Shown here piece by piece: positions 1 to 64,000 of a stretch of 64,000 nucleotides of DNA. A model generated the notes under the pieces. That model had not been told where the DNA came from, did not search any database, and saw only the letters and a list, made by a program, of their open reading frames with translations. The DNA comes from Amycolatopsis sp. FDAARGOS 1241. GTDB lineage: Bacteria; Actinomycetota; Actinomycetes; Mycobacteriales; Pseudonocardiaceae. Position 1 is the stretch's first letter; each line of letters begins with the position of its first letter. The position numbers and the translations under genes are program-made. The stretch lies in assembly GCF_016889705.1 (NCBI RefSeq), contig NZ_CP069526.1, positions 4,712,001-4,776,000 of the forward strand. The letters are read 5' to 3'.

Positions 1-294
1 CTCCACCTGCGCACGGGTGGCTTCGATGAGCTTGTCGTACTGCACCCCGGACGGGCACGCGGTCACGCACGCCATGCACCCGAGGCAGGCGTCGAAGTGC
101 TGCACCATCTCGGGTGTCATCGGCTCGCCGCCGAGCCCCATTTCCATCAGGTAGATCCGCCCGCGCGGCGAGTCCATCTCCTCGCCCCACAACGTGTAGG
201 TGGGGCAGGTCGGCAGGCAGAACCCGCAGTGCACGCAGTCACCGACGAGCTCCGCCGACGGCGGGTGGTGGTCATCGAAGGCAGGTTCGGCCAT
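1..294 (-). CDS. glcF: Glycolate oxidase iron-sulfur subunit GlcF, N-terminal part (runs off window)
   Basis: The first 98 residues of an iron-sulfur protein that passes electrons from the GlcD/GlcE flavoproteins. Two ferredoxin-type cysteine clusters are visible: C20, C23, C26 and C30 followed by Pro, and C70, C73, C76 and C80 followed by Pro. This spacing is that of the GlcF/heterodisulfide-reductase-like N-terminal domain. The ATG lies directly against the TAG of glcE with no gap, so it is the last visible gene of a glcDEF operon. The C-terminal CCG domains lie outside the window. The family is well supported; a closely related lactate-utilisation LutA-type subunit is less likely because glcD and glcE are adjacent. 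Confidence 0.9.
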
Positions 295-1566
295 CTAGAT
301 CCCTCCGGCGAAGCGACCGGGAGCGAGCCGGTGCTCGGGGTCGAACTGGTCTTTGACCCGGCGCATCAAAGTGACGCCCCGCACGGGCCCCCACGGGTCG
401 AGCGCGGCCTTGACCGCCGGCGGAGCGTCCAGCACGACGACGTCCCCGCCCCAGACGGCCGACCGGTCGCGCAAGGCCTGGACGAGTTCGGCGACCGCAG
501 CCGGGTCGGCGGTCCCCGGCACCGCGGCATACAGAAGACCGACGCCTGCCGAACCACGAACCGGAACCGGCAGCCCGTGCCGCCGCGCCTGCTCGTCGAG
601 CGCGTTCAACAAGGCCGGTAATCCGGTGATCTGGTGCGTGAGGCGCAGCGCCACATCTCCTCGCTGCCACGGGGCTCGGCCCCACCACTCCGGCGCGGTT
701 TCCTGTGCTTCCGCGCCGTTGCCGAGCAGGTCGAGGAACTTCTCGACCCGGCCGGCGACTCCCTGCGGGATGCCCTCGACGAGCACCGCGAGCGCCCCCG
801 TCGCGCCGGCCGGGCGGTCGAGTTCGACCGCGTTCGGCACCAGCTGGGCGTGCAGCACTCGCCGCAGCCGCTCGTACGCGACGCCGACCGAGTCCACCGG
901 TATCACGACCCAGCGGGCCACCACCGGCTGCGGGTGCAGCCGGAACACCGCCTCGGTGACCAGTCCGAGTGTCCCCCAGGAACCGGCGAACAGCTTGCCC
1001 AGGTCGTAGCCCGCGACGTTCTTCACGACCTTTCCGCCGGCCTTCGCCACCACGCCGTCGGCCCGGACGACCGTGATGCCGATGAGCAGGTCGCGCACCG
1101 CGCCGTGGGAGAACCGCAGCGGCCCCGACGCGGCGGTCGCGATGAGCCCGCCCACCGTTCCGGCACCGGCCGCACCGGGCGGCAGGACCGGATCGACCGC
1201 GAGCCGCTGCCCTGCGGGGGCGAGGCGCTCCTGCAGCGCCGCGAGGCGGAGGCCGGCGTCCACGTGGACGACGAGATCCCCGGCGCTGTGCTCGACGACG
1301 CGGTCCATGCGGCCGGTGTCCACGACCAGGTCCGCCTTCGCGGGCCGCTGCCCCCAGCCGAGTTTCGTCCCCGAGCCGCGGACGACGACGGCCAGGCGGC
1401 TGCCGGCGGCGATCCGCATGACGTCCGCCGCTTCCGCGGTGCTGCCGGGCGCCGCGACGAACGCCGGCGCGATGCCGTCGACCTCGTCCCCCGCTTCCGC
1501 GGGCCGGGCGTGTTTTGCGGTCGCCGCGCAGAGCGCGTCGAGCACCTCCGCCTCGGTCCGGGTCAT
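295..1566 (-). CDS. glcE: Glycolate oxidase FAD-binding subunit GlcE
   Basis: A 423-residue FAD-binding PCMH-type protein, the shorter flavoprotein of glycolate oxidase, which oxidises glycolate to glyoxylate. The N-terminal half holds the FAD-binding region, including VVVRGSGTKLGWG around residue 60, a variant of the RGxGT loop, and GGLIATAASGPLRFSHGAVRD near residue 140. It lacks the longer C-terminal substrate domain of GlcD, as expected for GlcE. Its ATG overlaps the TGA of glcD (ATGA), so translation is coupled. It is followed without a gap by glcF. Confidence 0.9.
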   Translation of the reverse strand: MTRTEAEVLDALCAATAKHARPAEAGDEVDGIAPAFVAAPGSTAEAADVMRIAAGSRLAVVVRGSGTKLGWGQRPAKADLVVDTGRMDRVVEHSAGDLVVHVDAGLRLAALQERLAPAGQRLAVDPVLPPGAAGAGTVGGLIATAASGPLRFSHGAVRDLLIGITVVRADGVVAKAGGKVVKNVAGYDLGKLFAGSWGTLGLVTEAVFRLHPQPVVARWVVIPVDSVGVAYERLRRVLHAQLVPNAVELDRPAGATGALAVLVEGIPQGVAGRVEKFLDLLGNGAEAQETAPEWWGRAPWQRGDVALRLTHQITGLPALLNALDEQARRHGLPVPVRGSAGVGLLYAAVPGTADPAAVAELVQALRDRSAVWGGDVVVLDAPPAVKAALDPWGPVRGVTLMRRVKDQFDPEHRLAPGRFAGGI

Positions 1567-3053
1567 CAGAAGACCTCGGCGATTCCGGCTTCCTGCAAGG
1601 GATGCGCGCCCTTGTGCCGGCCCGGCACCTCACCGCAGAGGCGCGGGGTCGGGAACACCTTGCCGGGATTGGCGAGTCCGCCCGGGTCGAAGGCACAGCG
1701 CACCAGCTGCATGGTGTCGAGGTCCTCCTCGGTGAACATCCGCGGCATGAACTTCGCCTTGTCCGATCCGACGCCGTGCTCTCCGGTGATCGAGCCACCG
1801 TGCTCGATGCAGAGGTCCAGGATCGCCCCCGAGACCTCCTCCGCGCGCTCGGCTTCGCCGGGCACCCCGTCGTCGAAGAGCACGAGCGGGTGCAGGTTGC
1901 CGTCTCCGGCGTGGAAGACGTTGGCGACCCGGACACCGCTGGTGCGCGACAGCTCGGCCATCCGGCTCAGCACCTCGGGCAACGCGGTGCGCGGGATGAC
2001 GCCGTCCTGGACGATGTAGTCGGGGCTGATCCGCCCGACGGCGGCGAACGCCGACTTGCGCCCTTTCCAGAACAGCGCGCGCTCCACGTCGTCCTTCGCG
2101 ATGCGGATTTCGAAGGCCCGGTGTGCGCCGCAGTGCCGCTCGACCTCTTCGAATTGCCGCTCGACCTCGTCGGCCGGTCCGTCCAGCTCCACGATCAGCA
2201 CCGCACCCGCACCACCGGGGTAGTCGCAGTGCACGGCGGCTTCGGCCGCCTCGATCGCCAGCGCGTCCATCATCTCGATGGCCGCGGGCACGACTCCGGC
2301 ACCGATGATCTCCGAAACCGCCGCGCCGGCGTCGTCGGTGCCCGGGAACGCCGCGAGCAGCGTGCGGACCGCTTCCGGCAGCCGGGTGAGGCGCACCGTC
2401 ACCTCGGTGGCAACGCCGAGCGTCCCTTCCGAACCCACGATGGCCCCGAGCAGGTCGTACCCGGTCGGATCCGGCGCCTTGCCGCCGAGTCGCACGGCCT
2501 CGCCGTCGGTGGTCACGAAGGTGATCCCGGTGACGTGGTTGGTGGTGAACCCGTACTTCAGGCAGTGCGCACCTCCCGAGTTCTCCGCGACGTTGCCACC
2601 GATCGAGCACACCTGTTGGCTCGAGGGATCCGGCGCGTAGTAGTACCCCTCGGGGTTCGCGGCCCGGGAGACGTCCAGGTTGATCACCCCTGGCTCGACG
2701 ACCGCGCGCTGGTTCTCCCGGTCGATCTCGATGATGTGGCGCATCCGCGAGGTGACGATGAGGACCCCGTCGGCGCGCGGCAGCGCACCACCGGAAAGGC
2801 CCGTGCCGGACCCGCGCGCGACGAACGGCACGCCGGCCTCCGCGCAGGCGCGCACCGTCTCCACGACGGCGGCCGTATCTTGAACGAGCACGGCCAGCGC
2901 GGGCATGACCTTGTAGTGCGCGAGGCCGTCACATTCGTAGGTACGCAGGCGCTGGTGATCGTCGATGACCGAATCGGGACCCAGCGCCGCCCGCAGGCGC
3001 TCGGCCAGCGCCGCGATCCCTGGTCGCACGTCTTGTGGCTCGTAGGTCGTCAT
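1566..3053 (-). CDS. glcD: Glycolate oxidase catalytic FAD-linked subunit GlcD
   Basis: A 495-residue FAD-linked oxidase, the catalytic subunit of glycolate (2-hydroxy acid) oxidase. It has the FAD-binding motif RGSGTGLSGGALP near residue 100, NVAENSGGAHCLKYG near residue 160, and the C-terminal GSITGEHGVG-type signature (SITGEHGVGSDKAKFM near residue 430) that contributes to the active site. Length and domain order match GlcD. It is the first gene of glcDEF and starts 40 bases downstream of a dyad-rich promoter. D-lactate dehydrogenase of the same family is the main alternative; the presence of GlcE and GlcF favours glycolate. Confidence 0.92.
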   Translation of the reverse strand: MTTYEPQDVRPGIAALAERLRAALGPDSVIDDHQRLRTYECDGLAHYKVMPALAVLVQDTAAVVETVRACAEAGVPFVARGSGTGLSGGALPRADGVLIVTSRMRHIIEIDRENQRAVVEPGVINLDVSRAANPEGYYYAPDPSSQQVCSIGGNVAENSGGAHCLKYGFTTNHVTGITFVTTDGEAVRLGGKAPDPTGYDLLGAIVGSEGTLGVATEVTVRLTRLPEAVRTLLAAFPGTDDAGAAVSEIIGAGVVPAAIEMMDALAIEAAEAAVHCDYPGGAGAVLIVELDGPADEVERQFEEVERHCGAHRAFEIRIAKDDVERALFWKGRKSAFAAVGRISPDYIVQDGVIPRTALPEVLSRMAELSRTSGVRVANVFHAGDGNLHPLVLFDDGVPGEAERAEEVSGAILDLCIEHGGSITGEHGVGSDKAKFMPRMFTEEDLDTMQLVRCAFDPGGLANPGKVFPTPRLCGEVPGRHKGAHPLQEAGIAEVF

Positions 3054-3092
3054 GCGCGCCCTCCCAGCCCGCTTGACTGCGAATACGGACGG

Positions 3093-3158
3093 CTTTCCGC
3101 GCTACGGAAAGTACACTCTGCCTTCCGGAACCGTAAGACCCTCCGGAAGGCAAGTCAA
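3093..3158 (-). promoter_or_regulatory. Predicted glcDEF promoter with two operator-like dyads
   Basis: On the minus strand, TTGACT (3158-3153) and TACGGT (3135-3130) are separated by 17 bases, a good sigma-70 type promoter for glcD. A 10-base perfect inverted repeat GCCTTCCGGA/TCCGGAAGGC (3120-3129 and 3142-3151) covers the -10 element and spacer. A second dyad, CTTTCCG/CGGAAAG with a 5-base spacer (3093-3111), lies just downstream of the expected start point. The arms of the two dyads resemble each other. This placement suggests a repressor, perhaps of the GntR/FCD type that often controls glc operons; no regulator gene is adjacent. Confidence 0.5.
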
Positions 3159-3297
3159 CTCGGGACGCCACCGACCCGTTCCCGCGCGAGCCCCGCCGCG
3201 CCGGCGTCTGCCTGGCGGTGGTGGTTGCCCGCGGCCGGCGAGCAGCATCACCCGGCGGCCTGGCGCCGACGGAAACCGGCTGGTGGGCAGGCGTGCG

Positions 3298-3474
3298 CTA
3301 CCCGATGACGCGCCGGATGCCGGGGCGGGCGGTGATCACGACCGAGCCGCCGCAGCTCCAGCACTCGACGGCTGCCCCCGGTGGCGTCCGCCCGGCGACC
3401 TCGCACCTGGCGCATTCCCATGCGGTGAGGACGACGTACTCCATCGAACCGTCGTCGTCGGACTTGGCTTCCAC
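3298..3474 (-). CDS. Small CxxC zinc-ribbon-like protein, unknown function
   Basis: A 58-residue protein on the minus strand starting at GTG 3474; a 48-residue form could start at ATG 3444. Two CxxC pairs are visible, CARC about residue 21 and CWSC about residue 41, about 17 residues apart, flanked by short beta-like stretches. This is the geometry of a small zinc ribbon. Nearly all third positions are G or C, supporting real coding. A GGAG lies four bases before the GTG; nothing resembling a ribosome binding site precedes the ATG. It lies between glcDEF and fmdA and overlaps neither. Function is not recognised; a partner or regulator role is only a guess. Confidence 0.6.
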   Translation of the reverse strand: MEAKSDDDGSMEYVVLTAWECARCEVAGRTPPGAAVECWSCGGSVVITARPGIRRVIG

Positions 3475-4019
3475 GAGGCTCCACCGGTTTCTTGATCAGC
3501 ATTGGTTCGACGCCCGCAACGGCAGCCAATGCAAGTTGACGAAAGATAACGAACCGATATACCTTACGTCAAGCCGGAACGTGGTTTTTCGTTGCCCTTG
3601 ACATTCCCGCGCGACCTGCGAATACGCTGCGAACAGCGCGATCCCGTTCGAGTCGCTGCGTGGGGTTTGTGCCGCCCTGGTCTCGGGAGTGGCCGAACGT
3701 CCGGGCGAACCGGCCCAGACCGTCACGGAAAGTAGCCCGCAAGCAGGGCGATGTCGCGGCGCCACCGGCCGCGGAGTCGGGCGTGAGCGCGCGTGGCCGG
3801 AGCCGTCGAGGCTTGTCACCCGGGGCGGGATACAGGTCGCGCGACTACGACAAAGGCATTGTGCAGAATTTCAGATTTCTCGACGAACTCGGGTTTTGCG
3901 TAATCGAGGCGTCGGTTTTTCCACCGGCCGCCGCCGATCTGACCAGGAGCTTCATCGGTTGCCGACCCGAGAACGGCGGGCGAACCTGATGAACGGCCGG
4001 CAACCAGAGGAGAGTTCGC
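3475..4019. other. Intergenic region upstream of fmdA
   Basis: A 545-base stretch that is less GC-rich than its surroundings, especially 3540-3600 and 3850-3930. A TTGACA occurs at 3598-3603, but no convincing -10 at the right distance was found, and it is more than 400 bases from fmdA. Reading frames here show no consistent third-position GC preference. An AGAGGAG ribosome binding site for fmdA closes the region. It may contain a long leader or a lost gene; nothing more can be supported. Confidence 0.3.
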
Positions 4020-5267
4020 ATGCCAGAAATCGTGTTCAGCGTCGACCAAACGAAATCCATGCGCGATCAGGCGGTGCCGGGCCACAACCGGTGGCACCCG
4101 GACGTGCCGGTCGCCGCCATGGTCCGTCCCGGGCAGGAGTTCCGCGTGGAGTGCCGGGAATGGACCGACGCGCAGCTCGGCAACAACGATTCGGCCAACG
4201 ACGTACGCGACGTCGACCTGAACCGCTGCCACATGCTCAGCGGGCCCATCGGCGTCGAGGGTGCCCAGCCCGGTGACCTGCTCGTCGTGGACATCCTCGA
4301 CCTCGGCCCGGTTCCTCAGGAGGTCGGCGACGCGCCGGGGCAGGGCTGGGGCTACACCGGGGTGTTCGCGAAGGCCAACGGCGGCGGATTCCTGACCGAC
4401 TACTTCCCCGACGCTTACAAGGCGATCTGGGACTTCCACGGTCAGCAGGCCACCTCGAGGCACCTGCCGGGCATCCGCTACACCGGCATCACCCACCCCG
4501 GCCTGTTCGGCACCGCGCCTTCCGCCGAACTGCTCCAGCGGTGGAACCGCAGGGAGCAGGCGCTGGTGGACCGCGAGCCCGACCGCGTACCGCCGCTGGG
4601 CCTGCCGCCGTTGCTCGAAGGGACACTCGCCGGAACGGCCGACGGGTCGACCGCCGACCGGATCGCCCGCGAGGGCGCCCGTACGGTGCCGGCGAGGGAG
4701 AACGGCGGGAACCACGACATCAAGAACTTCACCCGGGGGTCGCGGGTCTTCTACCCCGTGTACGTGGACGACGCCAAGTTCTCCGGCGGCGACCTGCACT
4801 TCAGCCAGGGCGACGGCGAAATCACCTTCTGCGGCGCCATCGAGATGGGCGGATTCATCGACTTCCACGTCGACCTCATCAAAGGCGGCATGGAGAAGTA
4901 CGGCATCACCACGAATCCGGTGTTCATGCCGGGAAACGTCGAACCCCGGTATTCCGAGTTCCTGTCCTTCGTCGGCGTCTCGGTGGACCGCGAGACCGAC
5001 GAGAACCTTTACCTCGACGCGACCGTGGCCTACCGCAACGCCGCCCTCAACGCGGTGGAGTACTTCAAGAAGTGGGGCTTCACGGGCGAGCAGGCCTACC
5101 TGCTGCTCGGGTCTGCGCCCATCGAAGGCCGCATCAGCGGCATCGTGGACATCCCCAATGCGTGTTGCACACTCTACGTACCCACGGAGATCTTCGACTT
5201 CGACGTGCGCCCCACGAGTGAAGGGCCGGTGAGTGCCGATCGCGGCCAGTGCGCGGTCACGTCCTGA
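4020..5267 (+). CDS. fmdA: Formamidase (acetamidase/formamidase family)
   Basis: A 415-residue amidohydrolase of the FmdA/AmdA family, which hydrolyses formamide or short aliphatic amides to the acid and ammonia in the cytoplasm. The sequence is full length. Family blocks seen are PGHNRWHPD near residue 20, ECREWTDAQLGNNDSANDVR near residue 47, GGNHDIKNFTRGS near residue 230 and DLHFSQGDGEI near residue 260, which carries conserved metal/active-site residues. The start is set by AGAGGAG seven bases upstream. A strong terminator follows 45 bases after the stop, so it appears monocistronic. No FmdB-type zinc-ribbon gene follows. Confidence 0.92.
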   Translation: MPEIVFSVDQTKSMRDQAVPGHNRWHPDVPVAAMVRPGQEFRVECREWTDAQLGNNDSANDVRDVDLNRCHMLSGPIGVEGAQPGDLLVVDILDLGPVPQEVGDAPGQGWGYTGVFAKANGGGFLTDYFPDAYKAIWDFHGQQATSRHLPGIRYTGITHPGLFGTAPSAELLQRWNRREQALVDREPDRVPPLGLPPLLEGTLAGTADGSTADRIAREGARTVPARENGGNHDIKNFTRGSRVFYPVYVDDAKFSGGDLHFSQGDGEITFCGAIEMGGFIDFHVDLIKGGMEKYGITTNPVFMPGNVEPRYSEFLSFVGVSVDRETDENLYLDATVAYRNAALNAVEYFKKWGFTGEQAYLLLGSAPIEGRISGIVDIPNACCTLYVPTEIFDFDVRPTSEGPVSADRGQCAVTS

Positions 5268-5312
5268 CCGTCACAGCGACGCCGACCTTTCTTCGGTTGT
5301 CAACGGAGAGCG

Positions 5313-5351
5313 GGGAAACGCCCGGCTGGCAGTCCAAGTCGGGCGTTTCCC
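5313..5351 (+). terminator. Strong hairpin terminator after fmdA
   Basis: A perfect 12-base stem, GGGAAACGCCCG at 5313-5324 and CGGGCGTTTCCC at 5340-5351, with a 15-base loop. It starts 45 bases after the fmdA stop. There is no long T tract, which is usual for actinobacterial terminators. Confidence 0.75.
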
Positions 5352-5550
5352 TGGTGCTGCGCTGCACGGGCCCGCGGGGCTCGACGAACGTCACCGGTCG
5401 CGCGGAACCGGTTCGGACGCTGTTCGCACTCGCGGGACGCATCCACCGCGACGTCGGCAATCACCGTCCGGTTCCGCATTGCCGGGTGGGTCGCCGCGGT
5501 ACGGTGCCCGGGCACGTTCCGTCACCTGACGGAACCCAGAGTAAGGGAAC

Positions 5551-5730
5551 GTGACTGCTCGGCGTCGTGCTGCGGTCATGACCGCGCCGCTCCGCGATGC
5601 GCAGATGATGTGGCACAGTCGCATCCCGGTGCGTACCGACACCGATTTCCCGGATATCCCTGACCTGCCGGTATTCGCAATGGGCGAGGAGAAGCAGCGA
5701 CACGTCGAGCCGTCGGCGGCCCCGGCATGA
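5551..5730 (+). CDS. Possible small ORF, unrecognised
   Basis: A 59-residue frame starting at GTG with AAGGGA a few bases upstream. The middle, DTDFPDIPDLPVFAMGEE, is acidic and protein-like, but third-position GC is not consistently high and no family is recognised. It lies in a decayed stretch next to a DUF3558-like remnant and a transposase fragment, so it may itself be a relic. Confidence 0.25.
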   Translation: MTARRRAAVMTAPLRDAQMMWHSRIPVRTDTDFPDIPDLPVFAMGEEKQRHVEPSAAPA

Positions 5731-5941
5731 GGGCCTTGGTTGGTTGCCGGGATTGTGGTCCCCCCTGCGGGTCTGCTTGGTGGGTCCGGGCTGGAAAGCC
5801 GGGCCGCATGCTGTCCCAGCCGCCGGGTCCGGCACGGAACGGGGCGCCGCTGCCGTTCATCCAGGTCGACCGGCCCGTCGACCCTGACCATTCGACGCGG
5901 ACCCGTGCAGCCCGCTCGCCAGGGACCGAGCCGCCGCCGTC

Positions 5942-6304
5942 GTGGCCGACCCACCCGACGACATCCGCGCGAAGATACGAAACAGCCCACCTGACTTCGG
6001 CTACTCGTGGACCGACCACGGCGGTGCGCTCGTCTCGGCATCGAAGCCGATCGACAGCCCGAAGACCCTCGCCGAACTGTCGGTAGAGAATGGCGAACTC
6101 GACCCGTGGACCGAGACGCCGATCGCCGGCCTCCCCGCAGTCATCTACCACGTCTTCCTGTTCACCGACGAGTGCTCCGGCTCCGCCCAGGTCACCGACG
6201 ATCAGATGCCCGCCTTCGAACTGTGCGGGTGGCGGTGGGCTGGTGGTGCGGGACGCTGGCCAGGTCTAGCCGGCCTGTCTCGCCGTGGCGCCGGGAGCGG
6301 TTGA
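5942..6304 (+). pseudogene. DUF3558-like protein remnant
   Basis: A frame of about 100 residues whose core resembles the C-terminal half of secreted DUF3558 lipoproteins of actinomycetes: PIAGLPAVIYHVF near residue 63, then a Cys-containing strand (TDECSGSAQVTDDQMPAFELC). No signal peptide or lipobox precedes it, and the last 25 residues look like read-through into unrelated sequence. It is therefore probably a truncated relic. The family call rests on pattern memory only. Confidence 0.4.
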
Positions 6305-6422
6305 CTCCTTTGCTGGCGCATTGGCGGGAGATGCCCATCTCACCAGCGACATGGGCGAGCGGGCGGGTCTGGCAACGCGCAACGAGAGCGGCCCTCGACA
6401 GACAGCGGGCATTGTGGTGCAT
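6245..6422 (-). pseudogene. IS481-family transposase N-terminal fragment
   Basis: About 59 residues on the minus strand match the helix-turn-helix start of IS481 transposases. The order HHNAR, LVxRC, PLAHVAGEMGISRQCASK and VNRSRR is the family's HNAR/VAHVAxEMGVSRxTxYKW block, with several damaged positions. The DDE catalytic domain is absent, and no terminal inverted repeats were identified. It marks past insertion activity beside the DUF3558-like relic. Confidence 0.6.
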
Positions 6423-6524
6423 GGCTCGACGGACGAGAGGCTCGCACTTCTTCGTCCTGCCGCCGAAAGACCCGCCCCATGCTCAGGCCCCGCCAGCCGA
6501 CACCAATGTCCTGACCCGCAACGG

Positions 6525-6764
6525 CTAAGAGTTGCCGGCTGCGGGCGCCGGAGGCGGGAAGCGGGTAAGGCGCACGCCGGGGATGAGGTGCGTGCCGGCT
6601 GCGTCGAGGGCGACCCACACCGAGCGGGGTCGCAGGCCCGGCTCCATGTCCAGCACGGTGCCGCGATCACCCGCGTACTGGCCACTGACGACCTCCACCG
6701 AGCTTCCGGTGGGGAAGTGCCGGTGATCGTCGTCCCGCCCGGCGGTCTCGGACGGCTTGTCCAT
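6525..6764 (-). CDS. Small KOW-like beta-barrel protein
   Basis: A 79-residue protein starting at ATG 6764, 14 bases after the stop of the malic-enzyme-like gene upstream. The centre, VEVVSGQYAGDRGTVLDM (about residues 23-40), matches the KOW pattern of alternating small residues and Gly around a nucleic-acid- or protein-binding beta-turn. The C-terminus is Pro-rich. No strong ribosome binding site is visible, so coupling to the upstream gene is likely. It may bind RNA or act as a partner of the neighbouring pseudoenzyme; this is inference. Confidence 0.55.
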   Translation of the reverse strand: MDKPSETAGRDDDHRHFPTGSSVEVVSGQYAGDRGTVLDMEPGLRPRSVWVALDAAGTHLIPGVRLTRFPPPAPAAGNS

Positions 6765-6778
6765 GAGCGAATGCCCGA

Positions 6779-7636
6779 TCAGGGGGCGAACGGCGGTGGT
6801 GCCAGCGCTTCGGAGACCGCGCGCGCGACCCGGGTGGTCAGATCGGGGTCGGCGAGATCCGGCAACATCCGGTCGACGGGCGTCAGGCTCGCGAGTGCGT
6901 GGGCGGTGGCGCGATGCACGCCGAACCGCTCGATCGCCGCGCCGTCGGCCTCGCTGACCGGCGCCGTTCCGAGCGCACGCACCAATCCCGGGAGTGCCAG
7001 CAGGTGCGCGACCGGATCGCCCGCAGCCAGGACTTCGGAGATCACGTCGACGCCGGCGTCGAGGTCGAGGTCGGCTGCGGCGCCGGCGAGGTCGATCACC
7101 GCGTCGACGTCCCGGGCGATGACCGACAGCGGAAACGCTCGCGCGTCCTCGGTGCGCCACGAAGAGATGTCGCCGACGCCGCACGCCATGAGCAATGGCA
7201 ACAGCACCGGCACCGCCGGACTGCCGGTGACCACAACCCTGGCGTTGAAGGGCGCGACGGCACGACGACGCAGCGAGACGAGTGTCATCGCGACGAGTGC
7301 GATGGCACGGGTGTCCTGCTCGGTGATGATCCGGCTGCAGCCTTCCCGCGCCAGATCACGTTGCACGGCACGGGCGCGCCCCGGCTCCGTCCGGGCGAGG
7401 AAGATCGTGCTTATTCCGGCGGGCAGTGCGCGGATGGCCGCGGCGAGGTCCTCCTCGTCGCGTGCGGCGACGGCAACGGCCTGGGGGTTCAGCGCTGTGT
7501 GTGCACGCAACAGCCCCGCATCGGATTCGAGCTCGGCCAGCACCGCGCCGGCCTCGTGTGCCCGCATCCAGCCCGAGGCGCTGCCGTCACCGACGATCGC
7601 CAGCCCGGACGCGGTCGCCACCGTGCCACTCGTCAT
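6779..7636 (-). CDS. Malic-enzyme-like protein without the catalytic N-terminal lobe (paralog A)
   Basis: A 285-residue protein that follows the order of malic-enzyme NAD-binding domain motifs. LAIVGDGSA at residue 12 corresponds to VxVVSDGTAVLGLG, EQDTRAIALVAMTLVSL (about 107) to fhDDqqGTAxVxLAxLLNAL, NARVVVTGSPAVPVLLPLLMACGVGD to the Rossmann strand and helix (kVVixGxGAAGxxxAxLLlaaGV), and DPVAHLLALPGLVRAL to the NxLaFPGIfrGaL block. The 80-90-residue malate-binding lobe of real enzymes is missing, the metal ligands (EDI...DD) are not conserved, and the dinucleotide motif lacks the GxGxxG glycines. It is probably a pseudoenzyme. It overlaps the upstream small gene by ATGA and is paralogous to the protein at 7939-8769. 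Confidence 0.65.
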   Translation of the reverse strand: MTSGTVATASGLAIVGDGSASGWMRAHEAGAVLAELESDAGLLRAHTALNPQAVAVAARDEEDLAAAIRALPAGISTIFLARTEPGRARAVQRDLAREGCSRIITEQDTRAIALVAMTLVSLRRRAVAPFNARVVVTGSPAVPVLLPLLMACGVGDISSWRTEDARAFPLSVIARDVDAVIDLAGAAADLDLDAGVDVISEVLAAGDPVAHLLALPGLVRALGTAPVSEADGAAIERFGVHRATAHALASLTPVDRMLPDLADPDLTTRVARAVSEALAPPPFAP

Positions 7637-7890
7637 TCGCTGAGTGCTGCTCGGTCGTCGGCCGGCGCAGCCAGTACGTCGGGCCGCACCAACCCGGCGG
7701 TGTCGACGTCGTGCTCACCGGCGAGGTGCAACAGGTCCGCGAGCCGGCCGCGGTGGAGATCCGCCTCGTCCGGCTGCCCAGCTTCCGCCGCGGCGATCGA
7801 CGCATCCTGCGCCGCGACGATCCCGCGCCGCAGCTCGCCGACGAACTGACTCTCCACCGTCGTTCCCGTCCTGCCCAGCTCTTCAAACAC
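7633..7890 (-). CDS. Small helical protein, first gene of malic-like operon A
   Basis: An 85-residue, acidic, mostly helical protein with no recognised family. GTG 7890 is set by an in-frame TGA four codons upstream; a second GTG at about residue 13 has a better AGGA-type ribosome site and may be the true start. The stop overlaps the next ATG (ATGA). The predicted operator (7896-7920) ends five bases before the GTG, so the transcript could be leaderless or nearly so if this start is used. Confidence 0.5.
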   Translation of the reverse strand: MFEELGRTGTTVESQFVGELRRGIVAAQDASIAAAEAGQPDEADLHRGRLADLLHLAGEHDVDTAGLVRPDVLAAPADDRAALSE

Positions 7891-7895
7891 ATAAT

Positions 7896-7920
7896 GTTGT
7901 CAATTTCGTATTTTTGCAAC
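7896..7920 (-). promoter_or_regulatory. Operator-like dyad upstream of malic-like operon A
   Basis: The 25-base segment begins GTTG and ends CAAC on either strand and has an AT-rich centre, unlike the surrounding high-GC DNA. The arm TTTTTGCAAC is shared with the site at 8788-8805 and resembles 9345-9362. It lies directly before the first gene of the operon, where a repressor would block initiation. The adjacent ArsR-family gene is the obvious candidate regulator. Confidence 0.5.
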
Positions 7921-7938
7921 TCTTCGGCAGTGTGACGC

Positions 7939-8769
7939 CTACCAAATCCGGCACGGCCAACGGTCGGCACGGGATCCGGCGAGGAGCGCCGCGGTGATGC
8001 GATTGACCAGGGAACGGGCCGCAGGGTGGTCCAGATGCCAATCAGGCGCGGCCTCGGCTGCGAGCACGTTCGCAACGGTGCCGTAAACCTCCGAACCGCA
8101 GGTCAGCTGACCGCTCCGGGCCGCGGCCGACAACACCCCGGCTGCGGCGTACGGGGCGGCGTGGGCATCGCCGCGCGTGATGACCACAGGACCGGTCGCC
8201 GCCCGCGGGGCGACACCGCCGAGCACATCGATGATCACGTCCGCGTGGGCTGCGGAACCGGGCGCTGAGCCGGCCGCGTTCCACAGCACCAGATCACCCA
8301 CACCCGAGGCGACGAGCAGCCCCGCCAGGGCCGGCAGCTGCCGGGAGCCGACCGCGAGCACCTTGTTGTCACGCGCGACTCCACCACGGCCGGCGAGGGC
8401 TGCTTGCGCGGCCGCGGCGAGGGCGATGGCCATGGCGTCGTGGTCGGTCACGACGCAGCCGCCACCCCATCGCCGTGACCGGCGCTGGATGTCCTCGGAC
8501 CGGGCTGGTTCGGCGTGCGTGAGAAAGACACACCGGTAGTCGCGCGCTACAGCCTGCACCCGGGTCGCGAGCTCGTCGCCGCCGTCTTCCCCGACCGGGC
8601 ACACGTCGACCTGAAGCCCGGTGAGGTAGCGGAGCAGGTTGGCGTAGCCCGTGAGCACGAGCGCGAGCGTGGCAGTGCCGTCGACCACGGTGAGGGCGGA
8701 GCCGTCCGAGACGACGGCGATCGCCCGCTTCGCGTCGCCACGACCGGCACGCCTCCCCGGGAAATTCAC
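7939..8769 (-). CDS. Malic-enzyme-like protein without the catalytic N-terminal lobe (paralog B)
   Basis: A 276-residue paralog of the protein at 6779-7636. It shows AIAVVSDGSALTVV near residue 14, then EDIQRRSRRWGGGCVVTDHDAMAIALAAAAQAAL, a degenerate form of the malic-enzyme EDIxxPxcfeIe...fhDDqhGTAiv block, and NKVLAVGSRQLPALAGLLVASGVGDLVLWN in the place of the Rossmann motif. The malate-binding N-terminal lobe is absent. The two paralogs share motif order but are well diverged, so the duplication is old. Only GTG 8769 fits as a start; an AGG lies just upstream. An 18-base palindrome sits 19 bases before it. Confidence 0.65.
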   Translation of the reverse strand: MNFPGRRAGRGDAKRAIAVVSDGSALTVVDGTATLALVLTGYANLLRYLTGLQVDVCPVGEDGGDELATRVQAVARDYRCVFLTHAEPARSEDIQRRSRRWGGGCVVTDHDAMAIALAAAAQAALAGRGGVARDNKVLAVGSRQLPALAGLLVASGVGDLVLWNAAGSAPGSAAHADVIIDVLGGVAPRAATGPVVITRGDAHAAPYAAAGVLSAAARSGQLTCGSEVYGTVANVLAAEAAPDWHLDHPAARSLVNRITAALLAGSRADRWPCRIW

Positions 8770-8787
8770 GGCCTCATGTTGTGCATG

Positions 8788-8805
8788 GTTGAAGAATTTT
8801 GCAAC
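8788..8805 (-). promoter_or_regulatory. Palindromic operator upstream of malic-like gene B
   Basis: GTTGAAGAATTTTGCAAC is an 18-base imperfect palindrome (outer GTTG/CAAC perfect, central ATT/T symmetry) in an AT-rich island. It shares the right half TTTTGCAAC with 7911-7920 and matches 12 of 18 positions at 9345-9362 upstream of the ArsR gene. This is the size and symmetry of ArsR-family operators. Confidence 0.55.
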
Positions 8806-8908
8806 TTCTACACACCTTAAGTGCGGCACGCCTGCGAGGTCGAGACCGCTGTCGGCGTCGAAGCGGTTCGAGCTGGTGATGGCGCAAGGTTCGCTGAGCC
8901 GTGCCCGC

Positions 8909-9046
8909 TCACGTCGGCAGCGCGACATCGACGAGGTTGGCGGCGCGCACCCACTCGGACTCGCGGTCGCCAGCTGTCGCTTCCGCTTGCACCGGCATGC
9001 ACTCCGGCTCGGTGTACGCATCGAAAACGGACGAGCCGGCGACCAC
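8909..9046 (-). CDS. Possible small acidic ORF upstream of malic-like gene B
   Basis: A 45-residue frame from GTG 9046 (51 codons if TTG 9061 is used). It is acidic, has high third-position GC and reads like a real C-terminus (SEWVRAANLVDVALPT at the end), with a TAG 5' of it. No family is recognised. It may be a small gene or the tail of a truncated one; the other frames of 8820-9340 look non-coding. Confidence 0.3.
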   Translation of the reverse strand: MVAGSSVFDAYTEPECMPVQAEATAGDRESEWVRAANLVDVALPT

Positions 9047-9344
9047 GCCGCGCCGGCACAAGCGACCTGCGGCGTCCCCGCGCCGCCCGCCCGGCCGCTA
9101 CTGCCCTGGTCCCCCGCAAACGACTTCGCATCGGCGACCACCACTACCGCCCCGGCTCCTGCTCGAGACTGCTCACGCCAGGTCAAGCCCCCAACCCCGG
9201 CGCCATGACGCCGAGGGCGCGCCGCCCGCAGCGCAAACCCTCGGCCGGGGTAACCCCGCGGGGACAGCAACCGGCGTGCGGCGCAGGCCGCCACCGCCGG
9301 GCGCGACCCGGCGAAGCTCCCCACTCGAGTCACACTTTTGCTAG

Positions 9345-9362
9345 GATTAGAAAATTCGCAAC
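9345..9362 (+). promoter_or_regulatory. Predicted autoregulatory site and promoter of the ArsR gene
   Basis: GATTAGAAAATTCGCAAC agrees at 12 of 18 positions with the palindrome at 8788-8805 and lies 113 bases before the ArsR start in an AT-rich island. TAGGAT at 9342-9347 could serve as a -10 element overlapping the site. Confidence 0.4.
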
Positions 9363-9475
9363 AGTGCAACTGCTGTGCCGGGTGCCAAGATGGTGTGGAC
9401 GGGGAGGACGATCGACGGCATGACCACGACGGCGGCGTCGCGTGGGCAGCGGCGAGCGCGTGAGGAGCGAACCGG

Positions 9476-9814
9476 GTGAGCAGGCCCCTGTACCAGTTGA
9501 AAGCCGAGTTCTTCAAGACACTGGGGCACCCGGCGCGGATCCGAGTCCTGGAATTGCTCAGTCAGCGCGAGCACGCCGTCGCCGAGATGCTGCCGGAAGT
9601 CGGAGTCGAGCCCGCGAACCTCTCCCAGCAACTGGCGGTACTTCGCCGGGCCGGCCTCGTGACCACCCGTAAAGAAGGCTCCACCGTTTTCTACTCGCTG
9701 ACGAGCCCTTACGTCGCCGAGCTGCTGGCAGTGGCCCGCCGGATCCTGACCGGCGTCCTGTCGGGACAGATCGAGCTCCTGGAGGATCTGCGCACACCGG
9801 CCGCCGATCGTTGA
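9476..9814 (+). CDS. ArsR-family transcriptional regulator, cysteine-free
   Basis: A 112-residue winged-helix regulator. The core LKAEFFKTLGHPARIRVLELL (start and H1), AVAEMLPEVGVEPANLSQQLAVLRRAGLV (recognition helix) and KEGSTVFYSL (wing) are canonical ArsR. There is no cysteine, so classical thiolate metal sensing is ruled out; a ligand, redox or protein signal is more likely. GTG start with AGGAG about ten bases upstream. It is divergent from the two malic-like units and is the likely owner of the three related operators. It converges with ackA. Confidence 0.88.
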   Translation: MSRPLYQLKAEFFKTLGHPARIRVLELLSQREHAVAEMLPEVGVEPANLSQQLAVLRRAGLVTTRKEGSTVFYSLTSPYVAELLAVARRILTGVLSGQIELLEDLRTPAADR

Positions 9815-9899
9815 CGCCTGGACCGTCGCCGTTCCCACGGGGAAGCACGGCCTGCACTGTGCGAGCAGGATGACGTCACCGCCGGTTCGGCCATGCTGG

Positions 9900-10991
9900 T
9901 CATCGCGGCACCCGTTCGCGCAGGATGGCTTCGGCGCCGCGGGCGAGCTCGAGTTCTTCCCGGGTCCGCACGATCAGCACGGGTGCCGCCGAGCCCGGCG
10001 CGCTGATGACCCGGTCGGCGTCGGTGCGCTCCAACGGGGCCACGCGCAGGCCCAGTACGCCGAGACCGGCGGTGACAGCGGCAACCACCTCCGGCTGGTA
10101 CTCGGCCACTCCGCCGGTGAACACGAGGGCATCGAGCCGATCGAGGTTCGTCGCCAGGGCGCCGATCTCCCGCCGCAGCCGGTGCACGTAGACCTCGACG
10201 GCCAGTTTCGCGTCCGGATCGCCGGCCGCGGCCGCGACCAGCGCCGAACCCAGATCACCGCTACCGCCGCACATGCCCGCGATCCCGGACCGCTGGTAGA
10301 GCGCCTCGCTCATCTCCTCCGGCCCCATCGGCGCCGTCTTCATCACGTGCAGCAGCAGCCCCGGGTCGATCGAGCCCGATCGGGTGGCCATCGCAGGCCC
10401 CTCCAGCGGCGTGAACCCCATCGACGTGTCAGCGCTCGCGCCGTCACGCACGGCAGTGACCGACACGCCCGCGCCGACATGCGCACACACCAGCTGCAGA
10501 TCCGTTGCCACCTTTCCCAGCAGGACCGCGGCGCGGCGCACCACGTAACCGCACGACAAGCCGTGGAACCCGTAACGGCGCAACCGGCCCTGCCGCGTCC
10601 ACGCACGCGGCAGCGGGTAATGCGCGGCGGCAGCGGGCAGGCCCGAGTGGAACGCGGTGTCAAAGCACGCCACCACCGGCACACCGGGCAACAGAGCCCG
10701 CACCGCGCGGGCCACCGACAACGACGCGGGCTGGTGCAGCGGCGCGAGCGGCACGAGCCGCTCCAGGTTCGCCAGCAGGTCGTCGGTCACCAGCGCCGGC
10801 GCCTTCTGCGAGCCGCCGTGGACGAAACGAACCGCGACCGCGTCCGGGCGCGCCCAGCGGTGCACCGCATCCAAGACCAGCCGCGGTTCGGTCAGCTGCC
10901 ACGCCGTCCAACCCACGGCGATGCCGTCTTCGACCAAGGCGGCTTTCAGGTTCGACGAACCAGGATTAAGGGTCAGGACTCGCACGGTCAC
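9900..10991 (-). CDS. ackA: Acetate kinase
   Basis: A 363-residue acetokinase that makes ATP and acetate from acetyl phosphate. Seen are the N-terminal VLTLNPGSSNLKAAL phosphate-1 motif, HGGS near residue 58, the RRYGFHGLS motif near residue 138 with the conserved His, the adenosine-binding ADTSMGFTPLEG near residue 188, and FTGGVAEYQP near the end. It is shorter than the usual 390-400 residues, like other short actinobacterial forms. GTG start, overlapping the end of the small upstream gene (GTGA). Together with the phosphoketolase 3 kb away it completes the acetyl-phosphate-to-ATP step. Confidence 0.92.
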   Translation of the reverse strand: MTVRVLTLNPGSSNLKAALVEDGIAVGWTAWQLTEPRLVLDAVHRWARPDAVAVRFVHGGSQKAPALVTDDLLANLERLVPLAPLHQPASLSVARAVRALLPGVPVVACFDTAFHSGLPAAAAHYPLPRAWTRQGRLRRYGFHGLSCGYVVRRAAVLLGKVATDLQLVCAHVGAGVSVTAVRDGASADTSMGFTPLEGPAMATRSGSIDPGLLLHVMKTAPMGPEEMSEALYQRSGIAGMCGGSGDLGSALVAAAAGDPDAKLAVEVYVHRLRREIGALATNLDRLDALVFTGGVAEYQPEVVAAVTAGLGVLGLRVAPLERTDADRVISAPGSAAPVLIVRTREELELARGAEAILRERVPR

Positions 10992-11190
10992 TCCTCAGTC
11001 CGATCAGCCGGGTAGACGGGCAAACGGATCAGTGCTGTCACTTGCTCCAAGTGCACGCGAACGTCGTCGACGGCCACGCGCCTCGCGACGCGGTGCGCTT
11101 TCCGTCCTCAGCAGACTCTTCGATCCGCGCCTGATCGTCCGGCCAGGCGGCGACGTTTGGCGGCCGGGAACCGGGCGGCAGTCCCGGCAT
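10988..11190 (-). pseudogene. Small ackA-coupled gene with apparent 1-base frameshift
   Basis: ATG 11190 has an excellent AGGAG seven bases upstream. In the original frame it ends at 11038 after 50 residues with an implausible tail. Adding one A in the A run at 11098-11103 gives a 67-residue protein whose C-terminus (VHLEQVTALIRLPVYPADRTEE) is clearly protein-like and whose TGA overlaps the ackA GTG exactly as GTGA. That coincidence argues for one coupled gene broken by a deletion or a sequencing error. No family is recognised. Confidence 0.55.
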
Positions 11191-11550
11191 GCTCACTCCT
11201 CTCCCCCGCTTTCGATCCGGAAGCCAGGAAACGCCGTCGCGTGGATCGGCCGACGCGGCCGGACTGCCCGAAGGCGAAGGTCTAAGGTCCCGCGTCACAC
11301 CACGCGGACAACCGGACGTACCCAGCCATCGAGCACCTCGGCTTTGGCCTTGAAACCGGTTTCATCCCGCGCTCGGTAGCGCGCCGGCCGTCACTGTCCG
11401 ATGGACGGGAAACCGCACAACCCCCGGGACAGGGCAGGAAGTCCCTTTGCGGCGGTGACGAAATCAACCCCGAGACGCGCCCTCCGCTCCTAGTGCCGCC
11501 GGTGCACCGCCATCGATCCTGGAGCTCCACGCGCACCCTGAGGAGGATCG
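11191..11550. other. Intergenic region between the ackA operon and 11551
   Basis: A 360-base divergent region without a supportable gene. It holds a DosR-like box at 11278-11291 facing ackA and a weaker half-matching element, GGGCAGGAAGTCCCT at 11432-11446, facing the plus-strand gene. It ends with the ribosome site GAGGAGG before 11551. Confidence 0.35.
11278..11291 (-). promoter_or_regulatory. DevR/DosR-like box upstream of the ackA operon
   Basis: GGGACCTTAGACCT on the minus strand matches 11 of 14 positions of the DosR core GGGACTTTAGTCCC. It lies about 90 bases before the small gene coupled to ackA, a suitable place for an activator. Confidence 0.5.
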
Positions 11551-12177
11551 ATGACGCAACAGCAAGCACGGGCGCAAGACCTGCTCGGCGACCGGTTCGC
11601 CCCGCACCCGCACTTCTCGCTCGTGCGCCACACGATCGTCGACGCGCCGGTCAAGGACACCTACGCCGCGGCCCGGGACCTCGACCTCACCGACATCCAC
11701 AGTGGACTGCTGACCGCGGCAGAGCGGCTGCGCGAACTGCCCCAGCGCTGGCGCGGCACCCGGCACGGCCCGCCGCGGCAGCCGACCCGCCTGACGGTGG
11801 ACGACCTCGACAGCGGATCGGACTGGACGCTGCTCGGCGAGCACCCCGGCACCGAGTTCGCGGTCGGCGTCGCCGGGAAGTTCTGGCGGCCCGTCATCAC
11901 CCTGCGGCGGGTCGAACCGGAGGACTTCGAGAAATTCAGCGAACCCGGTTACGGCAAGCTGGTCATCACCTTCGGCGTCCGTCCCTACGGGGTCCACCGC
12001 AGTCTGCTGACGATCGACTCCCGCGTGCAGCTCACCGATCCGCAGAGCTGGCTGAAGTTCCGCCGGTACTGGCGCGTCGCCTACCCGTTCGCCCGAATGG
12101 CCCAGACCACCCTGGTGCGCACCATCGACCGGGAGGCACGCGAGCGGTCGCTGGCCACCTACAGCCGCGACGACTGA
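11551..12177 (+). CDS. Conserved hypothetical protein, SRPBCC-like
   Basis: A 208-residue soluble protein with no signal peptide. The order of strands (HFSLVRHTIVDAPVKDTYAAARDLDL, then SDWTLLGEHPGTEFAVGVAGKFWRPVI, then YGKLVITFGVRPYGVHRSLLTIDSRVQ) suggests an alpha/beta START/SRPBCC-like fold. It starts with ATG behind GAGGAGG. It lies inside the dormancy island and is probably co-regulated with it; a specific function is not evident. Confidence 0.7.
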   Translation: MTQQQARAQDLLGDRFAPHPHFSLVRHTIVDAPVKDTYAAARDLDLTDIHSGLLTAAERLRELPQRWRGTRHGPPRQPTRLTVDDLDSGSDWTLLGEHPGTEFAVGVAGKFWRPVITLRRVEPEDFEKFSEPGYGKLVITFGVRPYGVHRSLLTIDSRVQLTDPQSWLKFRRYWRVAYPFARMAQTTLVRTIDREARERSLATYSRDD

Positions 12178-12317
12178 GCCGTCGGTTCGGGCCGGTCTCC
12201 GCCACGATTCCGGCGGGCGAACCGGCTCAGCGGTCGCCGTGGCTTCGGCCTCCGCGACGGGCGGGGCGGCTGCCCGTACCGAGACCCACGCAGGCTTCCG
12301 CGCGAGCGCCGGACGAC

Positions 12318-12917
12318 TCAGGAGCGCGACCGCTTCGCAAGCTCGGAGTACCACTCCCGCTGCCACCGCCCGGCGCGGTACCGGTTGAGGGCTAACGCGG
12401 CGCCGCCGTAAACCAGCGCGAGCGCCAGGCACGTGACGAAGTACAACCCGATCGCCGCACAGACCGCGTTGACCACCGCAGCGACGGCGGACAGGGGCGC
12501 GGCGACGGGGGCGCCCGAGCGGTCCAGCCAGATCGGGACCTGATCGCCGCGCCGGCTGCCGGCGGGGGCGTCCACGAGTCCGAAGTGGCGCTCACCGCCG
12601 GGGCCGGACCACATCGCGTCGGCAGGCGCCGGAGGGCGGGCCTCGCCGCTGCGGCCCGCGACGGAGTCCGGCGGGCCGTCGGCGAGCAACGTCGCCGTCG
12701 CCGGCCGGCGTTCGCCGAGCTCGCGCGCTGACTGCTGCTTCTGTGCGACGGAGAAGGCGGAGCCGGCCGTCGCCAAGGCCGGGACCGCCGCGAGCGTCAG
12801 CAGGACCACCAGGAGCAGCAGGCCCGCCTGCACCCGGTCCGACGTCCGCGCCACCGAGCCACGGCCGGGCACCAGCAGGTGCCGCCACCGCGGCCGGCGG
12901 TTCGCCGGCGGGTTCAC
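12318..12917 (-). CDS. Rv1733c-like two-helix membrane protein
   Basis: A 199-residue protein with a basic, Arg-rich N-terminus, a membrane segment about residues 32-52 (LLLLVVLLTLAAVPALATA) and a second near residue 160 (VNAVCAAIGLYFVTCLALALVYGG), with a soluble loop between. This is the layout of mycobacterial Rv1733c, a DosR-regulon membrane protein of unknown function. GTG 12917 is chosen because GGGGAGG stands eight bases upstream; the longer frame would add an unrelated basic extension. It is divergent from the CBS gene. Confidence 0.8.
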   Translation of the reverse strand: MNPPANRRPRWRHLLVPGRGSVARTSDRVQAGLLLLVVLLTLAAVPALATAGSAFSVAQKQQSARELGERRPATATLLADGPPDSVAGRSGEARPPAPADAMWSGPGGERHFGLVDAPAGSRRGDQVPIWLDRSGAPVAAPLSAVAAVVNAVCAAIGLYFVTCLALALVYGGAALALNRYRAGRWQREWYSELAKRSRS

Positions 12918-13048
12918 GTCTCGCACCTCCCCTTTGCCCGGGCGTGCTCCCTCCAGCTTGGGCCGCGGTCCGGGCCGGTCGAAGAGCCGTTGTACCCGGC
13001 GCGACGGGCCGCCGGTCCTCACGGCCGAGGCCGGAGGCGGCTCATCCG

Positions 13049-13063
13049 AGGACCGAAGCCCCT
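13049..13063 (+). promoter_or_regulatory. DevR/DosR-like box upstream of the CBS gene
   Basis: AGGACCGAAGCCCCT has the GGAC-N4-GCCC form of a degenerate DosR box and lies 60 bases before the CBS start, in the divergent promoter region shared with the Rv1733c-like gene. Confidence 0.35.
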
Positions 13064-13123
13064 TGGCGGGCCGGCGCCGCGGCCGTCAAGGTCGAACCGG
13101 GCGCTCACGAACGGAGAACCACC

Positions 13124-13546
13124 ATGGAGACGCGTGACATCATGTCCACGCCGGTGCTCGCGGTGACGCCGTCCGCGTCGCTCGCGGAGGCCGCGCGCGA
13201 GATGCTCTGCCGCGGGTTCACCAGCCTCCCCGTGGTCGACGCCGGTGGCAGGCTCGTCGGTGTCGTGGACGAAGCCGACCTCGTGCGGGCCGGTTTCCCG
13301 GACCCGGCCCGGGAGCTCGGTAACGCCGACCGCCGTGCCACGCCGGCGGCCGGCTCCGACACTGTCGAAGCCGTCATGCACACCCCCGGCGTGGCCGTGC
13401 CCGCCGACCTCGATCCGGCCGAGCTCGCCCGTCGCATGACGGACGCGGGTGTACGCGCGCTGCCCGTCGTGGAGCACGAGCTGCTGGTCGGAGTGGTGAC
13501 GTTCCAGGACGTACTGCGCGTCCTGCCCGCCGCCGGGCAACCCTGA
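13124..13546 (+). CDS. Two-CBS-domain protein
   Basis: A 140-residue stand-alone Bateman module. CBS1 starts at METRDIMSTPVLAVTPSASL and ends with LVGVVDEADLVR; CBS2 runs from VEAVMHTPGVAV to LVGVVTFQDVLRVL. Such proteins bind adenine nucleotides and occur in DosR-type regulons. ATG start with ACGGAGA upstream. No effector domain is fused. Confidence 0.88.
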   Translation: METRDIMSTPVLAVTPSASLAEAAREMLCRGFTSLPVVDAGGRLVGVVDEADLVRAGFPDPARELGNADRRATPAAGSDTVEAVMHTPGVAVPADLDPAELARRMTDAGVRALPVVEHELLVGVVTFQDVLRVLPAAGQP

Positions 13547-13682
13547 GCCCGCCGATCGGCGGGCCGGGACGGCAGCGTGCTCGGGCGACGCAGGGGAGCA
13601 CCATCGCCCCGCACGTCCGGCGGCGCCCCGAACGCGACGCCAAGACCCTTGGCCGGGCGCCGCCGTGGCCGGTCCACTTCGG

Positions 13683-13930
13683 ACATGGAACTCACCCGAT
13701 GGCGTGGCAGCGCAGCAGTGTTCCCGCTTCCGAAGCGCACCGACCGAGCCCCTCGCGGAATTCCGGGACGCGCCGAACGGCCCGGTCTGCGCCCACGGCG
13801 ATCCGGACACCGGGCTGATCACCCGCGTCGGCCGACCTCCTCGTCGTCGGCGCCACGGCGCGCGGCCTGGTCTGGCAGCGTCTCCCAGGCGTGCGTGCAC
13901 CGCTCCCGCTGTCCCGTGGTGGTCTCGTGA
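13683..13930 (+). pseudogene. Universal stress protein remnant
   Basis: Pieces of a UspA C-terminal half can be read in different frames: an AHGDPDTGLI-like loop at about 13790, ASADLLVVGATARG at about 13825, then SVSQACVHRSRCPVVV ending at a stop near 13930. In intact proteins these are continuous (ADLLVVGxxGxGxxxxxLLGSVSxxLxxxxxCPVVVV). At least two frameshifts separate them and the N-terminal half is missing. It is a dead relative of the intact tandem protein at 16344-17246. Confidence 0.5.
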
Positions 13931-13977
13931 TCCCCGAGGATGCCCGCAGCCCGGCACCGGCGCGGTGTGCCGGCTGC

Positions 13978-16347
13978 TCAGGCGTTGGCGCCCGGCCACC
14001 GCCACTCCCGCACTTCCGGCAGGTCTTCCCCGTGCTCGGTGATCCACCGGCGATGCCGGTCCTGCGCCTGGGTCATCCGCTGGCGCAGCACGCCGGCGGT
14101 GGAGACAAGTCCCGGGACGCGGTCGAGCACGTCGATCACGAGCTGGAATCGGTCCATGCGGTTGAGCACCAGCATGTCGAACGGCGTTGTCGTGGTGCCG
14201 TGCTCGGTGTAGCCACGGACGTGGAGTTCGGCGTGGTTGGTGCGGCGGTAGGCCAGCCGGTGGATGAGCCATGGGTAGCCGTGGTAGGCGAAGATGACCG
14301 GCCGGTCCGGGGTGAACAGGGCGTCGAACTCGCGGTCGCCCAGCCCGTGCGGGTGTTCAGCGGCCGGTTGCAGCCGCATGAGGTCCACGACGTTCACGAC
14401 CCGCACGGCGAGGTCGGGCAGCTCGGTTCGCAGGATCGACGCGGCCGCGAGGACCTCCAGTGTCGGGGCATCCCCGGCGCAGGCGAGCACGACGTCGGGC
14501 TCGCGGTCGAGGTGCGTGCTCGCCCACTCCCAGATCCCCACACCACGCGCGCAGTGCAGCGCGGCTTCCTGCGGGTCGAGCCAGTCCGGCGTCTCGTTCT
14601 TGCCCGCCACGATCACGTTCACGTAGTCACGACTGCGCAAGCAGTGCGCGGCGACCTCCAGCAGCGTGTTGGTGTCCGGCGGCAAGTACACGCGCACGAC
14701 CTCCGGGCTCTTGTTCGCCACGTGGTCGACGAACCCGGGGTCCTGGTGGGAGAAACCGTTGTGGTCCTGCCGCCACACGTGCGACGTGAGCAGGTAGTTC
14801 AGCGACGCCACCGGCCGCCGCCACGGGACAGCGCGGTGGGTGCGCAGCCACTTGACGTGCTGGTTGGCCATCGAGTCGACGATGTGCACGAACGCCTCGT
14901 AACACGAAAACAGGCCGTGGCGGCCGCTGAGCAGGTACCCCTCGAGCCAGCCCTGGCACAGGTGCTCCGAGAGCACCTCCAGCACGCGGCCGTCGGGTGC
15001 CAGGTGCTCGTCGGGCGCAGCGAGGGGCAGCTGCCACGCTTTTGCCGTGACGTCATACACGGCGTCGAGCCGGTTGGACGCCGTCTCGTCCGGCCCGAAC
15101 AACCGGAAGTTCGCGCTCTCGGCGTTGCGCCGGAACACCTCACGCAGGAAGCGGCCCAGCGCCCGCGTCGGCTCCGCGGACGTCGCACCCGGTTCGACCA
15201 CCGGCATCGCGTGCTCGGCGAGGCCGGGGAGGTCGAGCGGACGCAGCAGCACGCCGCCGTTGGCGTGCGGGTTCGCGCCCATGCGCCGGTCGCCTCGGGG
15301 AATCAACGCCGTGACCGCCGCGGTGGGGCGGCCCCGCTCGTCGAACAGCTCGTCGGGCCGGTAGGACCGCAGCCACTCCTCCAGCGCCCGCAGGTGCTCC
15401 GGGTCCTCCCGCACCCGCGCGAGCGGCACCTGGTGCGCGCGCCAGGTGCCCTCCACCTGTCGTCCGTCCACTGTGGCCGGTCCGGTCCAGCCTTTCGGTG
15501 AGCGCAGCACGATCATCGGCCAGGGCCGCGCCCGGCGACCGCGGCGCAGCACCGCCAGATCGGCGACCACGGCGTCGAGCGCGGCCGCCATCGCCTGGTG
15601 CATCACCGCGGGTTCGGCGCCCTCCACGTACGTGGGGGCCCAGCCGGCGCCGCGCAGCAACGCGTCCAGCTCGGCCGGCGGGATCCGGGACAACAGCGTG
15701 GGGTTGGCGATCTTGTAGCCGTTGAGGTGCAGGATCGGCAGCACCGCGCCGTCCCGGCCCGGGTCGAGGAACCGGCTCGCCTGCCAGCTCGTGGCCAGCG
15801 GGCCCGTCTCGGCCTCACCGTCGCCGACCACGCACGCGACGAGCAAGCCGGGGTTGTCGAACGCGGCACCGAAAGCATGGGCGAGCGAGTAGCCGAGCTC
15901 ACCGCCTTCGTGGATCGACCCCGGCACGTGGGGGGAAACGTGACTCGGTACGCCACCTGGGAAGGAGAACTGCCGGAAGAGCCGGCGCATGCCTTCCTCG
16001 TCACGCGGAACTTCGGGCCACAGCTCGGAGTACGTTCCTTCAAGCCACGTGTGTGCCCGGAGGGCAGGTCCGCCGTGCCCGGGACCGGTCACGAACATCG
16101 CGTCGAGGTCGTGGGTGAGGATGGCGCGGTTGAGGTGGGCGTAGACGAAGTTCAGTCCCGGCGAGGTCCCCCAGTGCCCGAGCAGGCGCGGTTTGACCTG
16201 TCCAGCCACGAGCGGTTCCCGCAGCAGCGGGTTGCCCATCAGATAGATCTGCCCCGCCGCGAGGTAGTTGGCCGCCCGCCACTGCGCGTCGAGCTGAGCC
16301 AGCTCGACCGGGGACAGCGCTGCCGCCGTGGTGTCGAGAGCCGTCAT
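13978..16347 (-). CDS. xfp: Xylulose-5-phosphate/fructose-6-phosphate phosphoketolase
   Basis: A 789-residue thiamine-diphosphate enzyme that splits xylulose 5-phosphate or fructose 6-phosphate into acetyl phosphate and an aldose phosphate. Family signatures include [61 protein letters not shown] and the ThDP motif [11 protein letters not shown] near residue 180, plus [12 protein letters not shown] in the second half. Length matches the family. ATG 16347 overlaps the USP stop (ATGA), so the longer upstream frame is rejected. Product acetyl phosphate feeds acetate kinase at 9900-10991. Confidence 0.95.
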
Positions 16348-17246
16348 CGCTTCGACTCCGGCCGCACCACCAGCACCGGGCACGAAGCGTGCTGGATCAG
16401 CGCCTGGCTCGTGGAGCCGAGGAGCATCCCGGCGAACCCGCCGCGCCCGCGGCTGCCGACGACCACCAGCTGGGCCCGCTCGGACTCGGCGAGCAGCGTG
16501 TGCTGCGGCCGGTCCCGGACCAGTGCCCGGCGGACCTCGACGTCGGGGAACTTCTCCTGCCAGCCCGCCAGCCGCTGCGCCAGGAGCCGCTCCTCCGTCG
16601 GCGCGATCGATTCCGGCTGCGGCATCAACCGGGCGGTGCCGGCGGTCGAGTCGTACGTGACGTCGTTCCACGCGTGCACCGCGACGAGCGGGACACCGCG
16701 GAAAGCGGCTTCTTCGAACGCCACCGCGATGGCGGCTTCGCTGTTCGGGGTGCAGTCGACGCCGGCCACGACGGGGCCGTCCGGCACGCCCGGACTTTCG
16801 CCGTGCCGGCCGCGGACCACCGCCACCGGGCAGTCGGCGTGGCTCGCGACAGTGGCCGCCGTGGCACCGACGAGCATGCCGGCGAACCCGCCGGTCCCGC
16901 TCCGGCCGACCACCACCATCCGGACGCGCCGCGACCGGTCGAGCAGACCGGCAGGCGCGGCTGTGTTGAGCACCTCCGTGCGCACGGCCAGCGACCCGTC
17001 GATCGAGAGCGCCAGCTCCCGCGCCTTCACGACGATGCGGTCACCCTCCTGCCGGAGCTGCTCGACGAGCACCTCGCTCCCCGCCAGCCCACTGCCGTAG
17101 TAGAGGGCCGGCACCTGCAGGCAATGCAGGACCTCCAGTTCAAGTGCCCGCCCGGACACGAGCCGCGCGGCCCAGCGCACCGCGTCGTCCGCGCCTTGCG
17201 ATCCGTCGGCTCCGACCACGACCGTGGTGCTGGTGCGCGTTGTCAT
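16344..17246 (-). CDS. Tandem universal stress protein
   Basis: A 300-residue protein with two UspA domains. Each ends in the ATP-binding pattern: [33 protein letters not shown] near residue 120, and [33 protein letters not shown] near residue 265. Both keep the G-x2-G-x9-G-S/T spacing, so both probably bind ATP. It is coupled on both sides by ATGA overlaps to the CBS-BON gene and xfp. Tandem Usps of this kind are typical DosR-regulon members. Confidence 0.92.
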
Positions 17247-17857
17247 GACCACCGGTCCTCTCCGGCCGAGACGGTTTCCGCGCCGACGACGCCGGGCACG
17301 GCGAGCGCGAGCAAGGTGGCGACGTGCCGATCGGTCTCGTCGTCGAAGCGGTCGGCGATCCGCACCAGCCCCTCGTGGACCTCGACCTGCCAGCGGCCCG
17401 TCCCGCCGTAGATCTCCAGCCGGTGCCGCACATCCGCCGCGATCGCCGAGTCCGCACGCGCCAGGATCCGCACCACGTCGCCGCGCGTGACGATCCCGAC
17501 CACACGGCTGCCATCGACGATCGGCATCGCCCGGATCCTCGCGTCGACCAGCGCCTGGCACAGGTCGGCCACATCGGTGCCGGAGGACATCGCGGTGACC
17601 GGCGCGGTCATCACCTGCGCCACCGTCGTGTCGACCGGTACGGGGGGTTCGGGGCGCAGGTACGCCGACCGCGCGTCGGCCGGGATCCGGCCACGGATCA
17701 GGTCCGCTTCGGTGACGATGCCGACGAGACGTTCGTCTTCGTCGACCACCGGCAACGCGGTGAAACCATGCCCGGACAGCACTTCGGCGGCCTCCTTGGC
17801 CGGAGCCCACGGGTGGACCGTCACCACCGGCGCGGACATCAGGTCTCGTGCACGCAT
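17243..17857 (-). CDS. CBS-pair protein with C-terminal BON domain
   Basis: A 204-residue protein: CBS1 (MRARDLMSAPVVTVHPWAPA to LVGIVTEADLIRGR), CBS2 (VAQVMTAPVTAMSSGTDVADL to VVGIVTRGDVVRILA) and a BON-type domain from about residue 150 (RLEIYGGTGRWQVEVHEGLV). ATG 17857 is preceded by AAAGGAGA and is preferred to a longer frame starting at 17956. It is the first gene of the CBS-BON/USP/phosphoketolase operon, 81 bases downstream of a DosR-like box. Confidence 0.9.
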   Translation of the reverse strand: MRARDLMSAPVVTVHPWAPAKEAAEVLSGHGFTALPVVDEDERLVGIVTEADLIRGRIPADARSAYLRPEPPVPVDTTVAQVMTAPVTAMSSGTDVADLCQALVDARIRAMPIVDGSRVVGIVTRGDVVRILARADSAIAADVRHRLEIYGGTGRWQVEVHEGLVRIADRFDDETDRHVATLLALAVPGVVGAETVSAGEDRWS

Positions 17858-18316
17858 CGGGTTCTCCTTTTCCCGTGGAGTGCACTGAAAATAGGCAACC
17901 GGCGGGGCCCGACACGCCGGTCCGGAGTCACCCGTGCCGAGGACCAACGTCCTCACCCGCGCCGCGGCACGAGCGTCCGCAGCTGCTCGCGACGCGCTGT
18001 CGAGCCGATGCAGGCAGCCCTCGGATTCGAGTGCCTCCGGGCCTGCCGCGAGACGAATTCCGTTCCCACCTCACGCTGGTGTTGCGCGGATCGCTGCGGG
18101 CTCCGTCGGCAGGGTGTCGACCGGGCTGGTGGCTCCCGGGAGGGCCGAAGCGTGTCGACCGGGACTGGGGTTTTGGCTGGGGCAATCGGGAGCCGGCAGC
18201 GCCGTGACGGCGGATTTGGCATGCTGGGCGGGAGGGCACGGGCCGGCGGCTGCACCACCGCCACCGGCCGCAGAGGCGGTGCCACCGCACGGCCGGGGGA
18301 GGTGACGGCGACAGCG
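17858..18316. other. Divergent promoter region
   Basis: A 459-base region between the CBS-BON operon and the serine hydrolase. Apart from the DosR-like box at 17939-17954 no gene or other element is supported; open frames here are extensions of neighbours. Confidence 0.35.
17939..17954 (-). promoter_or_regulatory. DevR/DosR-like box upstream of the CBS-BON operon
   Basis: GAGGACCAACGTCCTC is a perfect 6-base inverted repeat around a 4-base spacer, the same GAC-N4-GTC geometry as the DosR box. It lies 82 bases before the first gene of the operon. Confidence 0.6.
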
Positions 18317-19405
18317 ATGAGTGAGCTACAGGAACAGATCCAGCGTCACCTCGATACGCTCGTCGGCACCGGTGCGGAGACCGGCCTGCAGGTCGCGGTC
18401 TATCGGGATGGCGTGCCGATCGTCGACGCGGTAGCGGGCACGGCCGACCCCGTCACCGGGCGGCCGCTCACCTCCAGGACACCGATCTTCAGCTTCTCCA
18501 CGGGCAAGAACGTGGCGGCCACGCTCGCCCATCTGCTCGTCGCGCGTGGTTTCCTCGGTTACGACAGCCCGCTCACGGACCTCTGGCCCGAGTTCGGTGC
18601 GCACGGCAAGGCCCGCGCGACGCTGCGACACGTGCTGACCCACACGGCGGGTCTTCCGGCCCTGCCGCGCGAGATCACCCCCCGCGAGCTTCCCGACTGG
18701 TCCGGGGTGTGCGCCTCGCTGGCCGCCGCCGAGCCGCGGTGGCGGCCCGGCACCGCCATGGGCTATCACGCCTACACCTTCGGCTTTCTCATCGGCGAGC
18801 TGGCCCGCCGCGCGACCGGGCGGCCCCCGTGCGACCTGCTGCGCAGGTGGATCACCGCGCCGCTGGGGATCGAGGGGCAGCTCTACTTCGCCGCTCCGGA
18901 GGAAGCGCTGCCGAGGTTGGCGCGTCTGGAGCAGGCGCGCGGATGGCCGGCCGGCCCGGACGATGGTGACGCGATCCTGGCACCGTGGGAAAGCCGGCCG
19001 AGTGCCGAGTTCGACAACAACGACGAGATCCTGGGCGCCGACATACCGTCGGTCGGCATCGCCACCGCGCGCGGCCTTGCCGCGATGTACAACGCCGTCC
19101 TGCAGGGCGAGCTCGTGGACTCCGCGCAGCTGGCGGAACTGTCCGCGCTCGCGTTCGAGGGTACGGACCAGGTTTTCGGGCCTCCGGTGCGGATGGCGCT
19201 GGGCTTCCCGATCGGCCGGATCGGCGCTCCTGCCTGGGAGAACTCCGTGGCGTTCGGCTGGCCGGGCGGGGGCGGGAGTTACGCCTACGCGGATCCCGCG
19301 CACGGAGTCACCTTCGCGCTGACGAAAACCCGGCTGGTGCCGGACTTCGACACCGCGCTGTCGGTCACCTCCATCCTGGCCGGCCACCTCCCCGGGACCA
19401 GCTGA
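18317..19405 (+). CDS. Serine hydrolase of the beta-lactamase/EstB family
   Basis: A 362-residue class C beta-lactamase-like hydrolase without a signal peptide. The nucleophile motif STGK (S61, K64) is in FSFSTGKNVAATLAHLL; a Tyr motif appears as GYHAYTFGFLIGEL near residue 155, and the C-terminal GWPGGGGSYAYADP replaces the KTG loop. Such cytosolic proteins are usually esterases. ATG 18317 is used; GGGGAGG lies about 14 bases upstream, and GTG 18302 cannot be excluded. Confidence 0.85.
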   Translation: MSELQEQIQRHLDTLVGTGAETGLQVAVYRDGVPIVDAVAGTADPVTGRPLTSRTPIFSFSTGKNVAATLAHLLVARGFLGYDSPLTDLWPEFGAHGKARATLRHVLTHTAGLPALPREITPRELPDWSGVCASLAAAEPRWRPGTAMGYHAYTFGFLIGELARRATGRPPCDLLRRWITAPLGIEGQLYFAAPEEALPRLARLEQARGWPAGPDDGDAILAPWESRPSAEFDNNDEILGADIPSVGIATARGLAAMYNAVLQGELVDSAQLAELSALAFEGTDQVFGPPVRMALGFPIGRIGAPAWENSVAFGWPGGGGSYAYADPAHGVTFALTKTRLVPDFDTALSVTSILAGHLPGTS

Positions 19406-19458
19406 CCCTTCCCCGGACGCGCCGGGGCGGAATCCGGAACGAGCACAAGGAGAAGATC

Positions 19459-19995
19459 ATGTCCAGTCAGCCGGCCGTCGATTCGACCGCGCCGCACACC
19501 AGCCTCTGTCGCCCGTTCTCCTCGCCGGGCGCCGGCCCGACGCCGTGGGAAGCGACGGAGGGGGCACTGCGCCGGATCCAGAAGTTCCAGCTGTGCACGG
19601 TGCGCCGGGACGGGCGCCCCCACGTGACGCCGGTGCTGGCGATCTGGGCCTTCGGCGCGATGTGGTTCCCCACCGGAGACAGCGAGCAGAAAGCCAGGAA
19701 CCTCAGCGTCAACCCCCGCTGCGCGCTGACCACCGGAACCGACACCCTGACCGGCGTGGACCACATCGTCGAAGGCACTGCGAGCCTGGTCACCGACGAA
19801 GCCACCAGGAACGCCGTGGCGACCGCGTTCGAACAAGCCTACGGCTGGCACCTCACCCGCGAGGACGGAACCTGGTACCAACTCGGCGACGCCGTGCGGA
19901 CCGGCAACGTTCAGCTCTACCGGGTCCAGCCGGACAAGGGGTTCGCCTTCGCCATCGGCAGCGAGTCGTCCCAGACCCGCTACCAGTGGAGCTGA
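19459..19995 (+). CDS. Pyridoxamine 5'-phosphate oxidase-fold protein
   Basis: A 178-residue split-barrel flavin/F420-binding family protein. Core block: QLCTVRRDGRPHVTPVLAIW followed by MWFPTGDSEQKARNLSVNPRCAL, the usual FMN- or F420-binding arrangement. An AAGGAG ribosome site lies upstream. It sits 53 bases after the serine hydrolase on the same strand and may be cotranscribed. The actual cofactor cannot be told from sequence alone. Confidence 0.85.
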   Translation: MSSQPAVDSTAPHTSLCRPFSSPGAGPTPWEATEGALRRIQKFQLCTVRRDGRPHVTPVLAIWAFGAMWFPTGDSEQKARNLSVNPRCALTTGTDTLTGVDHIVEGTASLVTDEATRNAVATAFEQAYGWHLTREDGTWYQLGDAVRTGNVQLYRVQPDKGFAFAIGSESSQTRYQWS

Positions 19996-20007
19996 GGCGA
20001 GCCGGGC

Positions 20008-20595
20008 TCACCCCGAGCGCGCCGCACGACGGCCGAGCAGCCACCCCAGCACACCCGCCACCACGCCGGCGATGCCCGGCACGAGGGCCTTGCGCCCCAA
20101 CGGAACCACCACCGTCCGCGCAACATCGAGCTGGGCGGGCTCCGGTGCCCCGGCACCGGTGATCAGACCTTTCAACCGGCCGGCGAACTCCGCGATGAGC
20201 GTCGCGCTCACCTCCGCGATCAGGCTGCGGCCGAATTGGGCCGCCCGGCCGCTGATCGCCATGTCCGTCACCAGGTCGACGCGCGTGCCCGAGCCCGTTG
20301 CCCGCAACGTCGCGGTGATGGTCGCAGCCGCGGTCCCGCTGCCGCGTTCTTCCCGGCCCCGCGCCTGGATCACCGCGCGGTGGTCCAGCTCGTCGCGCTC
20401 CAGGAACCGGGCGTTGCCGCGGTACTTCGCCGTGATGGGCCCGATCTTCGTGGACAGCCCGCCCCGGTATTCACCCTCCACGACGTCGTCGAGGTGCGCG
20501 CCCGGCAGGCACGGCGCGACTTTCCGCAGATCCTGCAGCAGCCGCCACGTCTCGTCGATCGGCAGGGGGACCTCGAAGGTGTTCTCCAGCTTCAT
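20008..20595 (-). CDS. CoxG-type SRPBCC protein with C-terminal membrane anchor
   Basis: A 195-residue protein starting MKLENTFEVPLPIDETWRLLQD, the characteristic CoxG/carbon-monoxide-dehydrogenase subunit G start, with PCLPGAHLDD near residue 32. The C-terminus has a short hydrophobic helix (GIAGVVAGVLGWLLG) followed by RR, so it probably attaches to the membrane, as CoxG does in recruiting molybdenum hydroxylase. It is the last gene of the operon and overlaps the NIPSNAP gene (ATGA). Confidence 0.85.
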   Translation of the reverse strand: MKLENTFEVPLPIDETWRLLQDLRKVAPCLPGAHLDDVVEGEYRGGLSTKIGPITAKYRGNARFLERDELDHRAVIQARGREERGSGTAAATITATLRATGSGTRVDLVTDMAISGRAAQFGRSLIAEVSATLIAEFAGRLKGLITGAGAPEPAQLDVARTVVVPLGRKALVPGIAGVVAGVLGWLLGRRAARSG

Positions 20596-20933
20596 GACTG
20601 CTCCCGCGATCCCGTGCCCGCGGGCCAGTAGGGCACCGCGGCCAGCGTGGTGCTGTGCATCTCGGCGACGATCGGGCCCCCGGCCTCCGATTCGGCTTTC
20701 ACCCGTTTCCATTCCGGATCGGCCTGGAACGCCGCCCACGCCGCGGACTTCGCTTCCGCGTCGGCGAACCGGAGCAGGTAGACGAGCCGGCCGTCGTCCG
20801 TAGCGTCGGTCCAGAAACCCACGACCTCGAGGCCGTGCTTGGCGAACAACGGCAAGGTGTGCTCGGCGAACCGGGCGTGCAGCGCGGCGGCGCGGCCCGG
20901 CGCGGCCACGTACTCACGCAGTTCGTGCAGCAT
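20592..20933 (-). CDS. NIPSNAP family protein
   Basis: A 113-residue ferredoxin-like dimeric alpha/beta protein starting MLHELREYVAAPGRAAALHARF and including the FWTDATDDGRLVYLLRFAD strand pair typical of NIPSNAP. These proteins are common in aromatic degradation operons; their reaction is unknown. It overlaps both neighbours. Confidence 0.82.
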   Translation of the reverse strand: MLHELREYVAAPGRAAALHARFAEHTLPLFAKHGLEVVGFWTDATDDGRLVYLLRFADAEAKSAAWAAFQADPEWKRVKAESEAGGPIVAEMHSTTLAAVPYWPAGTGSREQS

Positions 20934-21804
20934 CGGTGTCTCCTTCCGCTCGCCGGACGGCCTCGGCGACCGCCCGGGCGAGCAAGGTTCCGGCCACGTC
21001 CCGGCGGTACGCGGCCGTGGCGTGCAAGTCGCCGCTGGGCCGGACGTCGTCGCGGGCGGCGTCCGCCGCGCGGGCGGCGACCGTGGCCGTGGGCGCGGCG
21101 TCGATCAGCTCCGCTTCCGCGGGGCGGCACCGGTGCGGGATCTCGTCGACCCCGCTGAAGCACACCCGCGCGTCGGCGATGCGGCCCTCGGCGCGGCGAA
21201 CCTGGACGGCGACACCGACGAGGGCGAAGTCGCCACGCCTGCGGCCGATCTCCACCACGGCCGCGCCGCTGCCGGGTGCCGCGCGAGGGAACCGGATCCC
21301 GGTCAGCAGCTCGTCCGCAGCCAGCGCCGTGGTCAGGTGGGTGCGGAAGAAGTCGGCGGCGGCGATCTCGCGGATTCCGCACGGACCGTGTGCCACCAGC
21401 TTCGCGTCCAGTGCCATGGCCACTGCGGGCAGCTCGGCGGCCGCATCGGCGTGGGCGAGACTGCCGCCGACCGTGCCGCGGTTGCGGATCGGCGGGTGTG
21501 CGATGTTCGGCAGCGCGGCCGCCAGCAGCGGGGTGTGCGCGGCGACGGCCGCCGAGTGCTCCGCCTGCGCCTGGCGCACCATCGCGCCGACCACCAGCTC
21601 CCCGGGCGTCCGGCGGATCTCGGTGAGGCTCGCGAGCCCGCCGATGTCGATCACGTGCTCGGGCCGCGCCAGCCGGAAGTTCAGCAGCGGCACCAGGCTC
21701 TGTCCGCCGGCGAGGACCTTGGCCTCGTCCGCTTTCGCGGCGAGCAGCGCCACGGCCTCCGCGACGGTCTCGGGGCGGTGCAGGGTGAAGTCGACCGGCT
21801 TCAC
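20914..21804 (-). CDS. Molybdenum hydroxylase FAD-binding (medium) subunit
   Basis: A 296-residue CoxM/XdhB-like flavoprotein. The FAD-binding AKVLAGGQSLVPLLNFRLARP is near residue 28 and the IRNRGTVGGSLAHADAAAELP motif near residue 105. It transfers electrons from the 2Fe-2S subunit to the acceptor. GTG start in GTGA overlap with the amidohydrolase stop. The amidohydrolase gene separates it from the large subunit, which is unusual. Confidence 0.9.
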   Translation of the reverse strand: MKPVDFTLHRPETVAEAVALLAAKADEAKVLAGGQSLVPLLNFRLARPEHVIDIGGLASLTEIRRTPGELVVGAMVRQAQAEHSAAVAAHTPLLAAALPNIAHPPIRNRGTVGGSLAHADAAAELPAVAMALDAKLVAHGPCGIREIAAADFFRTHLTTALAADELLTGIRFPRAAPGSGAAVVEIGRRRGDFALVGVAVQVRRAEGRIADARVCFSGVDEIPHRCRPAEAELIDAAPTATVAARAADAARDDVRPSGDLHATAAYRRDVAGTLLARAVAEAVRRAEGDTDAARTA

Positions 21805-22778
21805 GACAGTTCCAGCAGGGCCGCCGCGGTGCCGCCGAGGATCAGCGACCGCTCGTCCGGCTTCAGGTTGGCGGTCTCCACGACCGCACGCGGCGTGAGA
21901 TCGCCGATCGGGAACGGGTAGTCCGAGCCGAGCAGGACCCGCCCGGCACCGGTCTTCGCCACCAGGAACTCCACAGTGGACGGATCGAACAGCACGCTGT
22001 CGAAATACAGGTGGCCGAACGATTCCACCGGGTCCGCCGTGGAATCCCGGTGCAGCAGGTGGTTGCGGGTGAGCCGGCCGAGCACGTACGGCAGGGCCGC
22101 GCCGCCGTGCGCGACGATGACCTTCACCCCCGGGTAGCGGGCCGGGATGCCCGCGTAGAGCAGACGAGCCAGCGTGACGGTGGTGTCCTCGAGCCGGGCG
22201 AGGCCGTTGACGAGCCCGAAATCGGTGTAGCGCTCGCTCGCGCCACCGAACCCGGGGTGCAGGAACACGATCGCGCCGCTCACGTCCGCAGCCTCCCAGA
22301 ACGGCGTGAACGCCGGATCGTCGAGTTCGCGGCCGCCGGCCCGCGTGGCGATCATGACACCGGGCACGCCCGCCGCGCGCTGTGCGGTCAGCGCGGCCGC
22401 CGCCCGCGCGGGGTCCTGCAACGGCACGGTGCCCAGCGGCAGCAGCCGGTCGTCCTCGCAGGCCTGCTCGACGATCGCGGCGGTGAGGTGCTCCGCCCAG
22501 TCGGCGCCCTCGGCGGCGGGCAGCTGGTAGCCGAACACGTCGAGCCAGCCGCCGACGAGCTGGCGCTCGATGCGCTGCTCGCCGAGCCACGCGCCGCGTT
22601 GGGCCAGATCGGTGAGTCCGGGTGACACGGGCCTGGTCGGGGGTCCGTCCACGAAGGACACGACGTGGCTCTCGCCGTGCGGTTCGACCCGGACGTTCGG
22701 GAACCGGGTGCGCCCGGCGGCCAGGTCGGCCAGCAGCGCGGCCGGCACCAAATGGGCGTGGACGTCGATGGTGGTCAT
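21801..22778 (-). CDS. Amidohydrolase family 2 (ACMSD-like decarboxylase/hydrolase)
   Basis: A 325-residue TIM-barrel metal hydrolase. Metal ligands: DVHAHL at residues 4-9, HPGFGG near 180, VAHGGAALPY near 230, and GSDYPFP near 285. This is the ACMSD/gamma-resorcylate decarboxylase subfamily, which decarboxylates or hydrolyses small aromatic or ring-cleaved acids. ATG 22778 overlaps the large hydroxylase subunit (ATGA). Substrate not determinable; the operon suggests it acts on the hydroxylated product. Confidence 0.85.
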   Translation of the reverse strand: MTTIDVHAHLVPAALLADLAAGRTRFPNVRVEPHGESHVVSFVDGPPTRPVSPGLTDLAQRGAWLGEQRIERQLVGGWLDVFGYQLPAAEGADWAEHLTAAIVEQACEDDRLLPLGTVPLQDPARAAAALTAQRAAGVPGVMIATRAGGRELDDPAFTPFWEAADVSGAIVFLHPGFGGASERYTDFGLVNGLARLEDTTVTLARLLYAGIPARYPGVKVIVAHGGAALPYVLGRLTRNHLLHRDSTADPVESFGHLYFDSVLFDPSTVEFLVAKTGAGRVLLGSDYPFPIGDLTPRAVVETANLKPDERSLILGGTAAALLELS

Positions 22779-25165
22779 GGGGTCTCCAAAGAATCGTGCA
22801 GCGCGTGCCACACATCGCTGGGCTTGATCGGCAGGGACGTGATCGGTGGCGCGCCGGTCGGGGCGAGAGCGTCGTTGACCGCGCTCGCCACGGCGGCGGG
22901 TGCGCCCATGTAGCCCGCCTCGCCCGCGCCCTTCTGCCCGAGCGTGGTGTACGGCGAGGGCGTGCAGTGCTCGGTGTCCACGATGTGCGGCACCTCGTGC
23001 GTGCTGGGCAGCAGGTAGTCCATGAAGGACTGGGTGAGCGGCTGGCCCTCCTCGCTGAAGGCGAACTGCTCGTACAACGCGACGCCGATGCCGTGCGCGG
23101 TGCCGCCGTAGACCATGCCGCGCACCACGTCGGGGTTGATCACCGTGCCGCAGTCGTGGGCCAGGTAGTACGCGTCGAGGTCGACGTGGCCGGTGCCGGG
23201 GTCGAGCACGGCGAGCACCACGTGGGTCTCGAACGAGTAGCACGGGTAGAGCTGCACGCGCCCGTCCGGCGAGGTGAGCGTGCCCGAGCGGGGCGTGTGC
23301 GCGACGTGCACGACCTCGAGGCCCGGCTGCATTCCCTGGGGCATGAGGTGTTGCTTGCGGTGGGCGATGGCGACGAGTTCGTGCCAGCCGAGCCGCCGGG
23401 ACGGGTCGGCGCGCACGGTGAAGTCACCGCCGTCGTAGTCCAGCTCGGTCTCGGCCACGTCGAGGTTGTGCGCGGCGATGCGGCGAAGCGCGGCCTTCAG
23501 CTCGTCGGCCGCCCCGCGGATCGCCGCGCCCAGCACGATGGTCATCCGGCTGCCGACCGGGCTCTGCGACGGCATGCCGGTCAGCGAGTCCGCCCGGATC
23601 ACCGCGATCGTCGCCGGGTCGCGGCCCAGCTCCTCCCCCACCAGCGTGGCGACCATCGTGTCGTGGCTCTGCCCCGCCGAGGACAGGGACACCACGGCGG
23701 TGACCGCGCCCGCGCCGTCGACCCGCAGCCGGCAGGCCTCCGGGAACGTGGTCTTGTCGTTGCCCGGGTGCATGATGTTCTCGAAGATCGCGTTGCCGCC
23801 ACCGGGTTCCAGGCAGGTCGCGAGCCCGATCCCCGCCAGCTTGCCCTCGGCGCGGATCGCGTCGCGGCGGCGCACCAGCCCCGGCAGGTCGGCCAGGGCG
23901 ATCGCCTTGTCCAGCACCGCCGGGTAGTCGCCGGAGTCGTACTCGGTGCCGCTCGGGATCCGGTACGGGAATTGCTCGGGCCGGATGAAGTTGCGCCGCC
24001 GGAGCTCGAAGCGATCCATCCCGAGCACGCGGGCGGCCGCGTCCACGGCGGACTCGATGGCGTAGTTCGTCGGCGCCTGCCCGAAGCCGCGGACTGCGAC
24101 CTGGCCGGTCTTGTTGGTGGTGACGGCGGTCGCCGTGTAGGCGGCGACCGGGATGCGGTACGGGCCGACGATCGCGCCGATCGGCTTGGCCAGCTGCAGC
24201 GGCGAGCGGCCGGGGTAGGCGCCCTCGTCGTCGATCACCGCGATCCGGATGCCGGTGAACTCACCGGCACCGGTGAACGCCAGCTCCACGTCGAAGCTCC
24301 GGTCCGGGCCGTGGAAGTCTCCGCCGTGCATGTTCTCGGCGCGGTCCTCGATGAACTTCACCGGCCGGTGCAGCAGCCGCGACAGGTGCCCGGCGAGCAC
24401 CGCGTGCTTGATGCCGCGCTTCACGCCGTAGCTGCCGCCGACGTCCACGTCGAAGTGCACGCGCACTTGGTTGCCGGGGATCCGCAGGGCCGAGGCGAGC
24501 TGGTCGGGGAACTGCGGCATCTGGATGGAGGCCCACACGTCGAGCAGGTCGCGGTCGGCGTCCCAGCTCGCAACCACCCCGAAGGTCTCGAGCGGAACGG
24601 TGGAGTTGCGGTTCCACCGGACCCGGGTGCGCACGGTGTGGTCGGCGTGCTCGAACGCCTCGGCGACCGCACCCCACGTGAACTCGCGGTGGGCCATCAC
24701 GTTCGTGCCCTGGTCCGGGTGCACCAGCGGCGAGCCCGGCTCGATCGCCCGCTCGGGGTCCATGACGGCGGGCAGCTGGTCGTAGTCGACCACCACGAGG
24801 TCGGCGCCGTCCTCCGCGACGGCACGCGAGGTGGCGACGACCGCGGCGATCCACTCCCCCGCGTACCGCGTCTGCTCCACGGCGAGCGGCCGCCAGTCCA
24901 CGCCCTCCAGGTCGAGGTACTGGCGCAGCGGATCGGTCTCCTTGGCCAGCTCCGCCCCGGTCAGCACGGTGACCACGCCCTCGAGCGCGAGGGCCTCGCT
25001 CGCGTCGATGCCGGTGATCCGCGCGTGCGGGTGCGGGCTGGTGACCAGTCCGATGTGGAGGGTGCCGGGCGGGGTGATGTCGGCGACGTAGCGGCCGGCA
25101 CCGCGCACGAACCGGCGGTCCTCGCGGATGCGGCCGGGTTTCGAGACCCACCGGTGATCAGTCAT
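22775..25165 (-). CDS. Molybdenum hydroxylase large catalytic subunit
   Basis: A 796-residue xanthine dehydrogenase/CoxL family subunit holding the molybdenum-cytosine-dinucleotide cofactor. Visible: GRYVADITPPGTLHIGLVTSPHPHARI at the start, RGFGQAPTNYAIESAVD near residue 350 where CO dehydrogenase has AYRCSFR (so not a CODH), and the catalytic Glu motif GQKGAGEAGYMGAPAAV near residue 750. Probable role is hydroxylation of an aromatic or N-heteroaromatic ring next to nitrogen. It overlaps the 2Fe-2S gene by 8 bases. Confidence 0.92.
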   Translation of the reverse strand: MTDHRWVSKPGRIREDRRFVRGAGRYVADITPPGTLHIGLVTSPHPHARITGIDASEALALEGVVTVLTGAELAKETDPLRQYLDLEGVDWRPLAVEQTRYAGEWIAAVVATSRAVAEDGADLVVVDYDQLPAVMDPERAIEPGSPLVHPDQGTNVMAHREFTWGAVAEAFEHADHTVRTRVRWNRNSTVPLETFGVVASWDADRDLLDVWASIQMPQFPDQLASALRIPGNQVRVHFDVDVGGSYGVKRGIKHAVLAGHLSRLLHRPVKFIEDRAENMHGGDFHGPDRSFDVELAFTGAGEFTGIRIAVIDDEGAYPGRSPLQLAKPIGAIVGPYRIPVAAYTATAVTTNKTGQVAVRGFGQAPTNYAIESAVDAAARVLGMDRFELRRRNFIRPEQFPYRIPSGTEYDSGDYPAVLDKAIALADLPGLVRRRDAIRAEGKLAGIGLATCLEPGGGNAIFENIMHPGNDKTTFPEACRLRVDGAGAVTAVVSLSSAGQSHDTMVATLVGEELGRDPATIAVIRADSLTGMPSQSPVGSRMTIVLGAAIRGAADELKAALRRIAAHNLDVAETELDYDGGDFTVRADPSRRLGWHELVAIAHRKQHLMPQGMQPGLEVVHVAHTPRSGTLTSPDGRVQLYPCYSFETHVVLAVLDPGTGHVDLDAYYLAHDCGTVINPDVVRGMVYGGTAHGIGVALYEQFAFSEEGQPLTQSFMDYLLPSTHEVPHIVDTEHCTPSPYTTLGQKGAGEAGYMGAPAAVASAVNDALAPTGAPPITSLPIKPSDVWHALHDSLETP

Positions 25166-25652
25166 GCGCGACCGCCTCCTCGGCCTGGCGGCCCGCGGCG
25201 AGCGCGACGGCCTCGCGGATCTGCACGTACCCGGTGCAGCGGCAGATGTTGCCGCCCAGCGCCTCGTCCACCTCCTCCTTGCTGGGGTGCGGGGTGCGGT
25301 CCAGCAGGGCCTGGCACGAGAGCACCATCCCGGGGGTGCAGAACCCGCACTGCAGCGCGTGCGTGGCGCAGAACGCCTCCTGCACCGGGCTCAGCGCTTC
25401 GCCGTGGCCCGCGCCCTCGATGGTGGTGACGACGTGGTCGTCGGCCTGCGCCGCGAGCACGATGCACGAACGCACGGGCGCGCCGTCCAGCAGCACCGTG
25501 CAAGCCCCGCAGACCCCGTGCTCGCAGCCCAGGTGCGTGCCCGTCAGGCCCAGCTCGTCGCGCAGGAAATCCGCGAGGCTCGTGCGCGCCGAGACGACGC
25601 CGCGGCGCGACTCGCCGTTCACCACGAGGTCGATCTCATGCCTGCTGCCCAC
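25158..25652 (-). CDS. Molybdenum hydroxylase 2Fe-2S (small) subunit
   Basis: A 164-residue CoxS-like protein with both clusters: plant-type ferredoxin C43, C48, C51 and C63 (GCEHGVCGACTVLLDG...SC), and a second CGFC...CRC pair (LQCGFCTPGMVL, NICRCTGY). GTG 25652 is chosen for the GGAGG eight bases upstream; a 13-residue N-terminal extension would bring this site inside the gene. It overlaps the end of the hydrolase gene by 17 bases. Confidence 0.92.
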   Translation of the reverse strand: MGSRHEIDLVVNGESRRGVVSARTSLADFLRDELGLTGTHLGCEHGVCGACTVLLDGAPVRSCIVLAAQADDHVVTTIEGAGHGEALSPVQEAFCATHALQCGFCTPGMVLSCQALLDRTPHPSKEEVDEALGGNICRCTGYVQIREAVALAAGRQAEEAVAHD

Positions 25653-26460
25653 TGCGGCCACCTCCTTCTCCCACTTCGGCGAGGAACCCACGCGTCAGGC
25701 GCGTGAACTCCCGGGGGTTTTCCAGGACGGACAGGTGCCCGGCGTCCGGTACCACGGCGAACCGCGCCTTCGGTATCCGCTCGGCGATCCGGTCACTCAG
25801 CTCACGCGGCGTCTTCGCGTCCCGCTCGCCCCACAGCACCAGGGCCGGCGCCGTGATGCCGGCGAGCACGTGGTCGAGCCGGGCACCGAAGCAGGTCTCG
25901 GCGGACGCCGCGTACGCGGCGGGCCGCATACCCGCGATGGCGGACCGGACCGACTCGGCGGTGTCCGGCAGCGGGTCGACGGTGAAGGTGCTCGACACGT
26001 AGAACTCCGCCAGCGCGGCCATGTCACCGACCCGGCTCGCGAGCCCGGACGCCTTCACCCGCGCCGGTTCCGGGTCCAGCTCGGCGAAGCTGTCGGCGAT
26101 CACCAGCGCCGTGACGCGTTCCGGGTGCCGGGCCGCGTAGCCGATGGCCTGTACACCGCCCATCGACAGCCCGACCAGCGTCACCTGGTTCAGTCCCGCG
26201 TCGGCGCGCACGCGCTCCACATCGGACACCCAGTCGCCGACCGAGAGCGGCGCGGCCCACGCGGAGCCGCCGTGCCCGCGGGTGTCGGGGACGAGCACCC
26301 GGTGCTCGGCGGCCAGCGCCTGCGCGCACGCCGTCCACAGCCGGTGGTCGGTGCCGAGGCTGTGTAGCAACAGCACACCGGCCCGAGCGGCACCGCCGGA
26401 GTCGAGGTAGGTCAAGGCGGGCGTGCCGCCCGTGGTCCGGGTGCCGAAACCGTCGATCAC
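25636..26460 (-). CDS. Alpha/beta hydrolase (enol-lactonase-like)
   Basis: A 274-residue hydrolase with nucleophile elbow GLSMGG near residue 105, oxyanion HSLGTDHRLW near 35, acid near 215 and DAGHLSVLENP at the end. The pattern is that of 3-oxoadipate enol-lactonases and related C-C or ester hydrolases in aromatic degradation. GTG 26460 overlaps the ABC ATPase stop (GTGA). Confidence 0.85.
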   Translation of the reverse strand: MIDGFGTRTTGGTPALTYLDSGGAARAGVLLLHSLGTDHRLWTACAQALAAEHRVLVPDTRGHGGSAWAAPLSVGDWVSDVERVRADAGLNQVTLVGLSMGGVQAIGYAARHPERVTALVIADSFAELDPEPARVKASGLASRVGDMAALAEFYVSSTFTVDPLPDTAESVRSAIAGMRPAAYAASAETCFGARLDHVLAGITAPALVLWGERDAKTPRELSDRIAERIPKARFAVVPDAGHLSVLENPREFTRLTRGFLAEVGEGGGRSGQQA

Positions 26461-27227
26461 TCCTGCGTTCCTCCCACCTGCGGGGTCATCTGGTCGAGCA
26501 CCCGCGTGCGCAGCTCCGCCAGCTCCTCGGGCGTCGGGTCGGCGGGCAGCGTGATGTCGTCGCACAGGTGCCCGGGCGGGCGCAGCACCAGCACGCGGTC
26601 GCCGATGGTCAGCGCCTCGGTGATGGAGTGGGTGATCACCACGCCGGTCTTGCCGTTGTCGCGCACCAGGTCCACGAACTCCTGGCGCAGGGCGACCGCC
26701 GTCACCTCGTCGAGCGCCGAGAACGACTCGTCGCACAGGATGATCTCGGGGGCCACGGCGAACGCGCGGGCGAGCGCGACGCGCTGGCGCTGCCCGCCCG
26801 AGAGCGTGTGCGGGTAGCCGTCTTCCTTCCCTTCGAGGCCGAGCCTGCGCAGCCAGTCCCTGGCCCGCGAGTCCCATTCCTGCTTCGGCACACCGGCGAA
26901 CTTCATGCCCGCGCAGACGTTGTGCAGCACGGTGCGCCAGGGCAGCAGCCGCGGGTCCTGGAACACCACGGCCATCCGGCCGCGGAACCAGCCGAAGTCG
27001 GCGAACGGGTCGTGCTCGAACACCCGCACGGAGCCGCCGGTCGCTTCGGTGAGGCCGAGGGTGAGGCCGAACGTGGTCGACTTGCCGCAGCCGGTCACGC
27101 CGACGATCGCGACGATCTCGCCCTCGCGGATGGTGAAGCTCAGGTCGTGCATCGCGTGGTGGCCGGGGAACACCTTGTCCACGTGGTCGAACTCGATGAC
27201 GACGGGCTTCTCGAGCTGGGTGGTCAT
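26457..27227 (-). CDS. NitT/TauT-type ABC transporter ATP-binding protein
   Basis: A 256-residue SsuB/TauB-like ATPase: Walker A GVTGCGKST, Q-loop VFQDPRLLPW, signature LSGGQRQRVALARA, Walker B IILCDESFSALD, switch His in THSIT. ATG 27227 with AGGA eight bases upstream. The Asp-Glu of Walker B is kept. It works with the permease and binding protein just upstream. Confidence 0.92.
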   Translation of the reverse strand: MTTQLEKPVVIEFDHVDKVFPGHHAMHDLSFTIREGEIVAIVGVTGCGKSTTFGLTLGLTEATGGSVRVFEHDPFADFGWFRGRMAVVFQDPRLLPWRTVLHNVCAGMKFAGVPKQEWDSRARDWLRRLGLEGKEDGYPHTLSGGQRQRVALARAFAVAPEIILCDESFSALDEVTAVALRQEFVDLVRDNGKTGVVITHSITEALTIGDRVLVLRPPGHLCDDITLPADPTPEELAELRTRVLDQMTPQVGGTQE

Positions 27228-27231
27228 CACT

Positions 27232-28110
27232 TCAGTCCTTTCCGGACGCGAGGATGGGCTTGGCCTGCCCGCGCTCGCCCACCGCGGGCCGGTAGCGCAG
27301 CACCCGGTTCTCGATCAGCTCGATCACGCCTTGCAGCACGAGCATGCAGACCGCCAGCAGCAGAGTCCACGAGATCACCGAGGCCATGTCGAAGAGCTGT
27401 TGCGCCGTCAGCAGTTCCGCGCCGACGCCGATGGTCGCGCCGACCAGTTCGGCGATGAGCACCATGCGGATCCCGAGGCCGAGGTTCACCTTCCACGCGG
27501 TGAGGATCCCCGGGGTGATCGCGGGCAGCGTGATCTCCCGGAACAGCGCCCACCGGGTCGGGCGGAAGGAGCAGGCCATGTCCCGCAGGTCCGCCGGGAT
27601 CGCGCGGTAGGAGTCGTGGACCTGCATTGCGAACCCGGGCAGGGTCACCAGCACCATCACGAACCAGACGCGGATCTCCACGTCGGCGAACCAGATGACC
27701 GCGATGATCACCCAGGACAGCGAAGGGATGCCCTGCACGAACCGCACCAACGGCAGGCAGAACCGCGACACCAGGTCGTTCACGCCCATCAGCACGCCGA
27801 GCACGGCGCCGGCCGCGAACGAGCTCGCGAGTCCGATGAGGACACGCGCGAGCGTCGTGCCCAGGCCCAGCAAGGAATCCGGGGTGCTGAGAATCGCGCC
27901 GAGTTCCTTGAGCACGCTCGGGATCGTGGGCACGGCGTAGGCCGGGGTGAACCGGGACACGATCGCCCACACGCCGAGCAGCACCACGATCAGCACGAGC
28001 ACGCCGGGATCGAGCAGCCGGCGCACGCCGCGCCGGTTCGCGGCCGGCGCGACCGCGGAGGCTTCCAGTGAGGTCGAGGACGCGGCTGGGGACAAGGGGG
28101 GAGCGGACAT
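27232..28110 (-). CDS. NitT/TauT-type ABC transporter permease
   Basis: A 292-residue inner-membrane protein with about six helices and the EAA-like loop DMACSFRPTRWALFREITLPAITPGILTAW. The N-terminus is a soluble Ala/Pro-rich tail of about 35 residues. ATG overlaps the binding-protein stop (ATGA). Confidence 0.9.
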   Translation of the reverse strand: MSAPPLSPAASSTSLEASAVAPAANRRGVRRLLDPGVLVLIVVLLGVWAIVSRFTPAYAVPTIPSVLKELGAILSTPDSLLGLGTTLARVLIGLASSFAAGAVLGVLMGVNDLVSRFCLPLVRFVQGIPSLSWVIIAVIWFADVEIRVWFVMVLVTLPGFAMQVHDSYRAIPADLRDMACSFRPTRWALFREITLPAITPGILTAWKVNLGLGIRMVLIAELVGATIGVGAELLTAQQLFDMASVISWTLLLAVCMLVLQGVIELIENRVLRYRPAVGERGQAKPILASGKD

Positions 28111-29126
28111 CACAACTCCTGGTAGACGAGGTTCGCGGGCGGCGTGTCGGTGAGGTAGCCGGTCTCCCGGCCCGCCTCGAGCACCGCTTCGATGCCGGTG
28201 GCCAGTTGGGCGGCGGGTGCGAGGTGCAGGCGCAACCGGCTCGGGTCCTCGATGAGCTTGGCCAGCGGCCCGGCCTTGCCGCGGGGCGTCGCCTTGGCGA
28301 TGATCGCCGCGGCCGCGTCCGGGTTGGCGGTGGTCCACTGCGCGGCCGTCGAGTAGATCCGGTACAGCGTGGCGACCGCGCCGGGGTTCGCCTTCGCCCA
28401 GTCGCTGTGCGCGGCCAGCCCCAGGTACGGGATCTGCCCGGTGCCGAACCGGCGCTGCCACTCGCCGAGACCGATGTCCAGGGTGCGGATGTCCGGCCTG
28501 GTGGCGACCAGTGACGAGTAGGCGGGTTCCCAGATCTCGACCGCGTTCGCCCGCCCGATCAGGGCCATCGTGGACAGCCCGGCGGTGGTCTGGTTGATCA
28601 GCTCGGCGTCGTGCAGGTCGAGGCCGCCCTGTCGGGCGAACCATTCGAACATCGCGTGGTTCGTGGTGCCCGTGGCCGCAGCGAGGCTGTGCCCGCGCAG
28701 GTCGGTGAGGGTGTGGAGGCTCGGATCCGACGTCACGACGGCGGTGAAGTAGTCGAACAGGTTGAACAGGTAGGTCACGTCGACCTGGCGTTCGCGGCGC
28801 AGCGCCTCGGACAGCAGCGCCGCGCTCGCACCGACCTGGTAGTGGCCGGAGGCGAACTCGGTGTTGTAGTTGTCCGGTGTCGCGTAGGCGAAGTCGATGT
28901 GCAGGCCGTGCGCGTCGTCGAAGCGCTTCGCCTTGATCACCGCAGGCAGGAACGCGCCGAGCGACGGTGCCCGGAATGCCAGCACGGTGATCGTCTGTTT
29001 GCCGTTGACGGTGTGCAGGCCTTGCGGTGCGCCGCACGCGGTGGTCAGCAGGGCAGCTGCACCGCCGGCGAGCGCGGCTCGTCTGCTCACGGGTTTTCCG
29101 GGCAGGCTGAAGGAAACGTGCCTCAT
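28110..29126 (-). CDS. NitT/TauT-type ABC transporter substrate-binding protein
   Basis: A 338-residue extracytoplasmic protein with a twin-arginine-like start (VSRRAALAGGAAALLTTACG) that also ends in a lipobox LTTAC at about residue 31, so probably a lipoprotein, possibly Tat-exported. The remainder fits the SsuA/TauA/NMT1 fold. It follows the IclR gene by 21 bases. Confidence 0.88.
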   Translation of the reverse strand: MRHVSFSLPGKPVSRRAALAGGAAALLTTACGAPQGLHTVNGKQTITVLAFRAPSLGAFLPAVIKAKRFDDAHGLHIDFAYATPDNYNTEFASGHYQVGASAALLSEALRRERQVDVTYLFNLFDYFTAVVTSDPSLHTLTDLRGHSLAAATGTTNHAMFEWFARQGGLDLHDAELINQTTAGLSTMALIGRANAVEIWEPAYSSLVATRPDIRTLDIGLGEWQRRFGTGQIPYLGLAAHSDWAKANPGAVATLYRIYSTAAQWTTANPDAAAAIIAKATPRGKAGPLAKLIEDPSRLRLHLAPAAQLATGIEAVLEAGRETGYLTDTPPANLVYQEL

Positions 29127-29147
29127 TGCACGTCCTTTCGTGGTGTC

Positions 29148-29957
29148 TCAGTTCTGGGTGGCCCCTCGGCCGGTGACCAGCACGGCCGGCCCGCCCAGCG
29201 CGGCGGAGACGCCGACCGCGGCCTCGACGGTCGCCGAGCGCAGCAACTCGAACCGGTCGTCGCCGAAGCGCTGCTCGGGCAGGCACACCCCGACCGAGGC
29301 GATGACCTGGCCGGTGTGGTCACGGATGGGCGAGGCGAGCCCGCCGACCCCTTCGCGGTAGCTGCCCCGGTTGGTGGCGTAGCCGTCGACGCGCACCTGG
29401 TTCAGCAGGGCGCGCAACGCCGCGGGATCGGTCGGGGACTTGGCGGTGTACTGCGGCAGCGGGCCACTGAGCACCTCGGTGATCTCGGCCTCGCTCTGGT
29501 ACGCCAGCAACGCACGCCCCGTGGCGACGCACGTCGCCGGGCAGCGCCTGCCGACGTGCGACACGGCGATGATCGGGTGCAGGCTGTCGAGCTTCTCGAC
29601 GTAGACCACGTCGCCGTGTTCGTAGACGCCGAGGTGGATGGTCTCTCCCGTGGCCTCGTTGAGCGCCTTGAGGTACGGGCTCGCGGTGGCTCGCAGGTCG
29701 AGGTTCTTCGCCCACAGGCTGCCGAGCTCGAAACAGCGCACGCCCGCCGAGTAGAGCGAACTGCGCTGGTCCTGCGTCACGTAACCGCGGTGCTGCAACG
29801 TGGCCAGCAGCCGGTGCACCGTGGCCTTCGGCCCGCCCACCCGCTCGGCGATGGCCGTGAGGCCTTGCGGGCTGCCCGCACCCACGAGGAACTCGATGAT
29901 GTCGAGACCCCGATCGAGCTGAGCACTGCCCGGATCGGAGTTGGACCGCTGTTCCAT
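29148..29957 (-). CDS. IclR-family transcriptional regulator
   Basis: A 269-residue regulator with an N-terminal winged helix (LTAIAERVGGPKATVHRLLATLQHRGYV) and the C-terminal effector domain (GRALLAYQSEAEI, YREGVGGLASPIRD). It is the promoter-proximal gene of the molybdenum-hydroxylase operon. ATG 29957 is embedded in a GTTCCA/TGGAAC dyad, suggesting autoregulation. IclR proteins of this sort respond to aromatic acids. Confidence 0.9.
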   Translation of the reverse strand: MEQRSNSDPGSAQLDRGLDIIEFLVGAGSPQGLTAIAERVGGPKATVHRLLATLQHRGYVTQDQRSSLYSAGVRCFELGSLWAKNLDLRATASPYLKALNEATGETIHLGVYEHGDVVYVEKLDSLHPIIAVSHVGRRCPATCVATGRALLAYQSEAEITEVLSGPLPQYTAKSPTDPAALRALLNQVRVDGYATNRGSYREGVGGLASPIRDHTGQVIASVGVCLPEQRFGDDRFELLRSATVEAAVGVSAALGGPAVLVTGRGATQN

Positions 29958-29977
29958 GTTTGGACCGTAGGTGGAAC
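29951..29977. promoter_or_regulatory. Operator-like dyad at the IclR start
   Basis: GTTCCA at 29951-29956 and TGGAAC at 29972-29977 form a perfect 6-base inverted repeat with a 15-base spacer that includes the start codon of the IclR gene. TTTGGACC and GGTCC copies extend partial symmetry. IclR proteins usually bind such sites near their own promoters. Confidence 0.45.
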
Positions 29978-30110
29978 ACCTGGTCCGCGTCAACCCGCTT
30001 CGCCGTCGCTCGCGGGAGGTTGCGCGAGCCCGTGCGTCTCGCCGGCAAGGTGCGGCGGCGCGTCAGGGCGGTGTCGGGGAAACGTCAGGCGGCAGGCCGA
30101 CGGTGGTCGC

Positions 30111-30926
30111 ATGATGAACAACAGCAAGTCTTCGACCACAACGCAGTGGACCGGCCTGGTGCCGGTCGACGACACGGCCCTGGCCGTCACCGACACCGGT
30201 GGTCCGGGTCTCCCCCTCGTTTACCTCAACGGCCAGTTCGCCACCCAGGGCTACTGGCGGCGGGTGCTGGCCGAACTCGGCTCCGAGTTCCGGCACATCA
30301 CCTACGACGAGCGGGCGCGCGGCAAGTCCAAGCGTTCGGCGGACTACTCCTTCGCGGTCGCCGTCCGCGACGTCGACGCCGTTCTCGCCGCTCGGGAGGT
30401 GGACCGGGCGCTCGTGGTCGGCTGGTCCTACGGAGCGTTCGTCGCGGCGCACTGGGCCAGCCGGAACCCGGACCGTGCGCTGGGCGCGGTCTTCGTCGAA
30501 GGCGCCGAACCCTACGACTGGCTCGACGAGGCCATGGAACAGCGCATCCGCAGGCTGTTCAAGCGCATGGGCTGGTTCCTGCCGCTGCTGTGCCCGACCG
30601 GCCTGGCCCCGCGGATGAGCGCCGCCCAGCAGGCAGAAAGCAACATCGAACTCGGCAAGCTCTCCCGCGAACGTGAACTCGGCCCCGCGCTGGACCGCCT
30701 CACTGTCCCGGCGCGGTACGTGCTCGGGTCCGGAACATCGTTCGGCGGTAAGGGCGACGAGCAGGAACGCATCCGCGCCGGCGTCGGCGAGGTGACCGAC
30801 CGCAACCCGACCACCAAGGTCAGTGACAAGGTCTCGAGCAACCACGGTGCGATCCTGCGCAAGGACTTCCGGGCCGTCGCCGACGCCGTCTGCGAAGTCG
30901 CCGCCCTCGATCGCGCAGGTCGATGA
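30111..30926 (+). CDS. Alpha/beta hydrolase
   Basis: A 271-residue hydrolase, divergent from the IclR operon. Nucleophile elbow GWSYGA near residue 105, oxyanion LNGQFATQGYWRRV near 43, and SNHGAILRKD with the catalytic His near residue 245. Two ATGs start it; no strong ribosome site is visible. Substrate unknown. Confidence 0.82.
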   Translation: MMNNSKSSTTTQWTGLVPVDDTALAVTDTGGPGLPLVYLNGQFATQGYWRRVLAELGSEFRHITYDERARGKSKRSADYSFAVAVRDVDAVLAAREVDRALVVGWSYGAFVAAHWASRNPDRALGAVFVEGAEPYDWLDEAMEQRIRRLFKRMGWFLPLLCPTGLAPRMSAAQQAESNIELGKLSRERELGPALDRLTVPARYVLGSGTSFGGKGDEQERIRAGVGEVTDRNPTTKVSDKVSSNHGAILRKDFRAVADAVCEVAALDRAGR

Positions 30927-31530
30927 CGACCCGCCGGTCGGCGACGCGACCGACCGGCCGGCGCACTCGCGGACGACGACGGGCCCTCCCGGGAGTCAAG
31001 ACGAGGCCGATCGCCTCGCGGGATCGCTGAGCTCCACAGCACCCCGGACCCCACCGGCGCCGTGATCGTGGCAGACCACGACTCCGGCGTCCTTTTCGGA
31101 CAGACGCCGCCTGCGGCTTACGGCGGCCGGCTCCCGCGTCATGGTCGTGTGCTGGCCTGGGCCGGTTCTCGGGTGGCAAGCTTGGTCCGGCAGTGGGCGA
31201 GCGCCGCACCCGGCCCCTTCGATGTCAGGCCGGCCCGTAGGCACGCGACCGGAAGAGTTGCGAAGCCGCACCCCGTCCTCCTCCACCGTGATCGCGACTT
31301 GATCGCGTCAGGCGAGCCGGCGTCGGTTGGTGCGTGGCTACCGCCTCGAAACCCGCGAGAAGCCGCAGGGCGGCGGGCGCAGCGTGAACCGGTTCCGCGC
31401 TCTGCCCGGCCCGGAAGGTGTTCTTGACGCGAACCTGACGCCCGGGTCCCGCGGCCGTACCGCGCCCCGGGCTAGAGTTCCCGCGGTGCCGGCCAGGCCG
31501 TCGGCCGCGGCGACGAGGAGGGGTTCCCTG
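30927..31530. other. Intergenic region without a supportable gene
   Basis: About 600 bases in which no frame shows consistent third-position GC or a recognisable motif. The ribosome site GAGGAGG for glutaminase ends the region. Confidence 0.3.
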
Positions 31531-32448
31531 ATGGAGGTCGATTACCGGCGGGCCGTCGCGCGGGTGCTGGAGGCGGTGGCGCCCTGCGTCGGCGCCGGGA
31601 AGGTTGCCGATTACATCCCGGAGCTGGCCACAGTGGACCCGCGGCAGTTCGGGTTCGCGGTGGCCACCACCGACGGGCAGGTGCACTGCGCCGGTGACGC
31701 GGACACCAGGTTCTCGATGCAGAGCATCTCGAAGGTGTTCACCCTCGCTCTGGTGCTGTACCGCGACGGCGAGACCATCTGGCGGCGAGTGGGCAGGGAG
31801 CCGTCCGGCAGCCCGTTCAACTCCCTCATCCAGCTCGAGCTCGAACGGGGAATCCCGAGAAACCCCTACATCAACCCCGGCGCGATCGTGGTCACCGACC
31901 AGCTGCTGGCCGACGGCGGCGACGGGTTCGCGACCCTGCACCGCCTGCTGCGCACCGAAACCGGCAATCCGGACCTGGACGTCGACGACGTCGTCGCGGC
32001 GTCCGAAGCAGGTGCCGGCCACCGCAACCGCGCCCTGGCCCACCTCATGGCCGGCTTCGGGAACATGGTCAATCCCGTCGACGACGCTCTCGAGCACTAC
32101 TTCCGCCAGTGTTCGGTCGCCATCACCTGCCGCGAACTCGCCCACGCCGGCCTGCTCCTGGCCCGCCACGGCATCCGCGCGGACGGGACCAGGCTGCTGG
32201 CCCGCTCCGACGTCCGGCACCTCATCGCGCTGATGATGACCTGCGGAACCTACGACGCCGCCGGCGAATTCGCCTACCGCGTCGGCTTGCCTTGCAAGAG
32301 CGGTGTCGGAGGCGGCATTCTCGCCATCGTCCCCGACCACTGCGCCGTCGCTGCCTGGGGACCGGGCCTGGACGACCACGGCAACTCCGTCTCCGCCACC
32401 GCCGCGCTCGCGGCTTTCGCCGACATCACCGGCCACAGCGTCTTCTGA
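31531..32448 (+). CDS. glsA: Glutaminase A
   Basis: A 305-residue serine-type glutaminase that converts glutamine to glutamate and ammonia. Catalytic SISK in FSMQSISKVFTLAL (about residue 66), PFNSLIQLE, NPYINPGAIV, GNMVNPVDDALEHYFRQCS and VGGGILAIVP are family signatures. Full length. ATG with GAGGAGG upstream. Confidence 0.93.
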   Translation: MEVDYRRAVARVLEAVAPCVGAGKVADYIPELATVDPRQFGFAVATTDGQVHCAGDADTRFSMQSISKVFTLALVLYRDGETIWRRVGREPSGSPFNSLIQLELERGIPRNPYINPGAIVVTDQLLADGGDGFATLHRLLRTETGNPDLDVDDVVAASEAGAGHRNRALAHLMAGFGNMVNPVDDALEHYFRQCSVAITCRELAHAGLLLARHGIRADGTRLLARSDVRHLIALMMTCGTYDAAGEFAYRVGLPCKSGVGGGILAIVPDHCAVAAWGPGLDDHGNSVSATAALAAFADITGHSVF

Positions 32449-32468
32449 CCGCGGCGCTGGTGTGGCGG

Positions 32469-32555
32469 ATGCCGGGCGTGCGGCTCTTCGACGACGGCCG
32501 CGCGCTCCCGGAGAAGACGCTCGTCCCGATCGACGACGACATGCGCGCCACGTGA
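32469..32555 (+). CDS. Possible small ORF or C-terminal relic
   Basis: A 28-residue frame, MPGVRLFDDGRALPEKTLVP onward, with high third-position GC ending at TGA 32555. The frame is also open upstream, overlapping the end of glsA. It resembles the tail of a lost gene; no family recognised. Confidence 0.25.
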   Translation: MPGVRLFDDGRALPEKTLVPIDDDMRAT

Positions 32556-32762
32556 CCTCTTGGTCGCGGGCCGGGCGTCGGCTTTTTCACGCCGAGCGGT
32601 GAAACCGGAGAGGTCACAGCGTCCCCCGTGCTCGCACGCGGACCGCGCCGGCACCGGCGTCCACGACGACGCCCCGTTTGTTCATCCCGCGTTCACGCCG
32701 GCGGCGTCCAATAAGAGTCTTCGCAGACCGGTGCATCCAAAGCGCACCGGCTGGAGGCGGCC

Positions 32763-32999
32763 ATGCACGAACAGACGATGGACGTGATCGCGTCCGGGCA
32801 ACTGGATACCCAGTCCGCACATCTGAAGACCCGGCCGGCGCGGCACTACCCCGCGATCGACCCGTCGGTGGTGCGGGACCCGGTCGCGCACGTGCGCTCG
32901 CGCTTCGCCGGCGCGCGGATCCACGCTTACCCGCCCATCCTCGTCGAGCGTGCAGCGAGGTCCGCGCTGGAGCGGCCGGCCGAATGTCACGAGAGGTAG
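32763..32999 (+). CDS. Small three-helix-bundle dimerisation-type protein
   Basis: A 78-residue protein. The second half, VRDPVAHVRSRFAGARIHAYPPILVERAARSAL, has the helix-RFxGxRI-helix pattern of small actinobacterial 'three-helix bundle dimerisation' proteins. ATG with GGAGG six bases upstream. These are of unknown function. Confidence 0.7.
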   Translation: MHEQTMDVIASGQLDTQSAHLKTRPARHYPAIDPSVVRDPVAHVRSRFAGARIHAYPPILVERAARSALERPAECHER

Positions 33000-33369
33000 C
33001 CGGCACGAACTGGTGCAGCGCCGGCTGCGGTTGAGTGCGCCTCGTCGCCGGGGTGGCACGTCGGCCTGCCGGGTGATTCGCCACCCGGCAGGGAGGGCCG
33101 CGCCCGGGTTGTGCGAAAAACCCGGCGTGGCGGACTGCGGGATGGGGATGGCACAGGGCCCGATCGCGCGGTGTGGGAGCCCGGCCGGTGCACAGCGCAA
33201 TGCGCTACGCACGGGCCGGGTGCCCAGGAAGGGCGGCCCGTTCTCGAACCAGGCGTCACCCGCGCCGAGTGAACCGTGGACTGTGTGCACCGCGGCCGAG
33301 TTCCTTCCAGGCCGACAAACCTGGCCGTCCCGCCGCAGCGGGCGGCACCGGCCGCCACTGGCCTGCCGC
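33000..33369. other. Non-coding or decayed stretch
   Basis: No gene could be supported. It separates the three-helix protein gene from the relic that follows. Confidence 0.25.
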
Positions 33370-33690
33370 CCCGAATTCGCCAGTTGTCCTTCGGCAGGCA
33401 GCCCGCGGACAGCCAGACCGCGCAGGGGTGGTCGTCGGTGTCGCTGCGGCCCGCCTCTACCGCGAGGACGTGGTCCGTCCACGGGTGAAGCCCGCCGGCG
33501 GGTACCGGTTCCGCCAGGACCGGGATGGGCGAGTCCACGACGACGGCGCCGGCCGGGCCGCAGCCGAGTGTGTGGATGGCGGCCACCACCGCGGGGGCGC
33601 GCCCGGCGAATAGCTGACCGGGAGCAGGCCGGAGACGAAGACGCTGGAGCCGGCCGCGCGGGCACGGACGGCCTCCGATCCGGCCGTGGT
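33370..33690 (-). pseudogene. Frameshifted remnant of an unrecognised protein
   Basis: On the minus strand SEAVRARAAGSSVFVSGLL is read in one frame until about 33610 and then APAVVAAIHTLGCGPAGAVV onward in another, ending in a stretch rich in His, Asp and Trp (HPWTDHVLAVEAGRSDTDDH). Both pieces have high third-position GC, unlike the plus-strand frames. Neither has a proper start or family match. It looks like a gene broken by a frameshift and truncated at its N-terminus. Confidence 0.4.
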
Positions 33691-33812
33691 TCAGCGAGCC
33701 TGCAGCCCGCCGCCGGGAGTCCCGCCTCCGTGGCACCGACTTCGGCACGGCGGACGGTGGCAGGGGGCCCGGCTGCGCCCGAGGTCGGGTTGCGGGTCGG
33801 GCCGCGGACGGC

Positions 33813-34028
33813 CTACGCGGGTTTGCCGGCGTCGATCCAGCGGCGGAAGACGGCGACCTGCTCGTCGGGCCATGCTTCGTCGCACGGCATCGTGCCGGCT
33901 TCGAGCCGGTCGAGGATGGCGTCGGCGTTGGCCGAAACGTCGTCGAGGGACCAGAGGTCGAAGGCGAAAGTCATCGCGTCGCGGTCCTGCTCGCGAAACA
34001 GTGGCTTGATGTCCTGCTCGAAGTGCAT
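33813..34028 (-). CDS. Conserved small protein with DIKPLFRE motif
   Basis: A 71-residue acidic protein: MHFEQDIKPLFREQDRDAM at the start and MPCDEAWPDEQVAVFRRWID at the end. It is a short conserved actinobacterial family related to the first helix region of cytochrome-c-like modules but has no CxxCH heme site, so it does not bind heme c. ATG has AGGGAGGA about nine bases upstream. Function unknown. Confidence 0.75.
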   Translation of the reverse strand: MHFEQDIKPLFREQDRDAMTFAFDLWSLDDVSANADAILDRLEAGTMPCDEAWPDEQVAVFRRWIDAGKPA

Positions 34029-34031
34029 CGG

Positions 34032-34206
34032 CTAGTCCTCCCTTGCGGTTGTGCCTGCCTTGTCGCCGCCGTTCGCGGAGCGACCGGCGGTGTCGCAGAA
34101 GTCCGAGGCGTCGCGCACCGCGTTCGTCGAGCAGCACCCCGGCGGATTCCCCGATGCGGTACGAGGCCGTCGTCTTCGTGGCAGAGCCCGAACTTCCCTG
34201 CAGCAC
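34032..34206 (-). pseudogene. Possible frameshifted small ORF upstream
   Basis: GTG 34206 has CGGAGG upstream and starts a protein-like frame (TTASYRIGESAGVLLDE). A second frame ending at TAG 34032, just before the next ribosome site, reads VRDASDFCDTAGRSANGGDK. Joining them needs removal of one base near 34120. Support is limited to coding bias and position. Confidence 0.25.
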
Positions 34207-34386
34207 AGTGAACACCTCCGTGTCGGACGAGTGGTGAAGGCGCAGGCGACAAGGAAGCCCGAGCACCCACCCCTCTTCCCGGGACCGACGGACACACCAC
34301 CCGGCCGGGTGGTGAGCGGTGGCGAGGCACCGCTTTTGGCCAGGACCGGGTTAGCATGGCGAATTCGCCTGGGGAGGAGGGGGTCG

Positions 34387-34827
34387 GTGACCATGTACCA
34401 GCTGGTGCTTTCCGCGGACGCGCAGCGGTGGACGATTCGGCTGCACGAGGACGTCACGGTGTTCACGTGCACCCCGCCGGCCGGGGCCCACGCCGTGGCC
34501 CAATCGCTCCCCCGGGTTTGGGACGGTCGCGGGCTCGGTCTGCCCGCGCACGAGGTGCCGACGTTCGCCACAGCGCTCGGAGCGGTCATGAAGCAGCCCG
34601 TGTTCTGGCGGGCCTACCGTCGCGCCGACCAGCGTCACGCGCAGCCCTGGGCCGAACCCCACGTCGACCCCGATGACGGGTTCGTCTACGTGTGCGGGCC
34701 GTGCCGGGACTCCTCCGAGAACGTCGGCTACCGACCGGTGAACAGCTTCACGATCGCCCTCGCGAACGTGCGTGCACTGCGGATCCGGATGGCCGCGCAC
34801 CTGAGCGACCGTTTGGTCACTGCCTGA
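34387..34827 (+). CDS. Conserved hypothetical protein
   Basis: A 146-residue soluble protein, VTMYQLVLSADAQRWTI at the start, with a CGPCRDSS pair of cysteines near residue 105. No signal peptide. GTG 34387 is placed six bases after AGGAGG; ATG 34393 is an alternative. Not recognised. Confidence 0.65.
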   Translation: MTMYQLVLSADAQRWTIRLHEDVTVFTCTPPAGAHAVAQSLPRVWDGRGLGLPAHEVPTFATALGAVMKQPVFWRAYRRADQRHAQPWAEPHVDPDDGFVYVCGPCRDSSENVGYRPVNSFTIALANVRALRIRMAAHLSDRLVTA

Positions 34828-34912
34828 TCGCCGGCAGGACAGCCGAGGCTGGGCACAGTTCGCTGACGGTGAACCGCGGAATCGGGCGCGCGGCGAAACG
34901 CGTTTGAAAGAC

Positions 34913-35854
34913 ATGAACAACGACAAGGCGGAGCCGGACGCACTGGACGCGTACTCGGCAATCGTCACCTCCGTCGCCGCGCAGCTCACGCCGCGCGTCG
35001 CGGCCTTGAGCATCCGGTCGCGGGCCGGAGAAGCCGCCGGGTCGGCCGTCGTCCTGACCGGCGAATCCCACCTGATCACCAATTCCCACGTCGTCTCCGG
35101 CGGCACTCACGGCACCGCGGAGTTCGCCGACGGCACTGTCGCGCGGTTCGACGTCGTCGGCCGCGATCCCCTCTCCGACATCGCCGTGATCCGCGCCGAC
35201 CGGAAAATCCCCGCCCCGCCGGACTACGGCGACGCCGACAACCTCCTCGTCGGCTCCCTCGTCGTCGCCGTCGGCAACCCGCTCGGCCTCGCCGGCACCG
35301 TTACCGCGGGCGTGGTCAGTGCCCTCGGCCGCAGCATGCCGGCGCGCACCCGCACCGCCGCACGGCTGATCGAGGACGTCATCCAAACCGACGCCGCGCT
35401 GAACCCCGGGAACTCCGGCGGCGCACTGGCCGACAGCCACGGCCGGATCATCGGCATCAGCACCGCCGTCGCCGGCTTCGGCCTCGGGCTGGCCGTCCCG
35501 ATCAACGCCACCACGCACCGGATCATCCACGCGCTGATGCACGACGGCAGAGTCCGCCGCGCGTACCTCGGGCTGGTGACCACTCCGGCACCCCTGACAC
35601 CGGGTCAAGCCGAACGATTCGGCCAGCGCACCGCGATGCGCATCGTCGAGGTGGTGGAAGACAGCCCCGCCGCGCGCAGCGGACTGAAAGCGGCCGATTT
35701 GGTCCTCGCCGTCGACGGAGCCGCGCTCGGCAGCGCCCAATCACTCCAGAAACGCCTGTTCTCCGAGGCGATCGGGCAGCAGATGGAGGTCACCGTGCTC
35801 CGCAACGGCGCCCTCGTCGACGTGATCGCGGTACCGGCCGAACTCTCGGACTGA
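34913..35854 (+). CDS. HtrA/DegP-like serine protease without membrane anchor
   Basis: A 313-residue trypsin-like protease with one PDZ domain. Catalytic triad: H59 (ITNSHVV), D89 (LSDIAVI), S168 (NPGNSGGAL). PDZ from about residue 215 (MRIVEVVEDSPAARSGLKAADLVLAVDG). Actinobacterial HtrA proteins usually have an N-terminal membrane helix; here the N-terminus is short and polar, so it appears cytosolic. ATG 34913 is preferred over TTG 34904. Confidence 0.9.
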   Translation: MNNDKAEPDALDAYSAIVTSVAAQLTPRVAALSIRSRAGEAAGSAVVLTGESHLITNSHVVSGGTHGTAEFADGTVARFDVVGRDPLSDIAVIRADRKIPAPPDYGDADNLLVGSLVVAVGNPLGLAGTVTAGVVSALGRSMPARTRTAARLIEDVIQTDAALNPGNSGGALADSHGRIIGISTAVAGFGLGLAVPINATTHRIIHALMHDGRVRRAYLGLVTTPAPLTPGQAERFGQRTAMRIVEVVEDSPAARSGLKAADLVLAVDGAALGSAQSLQKRLFSEAIGQQMEVTVLRNGALVDVIAVPAELSD

Positions 35855-36252
35855 CCAGGAGAGCACCGGAACCCTCGGTGAAGGAACCTTTGCGATGTTC
35901 CGGCGCAGCAACGGTTTCTCCCAGAGTTCGCACCGCTCGGTCCACGAAAGATCGAGCAGTCGGGCGGCTCCCCTTGGGCCCCGACGCCCGCCCGACTGCT
36001 CGCCAGCCATTCTCGGGCAGACAACCGGCAGGCGACAGAGACGAAGGTCCTCACCCACCAATCTGTGGGCTCGTGAATAGTTCTCCGCGGGCGAAATCCG
36101 CGCAGTCCCCCGAATCGCATTGCCGGCACCGGGTTCGGATTCGTCCGTGGTCTCGACGCTGCCGACGATGTGGCCGGACGGTGAGCGGCGGGGTGGCCGC
36201 GGTCGCCGCGACGGCCTCCGCCGGCTCCGGCGCGGACCTTCGCCCGACCCGG
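35855..36252. other. Intergenic stretch without a supportable gene
   Basis: About 400 bases with no consistent coding bias on either strand. Confidence 0.25.
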
Positions 36253-36599
36253 TCACGGTGCGTGCCGGCCTGCGGGGCGGGATTCCTCGCCGTGGTGGAG
36301 TTCGCTGATCCAGCCGCACACCCTCGCGCACATCGCCGGCTCGGTCCCGCGGGCGTGGCCGACGAGGCGATCGCCCGACCACCGCATGGCGGCGACGACG
36401 CCGGGCCGAACCGGAGTCAGGCCGATCCTCCAGAGATCGCCCCTCGCTCGCCTTGCCATTCGGCCGTGGCCCAGCGACCGCTGGACGGCCGGCGGATGAC
36501 GGTCCACTCCGGCTCACCGGCCAACTGGTCCACGGCCCGCGGCAGCGACCTCCGCCGGGGGCGCCCGTGCGCCGGGGCGGTGTTGTTGTCAACGCTCAT
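36253..36599 (-). pseudogene. Small gene with apparent 1-base frameshift
   Basis: ATG 36599 has GAGGAAA upstream and encodes about 58 residues (LAGEPEWTVIRRPSSGRW in the middle) before a stop at 36417. The overlapping frame carries on as RPGVVAAMRWSGDRLVGHAR to TGA 36253 with good coding bias. The combined span is one base short of a multiple of three, as a single deletion would give. No family recognised. Confidence 0.35.
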
Positions 36600-36942
36600 C
36601 CGAGTTTCCTCGGTTCACACATTTTCACGTCGCGCCGCGAACTCTGACAGGTCGGCGCGCCCGCGGGACTCGCCTCGCGGGCGCAACGGTGCGGCAGTGC
36701 ACGATCACGACCCGTTGGTTCGTCTGCTGTTCACCCGATCGGCGTGTCATGAAGGGCTCGTGGACCGTGCAGGCAAGGCTGCACCGGACCGGAGGCGGCG
36801 ACGCACAAGCATGAACTCGCGCACGTCCGAGCAACCGGACACCCGGCTAGCGCATCCGGACGACCCGCACCCCGGCCGGGCCGCGCAAGCCCCGGGGGTC
36901 AGTCTCATTCACCCGCGTGCACTCATCCGGCAGGAGACAGCG
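36600..36942. other. Intergenic stretch
   Basis: About 340 bases. Ends with the ribosome site AGGAGA before 36943. No gene or clear regulatory element seen. Confidence 0.25.
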
Positions 36943-37080
36943 ATGCCAGTGACAGCCTCGAGCGAAACAGCCACCAAGAGCGACGTTCGCCCGTTCGCGA
37001 TCGACGTTGCCTGGGCCGTCTGGGCGCAGCCGCAGACCTTCGCGGAGAAGGTCCGGGCGCCCTTCAGGTCGCTGCGGTGA
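36943..37080 (+). pseudogene. Epoxide hydrolase reduced to its two ends by internal deletion
   Basis: A 45-residue frame. The first part (SDVRPFAIDV) is the start of the epoxide-hydrolase N-terminal domain; the last part (WAQPQTFAEKVRAPFRSLR) is like the C-terminus of the same family (xFxxWEQPxxFAEEVRAAFRxLR). About 340 residues between, including the catalytic domain, are missing, as from an in-frame deletion. The ribosome site (AGGAGA) and the stop overlapping the next gene (GTGA) are retained. Confidence 0.5.
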
Positions 37081-38062
37081 GCGCGATGGCCACGTTGCCG
37101 GTCGAGGGCGAGCTCCCGGACTTCGACGGCGCCACCGCGTGGCTCAACTCCGAACCGCTGACGCCGGACGGCCTGCGCGGCAAGGTGGTCGTGGTCCAGT
37201 TCTGCACCTTCTCCTGCGTCAACTGGCTGCGCACGCTGCCCTATGTGCGGGCGTGGGCCGAGAAGTACCGTGACGACGGACTGGTTCTGATCGGCGCCCA
37301 TTCGCCGGAGTTCCCCTTCGAGCACGATGTGGAGAAGGTCCGGTCTGCCCTCGACGGGATGGGCGTCACCCATCCGATCGCGGTCGACAACGACTTCGCG
37401 GTCTGGCGCGCGTTCGACAACGCGTACTGGCCCGCCTTCTACTTCGCCGACACCGAAGGGAGGCTCCGGCACCACCACTTCGGCGAGGAGAACTACGAAC
37501 GCTCGGAACGGGTCATCCAGCAGCTGCTCGCCGGCGCGGGCAACGACGATGTCGACGAGAACCTCGTCTCGGTCGAGCCGAGCGGCGTGTATCTCGCCGC
37601 GGACTGGGACACGCTGAGGTCCCCGGAGACCTACGTCGGCTACGGCCGGGCGAGGGGCTTTGCGTCACCTGGACCCGTCGAACCCGACCACGGCCGGGTT
37701 TACGCCGAGCCGTCGAACCTCGCGCTCAACCACTGGGCGCTCTCCGGCGACTGGACGGTGGGCAGCACCGTCACGACTCCCAACGAGCACGCGGCCGGAT
37801 CGTGTTCCGCTTTCTCGCGCGGGACCTCAACCTCGTGCTGGGCTCCTCAGCGGACGGCGAGCCCACGCGCTTCGTGGTGACGATCGACGGGAAGCCACCG
37901 CAGGGTGCCCATGGGCTCGACGTCGACGAACGGGGTGCCGGCGCCATCCTCGAGGAGCGGCTCTACCAGCTCATCCGCCAGGACGGTCCGATCATCGAGC
38001 GCACCTTCGAGATCACCTTCGCCGACGCCCGCGCCCAGGCCTACGTGTTCACCTTCGGCTAG
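37077..38062 (+). pseudogene. Redoxin (DipZ C-terminal-like) with frameshift
   Basis: A thioredoxin-like protein of about 328 codons. The N-terminal redoxin domain has VVVQFCTFSCVNWLRTLPYV near residue 40, where CxNC/CxNW is expected, and HSPEFPFEHDVEKV. After HAAG at about 37794 the frame is lost; one base restores the conserved C-terminal jelly-roll domain (FRFLARDLNLVLGSSADG to ITFADARAQAYVFTFG). The length is one base short of a multiple of three. GTG 37077 or ATG 37086 starts it. Could be a sequencing error rather than true inactivation. Confidence 0.7.
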
Positions 38063-38102
38063 CCACGTCCACCGGCATCGCGTTCCGACCGCGACGCCGA
38101 GA

Positions 38103-39191
38103 TCACGGCGCGTGCAGCGCGGACTTCATCTCCGCCAGGTAGGAGTTGTAGTCGGCCTGCGCGAGCACGGGATGGCTCCACGCGGGAGCCCACTTCGCCG
38201 GGTCCCAGACGGCGGCGTCGTTGGCGACGTCGGTGCGGATGGACGTATGGTTGGTGATCTTCACGACCGCTTCCTGCCCGGCCTTGGACACCATCCAGTC
38301 GTCGAAGAGCCGGGCGGCGTTCGGGTGCGGTGAGTTTTTCACGATGTCGATCAGGCTCAACGAGGCGGGCAGCGGCGCGGCATTGGCGAAATCCAGCTCC
38401 GCGGGTGTCTTCCGCTTGAGCGCGGAGGCCTTGTAGCCGTACGCGGTTGCCGCGACGAGCGGTTCGCCGGCCTGGACGTTGGTCAACGACGCAGTGTGGC
38501 TCTGCACGAAGCGAGGCGAGTTCTGCCCCAGCGCCTTCAGCAGTGCGAGCGCTTTGTCGTGTCCCATCGAGATGATGAGGCTGTCGTACCAGTTCACCGC
38601 ATACGGGTCGATCGAGAACTGCCCCTTCCACTGCGGTCGGGTCAGGTCCTCCCACGACTTCGGTGCCGTCAGGCCGCGCTGGCGCACCACGGTCGGGTTC
38701 CACGACAACACCGTGGTGAGCACGTACACCACACCTTGGTAGCCGTTCGGCAGCGTCAGGCCCGCGGGCAGTGCCGGCGCGTCCTTCGGCTGGTACGGCT
38801 GCAGCGCCCCGGCTTGGACCAGCTGGGCGATCTGCGGCCCTTCGCCGGAGACGACATCGGCGTTGTACTTTCCGCCGCGCTGCTCGGTGATGATGCGCTG
38901 CGGCAGTTCGGACGCACTGGGGCGCAAGGCATTCACCTTGACCCGAGGATAGCTCTTGGTGAACTCCGCGATGATGGGCTGCACGTCGGTGTCCGCGAAC
39001 GTCGTGTACCAGACGACGCCCCCCTCCTTCGCCGCGGCAGCCGCGAGCTGGTCCGGGGTCAGCTTGTCCGCCGCCGCCTGCGCGGCGGAGTCGTCGGCTT
39101 CGCCCGTGCCGCAGCCGGCGACGCCTCCGAGCGCGAGCAGCGCGGTGAACACGGTGGTGAGCGGCCGCCGGATCGAACGCCAAACGTTCAT
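38103..39191 (-). CDS. ABC transporter substrate-binding lipoprotein (iron/PBP2 type)
   Basis: A 362-residue secreted protein with a signal peptide ending in lipobox GVAGC (about residue 27). The mature part (GGVVWYTTFADTDVQPIIAEFTKSYP) matches Fe(III)/2-aminoethylphosphonate/polyamine-type class II binding proteins. No permease or ATPase is adjacent, so it is an orphan here. Confidence 0.88.
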   Translation of the reverse strand: MNVWRSIRRPLTTVFTALLALGGVAGCGTGEADDSAAQAAADKLTPDQLAAAAAKEGGVVWYTTFADTDVQPIIAEFTKSYPRVKVNALRPSASELPQRIITEQRGGKYNADVVSGEGPQIAQLVQAGALQPYQPKDAPALPAGLTLPNGYQGVVYVLTTVLSWNPTVVRQRGLTAPKSWEDLTRPQWKGQFSIDPYAVNWYDSLIISMGHDKALALLKALGQNSPRFVQSHTASLTNVQAGEPLVAATAYGYKASALKRKTPAELDFANAAPLPASLSLIDIVKNSPHPNAARLFDDWMVSKAGQEAVVKITNHTSIRTDVANDAAVWDPAKWAPAWSHPVLAQADYNSYLAEMKSALHAP

Positions 39192-39792
39192 TGCCGTTCC
39201 CTTCGGTGAGGGCGGCCCGTCGGTCGGCAAGGGCGGCAGCCCACCTCGTCGTGACTGCGGAAGCGGTGCGCCTCAGTATGGACTGATGGTAGGACTATTT
39301 GTCAACCAGCCCGAAAGCGTCCTGGAGGGCGTCGACATCGATGGCCTGGCGGTCCCGGCATGCAGACCGCGAAGGCTGCGCGGCCTGAGCGAGCAGGTCG
39401 GCGTCGCGGGACCCGGCCACGTCGAAGATCGCCTTCACCGGTTACAGCGCGGCTGCCCGCGCGAATCCACCACCGCGGTCCGCCTCCCCGGAGCCCGGCG
39501 TAGAGCCCCCGGTCACCTTCGCCCACCTGCACATACGTGCTGTCCTCAGTGCGGCGAAGCTCAGCCGAGCAGAGCCGCCGTTGAAGCACGGGCCCGGCAA
39601 AATTTTGCCCACCACCGATCACGTCCCAGCGTGGCGGGCGGAAACAGCGTTCGGTGAACTCCGCGAACACCGCTTTCCGGTGCGCCACGGTTTAACGTCG
39701 ATCCGTAAGGCGGCTGCCGGTTCCCAGGGTCCGCACCGGAGGGTGCGGCGAGGCGGCCGCGACTCGTCCCGAGGACAGCGGAGGGAGGTCGT
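39192..39792. other. Divergent region between the binding protein and murT
   Basis: Apart from the small frame at 39295-39438 no gene is supported. TATGGACTGATGGTAGGACTAT around 39277-39298 is AT-rich and may hold the binding-protein promoter. Confidence 0.25.
39295..39438 (-). CDS. Possible small ORF or C-terminal relic
   Basis: A 47-residue frame with good coding bias, ending ALQDAFGLVDK. A stop lies two codons before the GTG. It is upstream of the orphan binding-protein gene on the same strand. It may be the tail of a lost transporter or regulator gene; no family recognised. Confidence 0.3.
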   Translation of the reverse strand: MKAIFDVAGSRDADLLAQAAQPSRSACRDRQAIDVDALQDAFGLVDK

Positions 39793-41076
39793 GTGACCAG
39801 TCCCAGTCCGCCGGCCGACCTCGAGGCTCGAGCCGCGGTGTCCCCGGCGGCGCGCCGCCTTCCCGCGCGGACCCGGCTGGCCGTCGTGGCCGCCCGGTGC
39901 GCCGCCGCTGCCTCCCGCCGGCTCGGGCTGGGCTCCGGGGGTGTCATCGGCGGCCGGATCGCGCTCGCCGTGGACCCCCGCGCGTTGCAGCGCCTCAGCC
40001 ACGGCCGCACCGTCGTGCTGGTGACCGGCACGAACGGCAAGACGACCACGGCCCTGATGCTCAGCCGGGTGCTGCAGTCGCTCGGCGACGTCGCGTCCAA
40101 CGGCGATGGCGCGAACATGCCCGGCGGCGTGGCGGCAGCGCTGGCCGCGAAACCGGATGCGCCCGTGGCGGTGCTGGAGGTCGACGAGACGTACGTCCCC
40201 GCGGTCGCCGCCCAGATCCGCCCGACGTGCCTGGTGCTGCTCAACCTCAGCCGCGACCAGCTCGACCGGGTCGGCGAAGTGCGGAAAATCGAGCGCGAAC
40301 TCCGCGCCATCGCCGCGGCTCTGCCGGAGTCGACCGTGGTGGCCAACTGTGACGATCCCCTTGTCGCCTCCGCAGCTCTTGCTTCGTCGCGCCCGCTGTG
40401 GGTCGGCGCGGGACAACGCTGGCACGACGACGCCGTGGCCTGTGCTCGCTGCGGCCGAACCGTGCAGCGTTGCGCCACCGAGTGGCGTTGTGCGTGCGGA
40501 TTCTCCAGGCCTGCTCCACAGTGGACGCTCACCGGCGATGCGCTGCGCGGCGCCGGGGGAACGTCGTTCACCCTCGACTTGCTCCTGCCGGGGCGGGCGA
40601 ACGCCGCCAACGCGGCCATCGCGGTCGCCACCGCCGAACGCCTCGGCGTGGCACCGGAAGTCGCCCTCGCCCGATTGCGCGCGATCGGGGACGTCGCGGG
40701 CCGCTACCGGCGCGCCGACCACGAGGGCCACGCGGTGCGCATGCTGCTGGCGAAAAACCCCGCCGGCTGGCGGGAGACCCTGCCACTGCTCGATCCGCAC
40801 ACACCGGTCGTGATCGCCGTCAACAGCGGCGAAGCCGACGGACGCGACACCTCCTGGCTGTGGGACGTGCCCTTCGAACAGCTGGCCGGCCGCCCCGTCA
40901 TCGCGGCCGGCGAACGCGCGACCGACGTCGCCGTGCGCCTCACCTACGCCGAAGTGCGGCACACGCTCTGCCGCCGCCCGCTCGCCGCGGTCACGGCCCT
41001 GCCACCCGGCCCCGTCGAGCTCATCGCCAACTACACCGCCTTCCGCGACGCACACCACCAGCTCGGCCATGGCTGA
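39793..41076 (+). CDS. murT: Lipid II isoglutaminyl synthase subunit MurT
   Basis: A 427-residue Mur-ligase-like protein that with GatD amidates the D-Glu of lipid II. ATP-binding VLVTGTNGKTTTALML near residue 75, a four-cysteine zinc ribbon (CARC and CACGF, about residues 217-237), NAANAAIAVATA in the central domain and a C-terminal DUF1727 part. GTG start; overlaps gatD by 8 bases. The N-terminal 25 residues are an Ala-rich extension. Confidence 0.95.
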   Translation: MTSPSPPADLEARAAVSPAARRLPARTRLAVVAARCAAAASRRLGLGSGGVIGGRIALAVDPRALQRLSHGRTVVLVTGTNGKTTTALMLSRVLQSLGDVASNGDGANMPGGVAAALAAKPDAPVAVLEVDETYVPAVAAQIRPTCLVLLNLSRDQLDRVGEVRKIERELRAIAAALPESTVVANCDDPLVASAALASSRPLWVGAGQRWHDDAVACARCGRTVQRCATEWRCACGFSRPAPQWTLTGDALRGAGGTSFTLDLLLPGRANAANAAIAVATAERLGVAPEVALARLRAIGDVAGRYRRADHEGHAVRMLLAKNPAGWRETLPLLDPHTPVVIAVNSGEADGRDTSWLWDVPFEQLAGRPVIAAGERATDVAVRLTYAEVRHTLCRRPLAAVTALPPGPVELIANYTAFRDAHHQLGHG

Positions 41077-41791
41077 CTCCGGTGTGGCCATCGGCCTCGT
41101 CCTGCCCGACGTCCTCGGCACCTACAGCGACGGCGGCAACGCCCAGGTCCTCCAACGCCGCCTGCAATGGCGCGGGATCCCCGCCACCGTGATCGACCTC
41201 CGCCACGACGACGCCATCCCCGCGAGCCTCGACGTGTACCTGCTCGGTGGCGGTGAAGACGACGCGCAAGCACTCGCCGTCGACCACCTGCGCACCCACC
41301 CGGGCCTGCAGCGGGCCGCCGCCCAGGGCGCCGTCGTGTTCGGTGTCTGCGCGGGTTTCCAGGTCCTCGGCACCGAATTCACCACCTCCGACCGCACAAC
41401 GCACACCGGACTGGGGCTGCTGAACGCGACCACCACCCCCGGACGGCGGCGCGCGATCGGCGAGATCATCGTGGACGTGGCGCCGCCGGTCGGCCCGGAG
41501 CCGCTCACGGGCTTCGAGAACCACCTCGGGCGCACCCGGGTGGGCGCCGGTAGCCGGCCCATCGGGACGGTGCGCGCCGGCGTCGGAAACGGCGACGGCA
41601 GCGAAGGAGCCGCTACCGGGCGAGTGCTGGGGACCTACCTGCACGGCCCCGTCCTCGCCCGCAACCCCGCGCTGGCCGACCTGATGCTCGGCTGGGCCCT
41701 CGGCGGGCCGCCGGCCGCACTGGACCTACCCGAGGTCACTGCGCTGCGGGCGGAACGCCTGCGCGCAGCCAAACACGGCCGGGGGAAGTAA
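41069..41791 (+). CDS. gatD: Lipid II isoglutaminyl synthase glutaminase subunit GatD
   Basis: A 240-residue class I glutamine amidotransferase-like protein. Nucleophile C94 in VVFGVCAGFQVLG; catalytic His in TYLHGPVLARNP near residue 190; LLGGGEDD near 60. Provides ammonia to MurT. Overlapping murT, so the pair is made in step. Confidence 0.95.
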   Translation: MADSGVAIGLVLPDVLGTYSDGGNAQVLQRRLQWRGIPATVIDLRHDDAIPASLDVYLLGGGEDDAQALAVDHLRTHPGLQRAAAQGAVVFGVCAGFQVLGTEFTTSDRTTHTGLGLLNATTTPGRRRAIGEIIVDVAPPVGPEPLTGFENHLGRTRVGAGSRPIGTVRAGVGNGDGSEGAATGRVLGTYLHGPVLARNPALADLMLGWALGGPPAALDLPEVTALRAERLRAAKHGRGK

Positions 41792-41880
41792 CGACCGGGC
41801 CGGACGGGTTGCTCCGGCGGCGGGCACCCGGGCGTTCGCCGGGTCGCCGATGTTCAGCTCCAAGGTCAGCGCCCGCCCCG

Positions 41881-41905
41881 ATGATGTAGCACCCGGCTAC
41901 ATCAT
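41881..41905. promoter_or_regulatory. Perfect palindromic operator before the MFS gene
   Basis: ATGATGTAGC and GCTACATCAT are perfect 10-base inverted arms around ACCCG, ending 36 bases before the transporter start. The AT-rich arms make a terminator less likely than a repressor site. No regulator gene is adjacent. Confidence 0.6.
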
Positions 41906-41941
41906 GGCGAACACACGTTCGAATTCGGGACGCTGCCCGTC

Positions 41942-43162
41942 ATGACACAACGTGACTCCCGAGGGCGGCTGCCCGCTGCCTATCGGCGGCTGTGGTGGGC
42001 ATCGGCCGTGGACAACGTCGGAGATGGCGCGGCCGCCGCCGCAGTCCCTCTGCTGACCGTGATGATTTCTCGTGACCCGGTGCTGGTTTCGCTCGTCTCG
42101 GCGTCGAGCTACCTGCCCTGGCTGCTGCTGTCGCTGCCCACCGGAGCCCTGGTGGACCGGTCCGATCGGACGGCCCTGATGTGGCGATCGCAGGCTCTTC
42201 AGGCCGCGATCGTCACGGTGGTCGCGGTGCTGATCTGGCTCGGCTGGATCGACATCGCGGCCTTGGCCGTCATGGGCTTCGGACTCAGCGCGTGCGAGGT
42301 CGTGTTCGCCACCGCGTCACTGGCGGTCCTGCCGGACCTCGTCCCCGACGCGCTGCTGCACCGGGCCAACGCCAACCAGTACACGATCGCCAACGCGGGC
42401 CGGCTGTTCATCGGGCCGCCTCTCGGCAGCGTCCTGTTCGGGGCCGGCGCGGCATTGCCGTTCGGGGTGGACGCGGGCTCGTTCGCGCTGTCCGCTGTGC
42501 TGCTGGCGAAGCTTCCGCGCCGCCCGCGGACCCGCACGGTGCAGCCGCCGCTGCGGGCCGCGGTGGCCGAGGGCGTACGCTGGCTCGCCGGTCATCGGCT
42601 GCTGCGCACCTTGGCGGGTTTGCTGGCGGTCAACACGTTCTGCTTCCAGCTCGGCAACGTCACCCTCGTCCTGCTGGCCACCGAAACCCTGCACGTCGGC
42701 GGACGCGGTTACGGTCTGCTCCTGGCCGGGGCCGCGGTGGGCAGCGTGCTCGGCGGGGTGGTCAACGCACGCGTCCTCGCCAAGATCGGGGCGCTGCCCG
42801 CGTTGCTCACCTCGCTGATCGCCAACGTCGTCATCTTCGTGCTCATCGGCGCCGGCCCGAACGCGGTGGTGCTCGGTGCACTGCTCGGGTGCAACGGGTT
42901 CGCCACCACGCTCGGGAGCGTCGTCACGGTCAGCCTGCGCCAGCAAGTGGTACCCGCGCAGTTGCGGGGACGGGTGCACAGCGTCTACCGGATGCTCGGC
43001 TGGGGACTGATGCCGCTGGGTTCTCTCGCCGGCGGCCTCGTCGCCGACGCGTTCGGCATCCGTGCCGCGTACCCGGTCGCCGGCGCGTTGCGCGGTATCG
43101 CCTTGCTCGTCGCCCTGCCTGCCATCGTCTCGGCGATGCGGGCGGCGCGCACCTGCGACTGA
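41942..43162 (+). CDS. MFS transporter (drug exporter type)
   Basis: A 406-residue membrane protein with 10-12 predicted helices. SAVDNVGDGAAAAAVPLL in the first helix and GALVDRSDRTALMWRSQALQ as the loop 2-3 motif A place it with MFS exporters of the macrolide-efflux/enterobactin-exporter type. The palindrome upstream suggests it is induced by its substrate. Confidence 0.88.
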   Translation: MTQRDSRGRLPAAYRRLWWASAVDNVGDGAAAAAVPLLTVMISRDPVLVSLVSASSYLPWLLLSLPTGALVDRSDRTALMWRSQALQAAIVTVVAVLIWLGWIDIAALAVMGFGLSACEVVFATASLAVLPDLVPDALLHRANANQYTIANAGRLFIGPPLGSVLFGAGAALPFGVDAGSFALSAVLLAKLPRRPRTRTVQPPLRAAVAEGVRWLAGHRLLRTLAGLLAVNTFCFQLGNVTLVLLATETLHVGGRGYGLLLAGAAVGSVLGGVVNARVLAKIGALPALLTSLIANVVIFVLIGAGPNAVVLGALLGCNGFATTLGSVVTVSLRQQVVPAQLRGRVHSVYRMLGWGLMPLGSLAGGLVADAFGIRAAYPVAGALRGIALLVALPAIVSAMRAARTCD

Positions 43163-43198
43163 CCAACCCACCGCCGGACGGGATCCGCACCACACGGT

Positions 43199-44557
43199 TC
43201 ACGTCGGGGTCGGCGCCGGCGGCAGCCACAACCCGGCGTAGATCTCGCTGAGAACGGTGGGAAGCAAGGCGACTGCCGTGGCCCGGCCGTCCGGGGCCAA
43301 GGTCAAGCCGGCCCAGATGGTCAGCGTGACGTCGCCGGCCGGGTCGTATCCGATGAACGAGTTGAACCCCAGGAGTTCACCGCCGTGGTACCACATCGCG
43401 GCGTTCGGCGCGAAACGCTGGTAGGAGATTCCGTACCCGTACTTCTGCCCGTCGGGCGCGTTCGGGTCCTCGGGCTGCAGGCTGTCGAGCCATTGCCGCT
43501 GGAACTCGGCGTTGAAGACCTTGCCCGAGGTCAGTGCGCGGATCCACGTCGCCATGTCGTCCGAGGTGGAGATGGCACCCCCGGCGGCGGTGGCGTACGA
43601 CGGATTCTGGTGGGTGTAGTCGGTGGGCTGGAGGGTTCCGGCCCGGGCGGCTGCCTGCAGGTCAGGCGGGTACGGCAGGTCGACGAACGCGTCCGCGCTC
43701 CCACCGTAGCAATAACCGTGCGAGTAGCGCTGGGGCATGGAGGTGTCGGTGGCCGTGGGAAGCGAAGTCTGCCGCAGGCCGAGCGGCCCCCACAGCCGCT
43801 CCTGCATCTGCTGCGCCAAGGGGCGCCCGTCGACCTTCTCGGCCACCAGGCCCAGCAACGCGTAGTTGGTGTTGTTGTACTGGTACGCCGTGCCGGGCGG
43901 GAAGGGCGGCGGGCGCCGGAACGCCATGGCCAGCACGTCCTGAGGTGTGAAGACTTTCCCCGGGTCGGCGTCCAAAGCCGCCGCCAGCTCGGGTGCTTCC
44001 GTGTAGTCGTAAAGGCCGCTGCGCATCTTCAGCAGCTGCGCGATGGTGATGGTGTCGCCGCCCGGCACGCCGGAGACGTACCGCGACACCGGATCGCCGA
44101 ACCGGAGCTTGCCGTCTTGGGCGAGGAGCACGATCAGCGCCGAGGTCATGGTCTTGGTGTTGGAGGCGATGCGGAAGTGGGTGTCCGCCGCGGGCGGTGT
44201 GCTGGTACCCAGTTCCGTGGTGCCGACCGCCGCCGTGAAGGTGCCCTGCGGGGTGCGCAGCAGCACCGCCGCCCCGGGAACCATCAGCTCCTTGGCGGCA
44301 GTCGCCACGGTCGCCCGGAAAGCGGCCGGGTCGATGGGCTTCAGCGCGGACTGCCCCGGTCCGGCACCGGTCGTCGCGCCGGGCCGCGGCGGCGCCGGCG
44401 AGGTGCCGGGCGGCGTCGTCGGTGCCGACGGGGTGCATCCGGCGATCGCCAGGGCAACGCCGAACGCGAACCCGGCGATCCGCCGGGAACGCCCTTTCCG
44501 CGGGGGAAGTCCTGCGTCACGTCGGCTCGGTGGCGGCTGCGCTCGGGATACCCTCAT
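43199..44557 (-). CDS. Secreted serine hydrolase lipoprotein (beta-lactamase/D-Ala carboxypeptidase-like)
   Basis: A 452-residue exported protein: basic start, hydrophobic FAFGVALAIAGC with lipobox near residue 40, a Pro-rich linker, then a class C-like domain with SNTK (catalytic Ser and Lys near residue 134), YNN near residue 225 and a HGGELLGFNS loop replacing KTG. ATG 44557 gives a proper signal peptide; a longer frame to 44863 does not. Likely acts on peptidoglycan stem peptides or esters outside the cell. Confidence 0.88.
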   Translation of the reverse strand: MRVSRAQPPPSRRDAGLPPRKGRSRRIAGFAFGVALAIAGCTPSAPTTPPGTSPAPPRPGATTGAGPGQSALKPIDPAAFRATVATAAKELMVPGAAVLLRTPQGTFTAAVGTTELGTSTPPAADTHFRIASNTKTMTSALIVLLAQDGKLRFGDPVSRYVSGVPGGDTITIAQLLKMRSGLYDYTEAPELAAALDADPGKVFTPQDVLAMAFRRPPPFPPGTAYQYNNTNYALLGLVAEKVDGRPLAQQMQERLWGPLGLRQTSLPTATDTSMPQRYSHGYCYGGSADAFVDLPYPPDLQAAARAGTLQPTDYTHQNPSYATAAGGAISTSDDMATWIRALTSGKVFNAEFQRQWLDSLQPEDPNAPDGQKYGYGISYQRFAPNAAMWYHGGELLGFNSFIGYDPAGDVTLTIWAGLTLAPDGRATAVALLPTVLSEIYAGLWLPPAPTPT

Positions 44558-44997
44558 CGTGGGTATCACCGTCTCCGCCCCAGAAGTCCGGTACTGCGCC
44601 GAATCGCCGTCACGCGCCGTCGTGGAAGCCGAAAAGCCTAGCAGCCCTCGCTTTCCGCGCTCAATGCCCGGTGAGATCATTGCCGGCCAACGGCTCGGCC
44701 ACGAGTGCCGACCTGCGGCGACGTTCCCGGACGACGCGCCGGCCGAATCCGGCGATCGCGAACCGGCACGGCGCGCACCCGATGCCGGACGCCCGCGTTC
44801 ATCGAAACCGCTCCCGGGCCACGACTTCAGCACCGTCGCATCCCGAACCGCGACGCGAGTCACACCCGTACGTCCACTGTGGCCGGTCGACGAGTGAATC
44901 GTGTCACCACGGTGAACGCGGACCTCTCAGCACTCGTGTCATTGGTGTCGTGCGCCGTGGCTCGGCCAGCACATCTCCTGTCGAAAGGGGCAAAATC
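44558..44997. other. Divergent region without a gene
   Basis: A 440-base region with no supportable frame. TCGAAAGGGG before 44998 is the ribosome site of the DoxX-like gene. Confidence 0.3.
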
Positions 44998-45549
44998 ATG
45001 GTCCAGAGCGTCGACTTGCCTCGCGGTGAGCTGAACCCGCCGACGGATCCGAACCCCGGACGCCGCCGGCTGGCCGGCTTGCTGCGGATCCTGTTCGGGG
45101 TCGTGTGGGCGATCGATGCCGCCCTCAAGTGGCGGCCCGATTTCCTGCACGGCAGGGTATTCGCCCACCAGTTCGGGATCCACGACGAGATCACCACCCC
45201 GGTCATCCGCCAGTGGATCGACTTGTGGCAGCACCTCGCCTCAGTGGCCCCCATGGGACTGGGCGTCGCGACGGCCATCGTCGAAACACTCATCGCGGCG
45301 GCTCTGCTCACCGGCACGCTGTCCACTGTGGCCTACGTCGGGAGCGCCGTCTACTCATTCGGGATCTGGTCCGCGGCGGAAGGGTTCGGCCTCCCGTGGT
45401 CGGCGGCCGGCGCCACCGACATCGGCCCGTCCATCGGCTACATCATCGCGGCCCTGCTCCTGCTCGCCGCTCCGGGCAGTGCCACGTGGAGCGTCGACCG
45501 CGTACTCCGGCCGCACCTGGGCAGATACCGTTGGCTGAGCGCCGTCTGA
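44998..45549 (+). CDS. DoxX-like membrane protein
   Basis: A 183-residue protein with four hydrophobic helices (LAGLLRILFGVVWAIDAALKW, GLGVATAIVETLIAAALLTG, VAYVGSAVYSFGIWSAAEGFG, GYIIAALLLLAA). The first helix has the R-x-x-FG-x-x-W-x-x-DA-x-x-KW pattern of DoxX/TQO-small-subunit-like proteins. Function unclear; redox-related roles are known for relatives. Confidence 0.78.
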   Translation: MVQSVDLPRGELNPPTDPNPGRRRLAGLLRILFGVVWAIDAALKWRPDFLHGRVFAHQFGIHDEITTPVIRQWIDLWQHLASVAPMGLGVATAIVETLIAAALLTGTLSTVAYVGSAVYSFGIWSAAEGFGLPWSAAGATDIGPSIGYIIAALLLLAAPGSATWSVDRVLRPHLGRYRWLSAV

Positions 45550-45709
45550 GTCCGACGGCCCATGCCGGTTGCAGCTACCAGGAGTGTCCGTCCGATGTGG
45601 ATCGACCGGGCAGCGCGATACCGCCCACCGCGGCACGATGCCGCTGAGGTGCGAGCACTCATCAGGACCGCAACCGTCGAGCCGACTTCCGTGTCCGTGT
45701 CGGCTTCTC

Positions 45710-46873
45710 TCAGCGGAGTGTCCGCGATCCGCACGGTGGTGCTCCGGCGATGGCCGTCGCGAGCACGCGGTGGTCGATGTCCTCGACGCGCGCGCAGCCG
45801 GTGAGGGCCATCGCCCGGTCGAGTTCCGCGGTCAGCACCTGCAACACCCGCTCCACGCCCGCCTGCCCGCCGGCCGCGAGCCCGTACAGGTAGGGCCGGC
45901 CGATCAGCACCGCGCGAGCCCCGACGGCCACCGCCGCGAGCACGTCGGTGCCGCGCCGCACACCGCCGTCCAGGTACACCTCCGCGCGGCCCGCGACTTC
46001 GGCGACCACATCGGCGAGTGCCTCGATGGTCGCCGGCGCGCGGTCGAGCTGGCGGCCGCCGTGGTTGGACACCACGATGCCGTCGGCGCCGTGGTCGAGC
46101 AGCACGCGGCAGTCGGCCGGGCGCAGCACGCCCTTGACCACGAGCGGGCCGGACCACCACGCGCGCAGGTCGGCGAGGTCCCGCGCGGTCACCGGGTACA
46201 GGCTGCGCAGCAGGTCCCGCTGCATCGCGTGCGGGCTGATCCGGCCGTGGCGCGAGCCGCGCCGGCGCACGTGGCCGCGCGCGATGTCCACTGCCCAGCT
46301 CGGGCGCGTGGCGCAGTGCAGGGCCATCCGGGGCCCGAATCGCATCGGCACGGTGAACCGGTTGCGGCGATCCCGTTCACGGTTGCCGAACACCGCGCTG
46401 TCCACAGTGACCACGAGCGCTCGGTACCCGGCCGCCGCGACGCGCTCGAGCAGCGCCCGCACCGCCGCGCGGTCCGGCCACAGGTAGAGCTGGTACCACC
46501 GCGGGCCGCCGCCCGCGGCGGCGACCTGCTCGAGGGTGAAACTCGCGACCATGCCCTGGACGTAGACGGTGTCGCGGGCGGCGGCCGCGCGGGCGACGGC
46601 CACCTCGCCGTCGCCGTGCAGCACCCGCGCCGCGCCGGTCGGCGCGAGCAGGACCGGCGACGCCACCCGGTCACCGAAGACCCGCACCGCGGTGTCGCGC
46701 TCACCGGGCACGGCCAGTGCCGACGGCAGCAGCCGTACAGCACGGAACGCCTCGACGTTGCGCCGCACCGTCACCTCGTCCTCGGCGCCGCCTTCGATCA
46801 GGTCGAACACCGGGCGAGGGACCCGCCGGCGAGCGCGTTGGCGCAGCTCCGCGATGTTGCCGGCGCGCTTCAC
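45710..46873 (-). CDS. FMN-dependent alpha-hydroxy acid dehydrogenase/oxidase
   Basis: A 387-residue LldD/mandelate dehydrogenase family enzyme. FMN and active-site motifs: LAPTGAARVLHGDGE, YQLYLWPDR, VVKGVLRP (Lys), VSNHGGRQLDRAP (catalytic His and Arg) and YLDGGVRRGTDVL. It oxidises an L-2-hydroxy acid to the 2-oxo acid. Last gene of the long catabolic operon, overlapping the previous gene (ATGA). Confidence 0.88.
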   Translation of the reverse strand: MKRAGNIAELRQRARRRVPRPVFDLIEGGAEDEVTVRRNVEAFRAVRLLPSALAVPGERDTAVRVFGDRVASPVLLAPTGAARVLHGDGEVAVARAAAARDTVYVQGMVASFTLEQVAAAGGGPRWYQLYLWPDRAAVRALLERVAAAGYRALVVTVDSAVFGNRERDRRNRFTVPMRFGPRMALHCATRPSWAVDIARGHVRRRGSRHGRISPHAMQRDLLRSLYPVTARDLADLRAWWSGPLVVKGVLRPADCRVLLDHGADGIVVSNHGGRQLDRAPATIEALADVVAEVAGRAEVYLDGGVRRGTDVLAAVAVGARAVLIGRPYLYGLAAGGQAGVERVLQVLTAELDRAMALTGCARVEDIDHRVLATAIAGAPPCGSRTLR

Positions 46874-47769
46874 CGCTCACCTCGCGCGTACCGCGCCAGC
46901 CGGCGGGCCGCCGCCTCGATCGCCCGCGCTCTCCCCTGCCGCGTCGCGCCCGCGATGTGCGGCGAGAGGAAGCACCCCGCGGCGGTCCACAGTGGATGCT
47001 CCGGAGGCAGTGGCTCGGGGTCGGTGACGTCCAGTACCGCCAGCAGCCGCCCGGAGAGGACCTCGGCGGTCAGCGCCGCGGTGTCGACCACCGTGCCGCG
47101 CGCGGCGTTCACCAGCACGGCCCCGTCCGGCATCCGGGCGAGCAACCCCGCCCCGGCCAGCCCGGTGGTCTCGGCGGTCGCGGGCACGAGCAGGACCACC
47201 GCGTCGGCGTCGGTCACGAGGTCGGCGAGCGCGGTCACGGGGTACACCTCGGGGCGACCGGTGCGCGCGACCACCGTGACCGCCGCCCCGAGCCCGGCGA
47301 GCTTGTCACGAGCGCAGCGGCCGATCGACCCGGCACCGATGAGCACCACCCGTGCCCCGGCCAGCTCCGCGCTCTCCGCACGGCGCCATTCCCGCCGGTG
47401 CTGCTCGCGCACTGCGGGCAGCAACCCGCCGGCCAGCCCGAGCAACGCCGCGGCGACCCACTCGGCCACCGCGTTGTCGCGCGCACCGGCCGGCCGGCTC
47501 AGCCGCACCCGGTCCGGCAGGTAGGGCTCGAGCCACTCGGCGCCGGCTATCAGCGTCTGCACCAGCCGCAGCGCGGGCAGTTCGCCGAGCACCGGGAGCA
47601 GGTCGGTGCGCTGGTGCTCGAGCACGAGGAACTCGACCTCCCGCAACGCTCGCACCGCGGCCGACCCGCCGGACGAGGGCTGCGGGACGACGCAGACCCG
47701 CCCCGGCGCGGCAGCGCGCAGCGCGAGCAGTGCGTCGTCGGGCCCGGAAGCCACGACCTGACTCGTCAT
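46870..47769 (-). CDS. D-isomer-specific 2-hydroxyacid dehydrogenase
   Basis: A 299-residue NAD(P)-dependent reductase. Rossmann motif VVLIGAGSIGR near residue 145, catalytic Arg in NAARGTVVDT near 225, acid in DVTDPEPLPPEHPLW and His in LSPHIAGAT near 275. ATG 47769 overlaps the M24 stop (ATGA). Acts on a 2-hydroxy/2-oxo acid pair, perhaps together with the FMN dehydrogenase beside it. Confidence 0.88.
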   Translation of the reverse strand: MTSQVVASGPDDALLALRAAAPGRVCVVPQPSSGGSAAVRALREVEFLVLEHQRTDLLPVLGELPALRLVQTLIAGAEWLEPYLPDRVRLSRPAGARDNAVAEWVAAALLGLAGGLLPAVREQHRREWRRAESAELAGARVVLIGAGSIGRCARDKLAGLGAAVTVVARTGRPEVYPVTALADLVTDADAVVLLVPATAETTGLAGAGLLARMPDGAVLVNAARGTVVDTAALTAEVLSGRLLAVLDVTDPEPLPPEHPLWTAAGCFLSPHIAGATRQGRARAIEAAARRLARYARGER

Positions 47770-48971
47770 CGGCCCAGCTCGGCCAGCCGCTTGTCGAACT
47801 TGTGCAGCTCCTCGACGCCCTCGTCCCCGATGATCACGTTGTCGCACACCCAGTGGCAGAAGCCATCGAGCACGTAACGCGGGTGGCAGGCGAGGTTCAT
47901 GCCCGCTGCCAGCACCATCGGCTCCTCGGCCCGGATCAGCGGGCGCTCGACCAGGTCGGTGCCCTGGCCGTGGCAGTGCAGCCGCAGCTCCTCCGGCCGC
48001 CCGTTGTCGCGCAGGAACTCGTTGTACTCCGCCCAGACGTCGGCGGGTGCGGCACCGGGACGCAGCAGGCCGTAGCAGAACCGCTGCGCCCGCAGGCAGA
48101 ACTCGTACTCCTCGGCGATCCGGTCCGGGACCCGGCCGACCACGCCGGAGCGCCCGATCTCGGTGTACATCCCGCCCGGCCCGTTCACCTCCACCATGAG
48201 GTGGAACGCGTCGCCCTCGCGGATCACCCGGTGCTGACTGTGCGGGTGCGCGATCCGGCCGGGCTCGCCGAGCGGGGTCGAGACGCACCAGTAGATGCCC
48301 TGCTCGCTGCCCAGCGACTGCGCCGTGTGCTGCGCGACGGCGGCCACGTCGCTGTCACGCATCCCCGGCCGAAGTGCCTCGAAGGCCGCCGCGATCGCCG
48401 CGTCCTGCAGCTTCGCGGTGGCGCGCACCAGCTCCAGCTCCTCACCGGACTTGAGCGCGCGAACGGCGTCGACGACGTCCGCGGCCTCGGTGAACGTCGC
48501 CGCGTGCAGTTCGCGCTGCAGGTACTCGCCGAAGGCCATCGGAATCGTGCCGGTGCCGACCCACCCGATCCGGCCCGAGGCGAACGCCCGCAGCGCGTCG
48601 AGCGCGAGTTCCGCGCCGTCGTAACGGGTGTAGGACACCGAGCTCATGTACGGACTCGCCAGCGCCCGCCCGACGCCGCGCAGCACCGGGTCGCCGCCGG
48701 GATCGACCACCAGGTCCTCGCCCCGGGCGCCGTGCCGGATGATCGTCATCGGCTCCTCGCGCGGGAAGACGACGGTGACCGGGTAGCCGTTGGTGGCCGG
48801 GATGTCGGTGAGATAGCGGACGTAGCCACCGACGTAGTCGTTGTTCGTTTGCGCGACCAGCACGTCGATCCCACGATCGGCCATGCCCTCGCGGATCGCG
48901 CGCCACCGCCGGTGCAGCTCGGCGGTGCTCACCGGGTGGTTCAGCCGCTCGGACAATGCGGTTCCGGTCAT
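47766..48971 (-). CDS. M24-family hydrolase (creatinase/Xaa-Pro aminopeptidase-like)
   Basis: A 401-residue pita-bread-fold protein. The N-terminal creatinase-like domain is followed by the catalytic domain from about residue 175. Several usual M24 metal-ligand positions are hard to assign: the expected D-x-G is replaced by VEVNGPGG and the His region reads LHCHGQGTD. It may be a metal-poor creatinase/ectoine-hydrolase-type member rather than a peptidase. Confidence 0.8.
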   Translation of the reverse strand: MTGTALSERLNHPVSTAELHRRWRAIREGMADRGIDVLVAQTNNDYVGGYVRYLTDIPATNGYPVTVVFPREEPMTIIRHGARGEDLVVDPGGDPVLRGVGRALASPYMSSVSYTRYDGAELALDALRAFASGRIGWVGTGTIPMAFGEYLQRELHAATFTEAADVVDAVRALKSGEELELVRATAKLQDAAIAAAFEALRPGMRDSDVAAVAQHTAQSLGSEQGIYWCVSTPLGEPGRIAHPHSQHRVIREGDAFHLMVEVNGPGGMYTEIGRSGVVGRVPDRIAEEYEFCLRAQRFCYGLLRPGAAPADVWAEYNEFLRDNGRPEELRLHCHGQGTDLVERPLIRAEEPMVLAAGMNLACHPRYVLDGFCHWVCDNVIIGDEGVEELHKFDKRLAELGR

Positions 48972-49750
48972 CGGGCGGCTCCCGTGTTCGTGCCGCTGAT
49001 CAAGGTGAGCACGTCCGTACGCAGCTCGGTGAACCGCGGCAGGGCCTTGGTGGTCACCTGGTTGCGGGGCCGGGGCAGGTCGACGTCGAGCGTCCGCAGC
49101 ACCGTCGTCGGGCGCCCGGACATCACGATCACCCGGTCACCGAGGTACACGGCTTCGTCGATGTCGTGCGTGACCAGCACGATCGTCAGTCCGGCGTCGT
49201 GGCGCACCCGCAGCACCAGATCCTCCAGGTCCGCGCGCGTCTGGGCGTCCACGGACGCGAACGGCTCGTCCATGATGAGGAACTCCGGCCGGTACGCGAT
49301 GGCCCGCGCGATCGCGACCCGCTGCTGCATCCCGCCGGAGAGCTGCCACGGATAGCTGTCGTCGAAGCCGTCCAAGCCCACCTCCTCCAGCGCCTGGCGA
49401 ACCGCGGCCCAGCGTGCCGCGCGGTCGCGGATCTTGTTCTTCAGCGGGATCGCGACGTTGCGGCCGACCTTCGACCACGGCATCAGCGAACGGCTGTAGT
49501 CCTGGAAGACACACGCCACCTCCGGCGGCGGGCTCTCGATCACCTTGCCCGTCTCCGTGAGCACGACCTTGCCCCCGGACGAGGGCAGCAGCCCGGACAG
49601 GCAGCGCAGCAGGGTGGTCTTGCCGGCGCCGGACGGGCCGACGATCGTGACGAACTCGCCGGCGTTCACGGTGAACGAGATGTCGCGCAGAACCTCCAGC
49701 TCGCTGCCGGCCGAGCGGTAGGACTTCCTCAGGTGTTCCACGGTCAGCAT
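48968..49750 (-). CDS. NitT/TauT-type ABC transporter ATP-binding protein
   Basis: A 260-residue ATPase: Walker A GPSGAGKTT, Q-loop VFQDYSRSLMPW, signature LSGGMQQRVAIARA, Walker B LIMDEPFASVD, switch His in VTHDIDEA. ATG 49750 has GGGGAG seven bases upstream. Works with the two permeases and binding protein upstream. Confidence 0.92.
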   Translation of the reverse strand: MLTVEHLRKSYRSAGSELEVLRDISFTVNAGEFVTIVGPSGAGKTTLLRCLSGLLPSSGGKVVLTETGKVIESPPPEVACVFQDYSRSLMPWSKVGRNVAIPLKNKIRDRAARWAAVRQALEEVGLDGFDDSYPWQLSGGMQQRVAIARAIAYRPEFLIMDEPFASVDAQTRADLEDLVLRVRHDAGLTIVLVTHDIDEAVYLGDRVIVMSGRPTTVLRTLDVDLPRPRNQVTTKALPRFTELRTDVLTLISGTNTGAAR

Positions 49751-49751
49751 G

Positions 49752-50543
49752 TCAGCTCTCCCCATCCTTGGTGTACCAGCGCAGCAGCCGGCGTTCGACC
49801 AGCACGAAGGCGCCGTTGAAGAGCACTCCGAGGATCCCGAGCAGGAGCATGCCCGCCCACATCTGGGACACCTCGAAGCTCTGCTGGGCCTGCAGCGTGA
49901 CGAAGCCGATCCCGTTGGTCGCCGCGACGAGCTCGGTCACCACCATCATCACGAATGCCACGGTCAGGGCGATGCGCATCCCGGCGAGGATGTTCGGCGC
50001 GGCGGCGGGAAGCTGCACGTGCAGCACCCGCTGCCGCCGCGTCAGCCGGTACGACTGCGCGGCGTCCTCGAGCTCCCGATCGATGGCCCGCACCCCGTCG
50101 ATGGTGTTGAGCAGCACGGGAAAAACCGTGACGAACGCGGTGAGCACGATCTTCGGCAGGTCACCGATCCCGAGCAGCACGATGCTCACCGGGACCAGCG
50201 CGGTCGCGGGCAGGGCCCGGCAGAACTGCAGTGCCGGGTCGAACGCCCGGTGCAGCAGTGGCAACCGTCCGAAGAGGACACCGAGCGCGACGCCGACGAC
50301 CGCGGCCACGCAGTAGCCCAGCAGCATCCGGCCGGCGCTCGGCAGCACGTCGGAGGCGAACCGGCTGAACAGCCACAGCTGCTGGAACGACACCAGGATC
50401 GAGCGCAGCGACGGCCAGAACGGCGAGGTGCTGCCCAGCGAGGCGAACCACCAGGCGAGCAGTGCCGCGGCCGGCACGACGAGTGAGACGAGCCACGCCG
50501 TGAACCGGCGCCCGGTCCGGCGTGGACGCACCACCGAAGTCAT
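49752..50543 (-). CDS. NitT/TauT-type ABC transporter permease 1
   Basis: A 263-residue permease with about six helices and the EAA loop LEDAAQSYRLTRRQRVLHVQLPAAAPNILAGMR. Overlaps the second permease (ATGA). Two different permeases suggest a heterodimeric channel. Confidence 0.9.
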   Translation of the reverse strand: MTSVVRPRRTGRRFTAWLVSLVVPAAALLAWWFASLGSTSPFWPSLRSILVSFQQLWLFSRFASDVLPSAGRMLLGYCVAAVVGVALGVLFGRLPLLHRAFDPALQFCRALPATALVPVSIVLLGIGDLPKIVLTAFVTVFPVLLNTIDGVRAIDRELEDAAQSYRLTRRQRVLHVQLPAAAPNILAGMRIALTVAFVMMVVTELVAATNGIGFVTLQAQQSFEVSQMWAGMLLLGILGVLFNGAFVLVERRLLRWYTKDGES

Positions 50544-51400
50544 CTGGCCTCCTCACGGTAGGAGATGTGCCAGCGCAGGAGCCGGCGCTCGATCGCGAGC
50601 AGGCCGACGTTGGCCAGGACACCGAGTACACCGACGACGAACACGAGCGCGTACATGCTCGGGTAGACCGCGTTGGAGGCGTAGACGGCGATGTCCGCTC
50701 CGATCCCCCGCACCGACGCGATGATCTCGACCGCCACCACCACGACCAGCACGTGCGACGCCGCGAGCCGCACCCCGGTGGCCACGAACGGCAGCACGGC
50801 GGGCAGCACCACGTGCCCGAGGCGCTGGTGGGCCCGCAGGCCGAACACCCGGGCACTGTCGCGCAGCACGTCGTTGATGCCGCTGACCCCGTAGAAGGTC
50901 TGGAAGAGCATCGGCCACAAGGCGCCGACCATGCCGAGCAAAGTGGACACCCGCGGGGTGGCGCCGAGCAACAGCAGCAGCAGCGGCAGGAACACCACGG
51001 CGGGGACGAACCGCAGGAAGTCGAGCGGGTAGTGCACGAGCCGGTACAGCAGCGGCACGGCGCCGAGCGCGACGCCGAGGACCAATCCGGCGACCGCGCC
51101 GCCGGCCAGCCCGACGGCGACCTGCTCCAGTGTCGCCATCAGGGCGTGGACGAACCCAGCGGTGGGAATCAGGTCGACCAGCGCCGCCCCGATCGCGCTG
51201 ATCGGCGGCACCTCCGGCGGCAGCCAGCCGGCCCGGGCGATCAGTTCCCACAGCACGAGGATGCCCAGGCTGGTCAGCCACGGGAGACCGCGCAGCAGCC
51301 ACGGCCGGGAAGCCCGGCGCTCGGCTGCGGCCGCCGGCGCCGGTGCGTCGAATCCGGCGGGCGCGGGGGCCAGGCCGGTGGGGGTCTGCTGGGTGCTCAT
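50540..51400 (-). CDS. NitT/TauT-type ABC transporter permease 2
   Basis: A 286-residue permease with an Ala/Pro-rich soluble tail of about 35 residues and the EAA loop RDSARVFGLRAHQRLGHVVLPAVLPFVATGVR. It overlaps the binding protein gene (ATGA). Confidence 0.9.
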   Translation of the reverse strand: MSTQQTPTGLAPAPAGFDAPAPAAAAERRASRPWLLRGLPWLTSLGILVLWELIARAGWLPPEVPPISAIGAALVDLIPTAGFVHALMATLEQVAVGLAGGAVAGLVLGVALGAVPLLYRLVHYPLDFLRFVPAVVFLPLLLLLLGATPRVSTLLGMVGALWPMLFQTFYGVSGINDVLRDSARVFGLRAHQRLGHVVLPAVLPFVATGVRLAASHVLVVVVAVEIIASVRGIGADIAVYASNAVYPSMYALVFVVGVLGVLANVGLLAIERRLLRWHISYREEAR

Positions 51401-52380
51401 GGCACGACGTAGGTTCCGTACGCGGGCGCAGCGGAAACCACCCCGTACTTGACCGTGAACGCCGCTTCCTTCTCGATCACCGCACGGCTCACGTCGGCCG
51501 TGTAGCGCGGCAACGGGGCCTGGGCCACGAGCGCAGGATCGGCCTTCGTCTGCTTGACGATGGCCGAGCGGGTCTCGTCGGGATGGGCGTTGGCGTACTC
51601 ACTGGACTCCCGCACGGCGTTGCGCCACCTTTCCACGATACCGGGATGCTGGTCGATGAAGGCCTTGGCCATGTAGAACACCGTGTTGTCCGCGTCCGGA
51701 TCGTCGAACGCGATGGCCGGCGAGTCACCGATGTCCCGGAAACCCTTCTTCCGCAACGCCGTCGCGTACGGCTGGGCCGTGCTGATCGCGTCGACCTTGC
51801 CCTGTTCGAGCGCGGTGATCTGGTCGGGGAAGGTGAGCTGGACCAAGTGGACCGACGACGCGTCGCCACCGGCCTTTTCGATCGCCTCCCGCATCCAGAA
51901 CTCCCAGCAGCACTTGAGCGAGTTCACCGCGACCGTTTTGCCCGCGAGGTCCTTGAAGGACCGGATCGAGCTGCTGCCGGCCACCATGGTCTGGTACTGC
52001 GCCCCGGCCGCGGCCGACCGGTCGGCGACCGCTCCCGACACGATCTGCACGGGGATGTGCGAAGCCGCCGCGATCACGACCGGTGAGATGCCACCGAGGG
52101 CGACCTGCTGCTGGCCGTTGATGACCTGCGTGATGGCGCCCGCACCGGTGGCCGCGCGCCCGATGGTGAGGTCGATGCCGTTGCGGGTGAAGAACCCGTG
52201 CTGCTGTCCCACGAGGATCGCGGTGGACGACTGCGATGCCGCGACCCCGGCCGTGACCGGGATCAGGCCGCCGGTCGACCCGCCGCCGAGCGTGTTGGTC
52301 GCGCTGAGCGCCCCGCACGCCGACAGCAGGAACATGGCCGCGGTGAGCACCAGGCACGCGAATTTGCGTCGATACTTCAC
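51397..52380 (-). CDS. NitT/TauT-type substrate-binding lipoprotein
   Basis: A 327-residue secreted protein with signal VKYRRKFACLVLTAAMFLLSAC and a lipobox at about residue 22. The mature domain is SsuA/NMT1-like (VGQQHGFFTRNGIDLTIG). GTG 52380 is chosen since GGAG lies six bases upstream and the longer frame has no signal peptide. A pair of adjacent cysteines (KCC) near residue 160 is unusual. Confidence 0.9.
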   Translation of the reverse strand: MKYRRKFACLVLTAAMFLLSACGALSATNTLGGGSTGGLIPVTAGVAASQSSTAILVGQQHGFFTRNGIDLTIGRAATGAGAITQVINGQQQVALGGISPVVIAAASHIPVQIVSGAVADRSAAAGAQYQTMVAGSSSIRSFKDLAGKTVAVNSLKCCWEFWMREAIEKAGGDASSVHLVQLTFPDQITALEQGKVDAISTAQPYATALRKKGFRDIGDSPAIAFDDPDADNTVFYMAKAFIDQHPGIVERWRNAVRESSEYANAHPDETRSAIVKQTKADPALVAQAPLPRYTADVSRAVIEKEAAFTVKYGVVSAAPAYGTYVVP

Positions 52381-52463
52381 GGTTGGCTCCGTTTCGCCGG
52401 TGAAACGAGTCAAGGTCCATGCGGGGCATCGGAAAGTGCCCGTCGAGGAGAAGAAGTGTGCCC

Positions 52464-52497
52464 TGTATCGTACGCCGCGCACGGGCGCACGGATACA
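52464..52497 (-). promoter_or_regulatory. Dyad in the gap before the ABC transporter genes
   Basis: TGTATC (52464-52469) and GATACA (52492-52497) form an inverted repeat in the only larger gap (131 bases) of the operon. It may mark an internal promoter for the transporter genes or an attenuator. Confidence 0.3.
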
Positions 52498-52511
52498 CTT
52501 TTCTCGTGCGG

Positions 52512-53474
52512 TTACTGGGAAATACTTGCGGTGACCACTTCGGACACCCGTGGTAGCAAGGCGAGTGCATTGTCCCGGTTGACGGCGGCGCGCTGCATTT
52601 CCGACAGCGGATACGCGTCCAGCTGCGCGGTGAAGTACTGCGAATTGTCGCCGCGGGCGTAGGGCCAGTCGCTGCCGTAGAGCACGCGGTCCGGACCGGC
52701 GAACGCGAGCAGGCTCGGCAGGGTGTCCGCGTTGGCGGACAACGCTGTGTCGAAGTAGAACGTGCGCAGGTCGCGCAGGAAGTTCTCGCGCGTGACGACG
52801 TGTCCCGCCGCACCTTCGGTGAGACTGGCCATGCGGTGCGCCGCGTACGGTACGAACCCGCCGGCGTGCGAGAGGATCATCCGCATCCGGGGAAACCGGG
52901 CCACCACGCCGTGGCGCACCAGGTTGAGTGCGGCGCGGGTGGTGTCGAGCAGGAAGTCGGCGACGAACGGCGGCACGCCCGGTACGAGGGGACCGGGTGG
53001 CGCGGTCGGGTGGACGAACACCACGGCCGCCCGCCGGTCCAGTTCGGTCATCAGCGGGTCGAAAGCCGGGTCGCCGAGGTACACGCCGTCCACATTGGCC
53101 AGCAGGATCACGCCGTCTGCGCCCAGTTTGTCCAAGGCGTAGTCCACCTCGGCGAGCGAACCGTCCACATCGGGCAGTGGCACCGAGGCGAAGAACCCGA
53201 ACCGACCCGGGTGGTCGCGGACCAGCCCGGCGGAGAACTCGTTGACCTGCCGTGCCAGTTTCCGTGCGTCGGCGGCGCCACCGCCCAGGTGGACACCGGG
53301 ACGCCCGACGGAGACGACGGCGGTCGCGATGCCGAGCTCATCGAGCAGCTCGAGTGCGGTGGCCGGGCTCCACGCCGGCGTGGCCTGCCCGCCGAAGTAG
53401 CCGCTCGCGCGCAACGCATCCGCCCACACCGGGGGCACGATGTGGTGGTGGGTGTCGATCCGGCCGGTGGTCAT
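52512..53474 (-). CDS. Amidohydrolase family 2, decarboxylase type (6-methylsalicylate decarboxylase-like)
   Basis: A 320-residue TIM-barrel enzyme. Metal ligands: IDTHHHIVPP at residue 6, FVHPTAPPGP near 165, LSHAGGFVPY near 215 and YGSDWPYARGDN near 280. The arrangement, with WSPATALELLDELGIATAVVS and DHPGRFGFFASVPLPDVDG, is closest in memory to 6-methylsalicylate/gamma-resorcylate decarboxylases. Overlaps the reductase gene (ATGA). Confidence 0.85.
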   Translation of the reverse strand: MTTGRIDTHHHIVPPVWADALRASGYFGGQATPAWSPATALELLDELGIATAVVSVGRPGVHLGGGAADARKLARQVNEFSAGLVRDHPGRFGFFASVPLPDVDGSLAEVDYALDKLGADGVILLANVDGVYLGDPAFDPLMTELDRRAAVVFVHPTAPPGPLVPGVPPFVADFLLDTTRAALNLVRHGVVARFPRMRMILSHAGGFVPYAAHRMASLTEGAAGHVVTRENFLRDLRTFYFDTALSANADTLPSLLAFAGPDRVLYGSDWPYARGDNSQYFTAQLDAYPLSEMQRAAVNRDNALALLPRVSEVVTASISQ

Positions 53475-54634
53475 GTCAGCACCTTCCCTTCCGTGGCGGC
53501 GGCACCGAGCCGGGCTCGGGCCCGGGTGAAACCGCGTGGGTTGTTCCAGCCGAGGACGCCGGTGATCCGGCCGCCGGCCGCGTGCGCCGCGACGAACTTG
53601 CCGTCGGCCATCGCGCCGTCGACCACCGTCAGCTCACCGTCGGTGAAGGTGCCCGCAGCCTGGATCCGGATGTCGCCGGCGTGGGTCCAGAAGAAGTGCG
53701 ACGGCGCGAACGGCTCGTCGTGCCCGAGCAGGTTCAGCGCGGCGCGCCGGCCCTGCTCCGTGGCGTTCATGCGGTGCTCGAACCGCCGGTGGGTGCCTGT
53801 ACCTGGGTCGTGGTTGCACGCCACGTCGCCGGCCACGTACACCCGATCCGCGGCGCGGCAGAACACGTCGCAGCGCACCCCGCCGCGCAGGTCCAGTCCG
53901 GAGCCGGCGAGCCACTCAGTGGCCGGTTCGGCGCCGACCGCCGCGACCACGAGATCCGCCGCGAGCGTCGTGCCGTCGGCCAGCAGCACCGATCGGGCGT
54001 CCGCGGCCGCCACGCCGACACCCATCCGGAACACCACGCCGTGCCTCTCGCCCGCCGCGCGCACGAGCTCACCGAGCACCGGGCCGAACTGCCGGATCAC
54101 GGGAGTGGGCAACGGATCGACGACGGTCACCGCCGAGCCGAGCGACCGCGCGGCCGCGGCGATCTCGACGCCGAGGAACCCGGCGCCGACCACGACCGTG
54201 CGCCGAGCCGACCGCAGCCGCTCGCGCAACAACAGCGCGTCTTCGACGGTGCGCAGGTAACACACGCCGGTCGCGCCGGGCAGCCGCCGCGGGCGCACGC
54301 CGGTGGCGACCACGAGCCCGTCGTACCCCACCGCGGTCCCGTCGTCGAGCCGCACGCGGCGGCCGGGCAGGTCCAGCCCGGTCGCCCGCCGGCCGAGCCG
54401 GGTGTCCAGCCCGAGCTCCGCGACGCTCTCCGGCTCGCGCAACGCGAGCCGGTCCGGTTCCCAGGTGCCGAGGAGGACCTGCTTCGACAACGGTGGGCGG
54501 TCGTACGGCGCATGGGACTCCGCGCCGATCAGCGTGATCCGGCCGCCGAAACCGTGCTCGCGCAGGCTCTCCGCCGCGGTGAGGCCAGCCGCGCCCGCAC
54601 CCACGACCACCACCGCGCGCATGTCCGCGCTCAC
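53471..54634 (-). CDS. FAD-dependent ferredoxin reductase for the P450
   Basis: A 387-residue pyridine-nucleotide-disulfide-type reductase: GAGAAGLTAAESLRE (FAD), YDRPPLSKQVL, VVVGAGFLGVEIAAAARSLG (NAD) and VYVAGDVACNHDPGT. Of the putidaredoxin-reductase type. GTG overlaps the ferredoxin stop (GTGA). Supplies electrons from NADH to the ferredoxin. Confidence 0.9.
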   Translation of the reverse strand: MSADMRAVVVVGAGAAGLTAAESLREHGFGGRITLIGAESHAPYDRPPLSKQVLLGTWEPDRLALREPESVAELGLDTRLGRRATGLDLPGRRVRLDDGTAVGYDGLVVATGVRPRRLPGATGVCYLRTVEDALLLRERLRSARRTVVVGAGFLGVEIAAAARSLGSAVTVVDPLPTPVIRQFGPVLGELVRAAGERHGVVFRMGVGVAAADARSVLLADGTTLAADLVVAAVGAEPATEWLAGSGLDLRGGVRCDVFCRAADRVYVAGDVACNHDPGTGTHRRFEHRMNATEQGRRAALNLLGHDEPFAPSHFFWTHAGDIRIQAAGTFTDGELTVVDGAMADGKFVAAHAAGGRITGVLGWNNPRGFTRARARLGAAATEGKVLT

Positions 54635-54834
54635 CCGCCCGACACGGCCAGGCGGATCGCCCGCGCGGGACAGATCCGCTCGGCGCTGCGCACCGCGTCC
54701 TCTTCGGACGAGGGCACGTCACTCACGCGCAACACGACGATCCCGTCGTCCTCGCGCTGGTCGAACACCGTGTCCGACAACAGCACGCACTGCCCGGACG
54801 CGATGCACTTCTCGGCTTCCACTTCGACCTTCAT
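54631..54834 (-). CDS. 3Fe-4S-type ferredoxin
   Basis: A 67-residue ferredoxin with C10, C16 and C55 (followed by Pro): the C-x5-C...CP pattern of 3Fe-4S ferredoxins that serve actinobacterial P450s. Lies 12 bases after the P450 and overlaps the reductase. Confidence 0.92.
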   Translation of the reverse strand: MKVEVEAEKCIASGQCVLLSDTVFDQREDDGIVVLRVSDVPSSEEDAVRSAERICPARAIRLAVSGG

Positions 54835-54846
54835 GCACTGGCTCCG

Positions 54847-56028
54847 TTACCACTCGACGGGCATCGCGAACAGCCCGTAGAACACGTTTTTCGTCTTGAA
54901 CGGCAACTCGCTCACCGGCGCCGCGAGCCGCAGGCCCGGCAGGCGCCGCAGCAGCGTGGGGTACACCACCTGCAGCTCGACGCGCGCCAGCGGCTGTCCG
55001 AGACATTGGTGCACCCCGTAGCCGAAGGTGAGGTGGTGCCGCGCGGACCGGGACAGGTCCAGCTCGTCGGGTTTGCCGCCGAACGCCTCCGGATCGCGGT
55101 TGGCCGAGTCGTTGGCCGCGACCACGCCCTCGCCCTTGCGGATCAGCGTGCCCGCGACCTCCACGTCCTCGAGCGCGACGCGCCGCCGGCCGTAGTGCGT
55201 GATCGTCAGGTAGCGCAGCAACTCCTCGACCGCGTTCGCCACCGCCGCCGGCGAAGTGTCGGCCTTCAGCGCGGCGAGCTGGGCGGGGTTCTCCAGCAAC
55301 GCCAGCGTGCCGAGGGCGATCATGTTGGCGGTCGTCTCGTGCCCTGCGCGCAGCAGGAGGTTGAGCATGTTGATCAGCTCGTCGCGGCTCAGCCCACCCT
55401 GGCGCTCGATCTCGAGCAGGTGGCTGATCACGTCTGCCGCGGGCTCGGCGGATTTGCGCTCGACCAGCTCGCCGAGGTATGCACGAATCGTGGCGAAGGC
55501 CTCGAGCGCGTCGTCCGCGCTGGTCTCGCCCGAGATGAGCAATCCGCTCTGCCGCTGGAAGAACTCGTGGTCCTCGTACGGTACCCCGAGCAGCTCGGAG
55601 ATCACGCCCGACGTCACCGGCAGCGCGAACCCGGTAACCAGGTCGGCGGGCGGCGGGCCGGCGGTGAACTCGTCGAGCAGCTCGTCGACGTGCCGCTGGA
55701 TGCGCGGCCGCAGCGCCTCGACCCGCTTGATCATGAAGTCCCGGGTGAGCATCCGGCGGTGCGTGGCGTGCTCGGGGTCGTCCATGTTGAGGAACGTGGG
55801 GTGCTTCTGCCGGGTCACGGACACGCCCGCGCTGTGGCTCGGGAAGCCCGGGTTGGTCATGTCCGCGCTGAACCGAGGGTCGGCGAGCACGTCGCGGACG
55901 TCGTCGAAGCGGGTGACCAGCCAGGCGATCTTGCCGTCCCACAACCGCACGCGGGAGATCGGCTCCTCGGCGCGCAGTGCGCGGAACTCGGCCGGCGGGT
56001 CGAACGGGCAGCCCGGCGGCCGGGACAT
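54847..56028 (-). CDS. Cytochrome P450
   Basis: A 393-residue soluble P450: I-helix LLRAGHETTANMIALG, ExxR in VEELLRYLTI, and heme loop HLTFGYGVHQCLGQPLAR near residue 340. The annotated ATG lies inside a conserved region. The frame stays open upstream, and 15 codons earlier an ATC (56073) stands six bases after GGAGG, giving the family-like start xTTTEISGQPIPEYP. The real start may be that ATC, or a mutated ATG. Ferredoxin and reductase follow, so this is a three-component class I system. Confidence 0.92.
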   Translation of the reverse strand: MSRPPGCPFDPPAEFRALRAEEPISRVRLWDGKIAWLVTRFDDVRDVLADPRFSADMTNPGFPSHSAGVSVTRQKHPTFLNMDDPEHATHRRMLTRDFMIKRVEALRPRIQRHVDELLDEFTAGPPPADLVTGFALPVTSGVISELLGVPYEDHEFFQRQSGLLISGETSADDALEAFATIRAYLGELVERKSAEPAADVISHLLEIERQGGLSRDELINMLNLLLRAGHETTANMIALGTLALLENPAQLAALKADTSPAAVANAVEELLRYLTITHYGRRRVALEDVEVAGTLIRKGEGVVAANDSANRDPEAFGGKPDELDLSRSARHHLTFGYGVHQCLGQPLARVELQVVYPTLLRRLPGLRLAAPVSELPFKTKNVFYGLFAMPVEW

Positions 56029-56114
56029 CGGGTACTCGGGGATCGGCTGCCCGGAAATCTCTGTGGTAGTGATGACGCACCTCCGACTTGGCTTGAGCGG
56101 CCCGGAAAAGCGGA

Positions 56115-57023
56115 TCAGCGGTCCGCGCGGACGGGAGTGAGCTCGGCTGGCGGCACCGGGCCCGCCCCCGCGCCCAGGGTCGGGCAGACGACCGCGCCGG
56201 CGGCGCTGACTCCGACCGTCAGCTCGCCGACCCGCGTCACGGCCGCGGTCACCGAGTCGCCGTCGTGGATCGCTCCGACGCCGGCGGGGGTGCCGGTGCT
56301 GATGACGTCACCCGGGTGCAGCGTCATCACCGACGAGACGTATTCGACGAGCGCGGGCACGTCCCAGATGAGGTCGCGGATGTCGGCGTCCTGGCGCAGG
56401 GCCCCGTTCACCGAGCAGGTCAGCCGGAGTGTCTCCAGTGGACCGACCTCGTCCGGCGTCACCAGCCAGGGCCCCATCGGCGTGAAGGTGTCGAACGACT
56501 TGCGGGTGGAGCGGTCCTCCCCGCCGCGCATGGTGATGTCGAGCAGGCACGTGTAGCCGAACACGTAGGACAGGGCGTCGGCCGCGGGCACCTCGCGGGC
56601 CGTGCGGCCGATCACCAGCGCCAGCTCACCCTCCTGGTCGAACCGGCGGTCGCTGTAGGGCAGGCGGACCACGTCGCCGGCACCGATGAGCGACGAGGGC
56701 GCCTTGAGGAACACGCCGAGCGAGCCGACGTGCACGCTCTGGCTCATCTCGGCCTGGTGGTCCACGTAGTTCACCGGCGCGGCCACGATCTTGGTCGGGT
56801 CCGGCACCGGCGGCAGCACGCGGACCTCGTCGAGCGGGATGCCGGGGCCGTCGCCGAGGGGGATGTCCACCGCAGGGGCCCCGGACGCCTCGATGAGGCG
56901 CCGCATCGGGCTGAGCCCGGCCGGTCCGCCGGTGCGTTCCGGGGCGACCTCGCGCACCACGCCGCCGGCGACGACGCCGACCCGGTCGAGGCCGTCGCGG
57001 GCCCGGTAGCTGAGCAACTTCAT
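56115..57023 (-). CDS. Fumarylacetoacetate hydrolase family protein
   Basis: A 302-residue FAH-fold enzyme. Substrate/metal motifs: VNYVDHQAEM, FLKAPSSLIGAGD, DQEGELALVIGR, GYTCLLDITMRGGEDRSTRKSFDTFTPMGPWL and ISTGTPAGVGAIHDGD. In the gentisate pathway such enzymes hydrolyse fumaryl- or maleylpyruvate; position beside the dioxygenase gene supports that. Confidence 0.88.
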   Translation of the reverse strand: MKLLSYRARDGLDRVGVVAGGVVREVAPERTGGPAGLSPMRRLIEASGAPAVDIPLGDGPGIPLDEVRVLPPVPDPTKIVAAPVNYVDHQAEMSQSVHVGSLGVFLKAPSSLIGAGDVVRLPYSDRRFDQEGELALVIGRTAREVPAADALSYVFGYTCLLDITMRGGEDRSTRKSFDTFTPMGPWLVTPDEVGPLETLRLTCSVNGALRQDADIRDLIWDVPALVEYVSSVMTLHPGDVISTGTPAGVGAIHDGDSVTAAVTRVGELTVGVSAAGAVVCPTLGAGAGPVPPAELTPVRADR

Positions 57024-57046
57024 CGTCGGCTCCTCGGGTGTCGTGC

Positions 57047-58237
57047 TCAGGACGAAAGGACGGCGGATTCCGCCGCGTACAACCAGTCCAGCTCGCTGTA
57101 GTCCGCCGGGTGCCGGGCGCGCAGGTAGCGGTCGCGCAGCCCGAGCGTGACCGGGTCGCCGGTGTGCCAGACCTGCCCCCACAGCCGCGCCCGCGTCTGG
57201 CACAGCCCCGCGCGCGGGACGCGCACGGAGTCGTAGGACTTCACGGCCTTCCCGACGTCGGTACCGCTGCCCCGGAGCGCCTCGCCGAGCGCCAGCGCGT
57301 CCTCGAGCGCCTGGCACGCTCCCTGGCCGAGGTACTGCAGCATCGGGTGCGCCGCGTCGCCGAGCAGCACGGCCCGGCCGTGCACCCACGTGACCAGCGG
57401 GTCGCGGTCGTAGATCGGCCAGCAGCGGCCGGTCTCGATACGCGCCACGTGCCGCTGCACCTGCTCGCACGCCTCCCCGAACCGGCCGAACAGCTCCTCG
57501 ACCGGCCCCACCGGCTCGTCGCCGCGGCGGAAGGTGTCGCTGCGGAACACGGCAACCTGGTTGTACAGCTCGCCGCGGCGCACCGGATATTGGATGAGGT
57601 GCAGCCCCGGCCCGACCCACAGCACCACGTCGTCGTTGCTGACCTCGGTCCGCACCTCGCTCATCGGCAACGCGCCGCGATAGGCGACGTACCCACTCGG
57701 CACCGGCCGGTCGACGGAGACCAGCGTGCGCACCACGGAGTGCAGCCCGTCGGCGCCGACGAGCAGCTCGGTCCGGTAGGTGGCGCCGTCCGCGCAGCGC
57801 ACGCCGGCGCTGTCCTCGTCGGCCCACGCCTCCACGACAGTCCGGTTGTTCTCGAGCCGTACCAACGGTTCCGCCCGGCAGGCTTCGACCAGAATGGACA
57901 GCAGATCGCTGCGATGCACCACCACGTAGGGGTAGCCGTAGCGCTCGCGGAAGGCACCGCCGAGATCCAGCGTGGTGAGCGGATCGGCGGTGATCGCGTG
58001 CCGCATCACGCCGTACCGCGGCAGCACCGCGACCTCGAGCAGTTCGGCGAGCAGGCCGAGCCGGTCGAGCATCCGGATCGCGTTCGGGCCGAACTGCAGG
58101 CCCGCGCCGATTTCGGTGAATTCGGCCGCGCGTTCGAGCAGGTGCACCTCGCGCCCGGCGCTGGCCACGGACAGCGCCGCGGCCAGCCCGCCGATCCCAC
58201 CACCGACGATCAACGTGGGCAGGGGTGTCGTCGACAT
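57047..58237 (-). CDS. FAD-dependent aromatic hydroxylase (3-hydroxybenzoate 6-/salicylate-hydroxylase type)
   Basis: A 396-residue group A flavoprotein monooxygenase: GGGIGGLAAALSVASAG (FAD), LLVGADGLHSVVR (DG motif) and LLGDAAHPMLQYLGQGACQALEDA (GD motif). The pattern is that of salicylate and 3-hydroxybenzoate 6-hydroxylases, the latter producing gentisate, which matches the next gene. Confidence 0.88.
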   Translation of the reverse strand: MSTTPLPTLIVGGGIGGLAAALSVASAGREVHLLERAAEFTEIGAGLQFGPNAIRMLDRLGLLAELLEVAVLPRYGVMRHAITADPLTTLDLGGAFRERYGYPYVVVHRSDLLSILVEACRAEPLVRLENNRTVVEAWADEDSAGVRCADGATYRTELLVGADGLHSVVRTLVSVDRPVPSGYVAYRGALPMSEVRTEVSNDDVVLWVGPGLHLIQYPVRRGELYNQVAVFRSDTFRRGDEPVGPVEELFGRFGEACEQVQRHVARIETGRCWPIYDRDPLVTWVHGRAVLLGDAAHPMLQYLGQGACQALEDALALGEALRGSGTDVGKAVKSYDSVRVPRAGLCQTRARLWGQVWHTGDPVTLGLRDRYLRARHPADYSELDWLYAAESAVLSS

Positions 58238-58241
58238 CCGT

Positions 58242-59294
58242 TCAGCACTCCCGTTCTCGATAGAGGCCCAGTGCTTCGAGCACGGGTGCGTCACTGACGC
58301 TGAACACATCCAGGTGCTCCTCGGCGGCAAGGCCGTAGGGAGCCCAGGACGGCACCGCGAAGACGTCCCCCGGTGCGAGCGCGAAGCGCTGGTCACCGAT
58401 CAGCACTTCTCCGGCGCCGGCCAGCACGGCCCCGACCCGCGACCCGGTCTGCCGGGTCGTGCGGCTGCGGCTGCCGGCGCGCACGCGCCGCATCTCGCAG
58501 CGCATGGTGGGCATGACGTCGGCACCGGTCTGCGGATTGGTGTAGCGGATCTGCGCCTCCGTCCCACCGGTCGCCGCCAGCTGCGCGGCGAGCGCTTTGT
58601 CGGTGCCGGCCCGCCGGTACACGAGCAACGGCGAGTGCGCAGCCTCGTGCCGGGCCTTGCCGAGCCCACCGGGCACGAGACCCGGGCCTGCGCCCCAGAG
58701 CCGTTCGGCGGCCGAGTCCGGATCGCTTCGCGGGCCACCCTGGGTATCGGCGCCCTCCTCGAAGAACACCGCGTCCAGCGCGGCCACGACCGGCAAGTCG
58801 AGCACGTCCAGCCACATCATCGGCTCGGCGCCGGGGTTGTGGTGCTCGTGGAAGGTCATGCTCGGGGTGAGCACGAGGTCGCCCGTCGCCATGGGCAACG
58901 GGTCGCCGTCGACGAGGGTCCAGGCACCTTCTCCGGCGAGGACGAACCGCAACGCCGCCGGGGTGTGCCGGTGCGCGGGCGCACGCTCCCCCGCGCCCAG
59001 GTACTGCATTCCGGCCCACATGGTGGAGGTCGCGTACGGCGCGCCCCCGAGACCGGGGTTCGCGCAGGCCAGCACCCGGCGGTCGCCGCCGCGGTCGATG
59101 CCGACCAGTTCGCCGCTGCGAGCCGCGAGCGTGCTCAGCGCTTCGGCCCGCCACCGGTACGGGACGGTCCGGGGCACCGGCTCCGGCGTCAGCAGACCGG
59201 AGAGCTTCCACAACGGCTGGAGATCGGCTGCCGCCACGTCGCCGTACAGCTCGTCCAGCCGGCCGTCCTGATCGGTGAAGCGTGATGTCGCCAT
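58242..59294 (-). CDS. Gentisate 1,2-dioxygenase (bicupin)
   Basis: A 350-residue bicupin. First cupin: AHRHTPAALRFVLAGEGAWTLVDGDP and HEHHNPGAEPMMWLD, the iron ligand histidines. Second cupin near residue 290 (GAVLAGAGEVLIGDQRFALAPGDVFAVPSW) lacks such His. This matches ring-opening gentisate dioxygenases. GGAGGG lies upstream of ATG 59294. First gene of the operon. Confidence 0.9.
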   Translation of the reverse strand: MATSRFTDQDGRLDELYGDVAAADLQPLWKLSGLLTPEPVPRTVPYRWRAEALSTLAARSGELVGIDRGGDRRVLACANPGLGGAPYATSTMWAGMQYLGAGERAPAHRHTPAALRFVLAGEGAWTLVDGDPLPMATGDLVLTPSMTFHEHHNPGAEPMMWLDVLDLPVVAALDAVFFEEGADTQGGPRSDPDSAAERLWGAGPGLVPGGLGKARHEAAHSPLLVYRRAGTDKALAAQLAATGGTEAQIRYTNPQTGADVMPTMRCEMRRVRAGSRSRTTRQTGSRVGAVLAGAGEVLIGDQRFALAPGDVFAVPSWAPYGLAAEEHLDVFSVSDAPVLEALGLYREREC

Positions 59295-59325
59295 GGGGGT
59301 TTCCCTCCGCATGCCCAACTTGATT

Positions 59326-59341
59326 AGTACGTGTACGTACT
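59326..59341. promoter_or_regulatory. Palindromic operator between the gentisate operon and marR
   Basis: AGTACGTGTACGTACT contains perfect arms AGTACGT and ACGTACT with a 2-base centre, 32 bases before the dioxygenase ATG. It is the natural site for the divergently encoded double-MarR regulator. Confidence 0.6.
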
Positions 59342-59479
59342 ATGTTCCTCGACGCTAGACGCCGGTTTCAAGGCAGTCAAGGGCCTTGGCGAATGAACCG
59401 GGGCGGCGGCCAGGCCGAGATGGTACGGATACGGCCTATCTCGATTCGCTACAGTGAACTGGTCAAGAAGGGGATTCTC

Positions 59480-60409
59480 GTGCGAAACACCGCCATCGGC
59501 AGCAGCCCGCCTCCCCGCGCACCGGGACCGGTCACCCTCGCGCTGCCGCCAGACACGACGGCCGGGCACCTCATCCGCCGCGCCCAGCAGGCGCACACGG
59601 CGCTGTGGTCGGCCGAGGTCGGCGCCGAAGTCACCGGCCCGCAGTACGCGATCCTGAGCGCGCTCAGCCGCCGCTCGGGGGTCGACCAGGTCACCGCGGG
59701 CCGCGCCGCGTCCTTGGACAAGTCGACGACGGCCGACATCGTCGAGCGGTTGCGGCGCAAGGACTGGGTCCGCCGGGACCGCGACACCGGCGACGGCCGC
59801 CGATACCTGCTGTCACTGACCCCTTCGGCCAAGGCGATGCTGCCGGACCTCACCGGCCGTGTCGAAGCCGTGCAGGACCGGCTGCTGCAGCCACTGGGCC
59901 CGAACCTGCGGCGCAGCTTCGGCAGGCTGCTGGGCCAAGTGGCCTACCGGGGATCGGTGCCCGCGGCGGGCAAAGACGAGGACGAGGACGTCGAGGTGCT
60001 GCGCCTCAGCTCGACGCCCGGCCACCTCATCCGGCGGGCCGAGCAAGTGCACGGCGCGCTCTGGAGCCGGCACGTCGGCACACAGCTCACGCCCTCGCAG
60101 TACGCACTGCTGTGCAGCCTCGTCTGGCGCCCGGCGATCGACCAGACGGCGGCCGGCGAGATGGCCTCGCTCGACAAGTCCAGTGCCGCGGACATCGTGG
60201 CGCGATTGCGGCGACGAGGCTGGCTGCTCGACACCCGCGACGAAGCCGACCGGCGGCGCAAGCTCCTGGTGCTCACCGACCTCGCGCGCGACACGCTCGC
60301 CGGGGTGACGCCCGCGGTCCAGACCGTTCAGCACGAGCTGGTGGCCCCGCTGTCGCCCGCCGATCAGGACAAGCTGATCAGCCTGCTGCGCCGCGTTGCC
60401 TACCAATGA
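59480..60409 (+). CDS. Regulator with two MarR domains in one chain
   Basis: A 309-residue protein made of two similar MarR-like domains. Domain 1 (about residues 30-150): GHLIRRAQQAHTALWSAEV to GRLLGQVAY; domain 2 (about 180-309): GHLIRRAEQVHGALWSRHV to SLLRRVAY. Each has a winged helix (ASLDKSTTADIVERLRRKDWV and ASLDKSSAADIVARLRRRGWL). MarR proteins normally dimerise from single domains; here one chain may form the dimer. GTG 59480 preceded by AAGGGG. Divergent from the gentisate operon. Confidence 0.85.
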   Translation: MRNTAIGSSPPPRAPGPVTLALPPDTTAGHLIRRAQQAHTALWSAEVGAEVTGPQYAILSALSRRSGVDQVTAGRAASLDKSTTADIVERLRRKDWVRRDRDTGDGRRYLLSLTPSAKAMLPDLTGRVEAVQDRLLQPLGPNLRRSFGRLLGQVAYRGSVPAAGKDEDEDVEVLRLSSTPGHLIRRAEQVHGALWSRHVGTQLTPSQYALLCSLVWRPAIDQTAAGEMASLDKSSAADIVARLRRRGWLLDTRDEADRRRKLLVLTDLARDTLAGVTPAVQTVQHELVAPLSPADQDKLISLLRRVAYQ

Positions 60410-60809
60410 CGGTCCGGTGAGGACTGTGGCGGCCACGGCCGGGTGCGCCACGCTCGGCGCTGGTGCCCGCGATGCTCGTTTCCAGCCGGTAATCGATGAG
60501 TTAATCAGGTAAGCTCTGAGTTAATTGCCGGATCGTCGAGAAGCCACACCCGGACTGGCCAGTGTGGACACTCGCTCGCCCCGCGGCCGAGTTCGCACAG
60601 GCGTCGGAGATGCCGACGGGTTCCGGCTTGTTGACCGGATTGTTGGTTTTGCTGCCCTTGGCGGTGCCGGGTGCTCATCTGGACCTCTTCCCGTGGTGGA
60701 CCGCCGCCTCGCCGTACCAGCCGGTCATCCCTTCACTGCGCCACAGCAATCGCGCTTTCGGCGCCGCGCCGTTTTGGAGTTGTTGAATCGCCCCGCTTTC
60801 CGCGGTCTT
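60410..60809. other. Intergenic region with phased GAGTTAAT repeats
   Basis: No gene supported. GAGTTAAT occurs at 60498-60505 and 60518-60525, 20 bases apart (two helical turns), in an AT-rich patch. Such spacing suits a regulator binding direct repeats; it may be a promoter for the disrupted PucR gene. Confidence 0.35.
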
Positions 60810-60990
60810 GCAAGCGTCCCTGGCCTGCCCTCCAGCAACGCCTGGAGCATGGCCGAGCGTTCGTGTTCACGTGCGCGGATCCGGGACGCCTGTTGTTCTC
60901 GGTATCCCTCGATCGTCGCCTGGGTGAGGTGGTGCACGGCCTGCCACACGGTCGATCCCGCGTCAAGGAGGTCGCCGTCCGGCACGATGC
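60810..60990 (-). pseudogene. Inverted N-terminal segment of a PucR-family regulator
   Basis: On the minus strand, DLLDAGSTVWQAVHHLTQAT followed by IEGYREQQASRIRAREHERS and AMLQALLEGR is the segment just before the GGDEF-like middle domain of PucR/CdaR regulators. It should be on the same strand and directly before the plus-strand part that begins at about 61053. A local inversion is the simplest explanation. Confidence 0.55.
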
Positions 60991-61052
60991 CACCGGCCCG
61001 GTTCTCCTCCACCCGAGCCTGCCAGAGGAAACGCATGCTCTGTCCTGGGCCA

Positions 61053-61775
61053 TCACGCCTGGGGAAGCTGCCGGCATGCTCGGTGTCGGTTTCCGGGGGA
61101 GCTACGTGGTCGTGGCCGCAGAACTGGCCCCGGCCGGCCAACGGAGCCTGCCCGGGACCGACGCGACGCTGGCGTCGCGCGGAATCCGGTCAGCGTGGCT
61201 GGTCACGCCCGAAGCGCAGGTCGGCATCGTCGCCGTACCGGACGAAACCCGCCGCCGCGACCTGGTCGACGCGCTCCGGGCCGAGGCGACCGGACCGATC
61301 GGGGTGTCACCCCCCGTTCGACGATCCCGCTTCGGCCGCACTCGGTTTCCAGCTGGCCAACATGGCGCTCGCCGCCACTCTCCGGGAGCGTGGGCTGGTC
61401 ACTGTCTTCGACGACGAGGCGTTCGCGGTGACCGCCGTCGCGGCTGCCCCGGTCACGGGCCCGGCGGCCGACCGGATTCTCGCCGGCCTCGACGCCGCTC
61501 GGGCCGAGGAGCAAGATCTGCTCCTGCGCACCTTCCTGGCCTGGGTCGCCGACGACGGCCACGTGGCGCAGACGGCCGGGAAGCTGTCCTGCCACGCCAA
61601 CCCGATCCGGCGCCTGCTGCGCCGGTTCGAGAGCTACACCGGCAAGAGCCTGGCCAAGCCCCGGGATCTCGCCGAACTCTGCCTCGCCGTCGAAGTCCGC
61701 ATCCGGCTTACCCCCGGCACCGACCGCCGCTCTCCCCCGGTCGTCCCCGGCACCGTCGATCGCCTCACCGGATAG
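61053..61775 (+). pseudogene. PucR-family regulator, middle and C-terminal part, frameshifted
   Basis: From GEAAGMLGVGFRGSYVVVAAE through GIRSAWLVTPEAQVGIV runs the CdaR GGDEF-like domain. At the C run 61310-61315 the frame changes; deleting one C restores IGVSPPFDDPASAALGFQLA and the C-terminal helix-turn-helix (FLAWVADDGHVAQTAGKLSC then NPIRRLLRRFE). It lacks its own N-terminus, which is found inverted at 60810-60990. Confidence 0.65.
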
Positions 61776-61955
61776 GGAGGTTCGGCGGTGTGGCCGGCTT
61801 GATCGCGGTGACGCCCGCGAAGGGTGCCTCCACTGCGTCCCGGTGAGCCGAGGCGGTCGTGCGTGTTCTCCTGCCGTGGCGGAGTATGTGGGCATGCTTT
61901 CGTATCCGATGTGGCGCCTGCGCAGGATGACCGTCGAGATCCCGGGGGTGCGGGC

Positions 61956-63341
61956 GTGAACGAACAGACAATGGCCGGAAGCCGACTGCGGGGCTACGTG
62001 TCGCACGGCGCGGAACTGCGCTCCGGCGAGCTCAACCCGCGCACGTACCTGGAAGAGACGCTGACCCGCATCGCCGAACTCGACGGCGTGGTGGGCGCGT
62101 TCGTCGTCGTCAACCGAGAGGGCGCCCGGCGCGCCGCCGACGAGTCGGCGAAGCGCTGGGCCGATGGGCGGCCGCTGTCGCCGATCGACGGCATGCCGGT
62201 CGCGATCAAAGACATCATCGAGACCGCCGACATGCCGACGGGTCAGGGTTCGCCGCTGTGGGAGGGCACCGAGGGGAAACGCGATTCCGCGAGCGTGCAC
62301 GCGTTGCGCGAGGCCGGCGCGATCATCCTCGGCAAGACCACCACGACCGAATTCGCCTCGAAGCACCCGTGGCACGAGACCACGAATCCGCATGACCCGA
62401 AGCGCACGCCGGGCGGCTCGTCCAGCGGCACCGCGGCAGCGGTCGGCGCCGGCATGGTGCCGGCGGGCCTCGGCACCCAGCTGATCGGCTCGATCCTGCG
62501 TCCGTCGAGTTTCTGCGGCGCGGTGGGCTTCAAGCCGACTGTCGGCGCCATCAACCGGAGCGGTTCGCACGACCACTTCAGCCAGAGCTGCCAGGGCTCG
62601 ATCGGCGCGACGCTGGCCGACACCTGGGCGGTGCTGCGCGCCATCGCCGACCGCGCCGGCGGCGATCCGGGCTACGGGGGCCTGGCCGGCGAGGTGGACT
62701 TCACCCAGCGCACCAAACCGGTGAAGCTGGCGGTCCTCGAGACCGGCGGGTGGAGCGCGACGACCGAAGGCGCCCGGCGGGCGTTCGCCTCGCTGAAGCA
62801 CCGGCTCCAGGAACAGGGCGTCGAGGTCGTGGGCCGGGCGGACGACGACCGGATCGAGACCGTCGAGCAGGCGGTCGCCGAGGCGCTGCCGCTGACCACG
62901 GCGATCGTCGCCTGGGAAGGTCGCTGGCCCCTCAACACCTATGCCGACCTGGACGCGAGCAAGCTCAGCCTCGACGCACGCGACCGGCTGAAGACCGCCG
63001 AGGCGATGACGCAGCAGGAATTCCGCGAGCTGCTGAACCAGCGCACCGCGGTGCGCGCGACCTACGAAGAGGCCGCGGCGAACTACGACGCGATGGTCAC
63101 CCTCGGCGCCTGCGGTGCCGCGCCGGTCGGCCTCGGTTCGACCGGCAACGTCGCGATGAACGTGACCGCGTCACTGCTCGGCTGTCCCGCCCTGACCCTG
63201 CCCGCGCTGGCCGACGAAGGCCTGCCGCTCGGCCTGCAGCTCCTCGGACGCACCGACCGCGATGCGGCGCTGTTCGACGTCGCGAACTGGGTTGCGGGCG
63301 AGGCGCTGGGCCGTCCCGACCTGGTGGGCCGGGTGGCGTGA
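61956..63341 (+). CDS. Amidase (amidase signature family)
   Basis: A 461-residue amidase. Catalytic Ser-cisSer-Lys: Lys in MPVAIKDIIE near residue 87, and GGSSSGTAAAVGAGMVPAGLGTQ near residue 152, followed by GAVGFKPTVGAINRSG. Full length for the family. GTG 61956 preferred over an upstream GTG at 61824, which adds an unrelated basic stretch. It may release ammonia from aryl or alkyl amides. Confidence 0.9.
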   Translation: MNEQTMAGSRLRGYVSHGAELRSGELNPRTYLEETLTRIAELDGVVGAFVVVNREGARRAADESAKRWADGRPLSPIDGMPVAIKDIIETADMPTGQGSPLWEGTEGKRDSASVHALREAGAIILGKTTTTEFASKHPWHETTNPHDPKRTPGGSSSGTAAAVGAGMVPAGLGTQLIGSILRPSSFCGAVGFKPTVGAINRSGSHDHFSQSCQGSIGATLADTWAVLRAIADRAGGDPGYGGLAGEVDFTQRTKPVKLAVLETGGWSATTEGARRAFASLKHRLQEQGVEVVGRADDDRIETVEQAVAEALPLTTAIVAWEGRWPLNTYADLDASKLSLDARDRLKTAEAMTQQEFRELLNQRTAVRATYEEAAANYDAMVTLGACGAAPVGLGSTGNVAMNVTASLLGCPALTLPALADEGLPLGLQLLGRTDRDAALFDVANWVAGEALGRPDLVGRVA

Positions 63342-63348
63342 CCACGCC

Positions 63349-63834
63349 TCATTCTCCACTTGTGGAGGACGACTGCCGGTCGTGGCCGGCTGACTGGGCC
63401 GGCTGGACTCGTCCGGCCGGCCCGGTCAGGGGCTGGCCGATCTTGTGGATGAGGTCGCGTACCCGCTGGTGGATCTCGTCGCGGATGGGGGCGGATGTCG
63501 GCGAGGGTTTTGCCCGCGGGGTCGTCGAGGTGCCAGTCGAGGTAGGTCCTGCCGGGGAAGACGGGGCAGGTGTCGCCACACCCCATGGTGATGACGACGT
63601 CGGCAGCCTGCACGGCGCCGGTGGTCAAACCCTTCGGGGTTTCGGCAGAGAGGTCGATGCCGGCTTCGGCCATGCCTCGACGACGGCGGGGTTGAGCGCG
63701 TCGGCGGGTTCGGACCCGGCGGAGCGGACCTCGACGCGGTCCCCGGCGAGGTGGGTAAGGAACGCGGCGGCCATCTGGGAGCGGCCCGCGTTCTGCACGC
63801 AGACGAACAACACCGACGGGCGCGAGGTCGTCAT
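63349..63834 (-). pseudogene. arsC: Arsenate reductase (low-MW phosphatase type) with two compensating indels
   Basis: A 161-codon gene. Catalytic P-loop [18 protein letters not shown] at residue 8. At about 63672 the frame is lost (PAVVEA then [20 protein letters not shown] in another), and at the G run 63487-63491 (minus-strand CCCCC) it returns to the original frame (RPIRDEIHQRVRDLI). One missing and one extra base cancel, so overall length is preserved. The middle part keeps ITMGCGDTCPVFPG. Real decay or sequencing error both possible. ATG overlaps the aquaporin stop (ATGA). Confidence 0.75.
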
Positions 63835-64000
63835 GGGCTGCTCTCCCGGAGGGTGCCGGCGCGGGCGGCGCCGAACAGGACGGTGACGAGCCCGAGGCCG
63901 ACGGCGGCGCCGACGACCTGGGCAACGATGAACGGGACCACGGAGGCCGGGGCGATCCCGGCGAAGGCTTCGGTGAACGCGCGTCCGATGGTCACGGCCG
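63831..64000 (-). CDS. Aquaporin-family channel, C-terminal part (runs off window)
   Basis: The last 55 residues: [20 protein letters not shown] and a final helix [20 protein letters not shown]. AVTxGRxFxxTFAGIAPxS is the second-half pattern of MIP channels found in arsenic operons, which export arsenite. The NPA box lies outside the window. Coupled to arsC by ATGA. Confidence 0.8.

Follow-up and report, generated by a model that had tools for sequence, protein, structure and literature searches.

Aligned sequences and a structural model indicate that PME, a protein kept by one bacterial family, the Pseudonocardiaceae, has the fold of malic enzyme but neither a malic enzyme active site nor an intact dinucleotide motif. 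In this family, the PME gene usually lies with those for SML, a small helical protein, and for an Rv0081-type regulator of the ArsR family, all sharing a palindromic operator motif; relatives of the unit are often found beside CO2/bicarbonate genes, suggesting a regulatory system, so far undescribed, that deals with inorganic carbon or C4 acids. Our leading explanation, to which we assign a probability of roughly 0.4, is that PME-SML would bind a ligand without catalyzing a reaction and serve as a partner in an inorganic-carbon/C4-acid module controlled by ArsR, with a ligand and a partner that we infer. No paper on the PME family or on the PME-SML-ArsR gene set was found in the literature searched, which agrees, as far as that search extends, with the suggestion of an earlier sequence-only reading of this DNA that the gene set is undescribed.

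Coordinates below are positions in the window, the whole 64,000-nt stretch of Amycolatopsis sp. FDAARGOS 1241 (NZ_CP069526.1) that was analyzed. The main sets were 36 PME loci for neighborhoods, 49 PME sequences for the active-site alignment, and 200 genomes for co-occurrence; loci L099 and L100, which were weak hits and carried no PME by clustering, were excluded from the 36. Genes in relatives were called with a codon-usage open reading frame caller, with starts and very small genes approximate; the caller overlooked the SML gene of locus L094, which was recovered by a profile search. The identities of neighbors (PEPCK, carbonic anhydrase, SulP, and Hyf-like genes) were assigned by Pfam.

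The gene set, an ArsR-type regulator, and a predicted operator

The window encodes PME-1 (P0001; 6779..7636, minus strand), a malic-enzyme-fold pseudoenzyme of 285 aa, and PME-2 (P0002; 7939..8769, minus strand), a faster-evolving malic-enzyme-like paralog of 276 aa with a GTG start. SML (P0003; 7633..7857, minus strand) has 74 aa when read from the GTG at 7857, whereas the sequence-only reading had begun it at 7890. The start codon of PME-1 overlaps the stop of the SML gene, and SML and PME genes overlap or almost touch in several relatives as well as in the window. Conservation of the neighborhood in relatives, which had been put forward as a check, was found: ArsR lies within 3 kb of PME in 28 of the 36 loci and SML within 800 bases in 24, so that the small helical protein does recur as a partner, as had been proposed. 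SML was detected in 29 genomes at 60 bits or more (a count that excludes G028, at 53.4 bits), 23 of them also with PME, and appears weakly constrained (dN/dS of 0.21 to 0.91 in the 12 closest pairs). Of 20 stretches with SML and without PME, 5 have SML next to both ArsR and SulP, and 1 has it between ArsR and PEPCK; 4 have ArsR alone nearby (a short HyfI piece is present in one of these), and 9 have neither ArsR nor a carbon gene; in locus L159, SML and PEPCK occur together and PME is absent. The idea that SML supplies the missing N-terminal lobe in trans was rejected (probability of 0.2 against 25 malic enzyme N-lobes).

A 79-aa KOW-like protein (6525..6764, minus strand) is encoded 14 bases downstream of PME-1. 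The sequence-only reading had counted it in the set, and this was rejected: it had no relative in the PME loci compared, and among the 200 genomes relatives (E < 1e-8) occurred in four others, none beside PME, three of these genomes being without PME and the fourth (G148) carrying the KOW relative and PME on different contigs. The KOW-like protein is thus placed outside the conserved set.

The ArsR-family regulator (P0005; 9476..9814, plus strand; 112 aa) matches Rv0081 (PDB 6jmi) with an E value of 1.6e-37, versus 2.2e-12 for the runner-up PDB sequence, and HTH_5 with 4.5e-10. It is Cys-free, and Cys is also absent from 73 of the 82 ArsR homologs more than 60% identical to it in the fetched loci. 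Rv0081 itself reportedly recognizes an inverted repeat of its own promoter and lacks a defined metal site (PMC6177252). The finding that 10 of 30 Hyf-bearing genomes retain ArsR and the operator and have no PME argues that ArsR is independent of PME.

A predicted operator palindrome upstream of PME-2 (8787..8806) differs from the consensus at one position and is the top operator match across the whole 9.8-Mb genome; an operator-like site upstream of SML/PME-1 (7902..7921) has three mismatches, and a degenerate site upstream of the ArsR gene (9344..9363) has a half-site only. At the sequence level, the motif is common to ArsR, to PME/SML, and also to the Hyf-like operon of relatives, which supports the earlier proposal of an adjacent ArsR with shared operator-like sites. 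The pattern occurs in 52 of 102 upstream stretches versus 2.1 in base-by-base shuffles, a partly circular comparison, the pattern having been derived from those same 102 stretches, the window's own included; each of 13 Hyf loci independent of that derivation has a half-site upstream of its ArsR gene. Among the SML-without-PME stretches, the operator (up to one mismatch) is absent from 6 of 10 ArsR loci, including 4 of the 5 with SulP. The idea of an ArsR regulon spread across the window's genome was rejected: a single site has at most one mismatch, and at two or fewer there are 6 operator matches versus 10 for a reversed control.

Carbon genes and a Hyf-like complex beside PME

In relatives, the neighborhood extends beyond what the sequence-only reading could see, and the genes found there indicate a link with the chemistry of CO2/bicarbonate and PEP/oxaloacetate. 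GTP-PEPCK is found near PME in 17 of 36 loci versus 0.09 expected (4 of these 17 matches, in G100, G142, G057, and G163, are partial or broken up), beta-carbonic anhydrase in 6 versus 0.16 expected, and SulP in 5 versus 0.13 expected; apart from one other genome of the order, the genomes showing these links are all Pseudonocardiaceae. SulP substrates can be sulfate or dicarboxylates besides bicarbonate. Pyruvate phosphate dikinase, considered as a further neighbor (a gene of 874 to 882 aa in L091 and L097), was dropped on sight of the sequence start. A Hyf-like complex without nickel ligands adjoins many PME loci, and across the 200 genomes PME and HyfG occur together in 20, PME alone in 10, HyfG alone in 10, and neither in 160.

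The order HyfG-SML-(ArsR)-PME-PEPCK recurs across several genera, and this recurrence, with the proximity of PEPCK, would suit a PME that senses nothing and serves as a structural or assembly subunit, a scaffold on PEPCK and/or the Hyf-like membrane complex. We consider such a role unlikely: 10 of the 30 PME genomes have no HyfG match, and locus L066 keeps PME, SML, ArsR, and PEPCK although its hyf genes are only pieces. The window holds a minimal version of the module, with ArsR, operators, two PMEs, and SML; that no carbon gene (PEPCK, carbonic anhydrase, or SulP) adjoins its PMEs also counts against our leading explanation, and in its genome no HyfG match was obtained at the E cut-off of 1e-80 and the Hyf complex was not found.

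Fold, active site, and evolution of PME

The sequence-only reading had recognized the two window proteins as malic-enzyme-derived pseudoenzymes and had made this depend on a structural match to malic enzyme; the comparison was run, and the match was found. Profile-profile comparison gave a probability of 99.3, and VIA-align re-comparison of Foldseek's top 1000 PDB chains assigned the modeled structure to the malic enzyme fold. Malic enzyme (Pfam malic PF00390 and Malic_M PF03949; PDB 5cee, 1vl6, and 2a9f) is thus the nearest known system, from which PME differs in that its malic lobe has lost its N-terminal residues. Pfam and NCBIfam scans of PME-1, PME-2, and SML singly gave nothing usable; in a Pfam scan of 20 members, none matched a malic enzyme model at E values up to 1, and the six families that were hit were each confined to one member.

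In malic enzyme, the Tyr of YTPG and the Lys of MEGK are catalytic; across the 49 PMEs, the Tyr column is a gap in every sequence and the Lys is kept in none. The first metal ligand (NLED) is never E or D, the second is E in one sequence and D in none, and the third is D or E in 35. At the Asn of NPDPE, 48 of the 49 sequences have a gap. The GxGxxG motif retains its first Gly in 36 sequences and its second in 3, with the third replaced by Pro in 48, a loss that argues against a canonical dinucleotide site. As judged from the alignment, PME has conserved residues of its own, T105, P143, L149, W160, and G217 being invariant over 27 rows. Polar and acidic positions remain, including the acid at the third metal ligand and Thr 105, and the close genomic link to CO2 enzymes would likewise fit an active enzyme that performs a new reaction in a rebuilt cleft (e.g., on bicarbonate, carboxyphosphate, or a C3/C4 acid). 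We give this a rather poor chance, since two metal ligands, the Lys, and the Tyr are lost and the invariant set contains no Lys, His, Tyr, Cys, or acid. It is very improbable that PME is a regulatory pseudo-subunit joining the catalytic malic enzymes of the same cell: pseudo-subunits within oligomeric enzymes are a known theme, the fold is the same, and PF03949 has four matches (malic-enzyme-type genes) elsewhere in the window's genome, but the lost residues of the malic lobe speak against it.

The dN/dS ratio is 0.16 to 0.41 in the 12 closest PME pairs, with a median of 0.61 across all 402 pairs, where dS is possibly saturated. Two PMEs per locus, taken as the rule by the sequence-only reading, proved to be the exception (5 of 36 loci); PME-1 and PME-2 are not a recent duplication, and PME-2 is very divergent (branch of 1.55). 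The reading of the two window copies as what is left of an acquired island now in decay has very little in its favor beyond the fast evolution of PME-2, the missing HyfG match, and the lack of PME matches in the 10 other genomes of the genus sampled (single-protein searches), against which stand open frames with coding-like codon use, one intact operator that is the best in the genome, and 62% identity over 273 residues between PME-1 and an Amycolatopsis decaplanina protein, with the ArsR-SML-PME order common to both.

Proposed role and comparison with known systems

If PME-SML is a non-catalytic ligand-binding partner, the Rv0081-type ArsR would repress the unit and release it under low oxygen or altered carbon supply. 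The former cofactor/substrate cleft of PME-SML might then take up a small acid (bicarbonate, oxaloacetate/malate, PEP, or a nucleotide), and PME-SML might tune either the CO2-linked machinery (PEPCK, carbonic anhydrase, SulP, and the Hyf-like complex) or the circuit of ArsR; the earlier suggestion of a complex with a sensory or regulatory role, and with a nucleotide or dicarboxylate as its ligand, may hold. Because no Hyf complex was found in the window's genome and no PEPCK adjoins PME there, PME-SML may act in trans or on ArsR in this strain. Regulators descended from central-metabolism enzymes are informative pseudoenzymes, and here a non-catalytic malic enzyme fold is tied to CO2-linked genes and an ArsR without a metal site. 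This offers a concrete candidate for what Rv0081-type regulators respond to and for what their hydrogenase-like complex does, and testable partners (PME, SML, PEPCK, carbonic anhydrase, and SulP) can now be named.

The Rv0081-Rv0087 locus of Mycobacterium tuberculosis combines an ArsR regulator with what is putatively a formate hydrogenlyase or hydrogenase-like complex. This locus, in which we know of no PME or SML, resembles PME relatives in that an Rv0081-type ArsR also heads their Hyf-like genes. These genes (Complex1_49kDa/30kDa, Oxidored_q6, NADHdh, and Proton_antipo_M by Pfam) include homologs of HyfB, C, E, F, G, and I in order, as in group 4 and energy-converting hydrogenase-related complexes. 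HyfG additionally hits NiFeSe_Hases at 43.3 bits, over the cut-off, in a match that covers 68 of 508 positions. The large subunit of NiFe group 4 hydrogenases has two CxxC nickel-ligand motifs, whereas these pairs are absent from all six aligned HyfG rows of PME relatives; a claim of hydrogenase function is unsupportable. Rv0082-Rv0087 has been described as a putative [NiFe]-hydrogenase complex under the control of Rv0081 (PMC6901956). A bolder reading, which we regard as a long shot, is that in Pseudonocardiaceae the Rv0081-type ArsR regulon forms an energy-coupled inorganic-carbon system with PME-SML as its sensor. If so, the nickel-ligand-free Hyf complex would drive CO2 hydration or bicarbonate retention and not hydrogen chemistry, carbonic anhydrase and SulP would supply carbon for PEPCK to fix, PME would be a malic enzyme with a CO2/C4-acid cleft remodeled so that it reports carbon status, and the mycobacterial Rv0081-Rv0087 locus would by homology serve carbon and not hydrogen metabolism. 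Cyanobacterial NDH-1 CO2-hydrating complexes and DAB bicarbonate pumps, which couple Complex-I-like membrane parts with CO2/bicarbonate functions, may offer a parallel for such a system, by analogy only.

The unit and its predicted operator

In the window, two malic-enzyme-fold pseudoenzymes that have no malic enzyme active site (PMEs), PME-2 (7939-8769) and PME-1 (6779-7636), are encoded on the minus strand together with the small helical protein SML (7633-7857, from a likely GTG start), whose stop overlaps the PME-1 start in an ATGA, and a KOW-like protein of 79 aa (6525-6764). Relatives of the KOW-like protein occur in four other family genomes (G148, G132, G115, and G058; E < 1e-8); in G148, the relative and the PME are on different contigs. 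The ArsR gene (9476-9814) lies on the plus strand, divergent from the PME and SML genes, and beyond it are acetate kinase (9900-10991), phosphoketolase (XFP; 13978-16347), two CBS proteins, and a universal stress protein (the last three within 9900-17839), a gene set across 9900-17839 that we take to resemble an energy-stress island. A formamidase is found at 4020-5267.

The window's ArsR is Rv0081-like (PDB 6jmi, 1.6e-37; next best, 2.2e-12), and among 95 ArsR homologs recovered from the fetched, partly overlapping loci, 73 are at 80 to 99% identity; those beside the transporter gene SulP in SML loci are 60 to 88% identical. Rv0081 is a hypoxia-induced regulator; it is reported to bind its own promoter at an inverted repeat and to have no defined metal site (PMC6177252). 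The palindrome ASTTGCDAANNTYHKYAAST is common to the upstream stretches, its half-site being present in 52 of 102 of them versus 2.1 in shuffles, a comparison that is partly circular; the half-site also occurs in 13/13 ArsR upstream stretches from Hyf loci without PME, none of which were used to derive the pattern. The signal weakens outside these loci: at no more than one mismatch, the operator was found in 4 of 10 further ArsR/SML loci and, among the five SulP loci, in L193 only. Two palindromic operator-like sites, one before PME-2 and the other before SML, are present in the window (four strand matches versus 0.36 expected). Because the site before PME-2 is the only one in the 9.8-Mb host genome with at most one mismatch, the predicted ArsR regulon here is essentially the unit itself.

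Distribution and ancestry

Named relatives carrying the PME unit are almost all Pseudonocardiaceae. A PME profile run on 200 genomes of the family, in which PMEs scored at least 72.1 bits and canonical malic enzymes at most 65.4 bits, detected PME in 30. In 396 genomes sampled across the phylum, scores above 70 bits came from just two, the window's genome and G249 of the same order (136.7 bits); the remainder reached 66.7 bits at most. Used singly as queries, PME-1 and PME-2 gave no match in 10 other genomes of the genus to which the window belongs. Scanning contigs with an 11-row PME profile yielded 27 loci from Kibdelosporangium, Lentzea, Amycolatopsis, Kutzneria, Prauserella, Actinocrispum, Actinophytocola, and one record labeled Rhodococcus; one of them, L127, has a match limited to query residues 43-116 and no PME gene call. 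The Rhodococcus record (L103; JOAA01000022.1, titled Rhodococcus rhodnii NRRL B-16535) holds a Kibdelosporangium-like locus (72% identity), and the same contig stretch is G093, a member of genus group g27 alongside the Kibdelosporangium genome G176; the record's label is probably wrong. In the tree, an Amycolatopsis decaplanina protein is the sister of PME-1 (63% identity; support, 100/97), and PME-2 forms a long, unplaced branch (1.55). PME-1 and PME-2 are not the products of a recent duplication.

Carbon genes and a hydrogenase-like complex beside PME

Neighbors were counted within 6 kb of 36 PME loci in 31 genomes (the 30 family genomes and G249), with expectations derived from copy number and genome size. 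GTP-type PEPCK matches were found at 17 loci (0.09 expected; 4 of the 17, in G100, G142, G057, and G163, partial or broken up), carbonic anhydrase at 6 (0.16 expected; three genera), and SulP at 5 (0.13 expected; five genera), at least one of the three being present at 24/36, and loci within one genus are non-independent in these counts. All six neighboring carbonic anhydrases keep C-x-D-x-R and H-x-x-C. In Amycolatopsis, L125 and L126 show another arrangement, in which PME is accompanied by an opposite-strand ArsR, a 189-aa TetR-type-looking gene, and a 335-aa alcohol-dehydrogenase-like gene, and carbon genes were not recognized around PME.

A recurrent gene order is ArsR-hyfI-hyfB-hyfC-hyfE-hyfF-hyfG-SML-(ArsR)-PME-PEPCK, and tested representatives matched the Pfam families PEPCK_GTP, Complex1_49kDa/30kDa, Oxidored_q6, NADHdh, Proton_antipo_M, Pro_CA, and Sulfate_transp+STAS. 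CxxC nickel-ligand pairs are absent from all six aligned HyfG rows; one HyfG also hits NiFeSe_Hases above the cutoff (68/508 positions, 43.3 bits). The cysteines kept in one HyfI sequence are consistent with an iron-sulfur site. PME and HyfG occur together in 20 of the 200 genomes, PME alone in 10, HyfG alone in 10, and neither in 160 (Fisher P = 3e-13); by genus (n = 46), PME is present in 15, HyfG in 13, and both in 9 (P = 0.0017). Because ArsR also stands without PME in the 10 HyfG-only genomes, PME is an add-on. In G022 (L066; G022:C1:9480000-9499500), the hyf genes have shrunk to 72- and 228-aa pieces between two PME genes, and PME, SML, ArsR, and PEPCK are still present despite this. At L159 (G028:C120), the Hyf operon is followed directly by SML and PEPCK; PME is missing between them, and tblastn with 49 PMEs found nothing convincing there (best E, 0.021).

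At 24/36 loci, SML and PME are no more than 800 bases apart. With a 60-bit minimum, 29 of the 200 genomes have SML, 23 of them also with PME. Among 20 stretches fetched around SML matches without PME, SML, ArsR, and SulP stand side by side in five (L183, L184, L186, L192, and L193), and one (L178) has ArsR-SML-PEPCK; these six are a second context of the same Rv0081-like ArsR switch. Four others have ArsR and no intact carbon gene (L179, L182, L191, and L195), nine have neither (L180 and L194 of these without an SML gene call), and the remaining stretch, L197, corresponds to the Hyf region in a genome that has PME. The idea that SML is the missing malic enzyme lobe was rejected after comparison with malic enzyme N-lobes.

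A possible carbon-status module

ArsR, SML, and PME form the commonest core, and the variable part is machinery making, moving, or using CO2/bicarbonate and oxaloacetate/PEP. On the simplest reading, PME-SML would be a ligand-binding, noncatalytic partner that may report carbon or C4-acid status to the CO2/PEP machinery or to the ArsR switch; all steps past fold, gene order, and operator are what we infer. No description of a dedicated malic-enzyme pseudoenzyme family in an ArsR/Hyf setting was found in the open-access literature searched; each component type, the malic enzyme, the ArsR switch, and the hydrogenase-like complex, is already known.
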